Source: Gonapodya prolifera JEL478 (lineage: Eukaryota > Monoblepharomycota > Monoblepharidomycetes > Monoblepharidales > Gonapodyaceae). From it: a stretch of DNA of 64,000 bases. The stretch is taken from positions 31,824 through 95,823 of the forward strand of contig KQ965870.1 of NCBI GenBank assembly GCA_001574975.1. The letters are read 5' to 3'. Below, one piece after another: positions 1 through 64,000 of this stretch (positions are counted from its first letter, which is position 1; the number at the start of each line of letters is the position of its first letter). The notes beneath the pieces were generated by a model that saw only the letters and a list, made by a program, of their open reading frames with translations, was not told the DNA's origin and did no database searches. The position numbers were made by a program, and so were the translations under genes.

Positions 1-2229
1 CGCTCAGCATTCAAAACAATGATACTTCGACCCATGCGAAACTCACATATGTCCCAAGAAGAGATCCTTGATCTTCCTGATCATGGTTGTTGCACAAGGA
101 ATTTTAGAAACCATGTCCGCTAGCTCCATTGCTGCCGTCACAGATTTGACAAATGACGGAGATATGCACTTAATTGGAGCAATGTGAGATATGCACAAAA
201 ATGCACTAACAAAATGACCTCTCACTAACCCATAAACCAAGCCCTTCCCTTCCAGCACCAGCGGGAAGTATGTCCACAACCTGATGCCTTCCTGGCTCAC
301 TTGGGCTGAGACCATATGCCAGGCCTCCGGGAAGATGGGTGGGTCCGAACATCACTGAAAATGACAGCTAGTCGATATTGTGGCATGTTTCGAAATCGAA
401 ACAGAAATAACTTACAAGTTACTACGCCGAGGTAACAAGCGTGCAGGTAAGAAATCGTACTTTCTGGAAAGTCGCAATCCTCCATTGCCATGTCGAATCT
501 TCGCTTCCAGACAGCCAGGTCTTCCTCCAGCTCAGCGATTCGCATTTTGATACGCGTGCCGAGAGCACCTTCAGGCAAGCAAAACGGTAACACATTGTGA
601 CTCTCGCAGTAGGTGTGGAGGTCCTGTGCCCGACTGAAGAGGTGCCAAATCGTAAGCTCCAGTGCGATTCCGCCAACTTTGAAAGTAGGAGTGGATGTGA
701 AGAAAACTGAGATGGTTGGTCCATTTGATATATAATCAGTGGATTCGAGCGAGTCCAGATCCCTGACGTCGGTTTTCAAGTTAGTGCAAATCGGAGGTAC
801 TTTGACCTGTTACTCTCTTACCGATTATGGCATGGAAGCCTAATCATGTGCGATCCTTCATCACTGATCATTTTAGCATGATTTCGAATGGCCACTGATT
901 GTCGATCCATGAAGAACATGACCCAGAAACACCGACGATAAATCTCCTTCTGTGAGGGTGAGGCCGGCAGCCCTTCGATAAAAGATTCGCTATGCAGACC
1001 CAGAAACTGTATCGTGCTGACGGCTTGCGAGCGGTATATATCGTTTGATTCGATCTTCCAGAACCGAAAGCAAAACCATCAACCTTTCGTGTAGGACCTG
1101 CAATCACGAAAATGACACATACCATTAAATTTGCACCAGTAAAAATCATTGCAAAGATACAGCCTTGAAGACCAGAAAGAGAGGGCCGATCTGCATCAGC
1201 CTTAAGAAGCCGTTGGAGCCGAGGGAAAAATGTACTGCTTGCGAGTGTTCGCGCCTCCAAATTGTCGTGATGAATGGCCGCGACCGAAAGCATTCCAAAA
1301 AACAGAATCGCATCGATAGTTGGATTCAATAGGAAATGTCGTCGATCCACGATCGGAACAACAGGTGCCACTCTGGAAAAATGGACACATATTAGATCAT
1401 TCAAAATTGATTGCGGGGGTAGTGGAGGTAACTGAAAGAGTTAAGATAAGGATGGAGATCACTGATGGGATCAACGTTCTCTCTCACATCATCAAAAATA
1501 GAGAGTCCGTGCCGCAAAGAGTAACTGGCTCGACTGAAAAGCTCCTCGGCAGTCTGGACGCTGATGCTTCCGATTCTGTTGCGAGGAGGCAGTGAAGAAA
1601 GATTGTTGAAGCCGAGCGAAATCTTGGGCATAGCGATGCCATGAAAGGGCGGTGCCACGTTAAGCACAATAGGGGCTCTGGCGGTCGCGCTTGACCCCGA
1701 AAAGTCGTGTTCAACCCCAGAACGAGTGGTAGGGTAGATACTCGACGGTGTAATTTGCGTTAATCCAACTCTAGGTGGTGATTCACTGGAGGAAGTTGAG
1801 AGAAGTCGCTCTGGCTCCGATCCAGAGCTGCTCGACCGTCGTTCCTCTTTTACACTGGCAAGCTCCCTAATTCGTTCGATCTCCTCGGCCGAAATTGGTA
1901 TCGGTGCATCCTCCTGTGATTCATCCTGTTCGTTTACAGAACTCCCTCTTTCAAAAGCTCGGACCTTGGAGGATCGAGACCTTCCCTGCCGTCGTTCCTT
2001 CTCTCTCACAGGTGAGAATACGCAAGTGATTTCAAGCCTGGAACATCGAGCGCAAGGCTGCAGGAGTGGAGAGGGAAATGAGCGAACAACTTTTTGGGTG
2101 ACAAGAGACCACCGCCCTCACAGCAAAGCCTTCACAATGCTGTTTCCGCTTGACACAAGCGTCGCAGGTTCTTCGCATTCGCTTCCCAGGGTTTGATGCT
2201 CGCGCAGTGTCCCTCCGTTCACCCCTCAT
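1..2229 (-). CDS. Zn2Cys6 fungal transcription factor (3' part off the left edge)
   Basis: Predicted nuclear regulator with an N-terminal binuclear zinc cluster. The first exon carries CDACVKRKQHC. An intron at 2121..2058 (GT-AG) joins it to PCARCSRLEITC, which completes the spacing C-x2-C-x6-C-x5-C-x2-C-x6-C. A basic, Ser-rich linker follows. From about 1400 down to 840 the frames read as the fungal-specific transcription factor middle domain (QFLGLHSES, then CFWVMFFMDRQ). Several short introns interrupt the gene, and the junction near 1080-1130 was not resolved. The last visible exon reads to a stop at 43-45, but a consensus donor (GTGAGT) lies just before it, so the gene probably continues past base 1. 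ATG 2229 was chosen; ATG 2178 is also possible. The target genes cannot be read from the sequence. Confidence 0.85.
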
Positions 2230-2352
2230 GTTGATTCTCGGATTGCCCGGATGTAGCGCCACATACAGCACTGCTCCCTCACAACCTGGAACCGAACCCT
2301 TCGAGGGAAATACAAAAACTCCGCCGAAATTTATGTTTTAAAAGCGAAAGTA

Positions 2353-4046
2353 CTAGGCCCGCCCCCTCCCCATCCAACCGCCTCTCATGATTGGAATTTC
2401 AACTTCAATTTCATCATCCTCCCATCGACGCGTAGAATGAGATCGTTGAGAAGTACTGGGTTGTGCTACTGATGGTGACCGCATCCGTGGTGGCATGGGA
2501 GGGGGCGGTCGTAAAAGTGGGAACGAAGGTCTGGGAATTTCTGGAACCAGCATTCTTGGAAGCTCCGGCACTGTATAGGATATGGAATGGTGTGATTGAA
2601 GAGCACTGGTGGTCTCCTCGTCACGATAACTCGGAGATATTGTTCCACCCGAGACGTCGGCGCGAGGCTGTGGGTGAATATCTGTGGTGGTCACAGGGCC
2701 GTGTCCGCTTGATGGGTTTCCAGATTGTTCCTGCCCAAACAGTCGATCTTGACCAGAACGAGAATACGAAGTCCCAAAATCTACTGCCATGTGCCGTCTT
2801 TCATCACCTTGCCGTATTGAACTGTCGGTCGGAGATTGCTGATGGTAATTGCTAAAACTGTAGGGATCGCGATCTTTGATGCCTTCTCCACCGCCGCTTA
2901 TGGCTCCTGTTCTCAAAAAAGTGTCTTGATGTTCAATTGATGGGATTGATGGGAATGGTTTTCCATCATATTCATCCGTCTTCTGTCTCACGACATCCGA
3001 CCGCAGCCTGGGATCTCTGGATCCTGTTCTGGAGAGCCTCAGCGGAGGATGGTCGGAGGTTCCTGACAGTGACGGTGAATCTCGATTGGAAGCCGCAGAG
3101 AGACGCGGGTCTCGCGAGGGCGCAGCAGTAGAGGATCGGCCAGTTATAGCAGCGGGATAAGGCAGGATTGAAGGAGGTTGGGTGGAGGGATTGGCCATGT
3201 GCGGGATGTGCGGTGCAGTCCCTGTTGAAGGAGCAGCGGGCGCTGTAGGGCCGGCCCCTTTTTCAAACGGTGGAGCCGACCGCGGTTTGCCCGGTAGCCA
3301 GGGGGGGTCAAATGTCGAGAGATCGGCTCGAGGATGGGGTACCTAGTGGTCCATGGTAAATTTGGTTTGTCCACTTTTGACGGTTTGGGAAACTTTTAAA
3401 CCCACCAATTCCCCTCCCTTGGTCTCGTCCGTAATCCACTCATCAAGAGAGACATTCGGCTTCGTCCGAAACGCAAGTGTGATGCTTACAGAAAAAGAGA
3501 AGGTATTAGATAGCAGAGCTTGGGATTTTGACCCAACTGTTCGCACCTTCCGAGCCTTTCTATCTTTGTGGTATCGCGCACTTGCAATTTAAGATGCTTG
3601 TTGTGGAGATTCGCCAATCTGAAGTGCAGTAAATTGATGTGCACGTTGTGGACCCAATCGCTTGCAACTCACGCCCCAGTTAGCTTGAGAATATCTCCCT
3701 TCGAGATATACTGTCCAATTGGCCCAACAATGCTCATTGCGACGCTGCCCGTTTCGTCCGCGACCCAAAAGTTTGTCATAAAGCTCTTGTCTCGTTCACC
3801 CCCAGCGAGTGTCCGGCCCGGCATTGGATGCGGTGATGCTCGGTCAAGGACGATCACTGTCAGTTCCAAGTCCCTCATTGTGGGCTTCAGTGTTCCTATT
3901 CGTCGCAGAGAGCGATCGAGCAAACGATCGTCCCCAAGTTGTCCTCCTCCACCAGCTCCCCCGCGACCGCGTCCACGCCCGCCTCGTGCTGCTGACAGGA
4001 TTCGACCGCGCCCTCGCGCCCTTTCACGCGGTGTCGTTTCGGCCAT
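2353..4046 (-). CDS. SOSS complex subunit B-like OB-fold ssDNA-binding protein
   Basis: Homologue of SOSS-B/NABP (hSSB1/2), which binds single-stranded DNA and works in double-strand break signalling and repair. The phases of four exons fit: 4046..3673, 3618..3547, 3484..3406 and 3342..2353, giving about 504 residues. An Arg/Gly-rich N-terminus (residues ~1-45) precedes the OB fold. The fold opens with TLKPTMRDLELTVIVL and contains VADETGSVAMSIVG and GDILKLTGALANLHNKHL, then RTKPNVSLDEW, the family's PN-S signature. A long Pro/Ser/Arg-rich disordered tail of about 350 residues follows and ends in an acidic then Gly/Arg-rich segment. Human SOSS-B proteins are about 200 residues, so the tail is unusually long. 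The family is missing from Saccharomyces, which supports an early-diverging fungus. Confidence 0.85.
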
Positions 4047-4381
4047 TGGCAAAGTTGAGGTAATTATTTCAACACACGGGACATCCGGGGACTTCCCTCT
4101 CCACTGTACGAAAGTTACTCTCTTTTTCTCCCTCCGCCACAAGAAAGACATCATGCAGAAGATAATAGAATTCAATATGCATACATAAGAAATAATGGCG
4201 TAAATATCTCAAATCGAAGTTTCTTGTTCGTTATACATGTCAGGAAAAGGTCATTTGACCCACTTCGTTTGGGCTCCCCATGTCCTCAATCGACTTGAGA
4301 ACTGACAAGCAAATTGCATTTCGATATCTGGGACAAAACGTCACAATGCACTACCTCAAACAGACATGGACGGGATTTCAC
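4047..4381. other. Intergenic stretch
   Basis: About 335 bases between the bZIP stop and the SOSS-B start; both genes run leftward. It holds the 3' UTR of the bZIP gene's upstream neighbour and the 5' leader of SOSS-B. No further gene or repeat was seen. Confidence 0.5.
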
Positions 4382-5573
4382 TCACTCCTCTGCGACGTTA
4401 TCCAGGTTCGCAAGAAGGTCCAACACATCCACTTCCTCTCCCACTCCATCTAGTTTGAGGAGAAATCGCCGAGTCTCCCGCAACTTTGCACGCAGAATAG
4501 GACATGGTGAAGCACTGCGGTCCAGCCTGTTTGTTAACTGAATAAAGCTCGCACGAAGCTCTGGACTCAGAGTAGCGTAGACTTCAGGTGCGCAGGGAAC
4601 CAAGATGGAATAGAGGTCAGGAGTGGGAATAGCAGTGACGTCGACGGGTACGGCTGTTGGACCTCGAAGAGGGTCGAAGCTTTGTGGTGCTGAAGGATCG
4701 GCGCCAGTTGCGACATGGTTTGCGAGTACTCCAAGACTAAAGATATTGCAAAATGGTGGTTTTGCTTCTCCCGTTGTCAATAGAAAAAAGAAGAAAACAT
4801 ACGCAGCAACTGTTGAGGCTGGCCATTCCGACCAATCGTGGAAAAAGTTTGGTTTTACTGCAGTGCAAGATTCTAAGAATGGCGTGTACGATAGCAACGG
4901 TGCCCAAACACTCACCAGATAAAGCAGAGTATGGATTGAAGTTGGCGATCCATGATTCTCCAAGCGAAGACTTGCTCATGGATGCCCTCAAGGAGGCTTG
5001 TTCTTCTGGTTTCAACTCATTCGCAACTAATTGTTGCAAATTGAAAGTGTGGGTTTCGGGGGCGCCAAAAGTGTCATCAACGCTGAATGTGGGTTCATAT
5101 GCAGGAGAAAGCGCTTCCGACGTCGCAATTGATGGTGCAGCAGACGGAGACGCGGAGCCTGCAACACTGGGCGCCATGCTGGATCCTCGTATTGCGGGGG
5201 TACTTGCATTGGGTTGTCCATTGACCGCCGGTGCAGCAGAGGAGAAACTATCTGGTACTCCTGAGAGTCGGACCACAAGATCGGTCAGCAGGCGCACCTG
5301 GGATGCGAGATTACTGTTCTCTTCTTTCAGGAACGCATTCTCTGCCTGGAGGCGGCTCGATAACGTCTCTGCAGCTTCCAGTTGCGTCCTCAAATCGACT
5401 TGCTCTCGCTGTTTTTTCAATCTCCAAGCCTAGGCGATCAGTAAAGTTCATTTCGAGAAGCCGATGGTCACAACGGACTGGTATACCTTTTGGGCGACAC
5501 GATTTCTCTCCCGAGCTGACGTTTTGGGTGCTTCAGCTTCCGAATCCCCGTAGCTGTCTCTTACTGGGGGCAT
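4382..5573 (-). CDS. bZIP transcription factor
   Basis: A basic-leucine-zipper DNA-binding protein, expected to act as a dimer in the nucleus. The first exon (5573..5487) ends inside the basic region. An intron at 5486..5430 joins RERNRVAQK to AWRLKKQREQ, giving the N-x7-R bZIP signature. The zipper follows with heptad leucines (LEAAETLSSRLQAENAFLKE, then VRLLTDLVV). A Ser/Ala/Pro-rich middle region and a helical C-terminal exon follow. The second intron has donor GTGAGTGT near 4910 and an acceptor near 4790 behind a long pyrimidine tract, which brings in AKPPFCNIFSLGVLANHVA. The stop is at 4382. No regulated unconventional splicing signal was recognised, and assignment to a specific bZIP group (Hac1, Yap, Atf) is not possible. 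Confidence 0.8.
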
Positions 5574-5739
5574 CACGTCGAGATCGATCTGCGCGGTGAA
5601 GATGTTTTGGTATGCGCGGGGTTGTATTTGGGACCATTTAATCAACACGAAATGTAAAGCCACAAACAGCCACGAAACTTTTCGAAACGATCTATTTACA
5701 CATGCGATCAATACAGGGTATACAAATATAGTACGTGGC

Positions 5740-8700
5740 TCAGTCGCTGAGTCCCTTGGCAGAAAACTTCCATTCGCGCTGCCAAGACTCTATCAACTCC
5801 CTCAATAGATTTCGCGCACCGGACTTTTCGTCAGTCGTTGCGATCAAATACTTTAGATCGTGCTCTTCGCATAGATCCAGAATGCAGAAGAGACCAGGCT
5901 TCAGTTTGGCGAAAATTACACTTGTCGCAATGGGGCGCCCTGATGACTGCATGGCGGCGAACTCTCCTAGCAACACGAGTACGTGCTTGGTGAGCTTCTT
6001 AGCGTCGTTCCTGAAAACAGAGCTGCCTGTCCCCGCTTTGCTCTTTCTGGCGCAGGCAGTCAGCAGAACTCTCGCAAACATGTCCGCATGAGCCGGAGAC
6101 AAATGCTCTGCTAAGCGCCCCTTCGGAATTTGTTGCTCCATCACGGTAATTCGATCCTTAAGAGGTGGCCGACGGTCGTTTTCACGGTTTTCGAATTTTC
6201 GCCCGCCCTGTTCCAATATCATGGTATCAGGCTTTCGGAAAAAGTGCAGGAGCAACGTGGTGTGGATAACAAACACGGGAGCGGCTGTAACCAGAAGTCT
6301 TCGGTAGTGGGTTGTCACGTTGAGAAATACTTCCAACAAGAGATTGGCGACATGGTTCATCGAGACACGACTTTCAACGTCGCTTTCACTTGCTTTCAGC
6401 CAACGAAACACGAATTTGGTGACAGCACTGAGACCCTTGACAAAGGCCAGCGGATTGGATTTCAAATTCTGCGAATCAATTTCGTTTGTGGAAGACGTAC
6501 TGACACACAAAAAGCCTTTTACCAACCTTTCCTTCGAACAGGCGTGCCAGGCACGCGACAGCGAGAGATGCAGTGAGCAAGGACTCTCTTTCTACCACTC
6601 TGAGAATGCTCTGAACGATATCGTTGACGTAATCTTTCATCCATTTGGTGCTTCCTTGACTCAAGCAGGCAAAGAGCTGACCCATCGATATCAACACGGG
6701 AGGGATGTACCGGCTTTCAGATTTGTTCACAGTTTCTAGGTGGAGCGAGAGAATAGCACGGACGACTTCGGAATCGCTTTGCTGGGCTATGATCGTGCCT
6801 GCAGCTTTGACGGCATCAATAGCGAGTCCGCCTGTAACAGGCAACTGTTGAGTCCGAGGTATACGGTATGTCTGGACACCCCTGCAGCTTACTTGCGCTC
6901 AGATTTAACGTCTCAGCGGCTCTCCACAAAACGAGAAGAACTGCTTTCGCCATGGTAATCGTAGGCTGCATTTGCAAAATCAATATGCAAATGTCCAAGA
7001 TAAGGGCGCTGCAGTCGATCGGAGAGGCTAACAGAGATCGAAGAAGTGTGACCACCGAGGCTGTAGCTCTTGCGAGGCTTGATTCGACTGAAGGAAAGGG
7101 GCGCGATGCGATAAAGATACAAATGCACTCAACAAGAATGCTTGAAAAAGTTGTCCTCACCTTCGCCAAGAGTACTTGAGAGGGCTGTCGCTCGTTCGAG
7201 GAATCCCAAATGTTGTGACAGTTGAAGATGCATGTAGACCACTGACTTCTCGTCCTTCAAAGACGATACCGATTTGCTGTACATTTCAATCTCTTTGACG
7301 ACCCGATCTGTCAGTTGCGTGCATTCCCGTCCGACCAAGTCCAAGATAGACCGCGGATACTCATGCTTCGAAGCCCCTCCCTTCACGGTGGCCAAAAGAC
7401 ACGTTCCGAGTAAAACTGTCCCTTTGGAGTCCCCCTGTGTGTTATCGGAAAGCATCGAAACCACACTGATACCGGTATCGGATTGGGGTTCCAGTCGTCT
7501 CTGACCGGGGTGGAGAGCAGACTCCAGCAAGGTGGTTAGGACGGACATCGAAATGGAAAGTAAGGATGTGTCCTTCGGATTCGAAAGAGAAATTTTCACC
7601 GCAGTGTTGATGTACCATCGAGCGACACTTGGGTTCATCTGATTGTTCGCGAAGAGAGAGAGGTCAGGGCACTTGGCGACGATGCCCACGCCGATGCCAA
7701 CCCACCAACAGGTTCCATTTCTCTCTGTATCGAAGGAACCGCATTTGGAGCTGCCGAACCAGCCGTTTACCCGTAAGGCTGTGTTCGAATGCTTCATCGG
7801 AGAACATCTCCTTGTCCACAAGAAGCAGCAACGTCAACACTATGTCGACATCCTTCCCGGAAAACACGGCTGGTGGGATGCTATCCAGAATGTGGATAGA
7901 AGAGAACGCGATGTGGACGGCCTGGGGAGCGGCAGCTCTCTTGGGCGGACGATCCCAACCTTGTACGTTGACGCTGTTGACCCCATGCTGAGAGAGGAAC
8001 TTGGCGATCGCACTGTCTTTCTTGACCGTCCCACCGAGAACCTCACCAAGTGAGGTACTTAATGCCACCAAGAGAAGCTCTGCAAATATAACCGCATCTT
8101 TACTTGCCGATGAAGTCCATACCCCGACACAAACAACAACCCACCCTTCACACCCCCTGCTTCATACAGCTCGGCACCTTTGAGCACTTCATGAGCCACG
8201 CTGCCCCACGATTGGCCCCCCGACGTCAAATCTGGACCGCTGTGGCGCAAAGCAGCGACGAACAGCGCACCAAGCAAAGACCGGACCTGGTCTTTGGACA
8301 AAAGCTCCCTACGACCACGGAGTAAGCATGCGTTACAAAGACAACGCCTGCACGCCTCACTGAACCTCACCTCCACGCCCGCACGTTTCTGACTAAAAGC
8401 ACCCAACACGCAAGCGCCGCAGTGGACCCGGCCATGTTGACGACCCTGCCGTCCCACAGGAGGACGGTCTGGGCGCTTGTGTCACCCTTTGCGGCATCCA
8501 CGATGGCTTTCACGACCGCATCCATATCCTTTGCGAGCTTTCTGACGTTGCCCATCCCGGCGTCCACCAAAACGACCCGGAGGGCCTGGTACATCCGCAG
8601 CCCATCCAACGCGGTGCAAAACCCTGAGCAACACGACCTCCACGCCTGTTTCCAAAGAGCCTCCAGGATGTCGTCCGGGACACCCGTTTCGACCCCTCCA

Positions 8701-10360
8701 GCCTCCCCCACGACGGCACCGATCCAGCACGCGGCGAGAGGGTCGCCTGCGCCAGCAACAGAGGCGGCAAGTTTGGAGCCGACCTCGAGCGCGTCTGGCA
8801 CGTCCCAGAACGGTTTTGCTGCAATGGCGCGCGACAGAATTTCGAGTCTGAACGCGGATGAGGGGGAGGAGGCCGGCGAGGTGCCGATGGTGGAAGCGAA
8901 GTGTGTGGCCAGGTGCGAGACCTGGTGGGGCATGGATGCGGACAGGTGGGCAGAAAATCTGTCCAGGTGTTGAACGGAAGTCATGTGAGCCACTTGGCGC
9001 TTTCCACCCCCCACCCCCTCTCCTCCAAACCTTCCCGACACGCCAACTTACGCCTTCAGAAACACCTCGCTCCATGGCGAACACCTCCGGCCGTCCGCAT
9101 CCCATGGCACCCTCCCCGCGCGCACGGCCTCGTCCACAGCCCCTGCCACGCCGTCGAGAAAGCTCTCCATCTTCCTGCCCCGCGCCGCTGCGGCCATTAT
9201 CGTCGTGAGAAGACTGACCGCGACGTCGGTGCCCGCAGTGGGAGGCTGTCGGTGCGGAAAGGCATGTGAGCAACGAGCCGAGCAACCGAGCACACAACGA
9301 GAACCGGGCACCCGCATCCGCCAACTCACAGCAACGACCCACCCCACGACCCCACTCCACACGCTCTCGACGGCAGCCACGTCCACGTCGACCGCGGCGT
9401 GAATCACCACGACGCCTCCCGCTGCCGTCTCGTCCGCGGCTTCGGGGCTGGTCACGGTGTGCACGGCAAGGGCAAGGACGCGCAAGAGCCATGTTCGGGA
9501 GGGCGAGGCGGTGGCGGTGTCGGACGGGTTGAGCGGGGCGAGGTGGGCGCCGATGCGGAGCAGGGCGGCGGCGGGGAGGAATACGGGGCGTGGTCGGGAG
9601 TGTTGAGCAAGCGCAACGGGTCAAGGCACATCGCCGGGATTACGCACATGGCCCATCGCCCTCGCCCTCGCCCTCCCCGCCGCGCAAGGCCATCCCGACA
9701 CACGCCCTAACGGCCTCGTGCCGCGCCGCGTGGCTCTGCTGCCGCTCGCCCGTTCCTACTCCTGCGCTGTGGAAGCCGCGGACGTGGGAGTGCCTGTCGT
9801 GCGCTACAAGGGCCTCGAGGATGAGGCGCAGGAGCGTGGGGAGGGATGTCAGGACTGAGAGGGGGGGGAGGGTTTGAGTCAGAGAAGACAACGAGCATTC
9901 GCGCCCCAGAACGAAAAGCCACCACGCTCGCCAAATCCAAACGCACCATCCTTCCTCCCATCACACCCAGGCCGTGTCCACTCCTCCAGCATCTCAAACA
10001 GGCCGACATGGTAGCTCGCCACGGCGCGTGCCGGGGCTGTCTTAAGTCGCGTGTCTCCGCTGCCCGCATACTCTGCAACGGCAACGGCATCTGCGTTTGC
10101 GTCTGCGTCTGTATCGCCATCGCCCCGTGCGCGTTTACGTGACTTTGCCGTCGCCGCACCCGCCTCGCGGACGGCGCTTGGATGTGGAGGAGCACTCGTC
10201 GCGTCCGGCCACGCGGCTTCGACCCCCGCTGCGACATTCGCGATCGCGGTTGCCATGCTTGATATTTCGGCGGCGTGGTCTTTGGACGCGACGGTGCGTT
10301 GGAGGAGGGTCGTGCAGGCGGTGTGCAGGGCGTGGGTTGTGGTGGGGGCGAGGTGCATGT

Positions 10361-10402
<42 letters not shown>

Positions 10403-11769
10403 GGGGGGGGGTGGAGGAGGGTGCGGAGGGGGTGGCAGAGGGGGAGGAAGGAGGGGAAGGAGGAGAAGGAGGAAGGCGGCCAAGGAGGGTGAGTAAAGGA
10501 CGGAGGATGAGCGTGAGTGTGTCTTGGAAGATCTGGTGTGTGGTGTGTGGGTGTTGGTCAATGTTGACGGAACGGGTCCGCAGGGGTTTTCAAAGTGGGT
10601 GTCGTCGAATTTGAGTGGCAAGAGGTGTATGGTAGCCAACAAGTGTATGGAACGTGTGGTGTAGTCCGCGTCGGTGATGTGAACATAGAGCAGGGAGTGA
10701 GGTGTGACGATGAGGTTACACCAGAGTTGGATATTCGAACGAGAAAGAAGGATGACACGTAGCGAGTCGAGCCCAAGATCCGATACGAGAATGTGCCAAA
10801 TGACAAATTGGCAAATGAAGGTGAGAAATTGAATTCGAGACAGGGTTCAAGAACCGGAAAAACAAGTCAGACTCCGTTCTGACTGCCAAAGACAGGGAAG
10901 CGGGAAAACCACTCGCCTTGCGTGCCAACGTGCCGTCCCTCGTGCCCTCGAGAACGACTTCGAGCAGGTCTATTGTCAGGAGGGCCAGCGTGGTGCACGG
11001 TTCGTCCTTATCCGTCTCAGTCTCCTTATCACCGTCCACGTCCACGTCGACCCCAGTCGAATTCGACACGCGGCTGCAGACCACGAGGAGCGTCTGGATC
11101 GCCTCTGCGGCCAGCTTACACTTCGCGTCGTACGGCGCCCATTGGAAGTTGCGCGCGCGGGCTCTGACGAGCGCAAGACACGCGCGCATGTCGAGCAGTA
11201 CCGCGCGCGGGGGTTCAGAGGCGTCAGCGTCGCGGACGTCACGCAGGGCGGCCGAGAAGATTGCCAGGACGGGCGGCTTGAGTTCTGCTGCGGGCGGGAA
11301 TGCGGGTAGGGCCAGGACGTGGTGCAGGAGCGACCAGAGGTCTGGGTTGATGGTGGATCTGGCGTGTGCGGGGTGGGGTGGTTGGTGTTGGTGTGGGTGG
11401 GGGCATGCCAGGGTAAAAGATGGGCAAGAGAGGGACCACTCACGGTACTGCAGACCCCTGCGCAGCGGCATCGTCCTGGGTGTCCACGTCCATTGCCGCA
11501 CCCGCACCCTCTGCTGCCTTCCCCGCCCCCGCACCGTCCCTCCCCCTGGCCCTCCCCGCCGCGCCTTTTCTCCACATAGCGTTGAGCGTCCACTCTGCGA
11601 CGAGCGTCTCTCGGTATGGCACCCAAACTGCGCTCGTCGTCAGCAGCATCCTCGCGTACGCGCACCTTTCGTCCACGCCGCGCAGCCGCACCACGCCGTC
11701 TGACCCCGTGCGCAGGAGAGACACCGCACGCTCGGATGTCGTGAACGTGTGCTCGTGCGGGTCGTGCAT
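5740..11769 (-). CDS. Urb2/Npa2-like nucleolar pre-ribosome processing protein
   Basis: A very long alpha-helical-repeat protein resembling Urb2, a nucleolar factor for early 60S assembly and 27S pre-rRNA maturation. The C-terminal ~250 residues match the Urb2 C-terminal domain pattern: NLLLEVFLNVTTHYRRLL, HADMFARVLLTACARKS, then KLKPGLFCILDLCEEHDL and NLLRELIESWQREW before the stop at 5740. Upstream exons read as helical repeats through 8 and 9 kb, and the N-terminus (ATG 11769) reads ERAVSLLRTGSDGV with YRETLVAEWTLNAMW. At least eight short introns interrupt it, and exon ends were mostly not fixed. A 38-base homopolymer at 10364..10401 lies in frame and encodes polyproline. The overall size (roughly 1,700-1,900 residues) is larger than yeast Urb2. 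The assignment rests mainly on the C-terminus; other helical nucleolar scaffolds are less likely. Confidence 0.72.
10364..10411. repeat. G homopolymer tract (38 G, then T, then 9 G)
   Basis: Thirty-eight consecutive G on the + strand, one T, then nine more G. On the minus strand it is a C tract inside the Urb2-like reading frame, flanked by Pro/Ser codons (about PSSTPPHPPP before, PPPLHMHLAP after). It therefore encodes a polyproline run. Tracts of this length slip in replication and sequencing, so the length given here may not be exact and would shift the frame if wrong. Confidence 0.95.
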
Positions 11770-12150
11770 CGATGGCGCATGCGATTGCAGTGACGTTCTG
11801 TCGCTGTTTTTAGTTTTGTCGTGTCCGCAGCAGTGACCGAAGCACACAGGCCGCAGCCACCATATGGTTTGCAGGGGCAGTGACGAAGCTCCGATACAGC
11901 TCTCCAACACATGCAAATGCGAGTGCGATACTATGAAACTCTTCTGTGGCAGAATGTACATCATAGATGTGCAGTGAGTCCTGGTCATCACTCATCACAA
12001 CCGTGTGCAAGCTCAATTCCACACACAAGGAGTCAAAAGCACCAGCTGATCAAAAGAGCACACACATTGATTGCTCTAAGCGTAGAAACTCCTCTTCTTC
12101 GCGCCGACCTGTCAAATATCTGTCCCTGTGCCACAACACGGGGCATGCTC
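11770..12150. other. Upstream region of the Urb2-like gene
   Basis: About 380 bases between the Urb2-like start codon and the first family A repeat. No gene, RNA or repeat was recognised. Confidence 0.4.
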
Positions 12151-12280
12151 ACTTGCCCAACTTCATATGGGCATTTTCCGCCCTTGTTTCCAGGAACGGT
12201 CCGACCGAACGGGCTTATCTCAACCTTAAGAATCTGAAACTACGCCCGTTCAGACCTTAGACTGTTCTTTTTTGTCTCGT
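12151..12280 (+). repeat. Family A foldback repeat, copy 1
   Basis: Reference copy. The core (12192..12270) has a left arm GAACGGTCCGACCGAACGGGC and a right arm GCCCGTTCAGACC, then TTAGACTGTTCTT, which pair as an imperfect inverted repeat around a loop of about 30 bases. Conserved flanks lie on both sides: CTTGCCCAACTTCATATG upstream and TTTTGTCTCG downstream. Confidence 0.85.
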
Positions 12281-12466
12281 TGCAGTCTGATCGTTGCCGT
12301 GGGGTTGCATTTTTGGGTATGGAGAGCATGGTACGAAGAGCATTCACTGCGCCAGTGACCAATTTACAACGACGGACGATTCAGAATGCATCACATCATC
12401 GAGAGCATTAATTTTCATTGACAACCTGCTAAAGAGCGTTTGGCGTCGACTTTGGCCACTCATTTC

Positions 12467-12595
12467 ACTTGCCCTACTGTCATATGCGCATTTTTCGCCC
12501 TGTTTCCAAGAGCGGTCCGACCGAATGGGCTTATCTCAACTTTAAAATCTGAATCTACGCCCGTTCAGTTCTTAGACTGTTCTTTTTTGTCTCGT
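12467..12595 (+). repeat. Family A foldback repeat, copy 2
   Basis: Same orientation as copy 1 and 316 bases further on. It keeps GGTCCGACCGAATGGGC, CGCCCGTTCAG and TTAGACTGTTC. The preceding 100 bases are shared almost exactly with those before copy 3. Confidence 0.85.
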
Positions 12596-12773
12596 GAAAA
12601 TCTGTTCATTACTGAGGGTTGCATTCTTTTGCCTTTTGCGACGAGGATGAAACACACCAGTGACCACTTTGCAACGATAGCGAAACGATTTGAAATATAT
12701 CACATCATCAAGAGCATTAATTCCAATACAACCTGCTAAAGAGCGTTTGGCGTCGACTTTGGCCACTCATTTC

Positions 12774-12900
12774 ACTTGCCCTACTCTCATATGCGCATTT
12801 TTCGCCCTGTTTCCAAGAGCGGTCCGACCGAATGGGCTTATCTCAACTTTAAGAATCTGAAACTACGCCGTTCAGACCTAAGACTGTTCTTTTTTGTTTC
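12774..12900 (+). repeat. Family A foldback repeat, copy 3
   Basis: Third unit of the array, 307 bases after copy 2. It carries GGTCCGACCGAATGGGC and CCTAAGACTGTTC. The right arm has lost one C (ACGCCGTTCAG). Confidence 0.85.
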
Positions 12901-13160
12901 TGCACCACCTTTGCGGCTTACGCTTCTCATTTTCACCACTTGGGTCCACGTGGGGTTGGATGAGCGCCAGCGATAGCGCCAGGCTGGTTTATTTTGCTGG
13001 CTGGGCGATGTTTCGGGTGGTTTGAGTGTCGGTGGTGACAATAACAGGTGGTGCAAACTGCAACGTTCTTCGCGAGCCAACCACCAATGCGTCCATCTCA
13101 GCTCTCAAGTACCTTTAGCAATAACATTCGCGCTCAGCAAGTCATTCCATTTCCTATTCT

Positions 13161-13729
13161 CTACACAGGAGCACGTTTAAGCAAGTAAAATATCCCCGTC
13201 TCCAACTCCTCCTCCCCTGCTCCTTCTTTCTGCTTTTCGTACACCTCCCACGACCATCCCGCCGACGTCCACCCATTCTCCTTCATCCACTCGATGACTT
13301 TTGTGTGTGCGTCAAACAAGTTCTTGTACGGCCCCTTGTGCACCGCGGTTGCGACGCTCCCGGCGGGGATCTCCACGGACGTTACCTCGCCGTCGGGATC
13401 AAAGGAGCGAGTCGATTCGATTCCAAAGTACACGTTCATGGGTGCGCTGCGGCCGGTTCCGTGGCGGTAGAGAAGCACCTCGCGAGCGTCTGGTGCTTGG
13501 ATGCCCTCGTGGGATGCGACAAATGCCCGGACTTGGTCCATGGCGGGGTCGTAGGTGGCGGGGATGTCTTTGACGAGCACCTCGCGAAGCACGGCACCCA
13601 GAAGCTGGGGTTGAACAGTCTGGACTGTGATTTCGGGGGATACCTGAGCGTTGGGTGGCCGCGGAGAAGGGAGGACGGGATTGTGCGTGGTGCCGTCGGT
13701 CGGAATGTAACGAGGCGACTTACCGTCAT
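13161..13729 (-). CDS. GyrI-like / SOUL-type effector-binding domain protein
   Basis: A single GyrI-like small-molecule-binding domain (the fold of AraC effector-binding domains and SOUL haem proteins) of about 162 residues. A two-codon first exon (ATG ACG, 13729..13724) is joined across an 80-base intron (13723..13644, GTAAGT...CAG) to VSPEITVQTVQPQLLGAVLR. Characteristic segments are MNVYFGIESTRSF, VEIPAGSVATAVHKGPYKNL, NGWTSAGWSWEVY and GIFYLLKRAP. It has no DNA-binding domain. The ligand and pathway are unknown; in fungi such stand-alone domains are uncharacterised. It shares a 559-base divergent promoter region with the RING-H2 gene. Confidence 0.82.
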
Positions 13730-14288
13730 CGCTGGTTGAGTTTTCTCAGGTCTTTTAAGCAGAACGATTGATGCCAAGACAAGGTTCGGGGGAACTAAAT
13801 GCGAAGCGCGCAAGAAACTCGGATGATGCCCCGTTCTGAGGCCTGTTGTGGCCTGGGGTAATTCTTCCATTGTTGCTGTTGGTAAGGCGAAGTTAGTCCA
13901 GTTTGTTGAGAATTTATTACTCTAAGCAAAAATAATGCAGGTCGCACTACACCCTACTCTGTCCAACAATCGCAGTTAGTGTATGTACCGTCACACGCTC
14001 GAGCACCGTCCACCACCACACACACGTCAAAACCAAATCACTGCCCCGCCTCCACGCGCAACGTATCCGGTCACATGACCGGCCCGCGCAACGTGTCTGC
14101 GCTGCCTGCGCTTACGAAAGAACCAAATTGATCCCGATGTGACGCCATGGCCGCGGCAACCGTCGCACACAGTCACACCGTGCCACATCTCGTAACTCCG
14201 CAGCTTTCTGCACATCTACTTCCGCGGACTCCGATGCCCACTCACACATTCCGAGGTCAAGTCAAGTCGACGTACTCCGACAACCCGC
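13730..14288. other. Divergent intergenic region
   Basis: The 559 bases between the start codons of the GyrI-like gene (leftward) and the RING-H2 gene (rightward). It presumably contains both promoters. No consensus element could be assigned with confidence. Confidence 0.45.
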
Positions 14289-14885
14289 ATGGCAGACCTG
14301 GACGTCTCCGACATTCCACTCGACACGCCCTCCACCCCCGTGGGCCTGCTTGTTGCGGCCCTGTGCGGCGTCGTCGCGCTGTTCCTGGGCGGCTCGCTCG
14401 GAATGATCTGGTTCGTTGCCTGGATAGGCGGCGTCAGACGCGGGGCAGCACAGGGGGGATCGGACGCGGTATCCGAGAATGCGCCGAGGACGCTTTCGAC
14501 AGAGGTGCGTTGCTGCACAACCGCGCAGGGCCAGATCGGTGCAAGCGTGGCTCAAGTGCTCCCGTGTAGACGCTCGCTATGCTCGAACTCCGCGTACACA
14601 GCACATGCTGCTGGGGCGATGCTCCAACATGCTCCATTTGCCAGGACCAGATTGCCAAGGGCGAACAGATCCGGGTTCTTCCGTGCACGCACGGGTTTCA
14701 CTCGTCGGTGGGTGTGTGCCTGCTTTGGTTCTGGACACGGTGCGTTGACGGAGCGTCCGACTGCCCATCAACCCACATGACCACAACAGTGCGTGGACGT
14801 ATGGCTGCTTACCCGATCCCCACAATGCCCGCTGTGCAAGACGGACACACTTGAGCGGATTCAAGCACTATGCCAGAATGTATAA
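14289..14885 (+). CDS. Single-pass membrane RING-H2 finger protein (probable E3 ubiquitin ligase)
   Basis: A small membrane protein of about 149 residues. Three exons fit in phase: 14289..14504, 14570..14707 and 14790..14885. An N-terminal hydrophobic segment (VGLLVAALCGVVALFLGG, then MIWFVAWIGG; residues ~18-45) is followed by a short linker and a RING-H2 finger: CSICQDQI, VLPCTHGFHSSCVDVWL and CPLCKTDTL. The spacing gives C-x2-C ... C-x-H-x2-H-x2-C ... C-x2-C, with Trp after the fifth ligand as in E2-binding ATL/RNF-type ligases. The second intron splits the finger between the second His and the following Cys. It is expected to act on membranes as an E3 ligase; the substrate is unknown. The 3' end is partly duplicated just downstream. 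Confidence 0.85.
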
Positions 14886-14989
14886 TACGCGATGGCACAC
14901 AAAGTCTGATGTCTCGCTCGCACGCACTGTGCAAGCGGAACAATCTCGAGCGGATTGAAAAAACGTCACCAAAATGTATAATACGCAAT
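14830..14989 (+). repeat. Partial tandem duplication of the RING-H2 3' end
   Basis: The last codons and 3' flank of the RING gene (CTGTGCAAG, GAGCGGATT, AATGTATAATACGC) recur 95 bases later in diverged form: ACTGTGCAAG at about 14929, GAGCGGATT at 14948, AATGTATAATACGC before 14988. The second unit runs straight into the run of N. Confidence 0.75.
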
Positions 14990-15036
14990 NNNNNNNNNNN
15001 NNNNNNNNNNNNNNNNNNNNNNNNNNNNNNNNNNNN
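14990..15036. other. Assembly gap (47 N)
   Basis: Forty-seven undetermined bases. They lie at the end of a tandem repeat, so the true sequence may contain further repeat units. Confidence 0.99.
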
Positions 15037-15082
15037 TTCTCACCATTGTCCACACCCGTCGCACACCAAACCCCATCCCACA

Positions 15083-16907
15083 TCAACACCACGCAACAAC
15101 CTTCCCGCTCGCATTCCCCGCCACGATCGCAACCGGCCCGCCATCTTCCCCACCAACCATGCAATTGACCGCCGGAATCGCGCTCACGACCGCCGGGTCC
15201 GACAGCATTGCAATGTGCGCGCCGGTCTTGCCGTTGTAGACCTGTGGACGCGCGGCACGTTAGTGCCCTTGGGAGTCGCAAATAAGTGAAGCGCGGTACA
15301 ACTCACGTCGACCCCCCGCGACATGTTGCCCGCGGTTACGTAGGGGGACGCGCTTCCGCCGCCAAACTGCGCGCGGAAACACGTCACCCACCGGCCGGTG
15401 TTGTTGTTGTGCGAGATCGAGGCGAGTTGGGTGAACATAGGGTCCCAGAATCGGAGGATACGGATCTGTGTTGGGTCGGTGGTGGTGTACGGTGGGGTTG
15501 GGGGGAGGAGGTCAGGACACCAGACCGACCAGGCGACGCTCCACCCCATTGCAACTCACTGTATCATCATACGACGTCGTCACAACCCGCTCGCCGTCCT
15601 CGCTCCAATACGCGCTCGTGCAGCTCTTCCCATGCTGCGTGGCAGCCAGTGCCGCTCCCCCGCTCTTTTTCAGTGCGCGGGTATCCCAAACCTTACACGA
15701 CCCATCCAGACTGGATGTCGCCATCAAATGTTCCTTGGCCGGGTTCAGGGAGACGCACGAGACTTTTCGCGTGTGCAGCTCGTACGCGGCCAGTTTGGCG
15801 CCCGAGGGTTCCCGCGGGTCGAACCGGAACACCATCCCCTCCGTGTCCCCAAACATCCCGAACTTGGTCCCAGCGTGCATGCTCAGCGTCGTGATCTCGT
15901 ACGCGTCGTCGCCGACGTGGTCTTGGAAGACGGGGTGGGCGGGGTCGAAAGACCGTACCGACCCTTCGTACGAAGACGTCCACAGGCGGTCTCCGCGCCA
16001 GACGAGGCTCGTCACGGGGCGGTGTCGGTGCACTTCCCATACTTTGACGGTGGAGAATTCTGGGCCACGGCAAGTCCTTTCTTGAGCCCACGAAAGGAAA
16101 AGGGGAATCCTACGGCGAGGCGTGCTCACCGTCTTCATAATAGTCGCTCCCCTCTCGCTCCTTGACGTCCCTCGCCTTGTCCATGTCGATACCCACGAAC
16201 CCAATGTTGCCCTGCTTGTCGCCCCAGAACGAGCCCACGGTGGACCCGCACAGCTTGGTGTACGCCGCCATGGAGTAGATCCGCTCCTTGGAGAACCGCA
16301 CGGCGTCCGGAACGCACACCGTCAGTTTGGACGGGTCAGCGTTGGCGGTGCGTGGGGGTGACGTCGACTTTGTGGAAGTGAAAGATGCGAAGATGGTGGA
16401 GAACTTTTGGGCATCGTCCGTTACATCAGTATCCTGCCAAAGAAAACCGTCAATCAAAGGTATTGAAGCATGTACAGCGACTCGTGTGTGGCTCGAATCA
16501 ACTCACGATGTGGACTGGACCTGGTACACGGGACTTCCTTTCCCTTTCCTTAGCCTCCTCTTCCTCCTTTATTCGTGCAATCTCCTTGGCCGCTTCGCTG
16601 TCCGGATCAATCGCCCTCAGACGCGACGACACTCTGGAGAAACGCCCCAGATTGGAACATATGAAGGTGCCATCGACCGATGAGGAATCCACATCGCCGC
16701 GAGAACCCACCTCCGAACAGTCGGCTCCGGGGGCTCGTTCTCCGTGTCGCCATCTTCACGCTTGCGTTTCGGCCGGGCTTTCTTCTTGTCCGTGATGGAG
16801 ATGGGATCGACGTCTGGTTTGGAGAGCGTGGGGATTTGGAGGGAGCGCAGAAGCGCTTGGTTTTCTTCGATGCGCTTTAGGCGCAAAACTTCATAATCCG
16901 AAGACAT
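15083..16907 (-). CDS. WD40 protein, CMR1/WDR76 family (DNA damage-binding)
   Basis: Homologue of yeast Cmr1 and vertebrate WDR76, nuclear WD40 proteins that associate with chromatin and sites of replication stress or DNA damage. ATG 16907 opens MSSDYEVLRLKRIEENQALL, the family's basic N-terminal helix. A nuclear-localisation-like KKKARPKRKRE and RRSSRLRAIDP follow across an intron. The propeller includes GSFWGDKQGNIGFVGID, LWTSSYEGSVRSFD, MATSSLDGSCKVWDTRAL, SISHNNNTGRWVTCFRA and TAGNMSRGVDVYNGKTGAH. The end is GNASGKVVAWC with the stop at 15083-15085. The blades are split by about six short introns. The SHNN-TGRW segment is highly characteristic of Cmr1. It converges on the RING gene, with the assembly gap between them. 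Confidence 0.9.
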
Positions 16908-17068
16908 GTGGGGGGCTCGAATCAAAGAGTTTTGGGATGAAAACGATCGATGTGGACACATTTCATTCCTCAATCCAAACACAGATTGTAAACAAGGGGA
17001 CGTAATAAAACAGGTTCGCAGCATTGGCATATTCATGCGAAACTAGAAAATCAATGAGTGGTGGATAA

Positions 17069-20000
17069 TCATTTCTTCTTTTTGTGCCTTCCCGTCTTTT
17101 CTCGCCGTTTCTCCTTCAGCAGCCTCTCCTTGACAATTTGCTGTTTGCTCTTCAGCTCCCGCTTGGGCTTCACTCCAGCCCACTTCACAGTCTTCTTTCC
17201 GCTTCCCTTGTTACCCTTGCCAGCGCTTCCGCGCTGCCCAGACTCATCCCTATCCTCGCCTTTGCTCCTCTTGGCCATTTTGCGCTGTTGAGACATACTG
17301 CCCGGAGTGGGTGCCGTGGTTCCAGTGTGCCGGAATTTGCGAAAGCCAGACACTGTGGGTCCCCTTCTGCCCTTCATCGAAGTGTCTTCAAGTTCGCCGA
17401 CACGGGGCATGGTAGTTTTGGTTTTCTTTTGCCACTCTTCGAACCTGTGAATAGATCAAAAAAGTGTCAGCGACTGGAAGTATGACTGGCTTAAAAGAAC
17501 TCCACAAAAAAGTTTCCAATGTTGACACAAATGTGCGGGCGCAATTATACACCCGAAATCACTGAGCAGGACAGTTAGGATGTCTCTTATTCCCGGTTCT
17601 TCTTGCGTGATTAGTAACCAACCAACGATAAACACCAAAGCTCCTCCCGGAGTCCGGGAGATGCAAAGGGTTGCATTGGGCGGATAATTGATCACGCTGA
17701 TAGCCATTTGTATGGCACAGTCCTTTCTCGGAGGTGGAAACACCTGCTTCATAATTCTCCCCTTCCAGGAAAGGTACGTCCCGTCTTCATCGATAACTCA
17801 CCGTCCGGCTTTGAAGCTTGCTTCCACCAAAGCTCCACTTTCACTACGCATTCGCTTGATGTTGTCTCCTCCTATGGTCTTCCTTACGAATCGCTTCTTC
17901 TTCTTATCCCAAACCTGAGCACCCTTTCCGCCCTTGCCGGGTATTCCCGCATCCACTTCTCCTGTAAGCTCGAACGAAGCAGCTTGCGCTTCCCGCAAGA
18001 ACGCTGATGAACCCGATGACACGGAGTAAGCGCGGTCGGCCGCGGCGTTGGGTGGTTGGTACGGAACGAAAAATTCCGACTGCGACGGGTCCGACGACGG
18101 ATTTGTGGCCCCCGTGTCATCGTCGTCATCACCTTCGAACACGGTCGCGACGGTTGACCCGCCAGTGTAGGTAGCGGTGGCCTCGTCAGTTTCCTTCGAA
18201 GATGCGGATGATGGTCGAGACTTTGCTGGCTTTTTCGCGAGAATTTTAGCCGCAGCGCGACGTCGTTCCAACATGACGAGCGCTTCTTTGGACCTGTGCC
18301 CACGCTTGCCAACTTCAAAGACAGTCTAAGATATTGAGATATCGTCAGTAACTCGAACTGCACCAATTGGAACAACTGACGAACCTCAGGGGGTCTGAAG
18401 CTACCTATTTCCGCCACCATTGCCGCTTGCTCTTGGTCAGCACTATCCAATAGTGTGGCTACAGGATCCATGTCACATTAAAATACACTCCTCCAAGAGA
18501 TCAGAAACCAACTCACCAACCAATGGGTGCACCCCAACCTTACCGAGCTCCTTCGCCTTTCTGATCCCGTCTCCTGTCGGCTTTTCTCTCGTTCGAGCCC
18601 ACATCCGGCCCGCATTGTCGGCGGCCTTCTCCAACCCTTCCCAGTCCCCATCGGTGCGCCTGTAGTTCTCGATCCGCTCAGCTTCTGTGTCAAGGAGATT
18701 TTGTGGTAGAGAACCGACGCAAATTGTGGAAGTGTAGGACGGCGGAGTTGTGGTAGGGCTCGTGGGAGAAATAGCGACGAGTGGACGAGTGGAAAAAAGG
18801 TGCAGGTCGAGGAGGTAGGGAATCTGGAAGAATATTCTAACGGCTCGAGTCCCACTTTGACATTGCAGACTTGATGGCCTTGACGCACCTCCTCCCCCCC
18901 AACCAAGCTCCAAGCCCTTCCCTTTCGCCCAGCTCTTCCAGCTCTTCCAACACGGTGTACAAACACCTTGGCAGATCCCGGAAAGTCGAAGTTCACCACT
19001 TCGTCAAGACTCGGAACATCCAGCCCACGGGCGGCCACGTCTGTCACAATGAGGCACTTGACAGTGCCCTTGCGGAAGGCGTCAAGGTTGTTTTTTCGAG
19101 CAACCTGATCCATTCCTCCATGGCACGGGACAGCCGCTAAACCGGAGAGGTGAAGGGCGTGCGAGACAAGCTCGACGTGATGCTTCGTAGAACAGAAAAT
19201 GAGAGTTTGTGACGTGGGAGGGATGAGCGTACGGAGGAGAAAGAGGAGGGCCGCAAGACGAGAAGGTGGGGGGATGGTAAGGAAGAGCAGCTATTTCACA
19301 AAATGACAGGAACAAGGGACCGTTGAAAAGAGCGAGAGGGAGGGGAAGGGTGGCAATCACGAACCTCCAGGTCTGGGTTGATTCTCCCTTCAGCCTCTAG
19401 TCGTACCATCACCGGATCTCTCAAGCCGGCTCTTGCAAACTCAACCAAGAGACTTGGAAGGGTGGCAGAAAAGAGTGAGGTCTGGCGATTCGGAGAGAGG
19501 CGATGTTGGATTTCACGAAGCTGAGGCGCGAATCCAAGCTCGAAAAGCCTGCGGAGAAACTTTTGGTGAGTCTGAATACTTTAAAATTTGGCATCAGGAT
19601 CTCACCGATCAGCTTCGTCGTACACAACAGCCTCAACTGTCGAGAGGGAGAGGGACATTTCGATAATAAGATGAACGAGACGACCCGGTGTGGCGACAAC
19701 TCTGCAGCAAATGGCGATTATTCCGGACTTGAATTCCTCTTCGGTCAGAGTGATACCTTACATGTCTGGGTTTCCGGCCATCGCCTCAAATTGGTCCTCC
19801 AGCCCTTCACCACCCACCACAACCGCAATACGGAGATCTGTGTACTTGGAAACCTCCTTGGCAACCTTCGCCGTCTGGACTGCCAATTCACGGGTTGGCT
19901 CCAGAATCAAAGCGCGCGCTCCGACCCTTTCACTGTGCGCTTTAAGCTTGTTCACGATTGGTATAAGGAAAGCAAGCGTTTTCCCGGATCCTGTGCGTGC

Positions 20001-20441
20001 CATCGCCACAACATCGCGCCCGGCCAAAGCGAGCGGGATGGACCGGCGCTGAATCGGGGTTGGTAGACGGAATCCCCGGAGGAGAAGAGCACGGAGAAGC
20101 GATGGATATAAATCCAGCGATTGGAACGTTCCACCTGGGTTCTTGTTGGGCTTCGCTTTCTTCTTCTTGTGACCGTTTGCATCCTTATCCGTCAACTTGC
20201 CATCAACCTTGGCTCTCTTCCGAGGTCGCTCAGAGTCCGCATTGCCGTCATCCTCGCCGCTTTCACTGCCATCGTTCACATCACTTTGGGACCCGTCGTC
20301 CTCAAAGTCTTCGCCTTGGAATCCATCATTTTCAACTTCGGCGTCCTGCTCGTCTTCCCAACCATCGACTTTATCAGAGTCCACCGGTGGTTCCTCCTTC
20401 TTCCTCGGGTGCTTGCCGTTCGCGTTTCGTGGGCGTTTCAT
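17069..20441 (-). CDS. DBP10: DEAD-box RNA helicase Dbp10/DDX54
   Basis: Nucleolar ATP-dependent RNA helicase of 60S ribosome assembly. ATG 20441 begins an acidic/basic N-terminal extension (~110 residues). The core follows: the Q motif region ([22 protein letters not shown]), motif I ARTGSGKT, motif Ia PTRELA, GG in [16 protein letters not shown], motif II as YDEADR, and motif III SATLP. The C-terminal RecA domain shows [27 protein letters not shown] and [16 protein letters not shown]. The tail holds the DBP10 C-terminal domain: [28 protein letters not shown], and a Lys-rich end at 17069. About eight introns of roughly 50-110 bases interrupt it. The combination of core and [10 protein letters not shown] tail separates Dbp10 from other DEAD-box proteins. 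Confidence 0.93.
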
Positions 20442-20706
20442 TCGAAAAGAGAAAATAGACTTCTGATGGCCGAAGTCGCTACACTACTTTCAAAACGTCG
20501 TCCATCAATTCTCTTCATAATTAGCAGAATAGCCCCACATTAAAATGCGGTAAGAATGACGTTTTTGGTGATCCCGCTAAAAATTATTCTCAGGCAACGG
20601 CGGGGCGGGGCGAGCCATTGCAGCCTGACTCTTATCCGAAATCTTTCAGCAAATCCATCGCGGATCCACTCGGACTCCCACTCTAAGCTAAACGCGCTCC
20701 TCCACC

Positions 20707-21730
20707 ATGCCGCCTTTACCGCTCTCAATCCCGTTGCACCTGAATCGGTCTCTCATCGAGGCAATCGAGGCCGGAAGCTTGTCGCGTGTTCGTGATTCCC
20801 TCGCCGCGGGTGCCAGCGCAAGAGCCCACAAGTTAGTCGCCTCGAGCAAAGGGCCAATGGCGGTGATGAAGGGGGAGAAAGGGGACTATGAGAGGTGAGC
20901 CCGATCCGATGTCTCCCACCCTCTCCTGGTTGCAGAAGAAGCCTCAACATCCCACTTTTGTGCTTATTGTTGCATTGGCTGGACTGGCAGGGAGGACGGA
21001 GAAAGCGCGTTGCTGCTTGCTATTGTTTATGGTTCCGCCGAGATTGTGAAGTTGCTAATTGAACATGGTAAAGTGCAGTTGAAACTGGTTGTCGTTAGCT
21101 TATCCACTAAACACATTCATGAACTTTGCACGCTTGTGTGCCGGGACGATTCATCGCTTCCCCCCATTGCATTCGGCCGTGAACCAAGGCGCCGATCCAA
21201 ATGCATCTTGCCGCTTTACGAACATTATCACGACCTCCGCTGGCGCTGTTCGGTTTGCGACTCAACCAGGTCTCGGTGGCCTGACAGCCGTTCAACTCGC
21301 GGGTAAAGGTCCTCTCTTCACCCTCTCGCGCGGGGGCTTCTCGAACGCCCTCGAAGCGGCTCTTCACGATGGCCGATACAGTGGCTTGAACGAAAAGGGA
21401 GGATGGGTCCTGGACATGGCCGCGGTGGATAGGAAGATTGACACCAAGGTTGAGGTCCTCATGGCACTCCTTGAAGGCGGCGCAGTAGTCACGGAGGAAC
21501 ACTTACACAGGGCGGCAGAGGTCGCAAAGGGAAAGTCTGGTGCAATTTTCGGGAAGAAACCTCGACCAGAGATCTATGACCTCATCATGGGTCACTACGC
21601 GAGGCAGATGGAGGCTATGCGTGGACCACCGGCATATACACCATCGGCAGTCGCAGGCCGCGATGTGATGATGCAAGGAGCGTTGGACCACGTGGCAGTA
21701 CCGGCGTACTGTGCAAGTGGCAGTGGTTAA
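20707..21730 (+). CDS. Ankyrin-repeat protein
   Basis: A soluble protein of about 250-300 residues with N-terminal ankyrin repeats: NRSLIEAIEAGSLSRVRDSL, then ALLLAIVYGSAEIVKLLIEHG. Exon 1 is 20707..20894 and exon 2 is 20991..21067. The third exon begins at 21189 if the junction restores the canonical LLIEHGADPNAS. An alternative acceptor at 21098 would keep a PPLHSAVNQG repeat but needs a 31-base intron. Later repeats are degenerate (GLGGLTAVQLAGKG, VEVLMALLEGGAVV). The C-terminus ends in a Ser/Gly-rich stretch at 21730. It has no other domain and presumably acts in protein-protein binding; the partner is unknown. Confidence 0.72.
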
Positions 21731-22132
21731 AGGGGGTCTGGATGGCTGCAGACGTTTTTCAGCATTTCGTGCACTGAGGGGAGTCGGAGGTCCATGCGTT
21801 CCCGAGGGGTTCGTGGTAGTCTTGTAATTTTTGTGCGTGAGTCTGTGGATTTGGATTTGTGACATGTGCCTGGATGTGCGAGACGTCTTTCGAAGAAATG
21901 CATACTGCGCGAAGAATTAGTGGACTTGATCGTGCAAAATAGCTAAAATGTGAAATTTTTGAGATGAAGTAGCAACTATGGACTGTTACAGTGAGATGAC
22001 TAATCGGCTGATCGGGAGAACCAGCAGTGAAGTTGCTTCCGCACCGCTTCCGCCTTGATCGAGACGCATACCTCCATTTGTAGGAGTGCTCCAGCCACTG
22101 TCGCCTGCCAGCGATTCAAATCTGCAGCTATC
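21731..22132. other. Intergenic stretch
   Basis: About 400 bases between the ankyrin gene and the oxygenase gene, both rightward. No gene or repeat was seen. Confidence 0.45.
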
Positions 22133-23461
22133 ATGTCGCCAGCAGCCGTAATTGAATTCGCCATCCCCGAAATCTCTCTTCGTGACTTCGACACCCGAAA
22201 GAACCAAATCGCGGCAGATCTGGACATCGCATGTCACGGGATCGGCTTTTTTTATCTCGTGGACCATGGTAAGCGCTATGATGCACAGATATCATAGGCT
22301 GATCGTTGGCTGATGAAGGCCATTAGGCATTCCCCAGGAATTGATCGACGAAGCGTTCACACTGTCCAAGAAGTTTTTCGACGAGCCCCTGGAAGAGAAA
22401 GAGAAGTATCTTCTCGGCCCAAATAATCAGGGCTATAGCGCGTTCGGTGGGCAAGGTGTGTGAGTGCGCTGAATTGAGTACGGTCCACACGGTTTTCTCA
22501 GAATCGGACAGTCCTGGATCGGAAGAGAAAAGTTCCCGACTCCAAAGAAGCGTACAATATTCTCATGTTGCCCAACAACTCTGCGTTCGAATCTCCCCAC
22601 CACCCGCTCTTCAGAGAGTACAAACTGCTCATTCAGCGTTTTGGCGATTCGGCGATGGACGTGGTCTACAAAATCATGCGCTTGCTCGCATTAGTACTAG
22701 ATGTCCCTGAGAATGTGGGTCTTGACGCAATCATTTCTCATGGTAGTTTCTTACCTAACGTTTTTCCACCGACCCCAAGACGTTCGTTTCCCTCTTCGGT
22801 GGGAAAGACGGCTCCCACAACGGAACGTTCCGCGCTCTTCACTATCCCCCTGTTGAGGAGGAAGAAGTTGAAGACGAACTCGAGAATGGTGTTATCCGGT
22901 GTGGGGCGCATTCGGATTTCGGGACACTCACCGTTCTCTTCACTGAGCCCGACGGCCCTCTTGGCCTTCAAGTGCTCTCACCGCTGACAAATAAGTGGGA
23001 GTGGATTCCGTCAAAGCCGGGGGCTTTGCTCATTAATATTTCTGACATCATCGAGTAGGTCGTTCTCTCTTTCTTGGTACTTCGTTTTGTCAGACAATCC
23101 GTCACCTCCCAGATTCGAAACGCGTGGCTACTTCCTATCCACGCTCCACCGCGTTGCACCTGCGCCTGGTCCCGACCGTCGCCGGCGTCGGTACTCCATT
23201 GCATTCTTCACACAGCCCGACCGCACCACCATTATCAAGCCTATCAGAGGTTCAAAACGCCTGGATAATTTTGCGATGGAGGAGGCTAAGCGAGCAAAAA
23301 TGGAGAGGGAGGTGAAGAAGGCGAGAGGAGACTCGGCGACGTTCGTGGAGGACGTGGTGAGACGCTGGAAGAAGGCAGGGACCGAGAATATCGCAGATGG
23401 TGGCATCACTGTGCAGGATTGGATTCAGAGTAGGGTGAATGGGACGTATAACTTTGCTTAA
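22133..23461 (+). CDS. 2-oxoglutarate/Fe(II)-dependent dioxygenase, isopenicillin N synthase-like
   Basis: A cytosolic non-haem iron oxygenase of the isopenicillin N synthase/flavonol synthase family. ATG 22133 starts MSPAAVIEFAIPEISLRDF. The N-terminal DIOX_N domain reads ADLDIACHGIGFFYLVDHG, IPQELIDEAF and SKKFFDEPLEEKEKY, with the NNQGYSAFGGQ loop. The jelly-roll core carries the metal ligands: HSD in GAHSDFGTLTVLF and the distal His in STLHRVAP. The 2OG-binding Arg lies in RYSIAFF. Five or so introns interrupt it, with donors visible at 22267 and 22740. Substrate is unknown; fungal members act in secondary metabolism, thymine or hormone-like oxidation. It is not in an evident biosynthetic cluster. 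Confidence 0.88.
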
Positions 23462-23533
23462 CGAGTGTTTCGGGGCTGGTCAGGTCCTTGTGTGAAATTG
23501 GGCTTACCTAGTGCGAATAATCTACTGCGAGCC

Positions 23534-23555
23534 AATAAAGAAGCTCGGCTTCTTT
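23534..23555 (+). promoter_or_regulatory. Polyadenylation signal overlapping a perfect hairpin
   Basis: AATAAA at 23534..23539 lies 73 bases after the oxygenase stop codon. Its last three bases begin a perfect 8-bp stem, AAAGAAGC/GCTTCTTT, with a 3-base loop (23537..23555). This probably marks the 3' end of the oxygenase transcript; the hairpin's role is inferred only. Confidence 0.5.
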
Positions 23556-23792
23556 TAACGTGAATGGGCCATATCATTGCCGCAGGAGTGTGAGTCTGCA
23601 GGCTGGTCGTGGGAGGTGTACAGAAACGAGAAAGGAAAGGAGGAGTGGATGGAGACGGACATATAATACTTGATTAAACGTGGTACCGTGTAGATAGCAT
23701 TGAGTGAATCGCTTTGGCACTGAAGCTTCATGACCGCAGCTACCTGACCAGAGCCCAGGCGCAGGTCCCATCTGGCCAACTTTCCCCACTCG

Positions 23793-25002
23793 ATGGCCAC
23801 ACGAGACTCTGACTCCGATTCAGACACGGATGCACCCGCGCTGTCTCCACACGCTCTTGCTGCTCTGCAATCCTTCGTCAAGGAGAAACAAGAACAAGTC
23901 ACAAAATTTGCACGACTAGCAGCAGCAGCAGAGTCAAAGTTTCAGGACGTTAAGGACGGCAGCGATCGCAACGCTGATGGCATGGTCGACGGTACAGACG
24001 GCGTCCGTATCGAGGACTTCGAAGAAGACTGGAACATGTCGCAGTTCTGGGTGATTTTCTCTCATGACCCATTTCAAGTGCCCTTTGGTTCCTTTATTCA
24101 ACTGCACGGCATTCTTTCACAGTACGACGATGATACCGCCGAGGCCATCGCACGCGAGGCGATCGCGGTTGCCGTACAGGACAAACCATTGACGGATGGG
24201 AGTGCAAAAACACCCGGGAGGATCGGCGTTCTCTGTGCGCCCAGCGTTTTTGTAAAGCTACAGGTGGGTAACGCAAATAGCCTGGTTGTGGCGAGGGAAG
24301 CATACGTTCATCATGTTTGGCGGGACTTGAAGATTGACGTGCGTTGAATCTCGAGCTGAATCGCACCCCTTTACCAGGCAATCGTCAGGTCCTCTTCGTC
24401 CAACGCTCCATCACCTTCAATCCACCTTTTCGAGCACGACCCTCGCTTCCGCATTCTTAACTCTCCGTCCCAATCCTCTTTCTTCCACTTGTACGACTAC
24501 TCCACCCCCTGCGAGACTCAATTCGCCTCCAACCTGTCCCTAGAATCGTCGTTTGACGTGCTGGTGGTGGACCCTCCGTTCTTGAGTGAAGAGTGCTGGA
24601 CGAAAGTCGCCCAGGCTGTGAAGTGGTTGGGGACGCGAGGGGATGGGAAGGAAGGGAATGGAGGCGTGAACGTTGTGGCGTGTACAGGGTGAGTGTTGGA
24701 AATGCGGGGATGCGTTTGTGTGACGCTCTGGATCAGATATCTGTAGTCGACTCTGAACTATGAGGAATGACAGTTGGATGGTCGTTATGGGAGCAACGAA
24801 ATCATTCCGCTTTAACACCACCAACCGTCTTCCCCTCCACTATCCCAGAGCCGTCCTCACTCCCCTGCTCTCCAGCCTCCTCGACCTCCGCCCCACTGTT
24901 TTCCAACCACACCACAAAGGCGGCCGCTTGAGCAACGAATTCTCCTGCTTCACTAACTACCGGAGTGGTAGGGCAGGGTTTGCATGGAAGGATCAAGCGT
25001 AA
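23793..25002 (+). CDS. eEF1A lysine methyltransferase, EFM5/EEF1AKMT1 family
   Basis: Rossmann-fold S-adenosylmethionine-dependent methyltransferase that modifies a lysine of translation elongation factor 1A in the cytosol. ATG 23793 opens with an acidic stretch, then LSPHALAALQSFVKEKQEQ and EEDWNMSQFW, typical of the family N-terminus. Then come TAEAIAREAI, GRIGVLCAPSVFVKL, HLFEHDPRF, the catalytic DPPF in VLVVDPPFLSEECW, and VVACTG. The last exon ends with LSNEFSCFTNY, the family's conserved NEF-CY-NY element, and the stop is at 25002. Introns are visible near 24050-24118, 24265-24385 and 24690-24840. The pairing of LSEECW after DPPF with the NEF motif makes this family specific. Confidence 0.9.
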
Positions 25003-25540
25003 ACCATGGAAAGCACATGCGCCTTACGTTCCCAAGTTAGATTCTTGATTGGGTTGATGCGACCTTCTGTCTGTTGTATGGCGGCCAGCAGTGCGTGACG
25101 TCTAGCTGCAGACGGGTTTCGGAGGTTGGAGAATCGGAGAAGGTGGGCATACGGTGTCGAAAGGAGAGTGGAACGGGGTTGGGTCTATCCGTCGTATGTT
25201 AGCGTACTATTCTCAACGTTAAACATTCAGTGAATGTTCAGATGATTTAGCATAAAATCTGTTGTCCTTTCATTTCTGAACATCCTACATTTTACCCTGA
25301 ATGTACAGTTTCAAGCTCCCGCAGGGCCGACCCCGTTGAGAATTTTCCGGGATCGCTGCATCTGTTTCGTGTGAAAAAAGCCTCTTCGCTGCCCGGTGCT
25401 TCAGTCGTTGCTGATGAGTCGATGAGCTGCACCATGCACCTGTCATTTGGAGGCCCATTTTTTCATCACCACGGTCTCAAAACGAAGTATGTAAACCGCT
25501 TTTGTTCGTGTCGCACATATCATATTGGTACATTGTTTAA
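25003..25540. other. Convergent intergenic region
   Basis: About 540 bases between the converging EFM5 and membrane-protein genes. It is fairly AT-rich around 25200-25300. No gene or repeat was recognised. Confidence 0.45.
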
Positions 25541-26458
25541 TTACACATTCGAGCTTGGAAACGGGACGATGAGATCAGCGTTCATGTGCTGTTGAGATGA
25601 GTCCACAGTAGTGGCGGCATCCTTGGTGGACGTAGCGCTAAATTTTTGTTTCAGCGTCGAGCCCATGAGCGCTCCTTTTCCTGAAGGAGTTGTGCTGGTG
25701 GGAGCATTTTGAGATGTCCCCTTTGACTCGGCATTTCCCTTCTCGAGCATGATAATGGCCATTACGGTCCCGACAAAGATAGTCAAGTTGTCCCCCCATG
25801 CTCGGGTGATTCCTGAAAGACCGCCCAGGGCTGGAATCAACAACAGAAACCAGGACAGACATCTGACAAACATCAAGACAGCCACTTTTGACGCTCTACT
25901 GTTCACGTAGGCGCGGACAAACTTTGAAACGTTTGAGCTGTGCGTTATGTGAATTCGAGCCATGTGACAGAAGACTTGGATCAGCAGAAGACCTGCAAGG
26001 AGACCTTGGAGTCCGCTGGTGAGATTGGCCGGGAAAACGGTCACGTCTTTTACGAAATACTGTGCCATGTTTTGGTAACATAGAATGATTTCTCGAATGA
26101 ATCCCGTCACGACTATGAGGGTTGCTGTTGTCCAATTGACCTTCTCGACGATTCCCCTCATGCCGACGACAAGAATGTCCCCAAAGGACGCCAAGAGCAC
26201 GGCTTCCAGCGATTGAGTTAGCCAATTGAAACACCTTGCGATCGCGTAGGTTGCTTGTGCACCCGTTGTCGAGGCATCCATGTATGTGTAGCCAAACATA
26301 AGCACGAATGTGAGAAAATAGCCCGGGGCGATGAGTCTTCCGGACCAAGAGAGAATGGTTTTTGTCTTGTTTGTAATCATCAGCTGGTTGTGAACCATGC
26401 AGATAGCCGATGTGACAAGTGTCGCACATCGTGTCATCTGGGTTACGGTAGTCGCCAT
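25541..26458 (-). CDS. Multi-pass membrane protein of unknown family
   Basis: An uninterrupted frame of 305 residues from ATG 26458. I do not recognise the family. About six to seven hydrophobic segments can be seen at residues ~7-24, 44-62 (YFLTFVLMFGYTYMD), 84-104 (AVLLASFGDILVVGM), 110-128, 146-167 (GLQGLLAGLLLIQVFCHMA), 192-215 (WFLLLIPALGG) and 225-240. They are followed by a Ser/Thr/Lys-rich tail of about 60 residues, probably cytosolic. The layout resembles a small seven-helix receptor or a transporter-like protein, but no diagnostic motif such as DRY or NPxxY is present. It is intronless, unlike most neighbours. It starts 748 bases from the divergent glycosyltransferase-like gene. Confidence 0.68.
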   Translation of the reverse strand: MATTVTQMTRCATLVTSAICMVHNQLMITNKTKTILSWSGRLIAPGYFLTFVLMFGYTYMDASTTGAQATYAIARCFNWLTQSLEAVLLASFGDILVVGMRGIVEKVNWTTATLIVVTGFIREIILCYQNMAQYFVKDVTVFPANLTSGLQGLLAGLLLIQVFCHMARIHITHSSNVSKFVRAYVNSRASKVAVLMFVRCLSWFLLLIPALGGLSGITRAWGDNLTIFVGTVMAIIMLEKGNAESKGTSQNAPTSTTPSGKGALMGSTLKQKFSATSTKDAATTVDSSQQHMNADLIVPFPSSNV

Positions 26459-27206
26459 TGTGATTGATGCTTAGCGGCTCAGCTGAAGTGATGATTTCGC
26501 AGGAATGATCGAGAGTAGCGATAGTGGTCTAACTGGCAAGAACGTGCGTTTGACTGATTAGCGATGGCTCATGTAGATTCAAGCAACAAAGGCGTACAGA
26601 GTTTGGTTGGGAGCTTTATTGAGCGAGCGGGGGAGGATGGACGGTGGCTGGATTCATTCGCCAACCTCTCAGTCTGTGGTCCGATCAACCAGGTAGCAAC
26701 ACGCTCAAATGGGGATTAATACCTGTTGATTCTGTGTTATGCTGCTCTCTTCGATATCCTTGCGGACTTCGTGTAGTCAAAGAAGCCCAGGCATGGCGAT
26801 TTTGCAAAAAATGTTCTCATACATGGCAACATCGGCATTATTTTTAATTAAACCACTATTTGGATGGATACTGCGACTTTCCATTCAAACAAAACTTTCC
26901 AACTCTGTCACGGGAATATTCACGGACTGGTTTAGAGAGATGTGGCGCACTGCACAGTGAGTTCAGTTATGGTTTGGAAGGCATGTTGTAAAATCACCCA
27001 ACAGCCTTGCTCCACAGAACTATCAAGTTACTTTGACTTTTCATTGTTTTTCGAATGTGGTTAGAAGTACAAAGCTGCCCTCTTTACTGCGGACTGAATG
27101 GTGAAGTAGAACGACCTTTTGGGAGACCAATTCAACCAGACTGGCAAGGCACAGCACCAGGATCGAGCGGGCGTCGTGATACGACTGAACGCCAAGAGGG
27201 AAAGAG
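26459..27206. other. Divergent intergenic region
   Basis: About 750 bases between the start codons of the orphan membrane protein and the glycosyltransferase-like gene. Only short unsupported reading frames are present. Confidence 0.4.
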
Positions 27207-28941
27207 ATGGGTTCCGAGGTGTTGGAGATGGAAGGGATGGTGCAGGATGGGGGCCAGGTTGAGGGGACTGGAACGACCGATGGCGCGACAGGCGTGGAAC
27301 AATGGTCAGTCGGAGTGTGGGCGGCTGGCCATGCGCGTGTTGCTGTCGGGCTGTTGGTGGCATTATGCATTGCAGCTGTTTTCGCGAACGCCTGGTTTTA
27401 TCACGCCGCAGGACTTGGCGTGGACACGCATAGCGCAGACAGCGTCGGCGTTGTACACTCTGGTGTGGTACATGCAGACGTGGATGAAAACGGGCCTCGA
27501 ATCTTGGAAATGATCCCGCCGACACAATCCAACAATCCCCTCGTCATCGCCCTCTCTCCATCCCCCAATGCGACCCTCGTTGCCCCTTTCATTCGATCGC
27601 TGCGCTTTGCGTGCCCTACCTGCCGCATCGCCCTCATTTCACTTAACGCCTCTGTGTCGCGCCAGACGCCAATATCGGACACTGACCTCGACAGGCTGTG
27701 CTCAGACAACGCGGTCTCAATTTGCCACGCCTCGTACACACCAGACGGTTGGAAAAGCTCGAATTGGTGGTTTCGCCCTGTTGCGGACTGGATGGACTCG
27801 GTGGCGCATGGTACACAACCAAATGACACCTCCTCCCCATTCTTCCCCCTGTCATTCTCCCCCGGCTACGCATCCGAACCTTCCGATAATTTCTTTTCTT
27901 CCTCTGCTTCGCCACTCGATTCGTCTCTTGTCCTCCTCGCACCAGCGCCAGACACGATTTTTCAGAAGGATCCCTTCGACCACCCGATGGTTCAGTGGGT
28001 CCAGGAGGTGCGCGCGCGCGGTCAAAACGCCCTTGTGTTTGCAAGGGAGGTGACCGCCACGGTGGGAGACGATGCTCGCGGCGCTACGCGAAGGTGAGTT
28101 TGCACACTTGGTGCCACCTTTACTCGGAGGAGTCGAGGGTATAAACGGGTATGGAATAATAACGGCAACGATCCTCCTTGTGACGCTTCAAGGAGCATGG
28201 CGGACAAAATCCAATCTCTTGCTATTGTTGGTTTCTGATTTGTAATTGATGTCTCCCTCGCACCCACTCCGGTACCAAAACCCAGTGCACTCCTTACATG
28301 CCACCCTTCCATTTTTGATCACCTCTCTAATGTCCCCTTATCGTCGTCCGAGGCGCTTCTTGGCACTTGGGGCGGCTTGCGAAGCTACGTCGGCTGGATG
28401 GCGGACCGTATGTCGGCGAAGACTGCATCAGGCTCTAAGCACTCTAGTGGAGACGACGTGAGGGGGTACGCTTGTAGGGACGTCGAGGGAGAAGGTGAGT
28501 CGACATGGGATGGGCAATTGAATGACGTGGTTCTTATCCTCGTCTGCCACATCTACGACATCCTCACATCGTCCAGCATCGGCCTTACATCACGCTCTGC
28601 TCCGCACGATCATGAAGGATCTACCAGAAGCCTCAGTCACCCCACCTACCTCCTCCAACTCCAGCTCGCGAACACCACTGTCGGTCTTCCCCTCGCTTCC
28701 GACACCATACCCACCTTTCGTCGCACACCTCGCCTCTCCATTTTCCCATCCGCTCTTCCTTTCCTCTTTTCTACCCCTCACGGCACAATCTTCTGGGACG
28801 GGCGAAATGGTCTATCCTGAGCAAGAAGTGGTGCCCAGGGAGTTGTGGGGACAGGTGGTGGGGGCTGCGGTTGGATGGAGACGTCAGAGGAGAGTGAGAA
28901 AGGATGTGGAGGAATGGTTTGGGGTGCGAAACCACGGTTAG
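27207..28941 (+). CDS. Type II membrane protein, glycosyltransferase-like
   Basis: ATG 27207 gives a short cytosolic N-terminus and one signal anchor (VGLLVALCIAAVFANAWFYH, residues ~47-66), as in Golgi enzymes. The lumenal part reads NPLVIALSPSPNATLVAPFI, then LVLLAPAPDTIFQKDPFDH, which parallels the acceptor/metal loop LxDxRDxxFQxDPF of a family of fungal and plant nucleotide-sugar-transferase-like proteins. The usual acidic residue before PDT is replaced by Ala. Later exons read EALLGTWGGLRSYVGWM and ALHHALLRTIM, positions where that family has SGTTxG and DQxxHN motifs. At least two introns occur (donor at 28093, and near 28495). The stop is at 28941. The fold assignment is by motif order only, and catalytic competence is doubtful. 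Confidence 0.55.
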
Positions 28942-29529
28942 AATTTTGCTGCCCAAAAGCTGATGCCGTTTGTATCAAGCACGGTTGAGCCAACGGGCAA
29001 CCAGGGCCACTTATTTATTGTTCAATGATAAGCAATATATGTGGAGGATCTTTCAACGAATTAACTTGATACAAGAAAATGGTCTGCACGACGTCGCACA
29101 GTACTCAGCAATGTCTGTTTCATATTTTTGATAGTGATTTTGAGGATGAATCGATCAGATGGTGCACTTGAATTGGAATGTTTGAATTTTTGTTATGGGA
29201 ACAGCCAGTGCGTCGAGAACTCACTTCTCTTTCCACGTAAACTGTTGCAATGTGCCCAACACCTTCACGTGCATTCATTTCAACAGGGGGACGGGAGCCC
29301 CTACCGCAGCTGGGAATGAATGGAGCCGTCCGCAACCGAGGCGATGCGAGCCTCTGAACCAAATACGTGTCGCTCTTTTGGCATTTGATGTGCAACCTCT
29401 CACTCTGCCCTGGCTAGTGCCGTGTTTCCGGTGCTATGTTTTTAGCGGTTTCGGATGCCTTGCCGGGAAGCGCGACGTCAACACGCCACAGGCATTACGC
29501 TGTGTGTTGGTGGTATTGGGCAGGAACTC
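28942..29529. other. Intergenic stretch
   Basis: About 590 bases between the glycosyltransferase-like gene and repeat C copy 1. No gene seen. Confidence 0.4.
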
Positions 29530-29745
29530 GCATGGGACGAAGGAACGGGGACATCGGTGGGAGCATTTCGTTACATGTTCCCCTGCACTAACCTGGGGTA
29601 CACGGTGACTGCTTCCTCGTGGCGTACCCTGGGCACCGTTCGATGCATTTGAACGGCTGAAGTCACTGAGTCCGCCGTCGGACTTACGATTGGCAGACTC
29701 AAGGTTCTGTTATTTCAAATAACCAAACGAATGAAAACACGAGCG
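29530..29745 (+). repeat. Family C dispersed repeat, copy 1
   Basis: About 215 bases sharing long blocks with 47482..47690. The shared blocks include GCATGGGACGA, ACCTGGGGTACACGGTGACTG, TCCTCGTGGCGTACCC, GAACGGCTGAAGTCAC and AAATAACCAAACGAATGAAA. The orientation is the same as in copy 2. Confidence 0.85.
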
Positions 29746-30026
29746 ACCGATTGAGTGACTGAAACCCGAGAGTTCTGGTATGCGAGAAGCCTGTTCGATC
29801 AGGGTGGACATAGAAAGGGTGTAGAATGCACACACAGGTGACATTTCTATTGCTCCCACACGTGAGATAAGAGTATGCAAACACTTGTAAAAACAATATA
29901 TCGCTCATTATAGTCTATAAGTCACTCGGAAAACGTCTCACGTCCGTAATGCAAAGTACTGATCAGCCCAAGTCGGCACGTCCCCTCTTCCACCTTCAAG
30001 TCCACTCTTCCACCCTCGCATCATCT

Positions 30027-33000
30027 TCACCTCCACCCTTGCATACCCCTGACGTCCTGGCCGTATGCATACGCCTGCTGCACCTGCTGCCCCTGCGGCC
30101 ACCTCCCGTTAACGGGGAGCTGGACGGTCTGGAGCTGCTGCATCTGCATGGGCATCTGCGGCATTTGGGGCATTTGCTGCATGGGCATCTGCAACTGCGC
30201 CATCTGCATCTGCATCCCCTGTTGCGGGTACATGCCGTACCCCGGTTGCTGTTGGGGCACTTGCATGGGCACTTGGTACGATACGGGCGCGGGTGGGACA
30301 GCGACGGGGTGTTGGTAGTACTGCGGCTGTTGCTCGTGGGGTTGCGGTTGGGGTTGTGGAGAAGGTAGCGACTGAACTGCAGGCGGGGTCGACATGGGTT
30401 TGACGACAGTGGATGCCGTGCGAGGTGTGAGCGACGGGATGGTGCGAGGGTTCGATGCTGGCGGGAGGGGTTGGTCCGAGACGCATGCGAGGGGGAAGAA
30501 GCCTGACGTGGTGGAGCTGAGGTGAATGCCCTGTGATGCGAATTGTTTGGCGGTGGGACAAGAACTCTCATAAGACACAGACCCCCCTCAAAAACAATCA
30601 TCAACACCACACAAAACTCACACTCGCCCACCCATCCGCGAAATGCGCGACGCAGAAAATCTCGTCTCCAACCGCGAGAGGCAACTCGTCCGGCTGCTGC
30701 GGGGAATACGCCGCGGCCACAAACAGCACCTTCTTGACGGGAATACCACCTGACGAGCCCGCCGCGGCCGTCTGCACGCGCAGACTCGCTCCCTGCGCCG
30801 GAGCCAGAGGCAACGACGCCGTCACGGGAGGCGGGCTGGGCGCCATTACGGTCGCGGGTGACGCCGCGCCGCTCCCACTGGCCACGCTTGGGCTTCGCGA
30901 CGTGGATGTGGACCCCGTCTCTGCGCTCCCTCTCCCCAACTTGCGCCGCTCGACCGCCTCGCGCTCCAACTCCCCAACCCTGGCCTCCCGCTCCGCCAAC
31001 CTGCGCTCCAACTCGCCAATCCTCGCCTCCATCTCCCCCGCCGACCCCTCAGCCGCGTCCGCCACCGCGCGGGCAAGCTGAGCCTCCTTGGCCGCAATCT
31101 CCGCCTTGAACTGAGCCTCCTTTGCCCCCGCGTCCCGCTCGGCCTTGCGCGCGCGGTCCTCGGCGGCCTTTGCCCTCGCTTCGGCCGCGACGGCACGCGA
31201 GGCCGCGTCGGCGGACGAGGATGCCGCAACACGCGCGCGCTCCTCGGCAGCGTCGGCCACGGACCGGGCCTCGCTCGCCCGGGCTGACGCGGCAGCAAGC
31301 GCGGCTTGCATGTCCCCCAACCCGGCCCTCGCCTGAGCCAGGTCCCGTTCCAGCGCCGCCAGTTGGGCGTCCCTCTCACCCAACCGCTTGTCCCGGTCCG
31401 CAACCACGCGCTCCACCTCCTGCACCCTCGCCTTCGCCCGCGCGACCTCCCCGCTCTCTTCCTCGTCCGCCCTCCTTACCGCCTCGGCAAGCTCCCCCGC
31501 ACGAGCCTCGAGCGCGCGCACTTCGGCCCTCGCCAGCCCGGCCGCGCGCTCGGCCTCGGTTGCGCGCGTCTCGGCGGCGGCGATGGTTCGCGTGGCGTCG
31601 GAAAGTTGGGCTTCGGCGGCGGCGGCGCGGCGTTGGGTTGTGGACAGGAGGGTTTCGGATTCGGCTGCGCGGCGGAGTACGGAGGCGAGTTCGGCGGCGG
31701 AAGAGGAGGAGGAGGAAGTGGAGGAGGAAGTGGAGGAGATTGAAAGGGTCGTTTGAGCAGCCGCAAGCCGGTCCTCGGCCTCGCGTGCCCTCGCTTCTGC
31801 CTGCGCAACCTTTATCTCCAACTCCGCCACGCGCGCGTCTGTCCCTTTTGCTGTTGCTGCACGTGCTTCTGCTTCCTTTGCAAGGGCCTCGGCTTCGCTC
31901 GCCCTCGTCTCAGCCTCATCCGCTCTCCGCCCACGCTCACCCGCCCTCGTCTCAGCCTCATCCGCGCGCTTCTCCGCCCGTTCCGCCCTCGCCCTGGCCT
32001 CCTTGGCCGACCGTTCTGCGTCGTCGAGGCGCAGTTGGAGTGCCGCGAGTGCCGTGGATGATGTACTGGCACCGGTACCAGCACCCGCACTGGAACTCGG
32101 AGAAGCAGAAGCGGAAGCAGAAGTAGAAGCAGAAGCGGAGATTTGGGCATCCGTCAGCTCCCTCTCCAACCGCGCAACTCTCTTATCCCCCTCGGCGACC
32201 TCCGTCCTGGCCCTCTGCAACTCCTTCTCCACTTCTTTCCGCGCATCTCGCTCTGCTACCGCGTCCTTTCGCGCGGCGACGAGGTCACGCTCGAGAAGTG
32301 AAACGCGCAATTCGAGCGAGGACCGCGCGAGGTCGGTGGTGTCGCGGTGTTGGCGCTCAGAAGCGCGAGATTGTTCGAGCGAGGCGAGTTGCGATTGGAG
32401 GGCGGCGCAGCGGGATTCGAGATCTGCGCGGGCCTTTTCGACGGATGCGAGTTGGGACTGGAGATCTGCGAGTGCCTTTGCCGACTCGTCCGATGACGTG
32501 CCTCCACCTCCGGTTGACGGCGTGAGACTCGCCCCGCCACCACCACCGGCACCACGTCTGCGGCCCTTTGCCTGCTCTCTTACAAACCCACGCTCTTTTG
32601 CCTCCTCGAGCGCGCCCTCGAGGTCGATGACGCGCTCTCTGAACGACTTGAGCTGGTTCTCGAGCTCTGCGCGGCGGGCGGCGTCCTGTGTCGATGACGA
32701 TGACGTGGACGTCGCCTGAGCCGAGTTGGCATGGGAAGCGAGTTTGGACTCGGCCTGTCGTGCACGGTCCTTCCACAGGGCGAGGTCGGACTCGATGTCG
32801 GACAGGCGGGCCTCGAGGATGTGGATGCGGTAGGGCGAGAATGAGGCGTGGTCGGGTTGTGAGGAGTGGGGCAGGGGAAGGGGAAGAGAGGAGTCTTTGG
32901 GTGACGTTGGCGGGGCGGAGAGGAAGTGGGAAGACGACGACGCGGGCGCGTGTGCTGGGTGCGGCGCGGCGCGAGAGCGTGAAGGAGTGCGGCGGGCAGA

Positions 33001-33204
33001 AGGAGTGCCAAGCGCAGCAACGCAGGGTCAATGCAAGTGGAAATGCAGACACCGCGTCACCGACTCACGCTCCCTCATCCCCGGTCCGGGCGACCGCTCC
33101 CTCGCCAGCGATCCGCCACCCCCCGCGCGCCCCCGCGTCCCCGCGTCCGTCGCCGTCGCCGTCCCCGCCCCTCCGACTCTGAAGAACCGTCCGCCCGTCG
33201 CCAT
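30027..33204 (-). CDS. Long coiled-coil protein with C-terminal SH3 domain
   Basis: A cytoplasmic scaffold-like protein of roughly 1,000 residues. Exon 1 (ATG 33204) is Gly/Arg-rich and ends at GTGAGT near 33069. The next exon enters in phase after CACCCAG near 32960. From RIHILEARLSDIESDLALW (about 32840) the frame is one long heptad-patterned coiled coil of Ala/Glu/Arg-rich repeats down to about 31000. An SH3 domain follows: VKKVLFVAAAYSPQQPDELP, then VGDEIFCVAHFADGWAS, completed after an intron (about 30617 to 30520) by GIHLSSTTSGFFPLACV. The tail is Gln/Met/Pro-rich (QMQMAQLQMPMQQM) and ends at 30027. Architecture suggests a cytoskeletal or endocytic adaptor; no specific orthologue was recognised. 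The coiled-coil segment is very GC-rich. Confidence 0.82.
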
Positions 33205-33734
33205 GTGCGCTGACTCGATTCGCACGCTGCGGTCGCCGTGGCTCGTGCGTGGCAGCTCTCAGTCCGATTCCCCTGTCTCTGTTCTCTCGCTGCAATGCGC
33301 GTTTCCCTTTCCCTTTCCCTGTCCTCCCTCGGTGGAAGCCTCACGTCGCGTCCCTGCCCGGCTGCGGTGGCAAGATCAACCTGCGCTGCGCCACGTGTGT
33401 CAAGCCACCTCCGTTTTTCCTTTTAAGGCAAAGTGCGCAAGCCAAAGACCCGATCGCACGATTCACATGCGCTGTCGTATCGTCGCCGCGTGTATGTGTT
33501 CAGTGTAGAGATTGCGAGGAGGGGTTTGTGCGCTACGCCACGTTCACTCCGCCTGAGTGTGCCAAGAACAAGCGACCACTCGTGGTTGGTCAGACAAGCA
33601 CCACCAATTCATCGTCCAAACGACCGCTAGAGCACTAAGGTTTTTTTTAACTGTACTTCTTCTTGCATCACCGTGTTACGCGTGTCCAAAATATGAAAAA
33701 TTCGCTCACATCGAGGAATGAATCCAGTATCAAA
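33205..33734. other. Upstream region of the SH3 protein gene
   Basis: About 530 bases. The first 200 are GC-rich and may hold the 5' leader and promoter. Several short open frames exist but none has support. Confidence 0.4.
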
Positions 33735-33866
33735 CGACAAAAAAGAACAGTCTAAGATTCGATCGGGTTATGGAGGATTCAAATAGCATTGAGATAAACC
33801 CGTTCGGTCGGACTGTCCTTGGAAAATAAGTGCAAAACTGCGCATATACAGATTGGGCAAGTGAAG
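33735..33866 (-). repeat. Family A foldback repeat, copy 4
   Basis: Inverted relative to copies 1-3: AAGAACAGTCTAAG, then GATAAACCCGTTCGGTCGGAC, then TTGGGCAAGTGA. The inner arm is degenerate (GATCGGGT). Confidence 0.8.
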
Positions 33867-34332
33867 GCCGCAGCACACTGACCGGTGTCGAGACCATCGC
33901 TACTTTGAAGTGTATGCTATTTCCGGGTTAAGATGTTACCGATACGTCTATTTTGTCTGCATCTTCTGTAAATCGCACGACAATTGTGTATCGCCCCCGC
34001 ACCCTCCAGAGTTTTGGAGGTTCACAAACCCATTGTCCAACTTGGCCCCACGCTTAAAATCAATCTTTCGATATCTTGATCACTCTCTTTCAGAATAATT
34101 CCTTTGCTTGGAGTACGTCGAGTGGAATTCACGTCGCATCTTTACACAAGCCGTTCGCCCTTTATTCCAACAATCACAATTGTCATCTCGGACACAAAGC
34201 CACACAATCCACAATGCAGTCTCCAAAACCGAACCATCTGGGGGCCATGTTAGGCATCTCCCCCCACGCCTGTGTAGCCCCAAAATGCCGAACCTGATTC
34301 CAGTTACAAACATACCAATTACCAATTGGGCA

Positions 34333-34463
34333 GAAACAAAAAAAGAACAGTCTAAGAGCTGAACAGGCGTAGTTTCGGTTGCTTAGGTTTAAGATAAGCC
34401 CGTTCGGTCGGACCGTTCTTGGAATATCGGCAGAAAATGCAAATATAAAGTGGGGCAAGTGAG
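34333..34463 (-). repeat. Family A foldback repeat, copy 5
   Basis: AAGAACAGTCTAAGAGCTGA, GCGTAGTTTCGGTTGCTTAG, CCCGTTCGGTCGGACCGTTC and GGGGCAAGTGAG are all present; close to consensus. Confidence 0.85.
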
Positions 34464-34907
34464 CGTGGGCATGGCCAGTGAGATGTGGCGCAGAGATTTG
34501 TCAGTGGGAAGAAGAAGATTGTCTGCAGTCAGAGGAACCAATGCATGATTTATATGAGCAGTTGGTGCTGTTGACTCCTTGGGGTGGGAAACGAGCTTTT
34601 ACATGTCACGTGATCATCAGTATTCACTTGCACATTCACATGATCAACAATCTGTTATGGTTGAAATTAAATGCAAATAATTGTGCATTTCACATGCATG
34701 AGAATGCTGCATCAGAGTTTTGTTACTGCAACCTGTGGTGCTTGCAAGGAAACAAACATTCCCACAGACCACAAACAGCAACCATATCTCCCTTTGGACG
34801 TAACATACTCAAGTACTGAAAGATGCAAGAGATGGACAACTATTTTGAGGCCCCTTTCCGTCCCAAGCATGAACTTTTGGCATTGGGGAGCAAACCAGAA
34901 CATTGTA

Positions 34908-35042
34908 AGACAAACAAAAAAACGGACTAAGGTTTGAGCGAGCTGTTGGAGAAGTCAAATAGCTTTGAGATAAACCCATTCAGCCAGACCATTCTTGGCA
35001 AGTGGTTTGAAAATTGGGTATATGAAGGTTGGGGCAAGCGAG
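34908..35042 (-). repeat. Family A foldback repeat, copy 6 (diverged)
   Basis: Recognisable by CAAACAAAAAAACGGACTAA, GATAAACCCATTCAGCCAGAC, CATTCTTGG and GGGGCAAGCG. Both arms carry substitutions. Confidence 0.7.
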
Positions 35043-35506
35043 GAACCGGGAGTTTGGCACAATGCTGGTACACATAGATTTCTTTGAAATTCATGTTATT
35101 TCGGTTGAAAGATTGCTGATATATCCGGATGCTTTGTCCAGCATGCTCTGTACTTTGTAAGAAAGTGCAGTTGCGGGGCGATATGGCAGTGGTAAATTCG
35201 CGAACACTCATTCAAACTGGCACCGAGACTACATTCAAATTTTCGATATCCTCACCACTGCCTCTCAGATTATTTACTTTTCCTGAAGTATACCATCGAG
35301 TAGAATACACGTCGCATCTTCACTGTTCACACCAGCCGTTCCCCACTGTTTACGGCCAGGCGAGTCACCACCGACACCCAAACCACAAAAAGGATAACCC
35401 AGGTAGCAAATTGAATCAGCCAGATGCCGCGCCTGGCGTCTCGCCGAACCCCGCGCAGACCCAAAGTGCCGCACCCTGGTGACAAGTTACAATCACAACG
35501 ATGATG

Positions 35507-35638
35507 CAGAAACAAAAAAGAACAGTCTAAGAGCTGAACAGGCGTAGTTTCAGTTGCTTAGGTTTGAGATAAGCCCGTTCGGTCGGACCGTTCTTGGGAA
35601 AAGGGCGGAAAACGCGCATATGAAGGGGGGCAAGTGAG
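35507..35638 (-). repeat. Family A foldback repeat, copy 7
   Basis: Nearly identical to copy 5 over the core (AAGAACAGTCTAAGAGCTGA, GATAAGCCCGTTCGGTCGG, GCGCATATGAAGGGGGGC). It lies about 1,174 bases further on. Confidence 0.85.
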
Positions 35639-35812
35639 ATGAGTGGCACAGCCACGTACGTTTGAATACTCCTTGTGAATCAACGCTCTTGATAATGAAA
35701 TGTATTTCGAGTCACCTGTTTATCACTGTTCACTGGTGGAATTACTGCCCGCTATCAAACTTCTTTCACCTGGTCCAAAAATGCAACGCTGCAGCAATGA
35801 TCAGATTTCCAC

Positions 35813-35941
35813 AAGACAAAAAAGAACAGTCTAAGAGCTGAACGGGCGTAGTTTCAGATTCTTAAGGTTGAGATAAGCCCATTCGGTCGGAACCGTTCTT
35901 GGAAACTGAATGCAAAATGCACATATCAAGTGGGCAAGTGA
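35813..35941 (-). repeat. Family A foldback repeat, copy 8
   Basis: AAGAACAGTCTAAGAGCTGA, ACGGGCGTAGTTTCAGATTC and CCATTCGGTCGGAACCGTTC. One base is inserted in the right arm. Confidence 0.85.
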
Positions 35942-36384
35942 GGGTTACTGTGGCGAGGCATTTTGTGGCACATGTACGAGATTTGGAACGTCAGCGGGAG
36001 CAAGAGAGATTTTTATGCCTATAGTAATCATTGTATGGGTATTTTAGAGAGAGAGAGCAATTGGTGCTGTTGACTACTTTTGTTCACGAGTCTAGTGAAC
36101 ATATTTCTCTGATCAAAGTTCAGCTACAACTGAGTTTACTCGTATTTAATTCACATTTGCATGTGTATGAATGCTCTATCCGATTTGTCGCTGCAAATCA
36201 TGGTGCTGAAACCACTGCGCGTGCGAACTAGTGCCAACGTCCGCTTTTGACCATTCCCACATGCCACACCGTCGCAGCACCTTCAGATACTTAAAAATTC
36301 AAAGTGATGGGAACTAATCGAGGACACATTCCGTCCAAAATCCGGAATTTCGAGGAATGGACGCGCTAAAAGAAGGTATTGGGA

Positions 36385-36470
36385 TAAACAAGAACGGTCT
36401 AAGATTCCATCAGGTTAAGGAGATTCAATTGCTTTGAGATAAACCCATTCGGTCGGACCGTCTTTGGGTG
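36385..36470 (-). repeat. Family A foldback repeat, copy 9 (truncated)
   Basis: AAGAACGGTCTAAG and GATAAACCCATTCGGTCGGAC are present. The outer GGGCAAGTGAG flank is missing. Confidence 0.75.
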
Positions 36471-36886
36471 TGAGTTAAAAAAACCAAGTGTAGAGCACAA
36501 TTTAATCAGAGCGCAAGTCCGATCAAAAACCCACGCTTTCGCACATGCATTACAAGCAATGCGCCAGATTTGCGTATACTTGCATATCTAAATGGGTCCT
36601 CTTGAAAATCCTGGCTTTGTCTGATACGCTCAACCATTGCTCTTCTGCACAACTACAACCTATAGCTTTTGCCCACCCACGATCTATCTTTTGACGCTTC
36701 CAGTGTGCAATTTCTGCCTTCTAAATCAATCAAACAATATTACTATGACTTGGGCACACAGAATGAACAACACATAAAAACACAACAGACACTCCTCTCA
36801 CATACGGAATCTCAGATCTAAGTCTATGTCTGAATTCTAAGTCTACTCTCACAACCCCCAGGCCATCACGGACCTCATCTCAGTTC
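36471..36886. other. Intergenic stretch
   Basis: About 415 bases between repeat A copy 9 and the F-box-like gene stop, AT-rich. Nothing was recognised. Confidence 0.4.
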
Positions 36887-38843
36887 TCACACACCTTTGC
36901 CCCGTGTCTTCTGCCACCCGTCGACCTCGCGCCACCACGCCGTGCCGTCCCGGTCCGACAGCGCCGTATCGCACACCGCGCGCACAAGGGCATCCTTGCC
37001 AAGCCCGGATCGCAGCCCGTCGAGCGCCGCAATCAAATCGGATGAGCAGACGGGGCCGCAGGCGAAGCCACACTGGTGGTGTAGTATAGTGTGGTGGCGA
37101 GCAACGATATCGTCATGGGAGAAAAAGGAGGTGTAACGTCCGGGGGTGGGGTCGAAGTTGCAGAAGACAGAGATTGGGGTTGGTCGACGACACATCAAAC
37201 GAGAGCAAGCAAGGCGGGGTAGTGAGGAAAAGGCCGAAAGAGTGGGAGAAGGCATGATTGAGACCACACTTCACACACAGCACCCTCTGACAAACACAAC
37301 TCACGCCCACAACGACCTCTCTAACGCCAGGTAAGTACAAGGGTATGTACTCCGCCAGGGCCTCGAGCGCTCCCTTTGTCACCATGTACATCTTCAACTC
37401 GATCTTGCGCAGCTCCTTGTGTTGGGGCCGTGTCGCCACGGTTGGGCCTGTGGCACTCCCGGCGGCTCTTCCCACCTCCCGCACCAACAACTCCACGACG
37501 TCGCGCCACACCCCACCCCTGGCGTCCCGTACCGTGCGCAGCTCTTGCAGGGCGGGAAGACGCGCGAGAACTGTCAGCGGAGCGTTGGGAATGTCAATCA
37601 CGCGGAGAAGTGAGGCCGAGGGAATGTGCGCGGGTCCTGAGAGGAGACGCAGCAGGGGAGTGGGGTCGTTCCGGGACAGGGCGGACGTGAGCCGTAGAGT
37701 GTGCAGGTGGGCAAGTGGCGCATGTGCGCTGGTGGTGGTGGTGGAGAAGTCTAGGTCGGAGTTGTCTGTTGCCTCCACCTCGGATGAAATGGGGGTCACG
37801 AGTCTGTCCATGTCCACGAAATGGTTCTGCGGCACCGCCACTGCCCCAACGCTTCCCACACCACTCACGTGGGGCCGCAAAGACGCTGACACCCATGCAG
37901 GTCGGTAGTGCGATGTGACAAAGCACACGTCGAGGTGCGATACGTGGGGGAACTGCGCGAGTGCGAGGGCAGTGTACGCTGCTGGAAGTGGCGCCGGAAG
38001 AGCCCAAGCCTGAGGGAGAGCCGTGGTGTGGGAGGGCGGGTCAGTGGAAAGCAGTTCGAGGCGGAGAGACGTAACTGATTCCAGCCGCTCCCCACCCCAC
38101 TCCGGCGCAGGCATGACCCTCGCCCACCCGGATGACACGTCCAGCACTCTCGGCCTGAACTTGCTAGCCACACCCGCCCACACCTCCGCCTCCATGGGTT
38201 CAGGCCCGCGCGGGGCAATTTGCCCAAGCACAAGGCGGCGCACCACAATCCGCGGCATCGTGGTGTGTGGTGCGTCAGATGGTGGAAAGAAGTTGCGGGC
38301 CAGGAAACTGTGAAGCGTGGGAACGAGGTGCGGGATGTGGCCGGGGTGGTGGCATGTAGAGGGGATTATGACCGTCGCCGCTGCGCCCGAGGGAAGGCCA
38401 AACTCTCGCGCGGGGGTCCATACCCTCTCCACTGCGAAGCGTCCCCACGCGAATTTCCCCGTGTGCGCGTCCCGGCTGTCAGGGGGTAGAACAATATTGG
38501 CGACGACGTCTGTGGATTCAACGATGCGCCACCCCCCCGCACTCTCCGCGACAACGAGCACGTCGACAACAAGGGGAAACTCTGCGGCGCATGCGAGGAG
38601 CGCGCGGCGGGTCTGGCGGGAGAGGTGGGGAAGGACGGCGTACAGCGTGTGCGGGGTTGTGTAGGATGCGATGAGGCGGAGGAGTTCTGAGTGGTGGGTG
38701 GAAGCGTGAGTTAAGAAGAAGCACTACAAAATGGGAGCACGCAAATTGGGGCGCGTACCGAAGGGAAGGGCTGAAAAGACACCCGCCCGCGTCGGATCGC
38801 GATGAGCGACGCCCGCACAACATCGACCGCGATCGGGGCCCAT
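36887..38843 (-). CDS. F-box-like protein with LRR-like C-terminal region
   Basis: A probable SCF substrate adaptor or F-box-derived protein. ATG 38843 begins exon 1 (38843..38759), which ends VFSALPF. Exon 2 from 38686 continues ELLRLIASYTTPHTLYAVL and HLSRQTRRALLACAAEF, giving an F-box-like LP-E-L-IASY helix pair. The long second exon has leucine-rich segments without a crisp LRR consensus: ESVTSLRLELLSTDPP, HLHTLRLTSAL, LLRVIDIPNAPL and LPALQELRTVRDA. A later exon (from about 37190) contains FCNFDPTPGRYTSFF and CGFACGPVCSSDL and ends GWQKTRGKGV at 36887. The start is less certain because another frame is open upstream of 38843. Confidence 0.6.
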
Positions 38844-39523
38844 TTCGGACGCGGAGGGTGCGCAGACGTGTGAGCGGCCAGCCGAGCGGCGAGTTTTGGT
38901 GCGATCGGGTGGGTGGAAAGAAAAGAAATAGGGTCGGTGAGGGAGCGGGTGTTGCCGAGTAAGGGTCTACGAGAAGATAAGCAGTGAGCGACAAAGCGCC
39001 CAGCTTTTATGCAGAATTACCCCGTTCAACACATATCCGGTCAGTGAAAAAGCCCGCGTTGTGTATCCAAAGGGAAAGGTCATATTTGGCCAGTACCCAA
39101 GCACCCGTTGTTTATCGCGCAGGGAAGATGTAGAACATACACAAACATGCATAATTTATCCACCGTTTAGTGTATAACGTGAGTCATCCGGAGTCGGAAC
39201 CCAGGTGCATGTTCAGTGACCGCAAACTTTTCAGACGGACCACAATCGAGTGTAACGACACCCATTTAGAGATTTTCCACCAGCATAAACACCGAGGTTT
39301 CACATTCCCAAGATATCCTCGCCGTGTACCAGGGCTGCACGGTTGTTGTCAGTGTCATCAACAAACACTTACAATTTCTCCACTTGCGATTCATGAGGCA
39401 ATGCAAAAACCCGGAGTTGTAAAGGGTGCAAAATATATATCCACAGTCCCGTTTTGTGCATAATGTATGTTGACTGATGATGTTACATGTAGTTTTTTTT
39501 TGACCGATAGAGATAGAAACCAA
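38844..39523. other. Intergenic stretch
   Basis: About 680 bases between the ankyrin/TM gene stop and the F-box-like start, both leftward. No gene or repeat was seen. Confidence 0.4.
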
Positions 39524-41850
39524 CTAGGACAGCGACAAAACTGCTAGCTGCGAACAGACAATGGCAACACCGAGGCTAGCGACTCCCGTTCCCCACGCTG
39601 TGCCGGACGCGGTACCCTCCTCCGGCGCGACAGGCTCAGCTGGCGCCGGTACGTGGGGCTGTGTGTTGTCCTCGATTGTGATGCTCTCAAGCGGGGTTGG
39701 TTGATTGGTGGGCGATGCAGGGTTAGTCGGAGTCATTTCCGAAGGTTCGACGACGCCTTCCACTGGATCCGGACCGTGGAGATCTTCGTGAGAGATTGGG
39801 TGATCTGCTATTGCAGCATCCGTCTCGAGCGCCGTTTGTTGTATGGAGGATGCACTCTCAGTCGTTGGCACGTCCGCTGTTTCAACCGTGTCCTCTGCTG
39901 TTTCGACATCCACTTGTTGTATCCCTTGGTCCGTCGGTGCAATATCCGCCACAGGTGCCATCATTTGCGTTGGTGTTGGATCAACCACGGCATCATCCAC
40001 TGCTTGGGAATCCTCTTGCTGCACTTGTGCATCCTCCACAACATCTGCGCCATCAACTGCCGCGCCACCATCGCCGTACGTTTCACCGCTATCTGGCGCG
40101 GCCTGAGCCGCCACCTCCATCTTGTTCTTTTTCGGCTTCCTCTGCGGCACTTCCACTCCCAAAATCCTCGCCAGTTCCCACTTGTTGTTCCCGTTGACAA
40201 GCTGCACAGCCGTCCGTCCTATGCTGTCCACCGCATGAACGTCGGCACCAGCCTTCAACAGCGTCCGTGCTACAGTCAAATTTCGATTCGACGCCGCGTG
40301 CATCAGCGCCGTCCACCCAAGACGGTCAGTTGCATGAACGTCCGCGCCCTGGGTAATAAGCTCACTAATCACCCCGTCGTACCCGCTCACAGCAGCCCTC
40401 ATCAATGCCGTCCGCCCACGGTGATCTACGGCGTTGATGTGCGCCCCGCGGCTGAGCAGCTCCCGGAGCGTTGTCAAGCGGCCATCTTTGGCGGCGCACG
40501 CGAGCGGTGTCCGGCCCGACCTCCCCGCAACGGCATTCACGTTTGCCCCGTTGTCCAACAAGTGTTTGGCAGCCTCGGCGGTCTTGGCGGACATAAGTGG
40601 GGTGTTTCCATTCTTGGCTCGAGCATCAATGGGCACGCCCCAATCCAAAAGAATAGCTGCCAGCTTCGGATGCCCATGCAGTGCGGTAGACTCAAGGAGC
40701 TTTTGACCAAGCCGGTCCCGCTTTTCAGGTTCCACGCCGCGGGCCAGAAGCATGCGGAGCGTTTTCTCCGAACCACGCATAATTGTGTGATCGAAGGCCT
40801 TGCTCCTGTACTTCTCCGCCAGGGAGCAGTCATCCTGTGGCGGGTGGGTCGCGTAGTAGTGGTCCAAGAGCAGTTCCACAACCGCCGCGTAATCGTTCGC
40901 AATGCTTTTAGTGAGAGCGTCGTCGTCGGAGACCCGGAAATCTGCCCCGGCGTCCAAAAGCACCCGCGCGGACTCCACTTGCCCATTTATGCAAGCCTCC
41001 AGCAGAGGTGTGCGGCTGGTGCGGTTGCGGTTCTCCATCGTGGCTCCGTATCGCAAGAGGAGTTTAACAAACTCGGTGTGGCCCCGCTCGGCCGCCGTGT
41101 GGAGGGGCGTTTCGGAGCGAAAAGCCAGGTTTATGTTCGCCCCGAATTCAATCAGGATAGTGGCAGCGTCGATCAATCCCTTGCTCGCAGCGGCGCAGAG
41201 AGGTGTCTGCACCCCACCAAACCCAACGTCTGGAAGAGCCCCATGCCCCAAGAGGTACCGCAGGGACTTGACCGCGTTGCGTTCGACTGCCGAGTTCACA
41301 AACTGTTGGAGATCAGTCTTTGGGAGGAGATTGTTGAGGTACTCGATCGCGTCGACTCGATCGAACTTCACCGCCTCCGCCATCGGTGGGGCAGGATCGC
41401 GTGCCCAGAGGTTGGGTTCGCGGTTGTAAATGAAATCGGCCATTTGCAGGTGCCCGCCCCCGCAGCTCGCCACAAACGCCGACTCCAACACCGCCGTCAA
41501 GTCACTATGGAACTCGGGCCATCGCTCAAGGAGCTTTTGGGTCGTCTGCATGTCCCCTCGTCGGGCCTCTTCGATGAATGCATGTTGAACGCTGCCGAAT
41601 TTGCAGATCGAACGCTTCACCACTTCCGAGGCGTCGGCAAGGACTTCGTGCAGATGCCTCGTTATGCATCCTGTTGGGAGACCATACGGGTAGTCAAGCC
41701 AGCGCTCGGCGAGCAAAACGAGTATTTCGGTGACGAGATTGCGAATCGGGAATATGTTAGGGTTTGCTGGAAAGATCAATCAATGAAAGGTTCCAATTAA
41801 ACGCCAAGAACGAAATTCGAAGACCAAAACTTACGATTTCGTTCCTCCAT
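39524..41850 (-). CDS. Ankyrin-repeat protein with C-terminal membrane anchor
   Basis: About 752 residues. The first exon is tiny (41850..41835, MEERN). A 68-base intron (41834..41767, GTAAGT...CCAG) leads into one long exon. About ten ankyrin repeats span residues ~70-560, including TPLHTAAERGHTEFVKLLL, TPLLEACINGQVESARVLL, TPLACAAKDGRLTTLRELL, TALMRAAVSGYDGVISELI and TALMHAASNRNLTVARTLL. A basic KPKKNK is followed by an acidic, Thr/Pro-rich linker (~570-730). The last 20 residues are hydrophobic (ASLGVAIVCSQLAVLSLS), consistent with a tail anchor. The N-terminal ~45 residues (LVTEILVLLAERWLDYPYG) resemble an F-box-like helix pair only loosely. Role and partners are unknown. Confidence 0.85.
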
Positions 41851-42017
41851 ATGGCTTCGATTGGAGTATGATGCTAAAGCAAGGGGGGAGTTTAATACTT
41901 CGTGGGCGAATGATCAATCTATTACGGGCGAGTGGCCACAAGAGGTTGTCTAAACGGCTCAGCTTATTTAAAGTACGCAGAGATAGTTCTCTCGAATCCT
42001 ATAAAGAATTCGTGACG

Positions 42018-43640
42018 TTATGTTATGAATTCGCCGACAAAGGAAAACGACTTACCCTTCCCATCCCCACCCCCACGCCCCCACAAGACTTCCGCCCTCG
42101 CAAAACCAACATCCTCCAACAATGCCCGCTCGAAGTCATCAGGCCGGAGCTCCAGCGTTGGGTAGTTGGAGCGCGCAACCTGTGGCATAAACGGCTATGA
42201 GAACAAAGAAACTCAGTTCCCGCATTCCCTTCCTTACCTCCCCCATCACTCCAACCGCCTTCGTATAACTCTTCCACTCCTGAGGTTCTAGAATGAGGAC
42301 GCCACCAGGTTCAAGGGCGGCATAGCATCGGTGGAAGAAGCGTCGAAGGCCAGTGTCGCCGTGACGAAGGTGTATCCATTTTGTTACCGACAGGCTTCAC
42401 ATGCATTGTGATATGGTGAGAAGAGAAGAGAGGTCGAGAAGTTTGAGTAGCCAGCTCACCCAAGGATTACGTCGTAGGATGGTTCGTCGTCCCACTTCGC
42501 GTCTAAAAATGGACATCACACAATAATCCCAATGCCACGCATCACACTGACACTTCTCACCTCCACTCTCGTCATCAATTTCTTTCTCTTCAGCTCCATT
42601 TGACGTGTCTCTCCACTGAGTAATACGGGGGTCTGGTTCGGTGGCCCAATCTGCGGCACGGAAGGATAGGTTCGCAGGGAAACGAGACGTGGCGGGCTTT
42701 TTGGAAGAATGCGAAACATCTTCGTGCATGTCCGTGTCCGCAGGTGCATCTTCTAAGTCGCTAGAGTGAAATTCTGGGATCCGGACGATGGGAACGAGAC
42801 CCATTGATCCGACACAGCTGACGGGGAAGTGCTCAAGCTCGGGAGCGCGACCATCCATCTCACTCTCCACACCCGCCTCCATATTTTCGTCGCCATTCGG
42901 AGGAGAGGACGAAGGAGTGGGCTCAATGAGAGAGTATACATAGTTGGCGTAGCGACGAGCTTTGTAGACGAGGGTAGGATCGACGTCCACACCTTCAATC
43001 TGGGCAGGCTCAAAAAGGAGAGCTATTTCACCCAGGCAGTAAGCAGTGAGAGCAAGGAGATTCAGATACGATCAACAGCGTTTACGTCCTGCACTGACTC
43101 ACCAATGGGAACTGTCATCCCCCCGGCATTGCATCCTACGTCCAGGATTCTCTTTCCCTTAAACCAATTTCTTTCTACAGCGCTTCTGAAGAACTCCTCT
43201 GTCGCAGCCGCTCCGCCTTCTCCCTGCCATAGAGCAAGTGGTCCCAACACATGGCCTAATCGTGGCTCGAGCCTCGCCACGGCGAATGACCCGGCTTCAC
43301 CAGGATTCCTGTACCCGTAGTACTGATCGTAGTTTCCATATGGGAATCGTCCAAAGGTCGAAGGCGCGAAGTGCTTCCCACTTTGGTTACCCCCCCGACC
43401 TCTCCCATGACCGAATCCGGGCCCAGACGACGAGTTTCCCCTGTGATTAAAGCGGTCTCCGCGTGATCCGCCTCGCCACCCACCCCTGGATCCGTTCCCA
43501 CGTCCACCGAGGTGACGTTGGAAACCTAGTCCACCTCGACGCCGTTGGGAGACTCCGGAGGACACATATGTGTGTGCATCAAAATGGGCAAGATACGGAT
43601 TTGTTTCTTGAATGGTCGGCGGTGTGAAATCTCCAGACAT
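42018..43640 (-). CDS. Bin3/MePCE-type RNA 5'-phosphate methyltransferase
   Basis: S-adenosylmethionine-dependent enzyme related to 7SK methylphosphate capping enzyme (MePCE/Bin3) and BCDIN3D, which methylate 5' phosphates of small RNAs. ATG 43640 starts a Gly/Arg-rich (RGG-type) N-terminus of about 90 residues, likely RNA-binding. Then come [31 protein letters not shown] (SAM motif I) and [18 protein letters not shown] (motif II). A charged insert of about 110 residues follows. The C-terminal exons give [16 protein letters not shown] and [20 protein letters not shown], the Bin3 signature, then [17 protein letters not shown]. The end at 42018 assumes read-through of a possible donor at about 42055. 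At least four introns interrupt the gene. Confidence 0.9.
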
Positions 43641-43996
43641 ACGTTGAGTTGAAGTGTAGAGAAGCACCAAAACGGGGCGGATGGGTCAAAAAACACAACC
43701 AATCGTTCTTACGCTTGAGCTATTCTAATTTTTCCCACTACCGTCGTCGGTTACGATTCCATACACCAATTGCTTCTGGAACCTCAAACTTTCTATCATT
43801 CCATTAAAAAGGGGGGAGAGTGCGTCCACAAGGCTCATCGAATAAACGAAGTGGTAGAAAACGGGGAGAGTATAAGAGTGTCCATGGCCACAAGTGTCTG
43901 ACCAAAGCTAGTGTGTGTGCTCGGGTCATCCAAAAGAGAAACTTCTTCCCCCCATCTTGCCCTACCCAACCATTTGTAGCCACTTCTGAAGCGCAG
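43641..43996. other. Divergent promoter region of BIN3-like and UTP5-like genes
   Basis: About 356 bases between two divergent start codons, presumably a shared bidirectional promoter. No specific element was identified. Confidence 0.45.
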
Positions 43997-46779
43997 ATGG
44001 CTCAAAACGGAACAGGTGGACGTCGAAAGCAAAAGCGGCGTGCAGGGGGAGTCGGGCTGGGAGCTGCATCGTTGAACGGACCTGCAACCCTTCCACCGGC
44101 ATCCCTGAGTCCAGACGGATCGCTTTTGGCCGTCCTAGGACCGTCTGCAGACGCGCAAGTGATTCGAATTGTCGACGCGCGAACGGGATCGCTTGTGTGC
44201 GCGTATTCTCCGGGTCGTGCCGTTCAACCTCTGATCCCAGGCAACGAGCAGCAAGGGGACAATTTTGGGCGATGGAAGACATTCTCTAGGATGACGTGGG
44301 TGGCAGCACCTGGTCAGAAAACCACGGCGCGAGGCGCTGATCCGGTGAGTTTCCCGTTGTATCTGCAAGCTTTTATGCCAGGAGATGGTGCTTTGATCTC
44401 AACGAGCTCCGGGGGGAATTTGAGCTCCTGGGGGAAAAGATAATTGGGACTCAATACTTTTGGAGATATGGGCAATGTACCATGAGCTGCGGAGTATGAC
44501 AAATTGTATTGTGGGAACTCTTCCTCCTGGCCTGGGCTTCGCTAAGCGCAATCGCTGACAATCCTTCTCCGAACAGAATCCTTCAAAAAAGTCTCGCAAA
44601 AGGACCCGCTCGTCTTCTCCGCCTCCGTCTTCAGCCTCCCTGGCCGCCCCACCTGCTCCTTTACTCCTTCTTATCCCCACACCCGTGTCCTCACTCGGTC
44701 CAAGCCCCGCCCTTGTCTTCTCTCCCTCCGAAAATCGCGTGATCTCTTCCCTTCCTGCTGACCCTCCCGCCCCATCACGCCCGGCTGAAACCCCCGATGT
44801 TGTGGACGCTTGTTCACCGTGGTCCCCTGGTGAGCCTGACGCGACATCGAGCCAATCGCCACATATGGCGTACGTGCTAGACTCACTTGGGCGGGTGGTG
44901 GAATGGAACCTCACCGATCCCGCGGCGCCTAAACGGACAGGACGCGGATGTGTCTCGAAGGTCAAGAGTCCTGTTAGGGTAGCAGTCGGAAGGTATTCCG
45001 CAGATTCGTCAAATTCGGACGACGATGACGGCGAAGGTATGGAAGTGGACAGCAAAGAACCGGTGACCGTGGTGGCGGTTGCCGGATCAGCCTTGGAAGT
45101 GTGGAGAGTCGGATCGGCGGATGACGAAGAACCCAAACTCGTCAAAGTAAGCCCTCGCATCAGAGATAAGCATTTTTTTGTTACCTAACCACTTCTCACC
45201 CGCGAACACCAATATACAAGAACCTTCCCGGGCATCCCAGTCCCATCACGTCGCTCACTTTCCACCCAGACCCGTCAGCCGGCCTCCTCATCTCCTGCGC
45301 GGAATCAGACCCCTCAGTAGCTGCAACTATCTGGCATCTGGAAAGAGGAGCAGTTGGAGGTGCGTCCTGTTCTTCTGCACGCCTTGTGGCAACTTGTGTT
45401 CAATACCTTCCAACCCCACCTCGATCACTGTCGTTCAAACAGCCCTCCCAACCCCTTCTCCCCCCAAATCCATCACTCTCCATCATCCCACTGCAACCGC
45501 AATCCTGCATCTCGCCTCCGGTTCTATCACCGTCCACCCGCCGTTCCCCGCATTACCCCCACCGAAGCCTGGCTCCGTCTTCAAACCGCTCCGCATTTCC
45601 CCATCGGCTACCCTCGATCACTCATGTTTGACGACGCTTTTTCCTCCCTCCGCTGACCCGTCTCACATTCTCGTCGTCATTGGCTACCCTGCGTCCACGT
45701 TCCACCGCGTTGCTCTCCGTACCGCGACGGGCGCCTGGGTCTCATCTCTCCCTGTTCCAGAGATATCCTCGGGTGTTTCTGAGCACAGCGCTCCCGGTGT
45801 CGCTCCAAAACAAAAGTACGGGGAAGCTGGAGCGAGCGTTGCCGGCGCTGGTGGCGACAAGGGCTACGCGGACAACGTGGGTGGAGGTGGCGAAGAAGAA
45901 CGCTCGTTGGCAGAACGTGTCAAAGCAATGGCGATCGCTGCAGGAAGCGAGGCTCGGAGTGGAGCGTCGGGCAGCTCTGCGACTGCTCTGGTGTCTTCAA
46001 ACCCTGCACCCGTTCCACTTGTGGCAGGAACCCTACTGGCGCCTATTCAGCAGGCTCTACGCACGTCAGACATGGCATTGCTGGACTCAATCCTCGCGAC
46101 CAGAGACACACGCGTAGTGCGCGCTACTGTTGCACGGATGACGGCGACAGAGGTGGGCAAACTTGTGGAGCGGATTGTGGAGAGGGTCGCAAAGGGAGGA
46201 AGGTGGGACGGTTATGTTGGTTGGATTGAGGAGGCCGCGGCGAGTTGCGTTGGTGCAGTGAGTATTGCTTTCAAACATGGCTCGACAAGAATCAAACCAA
46301 TTGGACAATTGTTCAAACCCCCGGTTAGCCCTCCGCTCCACCTGCTGCTCCCCTCTCTCGTCTCCACTCCCTCCTCGAGTCCCGCGTATCGACATACCAC
46401 AAGCTTCTCCGGCTGCGCGGCCGACTCGACGCCATGGTATCACGGATGCCTGTCAATGCTCCGCCTGTGCAGGATGCCGTTGAGGAGGAAGCGCTTGGGG
46501 AGGCTGCAGTCGTGTACAGAGAAGAAGATGACGTTGTAAGTTGGGCAATTGTGTTTGCGTGACCGCGATTGGATTCAATATCGTTTCGTTTAGCAGGGTG
46601 ATTCGGAGGAGGGAGATGACGGCGACGATGGCGCCGAGAGCGATGACGATAGCGATGATGATGATGACGATGTGGACGATGACGAAGATGACGGCGACGA
46701 CGATAGTGAGGAAGGGGACGACGAACGTGATGCGGACTATCAATTTGCGGAAGGAGATGCTGAAGACGAGGACGATTGA
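43997..46779 (+). CDS. UTP5/WDR43 small-subunit processome protein
   Basis: A WD40 plus Utp12-domain component of the t-UTP (UtpA) complex, which couples Pol I transcription to 18S rRNA processing in the nucleolus. ATG 43997 is followed by a basic GRRKQKRRAGG and a first blade, PASLSPDGSLLAVLG with VRIVDARTG-like VIRIVDARTGSLVCAYSP. Later blades include MAYVLDSLGRVVEWNLTDP and VTVVAVAGSALEVWRVG. The C-terminal Utp12 domain reads LLAPIQQALRTSDMALLDSI, TRVVRATVARMTATEVGKLV and WDGYVGWIEE. The protein ends in a strongly acidic Asp/Glu tail before TGA at 46777-46779. About five introns are present (donors near 44345, 45146 and 46260). Urb2 and Dbp10 in the same window act in the same organelle. 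Confidence 0.88.
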
Positions 46780-46969
46780 GATGCAAATTTAATGCATTAT
46801 AGCAGTGTCGTTGCAAATAGAAGACAATAATCCACACGGGAATTGCGTGAGACGTTGACGCCAGGAATTCGACACCAGACTACCCGCCGACAAGTCTCTT
46901 TTAACGCACACTTCACCTTCGCGTCCATTCACTTGATCATCCCAAAGATAAGAAAGTACACAAAAGCTT

Positions 46970-47635
46970 CTAACACGAGATTTGAACATGAAAAGTGAAA
47001 TACTGAAGAATAAAGGGAATGAAGTAATTATTTGAATATGACAAGGAACTTTGTGTGCCCGCTCCAGCTGCGCATGGAACTGCCGGCCATGAACAATTTC
47101 GAAACACCAACGCGAACAAATCCACCGCCCACAATGCACGACTTTGCCTCCCCACTTGCGGGGGCAGTTGATTGGACTTGCTAACCGTGGCCACGCGCCG
47201 CCTCGTTTGCGTTTCTGGGATGGTCGAAATGGTTGCGGGTGCACCTTGTGGGGGCGGGGGACTCGCTTCCGGGAAGGCCGTCTTGGATGAGATACCCTCC
47301 CCGCGCTTCCGCGTGGTTGCGGTGGGGTCGAAAGCGTTACTTTCATAGGATGGGTCGAGTAATCCGCCTGCGCATGTTCGGGCAATCGTGTGGTAACTGG
47401 CCTCGTCCTCTGCGACTGGCGTCTTCTTCCTCTTCCTCTTCCCCTTCAAGTGGGACGACAGAGCGGTCGGTCTAGTTGGTCGTGCATGGGACGATGGAGG
47501 GGTCACTGGTGAGTGCTTGTCGTTGATGCTCCCGTGCCCCAACCTGGGGGTACACGGTGACTGCCTCCTCGTGGCGTACCCCGGGCAACGTTCGATTTTC
47601 GAACGGCTGAAGTCACCGAGTTCGCCATCGGACAT
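46970..47635 (-). CDS. Hypothetical protein (weak)
   Basis: An open frame of 221 codons from ATG 47635. I do not recognise it. It is Ser/Thr/Pro/Arg-rich with a basic patch (KGKRKRKKTP) and a hydrophobic, aromatic C-terminus. The start codon and first ~45 codons overlap family C repeat copy 2, so either the repeat supplied the start or the frame is fortuitous. It converges on UTP5 with no room for a long 3' UTR. Low confidence. Confidence 0.25.
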   Translation of the reverse strand: MSDGELGDFSRSKIERCPGYATRRQSPCTPRLGHGSINDKHSPVTPPSSHARPTRPTALSSHLKGKRKRKKTPVAEDEASYHTIARTCAGGLLDPSYESNAFDPTATTRKRGEGISSKTAFPEASPPPPQGAPATISTIPETQTRRRVATVSKSNQLPPQVGRQSRALWAVDLFALVFRNCSWPAVPCAAGAGTQSSLSYSNNYFIPFILQYFTFHVQISC

Positions 47636-47690
47636 AAAATCGGCGGACTCAAGTTTTTTTTTCGTTCAAATAACCAAACGAATGAAAATC
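47482..47690 (+). repeat. Family C dispersed repeat, copy 2
   Basis: Shares the ordered blocks of copy 1 (29530..29745): GCATGGGACGA, ACCTGGGGGTACACGGTGAC, CTCCTCGTGGCGTACC, GAACGGCTGAAGTCACCGAG and CAAATAACCAAACGAATGAA. Some spacers differ by a few bases. Confidence 0.85.
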
Positions 47691-47830
47691 ATAAGTGCCC
47701 GAACCTTTCTGAGGAAACTCGAGAGCTGTGGGAATGGGCAAATAGCCTTTTTTCGATTATGGTGATATTAATGCAGCGGAACCGATTCAATGAAGGGACT
47801 ACACTTTGGCAAGGTGTCAAATTCTAACTC

Positions 47831-48985
47831 TTAAGGTCCGGCGCTGCACGACAGAGGACCGTGTTCGGCAACCACACTCTCGCTCTCGCTATCAAGAACA
47901 AAAATCCGGAAGCTATCACCACCTCGCGCAACACGAACTACAACATGCCCTTTGGTGCTACACATATCACCAAGGAACCGTTTGTTCATCTCACAACTCA
48001 ACGGCGTCATACCGGTGGCAAAAACCTTGGTCCTCGTCTTCTGATCTGGCCAGGCTCCAAGTAAACGCTGGAGCTGCGCCATTCCAGAATGCGTATGGTG
48101 CCAGGCGGGGATAATATAGGCCTGGGCATCAAGATGCTTCACGAAGTCGGCGCCGCAGGCATCGAAATACGCGTGGTGATTGGCGAGAGCAACATCGACT
48201 TTCCCAGCGACTTTGGTGACGGCAGCCTCGATGTCCATCCAAGGATAACGACCGTCATAGGTGTCGAAGGACAGATCCCCACCGGAATAGTAACGAAAAG
48301 GACCGTACGACAATAGGGCTGCTATCGAGCATTTGTTTTCATCCGGCAGCGCTTCAGGTGGCAGGGAGCTAAGGTCTGGGAAGGTTGAACGGCTTTCTTC
48401 GCCGTTGCCTGTCCACACCCAACCGTTGGCAGCGATTGTCCGAAACGAGAATGTCGGATAATCCTGAGGCGATTTCAATGTAATTTGTCTCTCCGAACCA
48501 ACATCTACCTCGGCGACATGGCGCCCAGCTTGCTGTCTGGCACGAAGCCAAGCAACGTAGTTGGCTGCGAAGGGTGCCGCAAGGGGTGGCCGCAACCCGT
48601 ACTCTGGGTAGGCGCGGTCAATCACGAGCGTTGCTGGTATCAGATGGTCCACATCGCTGAGCCCCGTAAGTTGGAAACCGTCTCCGCTCGCCGACTTGTC
48701 GGAATGGACATCGCCGACGTGATCGGGGTGCACGTGGGTAGCGATCATATAGTCCAGTGACTTACAGTCACCATGGTGCATTGCATAGCGAGCCACTCGT
48801 TGACCATGCCGGCGCGAACCTTCCGGGCGAGTTTCATCGAGATCCTCTTTGCCATTTCCGCAATCGAGCAAGATGGTCGTCCCGTCAGGGCATTTGATGA
48901 ATGTTGCGCTCCCGCATTTGGTGTCGATGTGGTGGATGTCTAGAGTGCCTGAGGTCCACGGTGATAGTGTTGTCGATTCGGCCAT
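47831..48985 (-). CDS. Metallo-beta-lactamase-fold hydrolase (intronless)
   Basis: A single uninterrupted frame of 384 residues from ATG 48985. The metallo-beta-lactamase core is clear: GSATFIKCPDGTTILLDCGN (beta-strand pair and Asp turn), the metal motif THVHPDHVGD (HxHxDH), YSGGDLSFDTYDG with the later Asp ligand, and VALANHHAYFDACG. The C-terminal region has YIIPAWHHTHSGMAQLQRLL. The layout resembles ComEC/Rec2-type or related bacterial MBL-fold hydrolases rather than fungal glyoxalase II or RNase Z. Lack of introns among intron-rich neighbours and the bacterial look suggest horizontal acquisition; this is inference. The substrate is unknown. No signal peptide is seen. Confidence 0.85.
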   Translation of the reverse strand: MAESTTLSPWTSGTLDIHHIDTKCGSATFIKCPDGTTILLDCGNGKEDLDETRPEGSRRHGQRVARYAMHHGDCKSLDYMIATHVHPDHVGDVHSDKSASGDGFQLTGLSDVDHLIPATLVIDRAYPEYGLRPPLAAPFAANYVAWLRARQQAGRHVAEVDVGSERQITLKSPQDYPTFSFRTIAANGWVWTGNGEESRSTFPDLSSLPPEALPDENKCSIAALLSYGPFRYYSGGDLSFDTYDGRYPWMDIEAAVTKVAGKVDVALANHHAYFDACGADFVKHLDAQAYIIPAWHHTHSGMAQLQRLLGAWPDQKTRTKVFATGMTPLSCEMNKRFLGDMCSTKGHVVVRVARGGDSFRIFVLDSESESVVAEHGPLSCSAGP

Positions 48986-49690
48986 TTGCGCACCTGCATT
49001 CGGACGAGTACCAAATGATGCAGCGTCTCGCTTGGGAACTTCGTATTCACCTTTACAATGACCGAGTTCCGTTGGTGGAGGGTAGCACGTGCGGTACAGA
49101 TGTCATACATTGGGCGAATAAAGCCGATCCACAATTATGTTGCTCAGCCAGTCATTCCGGTGGCTTTCGTCCTTCGTTGAGCTTCGCGGAGCGGATTGAT
49201 GCGCAAAATCGAGTGTCAATCACCTGTTTTGAATCATACAGAGACTTTTTGTGTATTCCCTCTCGTTATCGTTTTCGCCGAATGGTCCTTACACCAATAA
49301 ATGCCAGTAATTCGTACGCTTCGCCTCACTTTGTGCTCTTGCACGCAACAGAAATCTAATGAGTCGAAGTTTCACCTTCGTCATTCCTTGCAGCTCGCGT
49401 CTACATCAAAAGCACCTGATGCGTGGACAATTTGATGCATCTTGCGAGCTCACTTCCCGTTTTCCGCAAAAGCATCAGAAATGCAATAATAAATCATCTC
49501 AGCACATCATTTGCAGGGAGGGACAAATAAACACATGTTTCTTGCTTGCAGACGCCTCCGAGCAGAGCGAGCCATGTGGTATCCTGAGCAACATTCCCCT
49601 TCTGGTGCAGATCGCAAGCTCGGTGTTAGGGGACGTATATTGTCGAACTCCCGAAATTCAATACCAAAGAACAAAGAAGTGCAGTTCTGA
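48986..49690. other. Intergenic stretch
   Basis: About 705 bases between the alpha/beta hydrolase 3' end and the MBL start. No gene or known repeat was recognised. Confidence 0.4.
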
Positions 49691-51275
49691 TTACAAAGCG
49701 TAGTTCAGCTGGGTACCGAACGTATTTACGACAGGGGAGACAAACGTCTCCGCATATTCAACCTTGGCAGCGCCGCCGTGTTGTTGGCGAAGGCGTTTTC
49801 CAAGAATTCGATGTATGAAACTCTCCCGCCGTACACAATCCCATCGTGTGAAAGGTCGGGGTAAACGTGGTGAGCAATCTTGCTCGCTGGATTCGCTTTG
49901 ACGTTGCCTCGAGCAGCAGACGCCGATCCTTCCACACCAACCAAAACCGTCACCGACTGAAGAAATGATCAGCATTGGGCCACCGAGCTTTCTTGTTCCC
50001 CCGTTTGGCTGAATGCGTCGTGACCACTCCGCTACCACGTCATTCAAACCGTCCAATCAGAGTTCCGACGCATTTTGGCCTGCTGTGACGTAGAGACACG
50101 CTGTGTAGCAGCCCCCTTGCCAGAGAAGCCGGTGAATAACCTTGCCCTTCTCCGTTAGGTATGTCTCCAGGTTATTCGATTTGTTGAGCTTCGCGGCGGA
50201 TTGGATTGAGAAAAAAGAGTAATAGCTCCAACCGTCAGCTGGTGTTACGATTTGACCGGTCGTGCGTGGTGCGGGATCAGAGCTCTGGGGAATGACCGCA
50301 AGACCGTCCATAACGTTCGGTTGCACGTAGGTAGTGTTGTCGATGACAGCGGTGAACAGGGAAGGGGCTATCGGAACACTGCCTAGGAAACCGCCAACCG
50401 GTCGTTCACCCTCGGCTTCGTTGACCTGAAGAAGCATGCCAAAGTTTTAATACCAGTCTATTGCGCTAATCCGCTGCTCTTCATCCTCAACATACGTACA
50501 TACCACGCCACCATAGCACCTTCCGAGTGTCCCACACAAGCCCAAGTTTGGCGATCGGACTCTTCCTCATGGCCACCACTGAGTAAGACGCGTCGTCGGC
50601 ATGGGGAACGCCGGCCTCGTAGTCAAGCTGCGTGTCGGATGCGAGCCCCGCGTAGTCGGGCCTATGACAGCAAAGCCCGAGTTGGCGAGTTCAAAGACTC
50701 CTTCGAAATCGTAGCATCGTAGATCGGCGTAGAGTTGTGGCGCAAGTCGCGAGTGACGCCCGCGGTACAGTGCGTCCGACCACCGAGCGAATTTTGGAAG
50801 TGTTGTTGCCAGACACTTTGGAGGCTGCGTAGTACGGAAGCGGCGCGAATCCGGTGGCGGGAACGGGTACTTTGTTGATGTCAAGCGAAACATACATGTA
50901 TCTAAATTCAGAAAGTGATGACGACTGAGTTCGTCCATCGACGGTGCGAGTCGAAAGATGTAAGGCACACCTGAACAAAGTGAGAGATGGCGGGTAGGCG
51001 TACTGAGCGTCCAGCGATGACCGCCTGATTTGCTCGAACTTGAGCAAGTCACCAGGTTTGGGCGAGTTGCTGGAGATGTTCGCGGGAGTCTTATAGAACG
51101 CAGATGCCGTGACATTCACTCCAGTGCGGACATTGAAAAGATTGAACCCAGTGGCGTATGCGTCGCGGATGTCTTTGAACCGATCTCCATTTTGACGTGC
51201 GAGGAGTGGAATGGACGACACGCCCTGGAAGAGTGCGGCAGTGACCGCGAGTGCAAGGGCTGGAATGAGACGCAT
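49691..51275 (-). CDS. Secreted alpha/beta hydrolase
   Basis: ATG 51275 opens a signal peptide (MRLIPALALAVTAALFQGVS) that predicts secretion. The mature protein shows the alpha/beta hydrolase order: oxyanion-side strand YVSLDINKVPVPATGFAPLP, the segment FEGVFELANSGFAVIGP, and the nucleophile elbow GHSEG in WACVGHSEGAMVAWYV (about 50520-50560). Downstream exons contain VGGFLGSVPIAPSLFTAVID and a C-terminal segment with VYPDLSHDGIVYGG, which may hold the catalytic His. Possible N-glycosylation sites occur (NVTA, NNTS). Exons are short and the frame changes near 49740-49950 were not fully resolved, so the 3' end (49691 or 49726) is uncertain. It may act as an esterase or lipase; the substrate is unknown. 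Confidence 0.75.
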
Positions 51276-51739
51276 TGATAAAACAGCGACAAAGGCTCCC
51301 GAGGCTGTCTATATGTATTGGAGAGGTAAACGGGGACCCATTCTCAACGGCGGTGGACACTTCCTGAGGGACCCCCCATCCCTGTGACCTGCGTAGTTCC
51401 TCAATCAAATAACGTCACATATAGATGGTGAGGAATTTATGTGCGCAATTTCCTCTTGCAAATGTTTCCAGAGAGACCTGGGCTTCCTTTTCGTTGTACA
51501 ATCGGCAGAGGTGTCGGGAACGTAATCTTATCCCTTGAATTCCGAGGTCTTAGGTTGGGTCTCAACTTTCCCTTGTGACCAGTCTGCTACACCAGTCCCC
51601 CAGATCTGCGTCGCATCGGTTCGAGAGTTTATGTTCGAGTTCATTATCGTTCGCCTTGTGGACACCGCGCGTCCCACCTCATAATCAGAGTACATCCATA
51701 TTGTTTGATTATGATGGTACACATCGTTATTAAAGACTT
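51276..51739. other. Intergenic stretch
   Basis: About 460 bases between two leftward genes; no feature recognised. Confidence 0.4.
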
Positions 51740-53596
51740 TCACAACTTCCCCTTTGCCCCACTGCTCGCCTCCGGCTCTGGCGCAACCTCCACCATGAGC
51801 TTGCCAGTATTCCCGCCCGTCCAGAGAAGGTTGAGCGCCGAAGGGGCGTTCTCGATCCTGAAAGATAAGTTGGGTCTGAGTGACGCCCCGACGTTCGCGG
51901 AAATGCACGAGGAGTGAACGTACCCCTGCACAACCGTCACTACGTTTTCGACCTTGCCCTCTTTGAGCCACTGGATAAGCTGGCGCCGCCATTCGGGGAA
52001 CTTGTGGGCCCAGTATACCACCTACGGTTTTTCCAGTTGTGTGAGACTATGACTTCCCGGGATGACTGTGGTAGATCGACGGAGTCAACATACCACAAAT
52101 CCGTGCATTTTTGCCTGGGCTACAATCAGCCTGAGATAATTTCTTGGCCCAGTAGCGGTCCCAAAGTCGTTGTCTGGGCGTGGAGACTTTCAGTACGAGC
52201 GGTGCTTTCGCGATGAATCCGATGACGTACAGTTGGAAATGCCCCCGCACAGGACAATGTGTGCGTTCCGGGCAAGGTTCTCGAGGCAGAGTTCGAGAAT
52301 GGTTCCCCCGCTAGGTGGTGCACGTATGTGTCATAGCGTTTGCATCGGTGGAACGGGGAAACTTACACACTGGCGAGGTCGAAGAGAGGTATGAACTAAA
52401 AGTCCTGCTCGGAAGTCGCAAAGACAGCCGTCCACTCACTTATCAAAGTACTCGTCGATTCCGCCCTTGCCGACAGTAGCTTTCAAGTCCTTTGCAAAAG
52501 TGGCGGACTTGTCTGAACACCGCAACCCGTCAGTAACGCTCATTCTACTCGATAAACATCTAGAGTTAGCGTACAGTTGAGTGCCACGTCCAGCCCGACC
52601 GAGTTCTTGAGCCAAGAGCACTTGTCTGTGATGGTTACCCACAGTGATACATGAGTTCACGTCGGGTACCTTGCTGTGGGAACAAAGCTCACCTTCACCC
52701 CCGGCAATACCGATGACGCGGCATCCGAGGACGCGCTTGTAGATCATTGCTGCGACGGAACCGGTGGCACCCTGTGAGAGCCTGTGTTGAGACTCACGAT
52801 TCTTCTCGCCGACCGAAAGGAACGTTCGAAACGTACCGCGGCGCCTGAAACGACGACGGTAGATCCAGGCTTGAGCTCTCCAGTCTTTGCTTTGCCGATT
52901 TCGAAGATGCCGCACATTGCTGTGAGCTGGGGGTGTCCGACGGTGCGGTACCGTGCATCAGCGCATGTGCAGTACAAATCACATGAAGTGTCATAGACTT
53001 ACGCCCGTCACGCCAAGAATGGCGATGGAATCCTTGAGGGTCACTCCTTCACCGCGATCCGTTTTGGTGATTCCCTTGGCCTTCTCAATAGAGTACTCCT
53101 GCCATCCACCGTTGGACTGGACCCAGTCGCCGGGCGCAAACTGCGGGTCCTTTGAGTGGACGACCACACCACTTGTCCAACAACGCATCACTTGCCCGGG
53201 CTGGAGCGGCGGAATGTACGAGTTCGGATCCGGGGTCATCCAACTGGTGGAGATGGGCGAGGGGGAGAGTTATCATAGTGAAGTATGGAATGGAGTTGAG
53301 CCGGAGGGAATGGGATGGAAGCAGAGAATCAACTCACCCTCGCATTGTTGGGTCTGTCCATGAGACGAAAAGAAGATGAGCGGACAATCACATCGTACCC
53401 TTACCCATCTAAGTGAAGTCGCCAAGTAGCACTCACCGAGGGACAGGTAGATGTTTTTGATGAGAACTTCTCCATCCTTGAGTTCGTTGCGCAGCGGTCT
53501 GACGACTGTCTGGAATGTTTTCTGGGGGTCTGGGACTCCGTTTCCGGGTCTCTTCGCAAACAGCACTTGCTTCTGGTTAGCGGGAAGAGCAGACAT
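51740..53596 (-). CDS. NADPH-dependent medium-chain dehydrogenase/reductase (PTGR/CurA-like)
   Basis: A zinc-independent quinone/enone reductase of the medium-chain superfamily, similar to leukotriene B4 dehydrogenase and curcumin reductase. ATG 53596 begins MSALPANQKQVLFAKRP. Two introns assemble YLSLDPTMRGWMTPDPNSY, the family hallmark SLDPxMRGWM. Then come GQVMRCWTSGVVVHSKDP, APGDWVQSNGGWQEY, SIAILGVTG, PGSTVVVSGAA joined to GATGSVAAMIYKRVLG (nucleotide-binding loop), VIGIAGG, and NIVLCGGISNYN-like AHIVLCGGISNYN. The C-terminus is WAHKFPEWRRQLIQWLKEG, then FENAPSALNLLWTGGNTGKL-like residues, and the stop at 51740. Around nine introns interrupt it. It probably reduces alpha,beta-unsaturated carbonyls in the cytosol. 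Confidence 0.88.
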
Positions 53597-54196
53597 TGCA
53601 GAATTCTGTCGCAGGCTCTGCAGCCGATTCCGATGTCTGATTTCGATGCTGCGGTCGTTCGGCCCCAACGACCAACCGCCGACCAACTCCCACCAGATTA
53701 CAGTCAGGAGAGGCAGAGCAGGAGTTCAAAACGTGGTCATTTACTCAGCATGTGATTGTGCAGAGAGACCTTGCCTCTGTTTTGGCTGCTCACACTCTCG
53801 AGTTCCCAACAGATACGAATGCATGTCATCTGCCGGGAATGGCTGGAGTAGACAGCACATCTCAGCGACGACAATAGAAAGAGTAAAAGGAAAGAAGGGG
53901 CGCGGGAGAGAGGGCCCTCATTGTAGTTCAATAGACTGCTTCAACGCCCTTTGGAGAAGAAAATCAGTGACAATAGCTATTCTAGAGTTCCCAGAAACAC
54001 GATACATCGTATTAAATGCACCTCCAGTTGCATTAGACTCCGATACAGCCTTCGGGTCATGGTGCCTGCAGCGTAAAGATGACGCAAAAAGACAACACCG
54101 AAAAATGTGCAAAATTTCAAGCCGAACCATGAAGCTTTATGTAGCTTTATGCACCCTGCGATTTTTCGGCCATAGGGACCAGGGTTGAGAACGTGA
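53597..54196. other. Divergent intergenic region
   Basis: About 600 bases upstream of the dehydrogenase gene. Open frames here are short and unsupported. Confidence 0.35.
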
Positions 54197-56479
54197 ATGG
54201 TTCAGTGTTGCCAGTTGAGTGACCACGGTGTTCATTCCACAGGAACAGCAGTTCGAACCAATCGTTGGCTAGTTGCACTTCGTTTCGTTCCAGGGGGGCT
54301 GGACAGGATGCCTCAGACCCAAGGTTCGTTGCTGACGCTCTGCTTGCACCTTGTGTCGACAAATGGTAGAGTCGGCATCCCTTCCGTTGCTAATCCCACT
54401 ACCTCTTCATGGATCCCATACCCCGTAAAATCGACGACACCCTCGCACCGTATTACGCTACTTCCGCGTGGTTTCGTTGGGTCCCCTGATGGCACCGACG
54501 AACCTCCTCCCGCCCTTCCCCCCCTCGTGCCTCACCGGTTCACCAATGGCACTCTTGGACGAACTACGGAAACATCTGGACGCTCTATCCTATCACAGTG
54601 GAACCTGCTGGCAGTGGTCTCGTTGTGCCCGGAATTGGTTCTTCTGTGGAACAGTTGAAAGCGGGCGCGAAACGTGGTCGAGAGAAGACTGAGAGCTCCT
54701 TAGAACGGGTACGTCGTCTCCAAGAAATTTTGCGAGGAACAGTATTGCACGCTTATATGTATTCTTATTGACGGGGATCCTTCAACGTCCGACTCATGGC
54801 TGGATGAAGCCCATCAAACTTTATCGCAACGATGAATCTGGCCCATCGGTCATTGCACCAACACCCCGCACCGCCGTCACCGCGCCGACATTCGGACTCT
54901 TCAACTTTTCCTCGATCACCAATCCTATCGACACCCCCCCGCGACCCAACTCCGCCCCCGCTGTCGATGCATCTGTCATCGGCCGGACCGTGGAGGAGCG
55001 GTTTCTGCACGGCGGTGGACCCGTCGCCGGTATCGAGTACGTCTGGCACTCGGATGCGGCGACCGCGGCAGAAACAGCGGGAACAATGCTCAGATCTCCG
55101 AAGCATGGTGTCGCAGGTGGAAACGACGATATGGATGTGGATGACTCCTCGTGTGGTAAGTACTCACCTGATCCGCATGACTGTGAGAAAGGCGTGGCAG
55201 CTGGATCAGGTCACCTACCTCAACGGCGGGTGGATTATCATGCCCCCAATGCGGGTGGACAACATCAATCTGCACCGCTCAATGAAAGTTTACACTTCTC
55301 ATTAACCTGTACGCATAATCTCCCCCCTCCTTACGTATCCACACAACAGCAGCTCCAAGTTCTGATCGACCGAACCCCCGGCCATTCTTCGCCTTGAACG
55401 TTCAAGTTGCCGACTCCATAACGAACGATAGTTACGACTCGTCCCGACCAGAATCTATGGGGACGATGCTTCGCAGCCAGGTCTTGGGGAGTGATCCTGA
55501 CGGGGCAAGGATCGCCCCAGAGTTCCCTCTCATCTTTGGATTTCCTCCACATAAAAACGTCTCTCTCTCTCGCCCGTCCCTATCCCGCCAATCCCTTTCC
55601 CGCTACTCTCTCTCGCGCTATTCTTTGTCCCGATCGGGTGCGTCCTCGGGAATGGAATTGGATTCCCCGACCATGTTGCTCCCACCCTCGCGGAACGGCG
55701 AAGACTACCGTTCGCTCCCCCGACCCAACTCCACGAGCCCACCGCCGCCTACCGAGAACTATGGATGGTCGCGGGCGGGCGTCGGGTGGGTCTTGGGACG
55801 ACCGGCGACTCTGGACAAGAATAGGGACAGTGAGGTTGGAAAGGAGTTGAAAATGGACTATCAAAGAGAGCTACAGGAGAAGAGCATCCCAAGCTCGGCA
55901 ATGGAGGATGATGAGGTGGTGACAGGGACCGACGACACCTACACGACGGTTGTGTCGTTCTCGCCGGAGGTATACAATGCTGCAATGTCACTCTCAGGTG
56001 ATATTCAGCTGGACGAGGATGACACCTCGACACTGCTTTTGCCCTCGCCAAATAGTGATTTTGATTTTGACATGATGACATCTCAAGGTCGCGCGACGAT
56101 GAAGCGGCTCTCTTCCAAACATCGGGTGCAGACCGAACCCTTTCAAACCCCTTTATCCAACGATTCGACAGACTTTTTGCACGTTTCTGATACCAGAGAG
56201 TATCGAGAGCGCTCGCTGAGCCCGGACGCAAACTTTCAAACGTTGCCAAGGATGACAGGACACAGGAGTCTCGCGAGGAGGAAGGAGGACGTGAGCGCGG
56301 ATGGATATCAACAGGATCTTCTTGGCGGTGGGAATTCATCGCAGCGCGCGGGGCCATCTGCATCCGCCCCACCACAATACCCTGTGGGCTGGCCTCCACC
56401 ACACTCGATTCAGCTGGAAAACAGACAGAAGATTACGACGCGTGATATCATGAGGCAGAAGTTATCGGGAGCGTTCTAG
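54197..56479 (+). CDS. Hypothetical low-complexity protein
   Basis: I do not recognise this gene. The best-supported part is 54796-56479: an exon with KPIKLYRNDESGP and FGLFNFSSITNPID, a junction near 55155, and a long C-terminal frame ending QKITTRDIMRQKLSGAF at 56479. A striking run of SLSR pentapeptides (55558-55640) and Ser/Pro/Asp-rich disorder dominate it. Upstream, 54590-54720 contains a plausible exon, NIWTLYPITVEPAGSGLVVP then SVEQLKAGAKRGREKTESS, that may belong to the same gene. The true start was not found and could lie anywhere between 54197 and 54796. Phosphorylation-prone Ser/Arg content suggests a regulatory protein, but nothing firm can be said. Confidence 0.4.
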
Positions 56480-56806
56480 TGATCACACTGAGAAGAGGGC
56501 TATATCTGTGGATTGGAGAACGTTAGGATTCTTTGAGTTCACAAATTCTTGGGACAATGTTGACATGGCTGGGTACAGTTGATGTATGATGTGATTATGT
56601 TGTTATTAAACTCCTGGCGATGAAAATAAATTCTTTTCTCTTGCACATCTTCTACTTTGCACAATCGTCGTTCGTTTTCGGGAAAAGTGCATTCGAATTC
56701 GACATGTAGAACGAGACCTCGTGGACGCACTGGCCGGATCAGAAGGCGCCCAACTGCATAACGGGTTTGGTATGTACTTTTTGCCACATTCGACAGAATA
56801 TAATAA
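56480..56806. other. Convergent intergenic region
   Basis: About 327 bases between the converging hypothetical gene and PGM2-like gene. AT-rich 3' UTR-like sequence with AATAAA near 56625. Confidence 0.45.
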
Positions 56807-59572
56807 TCAACCTTTGCGATCTTCAATGTCCCACTTTCTCCATTGCACGAGATCTTCTCGGATTGCTTCCACGACAATGTCGACAAAGTCCTCCACAGCA
56901 GCTCGTGCTTCGGCCCTTTTCCCTGGCGGTGCTGCATCTCCCCATCCCTCGACGTAGTACTTCAGTTTTGGCTCCGTTCCACTTGTGCGTAGTGTCACCC
57001 AGCCGGTAAAGCCACCGGGCGCCGTAAGGCCAAACGTTATCATCTGAGTAGACCTGGAGGTGGGGAGAGTAGGAAGGTGGTCGGGGGTGGCGGAATCGTA
57101 CGGTTCAGTCAAATCACGAATTCGAGTGACGGTGAGCGGGACGGAAGGTCGAGATGGTGCGACTATAACGGCGGGATATGAGGGATTACGCATCATCTGA
57201 ACGAATTTAATGTAATGTTTACCCGAGCAAAGGAGCGGCACAAACATTGATCTGCCTCACATACCTGTTCTCCAGTCTTCATCCAGTCTTCAACATGACC
57301 ACCAAATCTCATTCGGTCGCATATCTTGGTCATCTTTATAGGATCATGGCAAACAAAGTAGGACGTCTTCGACACGAAGTCCCCATACCTGATGCAATTT
57401 CAGTCATGATAACGCCTAATCACCAACTGTGCTACTCACTTTGCATATAGCCCGTCAAGATAGTCGCCAGCTCCCAATCCCTTGTTCTCAAGCTGTACTG
57501 CAAGCTCAGCAAATGTGGCAAGGGCGGAGACTCCATCCTAAGTCATTATAGAACTGAGAAATGCAAGCTGACGCACGACATCTCCCGTATCCACCTTATC
57601 TCTAACGAACCGCGATCCACACATAAATCCGATGGCTTCCTCATAAGCAAACACTACTTCACGACCTTCAGCTTCCAGTTCCACCACACGATTCCCGATC
57701 CACTTGAATCCCGTGAGTGTCTCGTGGTATTCCACTCCCTCCACTTGACAGAGTTGAGAGAGCAGGCGAGATGACACAGCAGTAGCTAGGAACGCGGGAA
57801 CTGCAATTTTTCGATCAATGACAAAGTTGCTTCTCGGTTTCTGATAAATCGAGTGTCGTAAGGCACACTTACCTTTTTTGCTAGACTTGGACTGTCGCCA
57901 TTTCTCGAGAGAGTAAGCTGCCAAAATACATCCTACGAAATCCGAATCAAATAATCGGGAAAAGAAGCTCTTCTGTGACTGAGGTAACGAACCAATCTGA
58001 TTCCCGCTGTACACCACCCAATCTCCCCCTCGCTTCTCGGCTACTGCCAATCGATCAGCATCGGGGTCATTGGCCACAATATACTTTCTGTCACCCGTGC
58101 TTCGGTCTGCGACCTCCATGGCCAACTTTAACGCTCCTTTACCCTCCTCTGGGTTCGGATACGCCACTGTTGGGAAGTCCGGATCGGGCGAGTTTTGAAG
58201 GGGAACCAAATATGGCATTGTTGAAGACACAGGAAAGTTGAAGACTCGAAGTGCGCGAAGAGCGTACGGGCTTCCGACCCCGTGCATAGGTGTGTAGGTA
58301 ATAGAAAGTGATTTGGGGGGTTCTGCATTAGCTTGGCTGAAGGATTTTGTGAGAGGTATGAGGCGTAAAAATGATTTAATGACGAAAATGTTGCGGAATC
58401 ACCTTTGCGTGCATAGTCCAGCCACCTCCTCAAAGTATGCTTCGGTAGCAGCCTCGTAAACATCCTCCACAAACCCATCCTTTCCACGGGAGAGCTCCAG
58501 CGCGACCCTTGATTCATCCCAAACAGTTGAAAATGGGACGGGACCAGTTTTCGTTTCCTTGTCTTCGGCTGTGGCCGATGGCAAGTGCCGCTCCCAAGGT
58601 ACGAGGTTCTCAAGAATATACTTTGAGACATGTGAGTCGACAGGTGCTACTATCTGACATGCGTTAGCCGCATATAACTTGTATCCATTATCGGCAGCAG
58701 GGTTGTGGGAGGCGGTGATCATGATACCTATTTTCGAGAGCTAGCGTAACCGGCGAGAACGGAAAGACCCGAAGGGTATCGGTGTAACGACAAAGGACGA
58801 CTCACCGGCAGACGCATTTTGCTTTTTGACAACAAATGGAACCATTGGCGTGTGTACGTAAGTTGGACTCTTCCCACTTCCGAACCACAAGACCCGAAAA
58901 CCTCTGAACAGGAAACAGGCCGCAGAGAGGCGCGCGAACCGAAAGCTTCCATGTCGGTGGTCGTGACCGATAACAACAGTAGGATTCGATAGCGTTTTAG
59001 GAAGACTGAGCAGGTAAGAAGCAAGACCTTGGCTGGCTTGTATCACAGTGAGGTCTAAGACGACGTCAAGATATCAATTGCCTTCGCGAGTGCCAAGCAT
59101 AACAGATGATCGTGATTACCGTTCATGCGCGAGTACCCAGGACCCATAGCAGCGCGCAGTCCTAGATTTTGTATTTGGTTGTTTGAGGATATGAATTAAT
59201 ATGACTTTCATGAATAACGTAGTTTTCCTCATTCGAACTGACCAGCAGTTCCAAATTGAAGCCTATTTCTGAGAAGAGACTCAAGAGACTTCGAGTCATT
59301 GGCGTCAACTAGCTTTTGAATGTACCCCCGGTTTGACGCATTCTGTGTTTATGGAAGCAGGTAGACGTAGAGATTTGGATGAGAGATGGCCACATTCAGA
59401 AGAGTAGCAATTGGAGCTTTTGGTCCCGATTGAAAGCATATTTGGTCATCACCCCATCAATCAGTTGTCTTGAGCCATCAGCCGGTCCCAGTAAAGCCAA
59501 GCGCAAGGAAATAATATCGACCTTATCCAGAGAGACGTACTCCAGCGCGATGGACACGATATCACGATCCAT
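56807..59572 (-). CDS. Phosphoglucomutase-2 / phosphopentomutase (PGM2 family)
   Basis: Cytosolic alpha-D-phosphohexomutase of the PGM2/Prm15 type, interconverting ribose-1- and ribose-5-phosphate and glucose phosphates. ATG 59572 gives [18 protein letters not shown] noncanonical-looking donor (GTCGAT) joins it in phase to [16 protein letters not shown] and RLQFGTAG, then [13 protein letters not shown]. Catalytic motifs are all present: the phosphoserine loop [16 protein letters not shown], the metal loop [14 protein letters not shown], the sugar loop [17 protein letters not shown], and the phosphate-binding [14 protein letters not shown] near the C-terminus. The stop is at 56807. About ten introns interrupt it. 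The size fits the family (about 600 residues). Its start lies only about 100 bases downstream of the Fanzor stop codon on the same strand. Confidence 0.93.
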
Positions 59573-59669
59573 CGGTAGTCGTACAAAAATTAAAGACTGA
59601 GGCCGTTACTCATGTAAGGCCCGGGCTATGAAGCACCCTTTGGAATGGATGCACCGACATTGCTGAAAG
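59573..59669 (-). other. Short spacer between Fanzor stop and PGM2 start; candidate guide-RNA region
   Basis: Ninety-seven bases. In TnpB and Fanzor loci the guide (omega/f) RNA overlaps the end of the nuclease gene and its 3' flank, so this spacer plus the last part of the nuclease exon is where such an RNA would lie. No secondary structure was established here; this is inference from family layout. Confidence 0.3.
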
Positions 59670-62600
59670 CTACGCGTCTTTCTTCTCCAACGCCCTCAGA
59701 GGCCCCGAGAAAGAGTGCCCCTCCGTTCCACCATTCGCGTCCACGAACCCGAACGGCCGCTGGCCACCAGTCACCATTGCGTAGATAGCGAGGTAAGCCA
59801 TGTTGGCGGACGCCGAAAAGTCTCGATTGATGGTCAGGGAGCAGCAAGTGCACTCTTCAGTGCAGTCGGTGAAATTAAATCTAAAACAGAGAGAACATAA
59901 CAAAAGAAACTTACTCTTTATCGCCCAGGCGGCTTTCCCCTCCTCGTCCCGGTAGCCAGAGAGTTTGCCGACCTTACAATGCCCACATCTCTGCGACGTG
60001 TGGAACTCTTTTATCAGAACGAGTAAGATGAGGCCAGGGGAACGGTGCTGAGTTCGCGTAGGATCTGGTTACGATGATGGCAGATCAAGACAAAGAGGTC
60101 GATTGCAGCAACAATCAAAATTAAAAATAGCACGGCCACCTACCTTACGTTTGGGTGAGGATGCAGATCCGCGAGAGCTAGTCCCGAATGTTGCATCTCC
60201 AAATGCAACAAAGGGGCGCGTCGCGGACCCACCTCGCTGGAACGGCTCAACACCGCTGGCCAAGTTGCCAGAAACGGAGACCAGGTTCGGAGCGAACAGC
60301 GATCGAGCCACCTTGCTCATCGCCGAGGCGGCCCGCCCATATGAGTGCATCCGAAGATGCCTAGCCAAAGACGTGTGAGCTTAAATGTGTAGAATCGCGG
60401 ACTAAGCAGATACGTACCGCTCCCGAGGGTGGCCGTAATGTACTGGAATGACAGAGGGATCAAATAAACACACGATGGTACATATTCAGAAAACTGAAAC
60501 AAACTTACATTTTAACATTTTCAAGTTGGCCAACACGGTGGCACTATATAGTTTGAGTCAAGTCGCCGGTGCGGGAGGTTGGGAAAAGATTGAAGAGGGA
60601 CTTGATGCTCTTCGGGCCAACGTTCTTGAGCTCGTGAGTCACAGGATCAATCACTCGTGCATTCTGGAGACCATCCCACGTCAGTATAAACCGCGATAGG
60701 AGCTTATCGAAACGTAACCACACTTACAGGGACAATACTCGACTTCACCCATTCACCCTTAGACTTTGTGCTTTCACATACCGTGCCTCATGCCTCCACT
60801 CGTCGTTGCCATATCGGCAAAATAGTTCAACTCGCTCTTGGCCAGGTACACAGCCCAGAGAGCCCCATACTCCGTCTTCGTTCTTGGGGTAAAACTCTTT
60901 CATGTAGTCCTTAAACAACGTCTCGAACTTTGCTTGATCAAGAGCGTCATCTGCTGACCCCTTTCCTGCCTTCCCCGTCGGTCGACTGGTGCTTTGACCT
61001 TTCGTCCCTACAGTGGCACTTTGGCTCACACTCCGCCCACAAGTTTTCGATTTCGCTCTCGGTTTCCGGCCACGGTCCACTGCTTTGTAGTCATCAGACG
61101 ATTCTGGTCGCATCGCTTCCTGACTTGATGCAAAGAACGGTTTCTTCCGGATTTCATTGTCCGGGACTGCGGGATTGGGGACCTTTCGGACAATGTTGAT
61201 GTCCTGAAGAACTCCCTTCACGTCGTATTTGCGTCGAAAATAGAAAAGTTCCCTTGTCCCATCTGCTTTGTAGTGGAAGAAACCCCAGTCGTGGCGATTA
61301 GGATCTATTGGAGGCTTGCCGCTGGACTTGTTTAGGAGGATATTCCGCTTAATGCAATCCAGTTCGTCCGTCGTTATGACGGCTTTCTCGCTGCCTTCTT
61401 GCTTGTTGTTGCTTCTGGCGGCGTTCCCGGTTCTTGCTCGTTCTCGATCAGCTGCTCAACACCTCGCCGGCTAGACTGGTGAACTGGCTCATCAACGGCA
61501 CCTTAATGTTGTCCGATTCGTCCTCACCCTCATTACCGGGAGAAGAGTTCGCCGATTCGGACTTGCCCCGCAAGATGCAGTTGCTAAGTTCCTCCGTCTC
61601 CCGCTGGAACTTAACAAACGCTGTCACTGTGCTTGTAAGGAGCGTGTCTTTGTTGAGCTTGGTCACTAATGAAAGGTTGACTTTGTAAATAGAGCACAGT
61701 GGGGCACCAAAGCAAGCTCTCACTTTTCGCGTCCTTCTTTGTCTCTCCATCATTGTCAGAGCTACTGTCCACGTCCATCCCAGCGTTTGGTGCTGGTCCT
61801 CCAGCATCAGCGGATGGAGCAGTTGCTGGCGCTCGATCACCTTGCGGAACATTGGGAAGCCAATGACGGAGTAGTACTGGTCGTAAGGGTTGCCATTGAT
61901 GCCAATGCGAGAGGACTTTGGATGGCGCCAAGAAGCAGATTCTTTCTTTGCAACCTGTAGAACGGCATTGTAAAGGGCCAGGTCTTCTTGATAGCGTTCC
62001 GTGCAAAACTGGATGATAAAGAAATACGAACAATCAAACCATGTCAAGCAAAGGGCCATACTGTCAACTGCACCTTCTGGTCTTCACCAGACGACTTTGC
62101 AAAACTTTCTTTACAAAAAAGTTGATTCGCCTCAGTCTAAATTATGGTTTGGGAGATTAAACCGGAAGACAAGCACAATCTCTGACAATGCCAACTCACT
62201 CTTGCTGCGGCTTTCAAGGCCTTTCAATTATCTTTTGATGCGGCAATAAACGCACTTGAACTCTCAAGTCTGTCAGTGTGAGCACGTGATGCTGAGAGCT
62301 TCCACCTCATCCAAGGTTCTATCGGTAGATCGGGCATTTCCTAAAAAGTTCCAAAATGTCCCAAATCACCAAACATTAAAACAACTTGCATTGAGGTCAA
62401 AGACTAGAAAATTACCTCCGTCACCACTTTGTCCTTTTTGATATCAGCAAACTTGAGGTCCTTTAATAAGTTGTCTCGTATATGCAAAACGATGGTTTTT
62501 ATGACCGCTACAAGGTTTTCGGCATCTTTCCAAGGCACTGAGCAATTGAAGGTGACAGGGTTGTGACATATGACGTCAAGAGATGTACTCACACTTTTGG

Positions 62601-63325
62601 TTGGATCCGGCCACCAAGTAGTCATACGAGATATCGTCTAGGGAGACCCTGGAGTCAAGAAGCCGTAAGAATTGATTTGCTGTGTTATACAACTGGGACT
62701 TTGGAACCCCAGCTTTCCTGGAGACTGGAGTTGAGAAGGGATTGTACCTGAAACAGCAAGTGGAAATGTTTAGCACTTTCTGCAACATGAAAAGAATGGG
62801 TTGCAACACAACACATACCTTCAGTAGTAATTGAAGTTGAAACATGTTATGCAAAACCATCCTCATTTCTCTTGCTATATCTAGTCCAAGCTAAAAAGTG
62901 TAAGGATGGGGGAAAACTGAGCCATCTGTTACTTCTTGGAGAAGTAATAACACAACCCACAGCATACAAAATAAGATTTGATGGAACAGGTTGAGTGTCT
63001 TCTGGAGGGATCAAAGGCCTAACATGTTCCCAGTAGGTCAAGATAAAGAAGTCAAATGTTTCTTGATAGCCAGGAGAATTTTTCCATTCTTGGGCCTCCA
63101 GTTCCTGATACCTGTCGTCAAAGACTATGACAAGAGCATGAATGATTTGATGTATCATCAAAAAACCACATGAAATCAGCTCACCAATCCTGATGAGCCA
63201 CTGAAAGGCTATTTCATTCAACACCAAGTAATCTGGCCTCTTTTTGTCTGTGCAACACAATAATACCACACCCAGGAGGATACCAACCTTGATGTAGACA
63301 TGATGAGTTGCTGAAACTGTCCCAT
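59670..63325 (-). CDS. Fanzor (eukaryotic TnpB-like) RuvC/zinc-finger nuclease
   Basis: Probable RNA-guided DNA nuclease of the TnpB/Fanzor family. The last exon (about 60045 to the stop at 59670) reads IKEFHTSQRCGHCK, a charged spacer, then CTCCSLTINRDFSASANMAY. This matches TnpB position by position: TSQ-C-x2-C, the second Cys pair (59841-59852), then C-x4-N-x-D-x2-A-S-x-N. The Asp at 59820-59822 is the RuvC-III residue. The preceding exon (about 60362-60150) has RHLRMHSYGRAASAMSKVAR (bridge-helix-like) and RPFVAFGDATF, the Fanzor RuvC-II-like strand. A candidate RuvC-I Asp is in NARVIDPVTHEL (about 60650). The last exon phases agree, with donor GTAAGG and acceptor CCAG. N-terminal exons (DNLLKDLKFADIKK, NPYDQYYSVIGFPMFRKV, WGFFHYKADGTRELFYFRRK) extend to about 63.3 kb; the start is unresolved and the exons above 62.6 kb may belong to another gene. 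Confidence 0.8.
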
Positions 63326-63467
63326 GGCTCACTTACCCCCCCTGTACAGAGATACCCCCATGTTTAAGAGAAGTACCCCCACCCCTTCTGGACCAAAATT
63401 CTTTGTGCAGTACCACAGGATTTTTTTTCCATTGAAAAGAAAAAGTAGATTACACTTTGCGTAAATT

Positions 63468-64000
63468 TTATTTCCTAGTTCTCAACTTTCTACCACTTCC
63501 CTCATCATCTGTGCCCTTCTTACGCTTGTTCCTAGCACCCAAAGACTTTGATCTTGGCACATTTGCAGCTGTTGCAGGCCTACCAGGACCCCTCCTGGGG
63601 TGGTGTGCTTGGTGTCCTTGAAAGTCCAAAAGTTTGTTAAAGACTTTGGTGAAACATTCAATGGTAACCCACTAGATTTCTCATCTTCATCAGAAGACTC
63701 AGAGTCTGCATGCTGAATATTCTTCTTGGCATGAACAGTAATGGCATCTTTAAAATTTTTGAATAGAACAGGTAAGCATAAAATAAATCATTAGGAGCAA
63801 AATACTACCTTCTGCTCCACTGTTATCGATATCATCTCCAGAGTCGTAAGCTCCAACTTCTTTAGCCTCTGTGAAGATGTAACGAGCAACTGTAAAATGA
63901 GATTAGAGAATGTGAAAGCAATAAAAAATAGATTCATACCATCTTTTGGAATCTTAGGAACTCCATCATGGTAATTGTCTCCAGCCTCTTCCTCTTCCCC
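63468..64000 (-). CDS. 3' part of an unidentified nuclear-type protein (runs off the right edge)
   Basis: The C-terminal exon reads VFNKLLDFQGHQAHH, then PRRGPGRPATAANVPRSKSL (AT-hook-like GRP core in basic context) and ARNKRKKGTDDEGSGRKL, ending RTRK with TAA at 63468-63470. Upstream, acidic segments (EAKEVGAYDSGDD, ESSDEDEKSSG) are separated by introns near 63680-63760, 63810 and 63890-63940. Not recognised; a chromatin-associated protein or a DNA transposase C-terminus are both possible. It lies in the same AT-richer tract as the Fanzor gene. Confidence 0.45.

Follow-up and report, generated by a model that had tools for sequence, protein, structure and literature searches.

The minus-strand gene near the right end of the window (64,000 nucleotides, G000:C140:31824-95823, ending with its contig in an assembly of 47.6 Mb and 207 contigs) raises the question of whether it still encodes a working Fanzor nuclease or only the remains of one. 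An earlier note on this DNA held that the gene looks intact and may be domesticated or a new Fanzor subgroup. In our preferred reading (probability about 0.85) the feature is the C-terminal half of a decaying, intron-bearing Fanzor1-type transposon gene, one of four dispersed broken loci. It is a known kind of gene. Below, C140 denotes the window copy; C12, C14 and C1 are the other loci of the same subfamily in the same genome.

Gene model and C-terminal domain

The C-terminal exons on the minus strand read LIKEFHTSQRCGHCKVGKLSGYRDEEGKAAWAIK, intron, CTCCSLTINRDFSASANMAYLAIYAMVTGGQRPFGF, and are preceded by the FGDATF exon (Table 1). The frame 60068-59670 (LIKEFHTSQRCGHC...CTCCSLTINRDFSASANM) is found as the earlier note gave it, and the signature described there and the GDATF exon ahead of it are present. 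The motifs of the tail follow each other as Glu (six residues before CxxC), TSxxC, second CxxC and NRD. The Gly of FGDATF is kept in 7 of 7 aligned C-termini.

Table 1. Features of the window copy (window positions)
Feature	Position	Strand	Basis
Hairpin-forming stretch past stop codon (GCAUCC - loop - GGGUGC)	59633..59652	-	
Last exon: second CxxC and NRD; RuvC-III Asp codon 59822-59820; stop codon 59672-59670	59670..59854	-	start predicted
Predicted 60-nt intron within zinc finger (GTAAGT ... GAAG)	59855..59914	-	boundaries inferred from paralogues C14, C1 and reading frame
Exon: alternative RuvC-II Glu (codon 60008-60006), TSQRC, first CxxC	59915..60047	-	
Predicted intron (GTAGGT ... CAG)	60048..60143	-	sequence
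FGDATF exon	60144..60360	-	exon start predicted
Damaged exon NARVIDPV...LFNLFPTSRTG	60509..60663	-	boundaries predicted
1-nt deletion relative to C12 (between 60752 and 60751), leading to TGA 60747-60745	60745..60752	-	alignment with C12
Exon VITTDELDCIK...DPNRHDWGFFHYKADGTRELFYFRRKYDVKG...YVKAQSLR, with DPN at 61305-61297	60753..61380	-	
Junction where C12 copy has extra 927 bp	61381..61384	-	
Upstream block common to C12 copy, 84-87% identity, no recognised domain	61385..62607	-	

The introns of the earlier note are retained here as predictions from the sequence and the paralogues. With the acceptor at 60048 a 4-nt shortfall relative to C1 is avoided and the last three exons read without in-frame stop; from the nearer CAG acceptor (60065) the frame meets stops. 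The remark that no in-frame stop was needed therefore applies to these three exons, but not upstream of 60363, where frameshifts and stops occur. A 34-nt intron ending in TTTTAG was also considered for the zinc finger and rejected for its wrong phase; the 60-nt intron ending in GAAG suits both frame and paralogues.

With this intron (59914-59855) removed, the window C-terminus matches Pfam PF07282 with 31.1 bits (E 2.6e-7), above the cut-off of 26.3 bits. An alternative splice retaining FNFTDCTEE gives 27.8 bits, and the unspliced read-through remains below the cut-off (21.3 bits, E 3.1e-4). The spliced score indicates more than a chance match, and the same motif order is found in two other loci. 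The motif [TS][TS]xx, a C4 zinc finger and RD form the Fanzor1 signature (PMC3627910), which appears in the window as TSQRCGHC...CTCC...NRD. According to PMC10711439, the RuvC-II Glu of Fanzors occupies an alternative position six residues ahead of the zinc finger, whereas in canonical TnpB it sits about 50 residues ahead of the finger; the window Glu is at the Fanzor position (E-FHTSQR-CGHC).

A profile of seven C-termini, all from this genome (window, C14, C1 and one each from four other clades), matches the PDB sequences of GtFz1 (E 8.8e-5), PpFz1 (1.3e-3) and SpuFz1 (1.9e-3). Cas12f, TnpB-like and Fanzor1 chains (Guillardia, Parasitella, Spizellomyces) together range from E 3.3e-5 to 1.9e-3, and other TnpB and Cas12 chains are matched as well. 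The four-sequence profile (A1) finds TnpB-like and Cas12f chains best (E 0.002-0.014) and GtFz1 at 0.018; TBL1X and other unrelated chains have comparable E-values. The window alone matches Cas12f best (E 8.5e-4), along with TnpB-like chains; Fanzor chains were not found among PDB sequences with this query up to E 10. Motifs and profile matches support membership of the TnpB/Fanzor family, as the earlier note proposed, and the Glu position supports a Fanzor-type protein rather than a canonical TnpB.

Dispersed relatives and missing segments

An intron-blind PF07282 search of the whole genome yields at least 20 rows (19 places, should the two neighbouring C3 rows belong together), the window copy not being among them. 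Its close relatives are C14 and C1, recovered by C-terminal search, and C12, recovered by DNA search; the copies of the subfamily are dispersed over the genome. C14 and C1 possess the motif order of the window, and the TSQRC segment is 70% identical between window and C1. The C12 copy lacks the C-terminus (its match stops at window 60208), and C1 does not extend upstream as far as the WED-like region. All three are damaged by stops, frame changes or truncations, and an intact subfamily member was not found in the searches of this genome, whose counts are lower bounds.

In a C-terminal tree of 20 rows, drawn from this genome alone, without external Fanzor1 sequences and with C3, C17 and C83 left out, the four IS607-type rows are separated from the remaining 16 (support 100/99). 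Window, C14 and C1 belong to the 16 and are mutually nearest (path distance 0.46), and no starred branch joins them. A new subgroup, as suggested in the earlier note, is possible as such a small clade, but not in any stronger sense.

Window and C12 align at the DNA level in three blocks of 84-87% identity, which are separated by 163 and 927 bp in C12 and by 3 and 4 bp in the window. The 163 bp are missing from the window at 61912-61914. The 927 bp consist of 113 bp, a 171-bp MITE-like fragment and 643 bp, the last of which encode a WED-like segment (FSTDGIGCSLVF) and a DPG site (VWGTDPGWQEIVVAT), with counterparts in C14 (FTTDGVGASVNF and VLRGADPGRRELSYSV, respectively). The name WED-like follows from the order of the segments and a TDG motif, which suggest this identity. 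A plain transposon insertion was rejected as the origin of the 927 bp, the MITE-like repeat covering 171 bp alone and the next 643 bp being gene-like. The 171-bp piece is an inverted match to a MITE-like repeat 1.5 kb away. This repeat of about 238 bp (L031:6360-6630, G000:C12) has 39 other copies at 92-95% identity among the matches listed; genome-wide, 40 of 394 candidates were scored.

In Fanzor1, a WED domain precedes RuvC-I. Searched against the whole genome, the WED-like segment matches two places, C12 and C14, and it gives no significant match in the window. With the DPG segments as queries, matches in the window are confined to the shared ITTDELDCIK...DPN piece and short stretches at chance level. 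The junction at 61381..61384 may, however, reflect an assembly error.

The coding frame, continuous in Fanzor1, is broken in the window copy. C12 reads on where the window, after its 1-nt deletion, has TGA 60747-60745; a frame change in the damaged exon leads to TAG 60546-60544 in window and C12 alike, the C1 counterpart of this exon (60509..60663) being a single frame; and TGA 62226-62224 of the window is CAA in C12. Because of the broken frame we class the window copy as a Fanzor1 remnant and not as a working member. The view that the gene looks intact has to be given up in light of the frameshifts and the WED-like and DPG stretch missing relative to C12.

The span 59670..63325 given in the earlier note is too wide. 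Of its long, unfamiliar N-terminal part, the block shared with C12 remains, without recognised domain; beyond it lie DNA without a match elsewhere in the genome and a repeat. For 62608-63315 the genome search found no second copy, and 63316-64000, reaching the contig end, is the end of a different, multi-copy element that matches 11 further places, nine at 92-99% identity. In Pfam searches, neither the upstream block nor 62850-63332 of the window matched a domain; the only matches, weak and below threshold, came from window 60748-61455 and one C12 piece.

Between window and C12, differences by codon position are 25/27/23 (of 195/196/194) in exon 61377-60782, 2/2/3 (of 27 each) in 60660-60580 and 6/6/12 (of 49/48/49) in 60359-60210. 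The pair thus displays little sign of constraint, the small exon 60359-60210 leaning the opposite way. C14 and C1 differ by 3/2/7, 3/2/7 and 5/1/7 in three exons (sum 11/5/21), which indicates that the subfamily was formerly under selection. CpG observed/expected is 0.04-0.14 in C12 and 0.64-1.02 in the window blocks, and at 113 of the 313 window-C12 differences a CpG of the window corresponds to TG or CA in C12; this depletion in C12 may mask codon bias.

RuvC-I and the competing readings

Scored with a RuvC-I matrix derived from nine sites in other clades, the DPG sites of C12 and C14 come first and second among 329 Asp sites (three forward frames, four loci). Third place goes to a window site lying within a predicted intron (CTIVCLFDPSVI) and fourth to its C12 counterpart, both probably by chance; an intron site at this rank implies a matrix of limited specificity. 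When all six frames of the whole window are scored (3079 Asp sites), 13 sites reach the level of one DPG site and 14 that of the other. The ranking provides moderate evidence for DPG as RuvC-I, an assignment made from motif and flanks, without alignment; hhalign left this region unaligned when C12/C14 were compared with clade B. The DPN sites rank 13 (window), 48 (C12) and 101 (C14). DPN is the RuvC-I motif in other Fanzor1-type copies of this genome (clades B and C), and in SpuFz1 the metal is coordinated by D383 and N385 (PMC10432273), so the window may retain a RuvC-I Asp. Its DPN at 61305-61297 could be this motif, although the matrix disfavours it; the window copy is probably without the RuvC-I Asp. 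Neither the missing WED-like segment nor the frameshifts hinge on this question.

The ancestor probably acted like the characterised Fanzor1 proteins SpuFz1, GtFz1 and PpFz1 (PMC3627910, PMC10432273, PMC11423790; see also PMC12477157). By analogy with this family, an omega-RNA derived from the gene's 3' end would have guided a WED/REC/RuvC protein to TAM-adjacent DNA, and the guided cut would have aided persistence of the transposon. The window copy most likely provides no working nuclease, because its frame is shifted and it lacks the WED-like segment and, probably, a RuvC-I Asp.

An intact, active Fanzor1 with misread exon structure, in which DPN is RuvC-I and extra introns remove the frameshifts, is unlikely. 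The DPN of the other copies and the SpuFz1 residues agree with it, and donor-like GTATGT (60781) and GTAAGT (60727 and 60508) lie close to the frameshifts, but the WED-like segment present in both paralogues reaching that far is missing, the 1-nt deletion is not found in C12, and the flanks of DPN score poorly. We see even less reason to expect a domesticated, nuclease-dead fragment retained by the host, for instance as an RNA-guided binder. Every motif residue is retained in the C-terminal exons, and the window region, unlike C12, is not CpG-depleted; against this, the main exon has no codon-position bias relative to C12, the WED-like segment is missing, stops and frameshifts occur, and the other three loci are broken as well. 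On these grounds the domestication proposed in the earlier note is not adopted. Nuclease-dead TnpB regulators of prokaryotes are a parallel to a shortened Fanzor that has lost WED and RuvC-I, retains zinc finger, alternative Glu and RuvC-III Asp, binds RNA from its own 3' end and acts in trans on copies of the element; that the window copy would be such a protein is equally improbable.

A Fanzor2/IS607-type TnpB is more doubtful still: such genes occur in this genome, one of them beside a serine recombinase, but the tree sets the IS607 rows apart from window, C14 and C1. Hardly credible is a zinc-ribbon match by chance, to which the unspliced score below the Pfam cut-off would conform, given the E-value after splicing and the paralogues with identical motif order.

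The decaying Fanzor1-type gene that we prefer resembles Fanzor1 in its TS-xx-C4 zinc finger-RD tail with Glu six residues before the first Cys pair, the conserved upstream Gly and several dispersed copies in a fungus; it differs in lacking the WED-like segment and likely the RuvC-I DPG, in its frameshifts and in the predicted intron inside the zinc finger. With Fanzor2/IS607 TnpB it shares the C-terminal signature and the genome, but not the tree branch, and the best such loci here have long open frames with DPGVR[ST]F, one beside the serine recombinase. The PF07282 zinc ribbon and RuvC-III Asp are common to prokaryotic TnpB/Cas12f, from whose canonical TnpB the window is separated by the Glu spacing of six instead of about 50 residues (PMC10711439). 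Reading at the level of motifs can mislead here, the Fanzor tail being well preserved and much of the remainder gone.

Introns, 3' end and genome context

Introns in Fanzor genes were reportedly described in a 2023 paper and are not claimed as new here. The word "intron" has 0 occurrences in the main texts of PMC10711439, PMC10432273 and PMC3627910. The zinc-finger intron of the window is in phase 1 (after AIK + A), that of clade C (e.g. C5, C7) in phase 2 (WGV + CG), about 2 nt apart in the alignment; perhaps both are one shared intron with slid edges.

The stretch past the stop codon has counterparts in C14 and C1 among the conserved bases of the three loci. Its folding is not markedly better than that of shuffles (z -1.23, 0.49, -1.93), and the hairpin occurs in the best fold of window and C1 and for C14 in the centroid alone. 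It is a candidate omega-RNA or element end. Inverted repeats at blastn level were not found in the searched stretches of the window gene, C14 and C1.

The modest value of the locus lies in its genome context, with several Fanzor1-type clades and IS607/Fanzor2-type genes in one probably flagellated fungus, two of the clades having a zinc-finger intron at nearly the same place. The assembly contains 63 matches to the fungal Zn-cluster domain, in agreement with the fungal origin stated earlier, and, on C3, a multi-exon radial-spoke gene (6 of 8 matching rows), which together point most likely to a flagellated fungus. Of two DNA patterns for the tail motif, one gave a single stretch (L061) and the other none. 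At L034:4789-7012 (G000:C37), a 732-aa TnpB/Fanzor2-type frame begins within the frame of an IS607-type serine recombinase (MerR E 1.5e-6, Resolvase E 1.7e-17), with a 280-aa Fanzor1-type frame alongside on the opposite strand. At L036:3440-6846 (G000:C114), a Fanzor1-type frame stays open for 468 aa, and a DDE_3 transposase ORF (E 1.4e-17) lies about 1 kb ahead of it; relatives of this Fanzor1-type frame were sought in viral contigs, where four stretches fit a pattern and none was confirmed. Fanzor1 genes have been described in mariner-like and other elements (PMC3627910).

Within window 62500-64000, CpG observed/expected starts at about 1.0 and drops to 0.1-0.3 as the contig end and its repeats are approached; the C12 copy is depleted to a similar degree. 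This looks like methylation- or RIP-type decay. The neighbouring gene at 57541-58398 is a phosphoglucomutase/phosphomannomutase coding stretch (E 1.1e-20).
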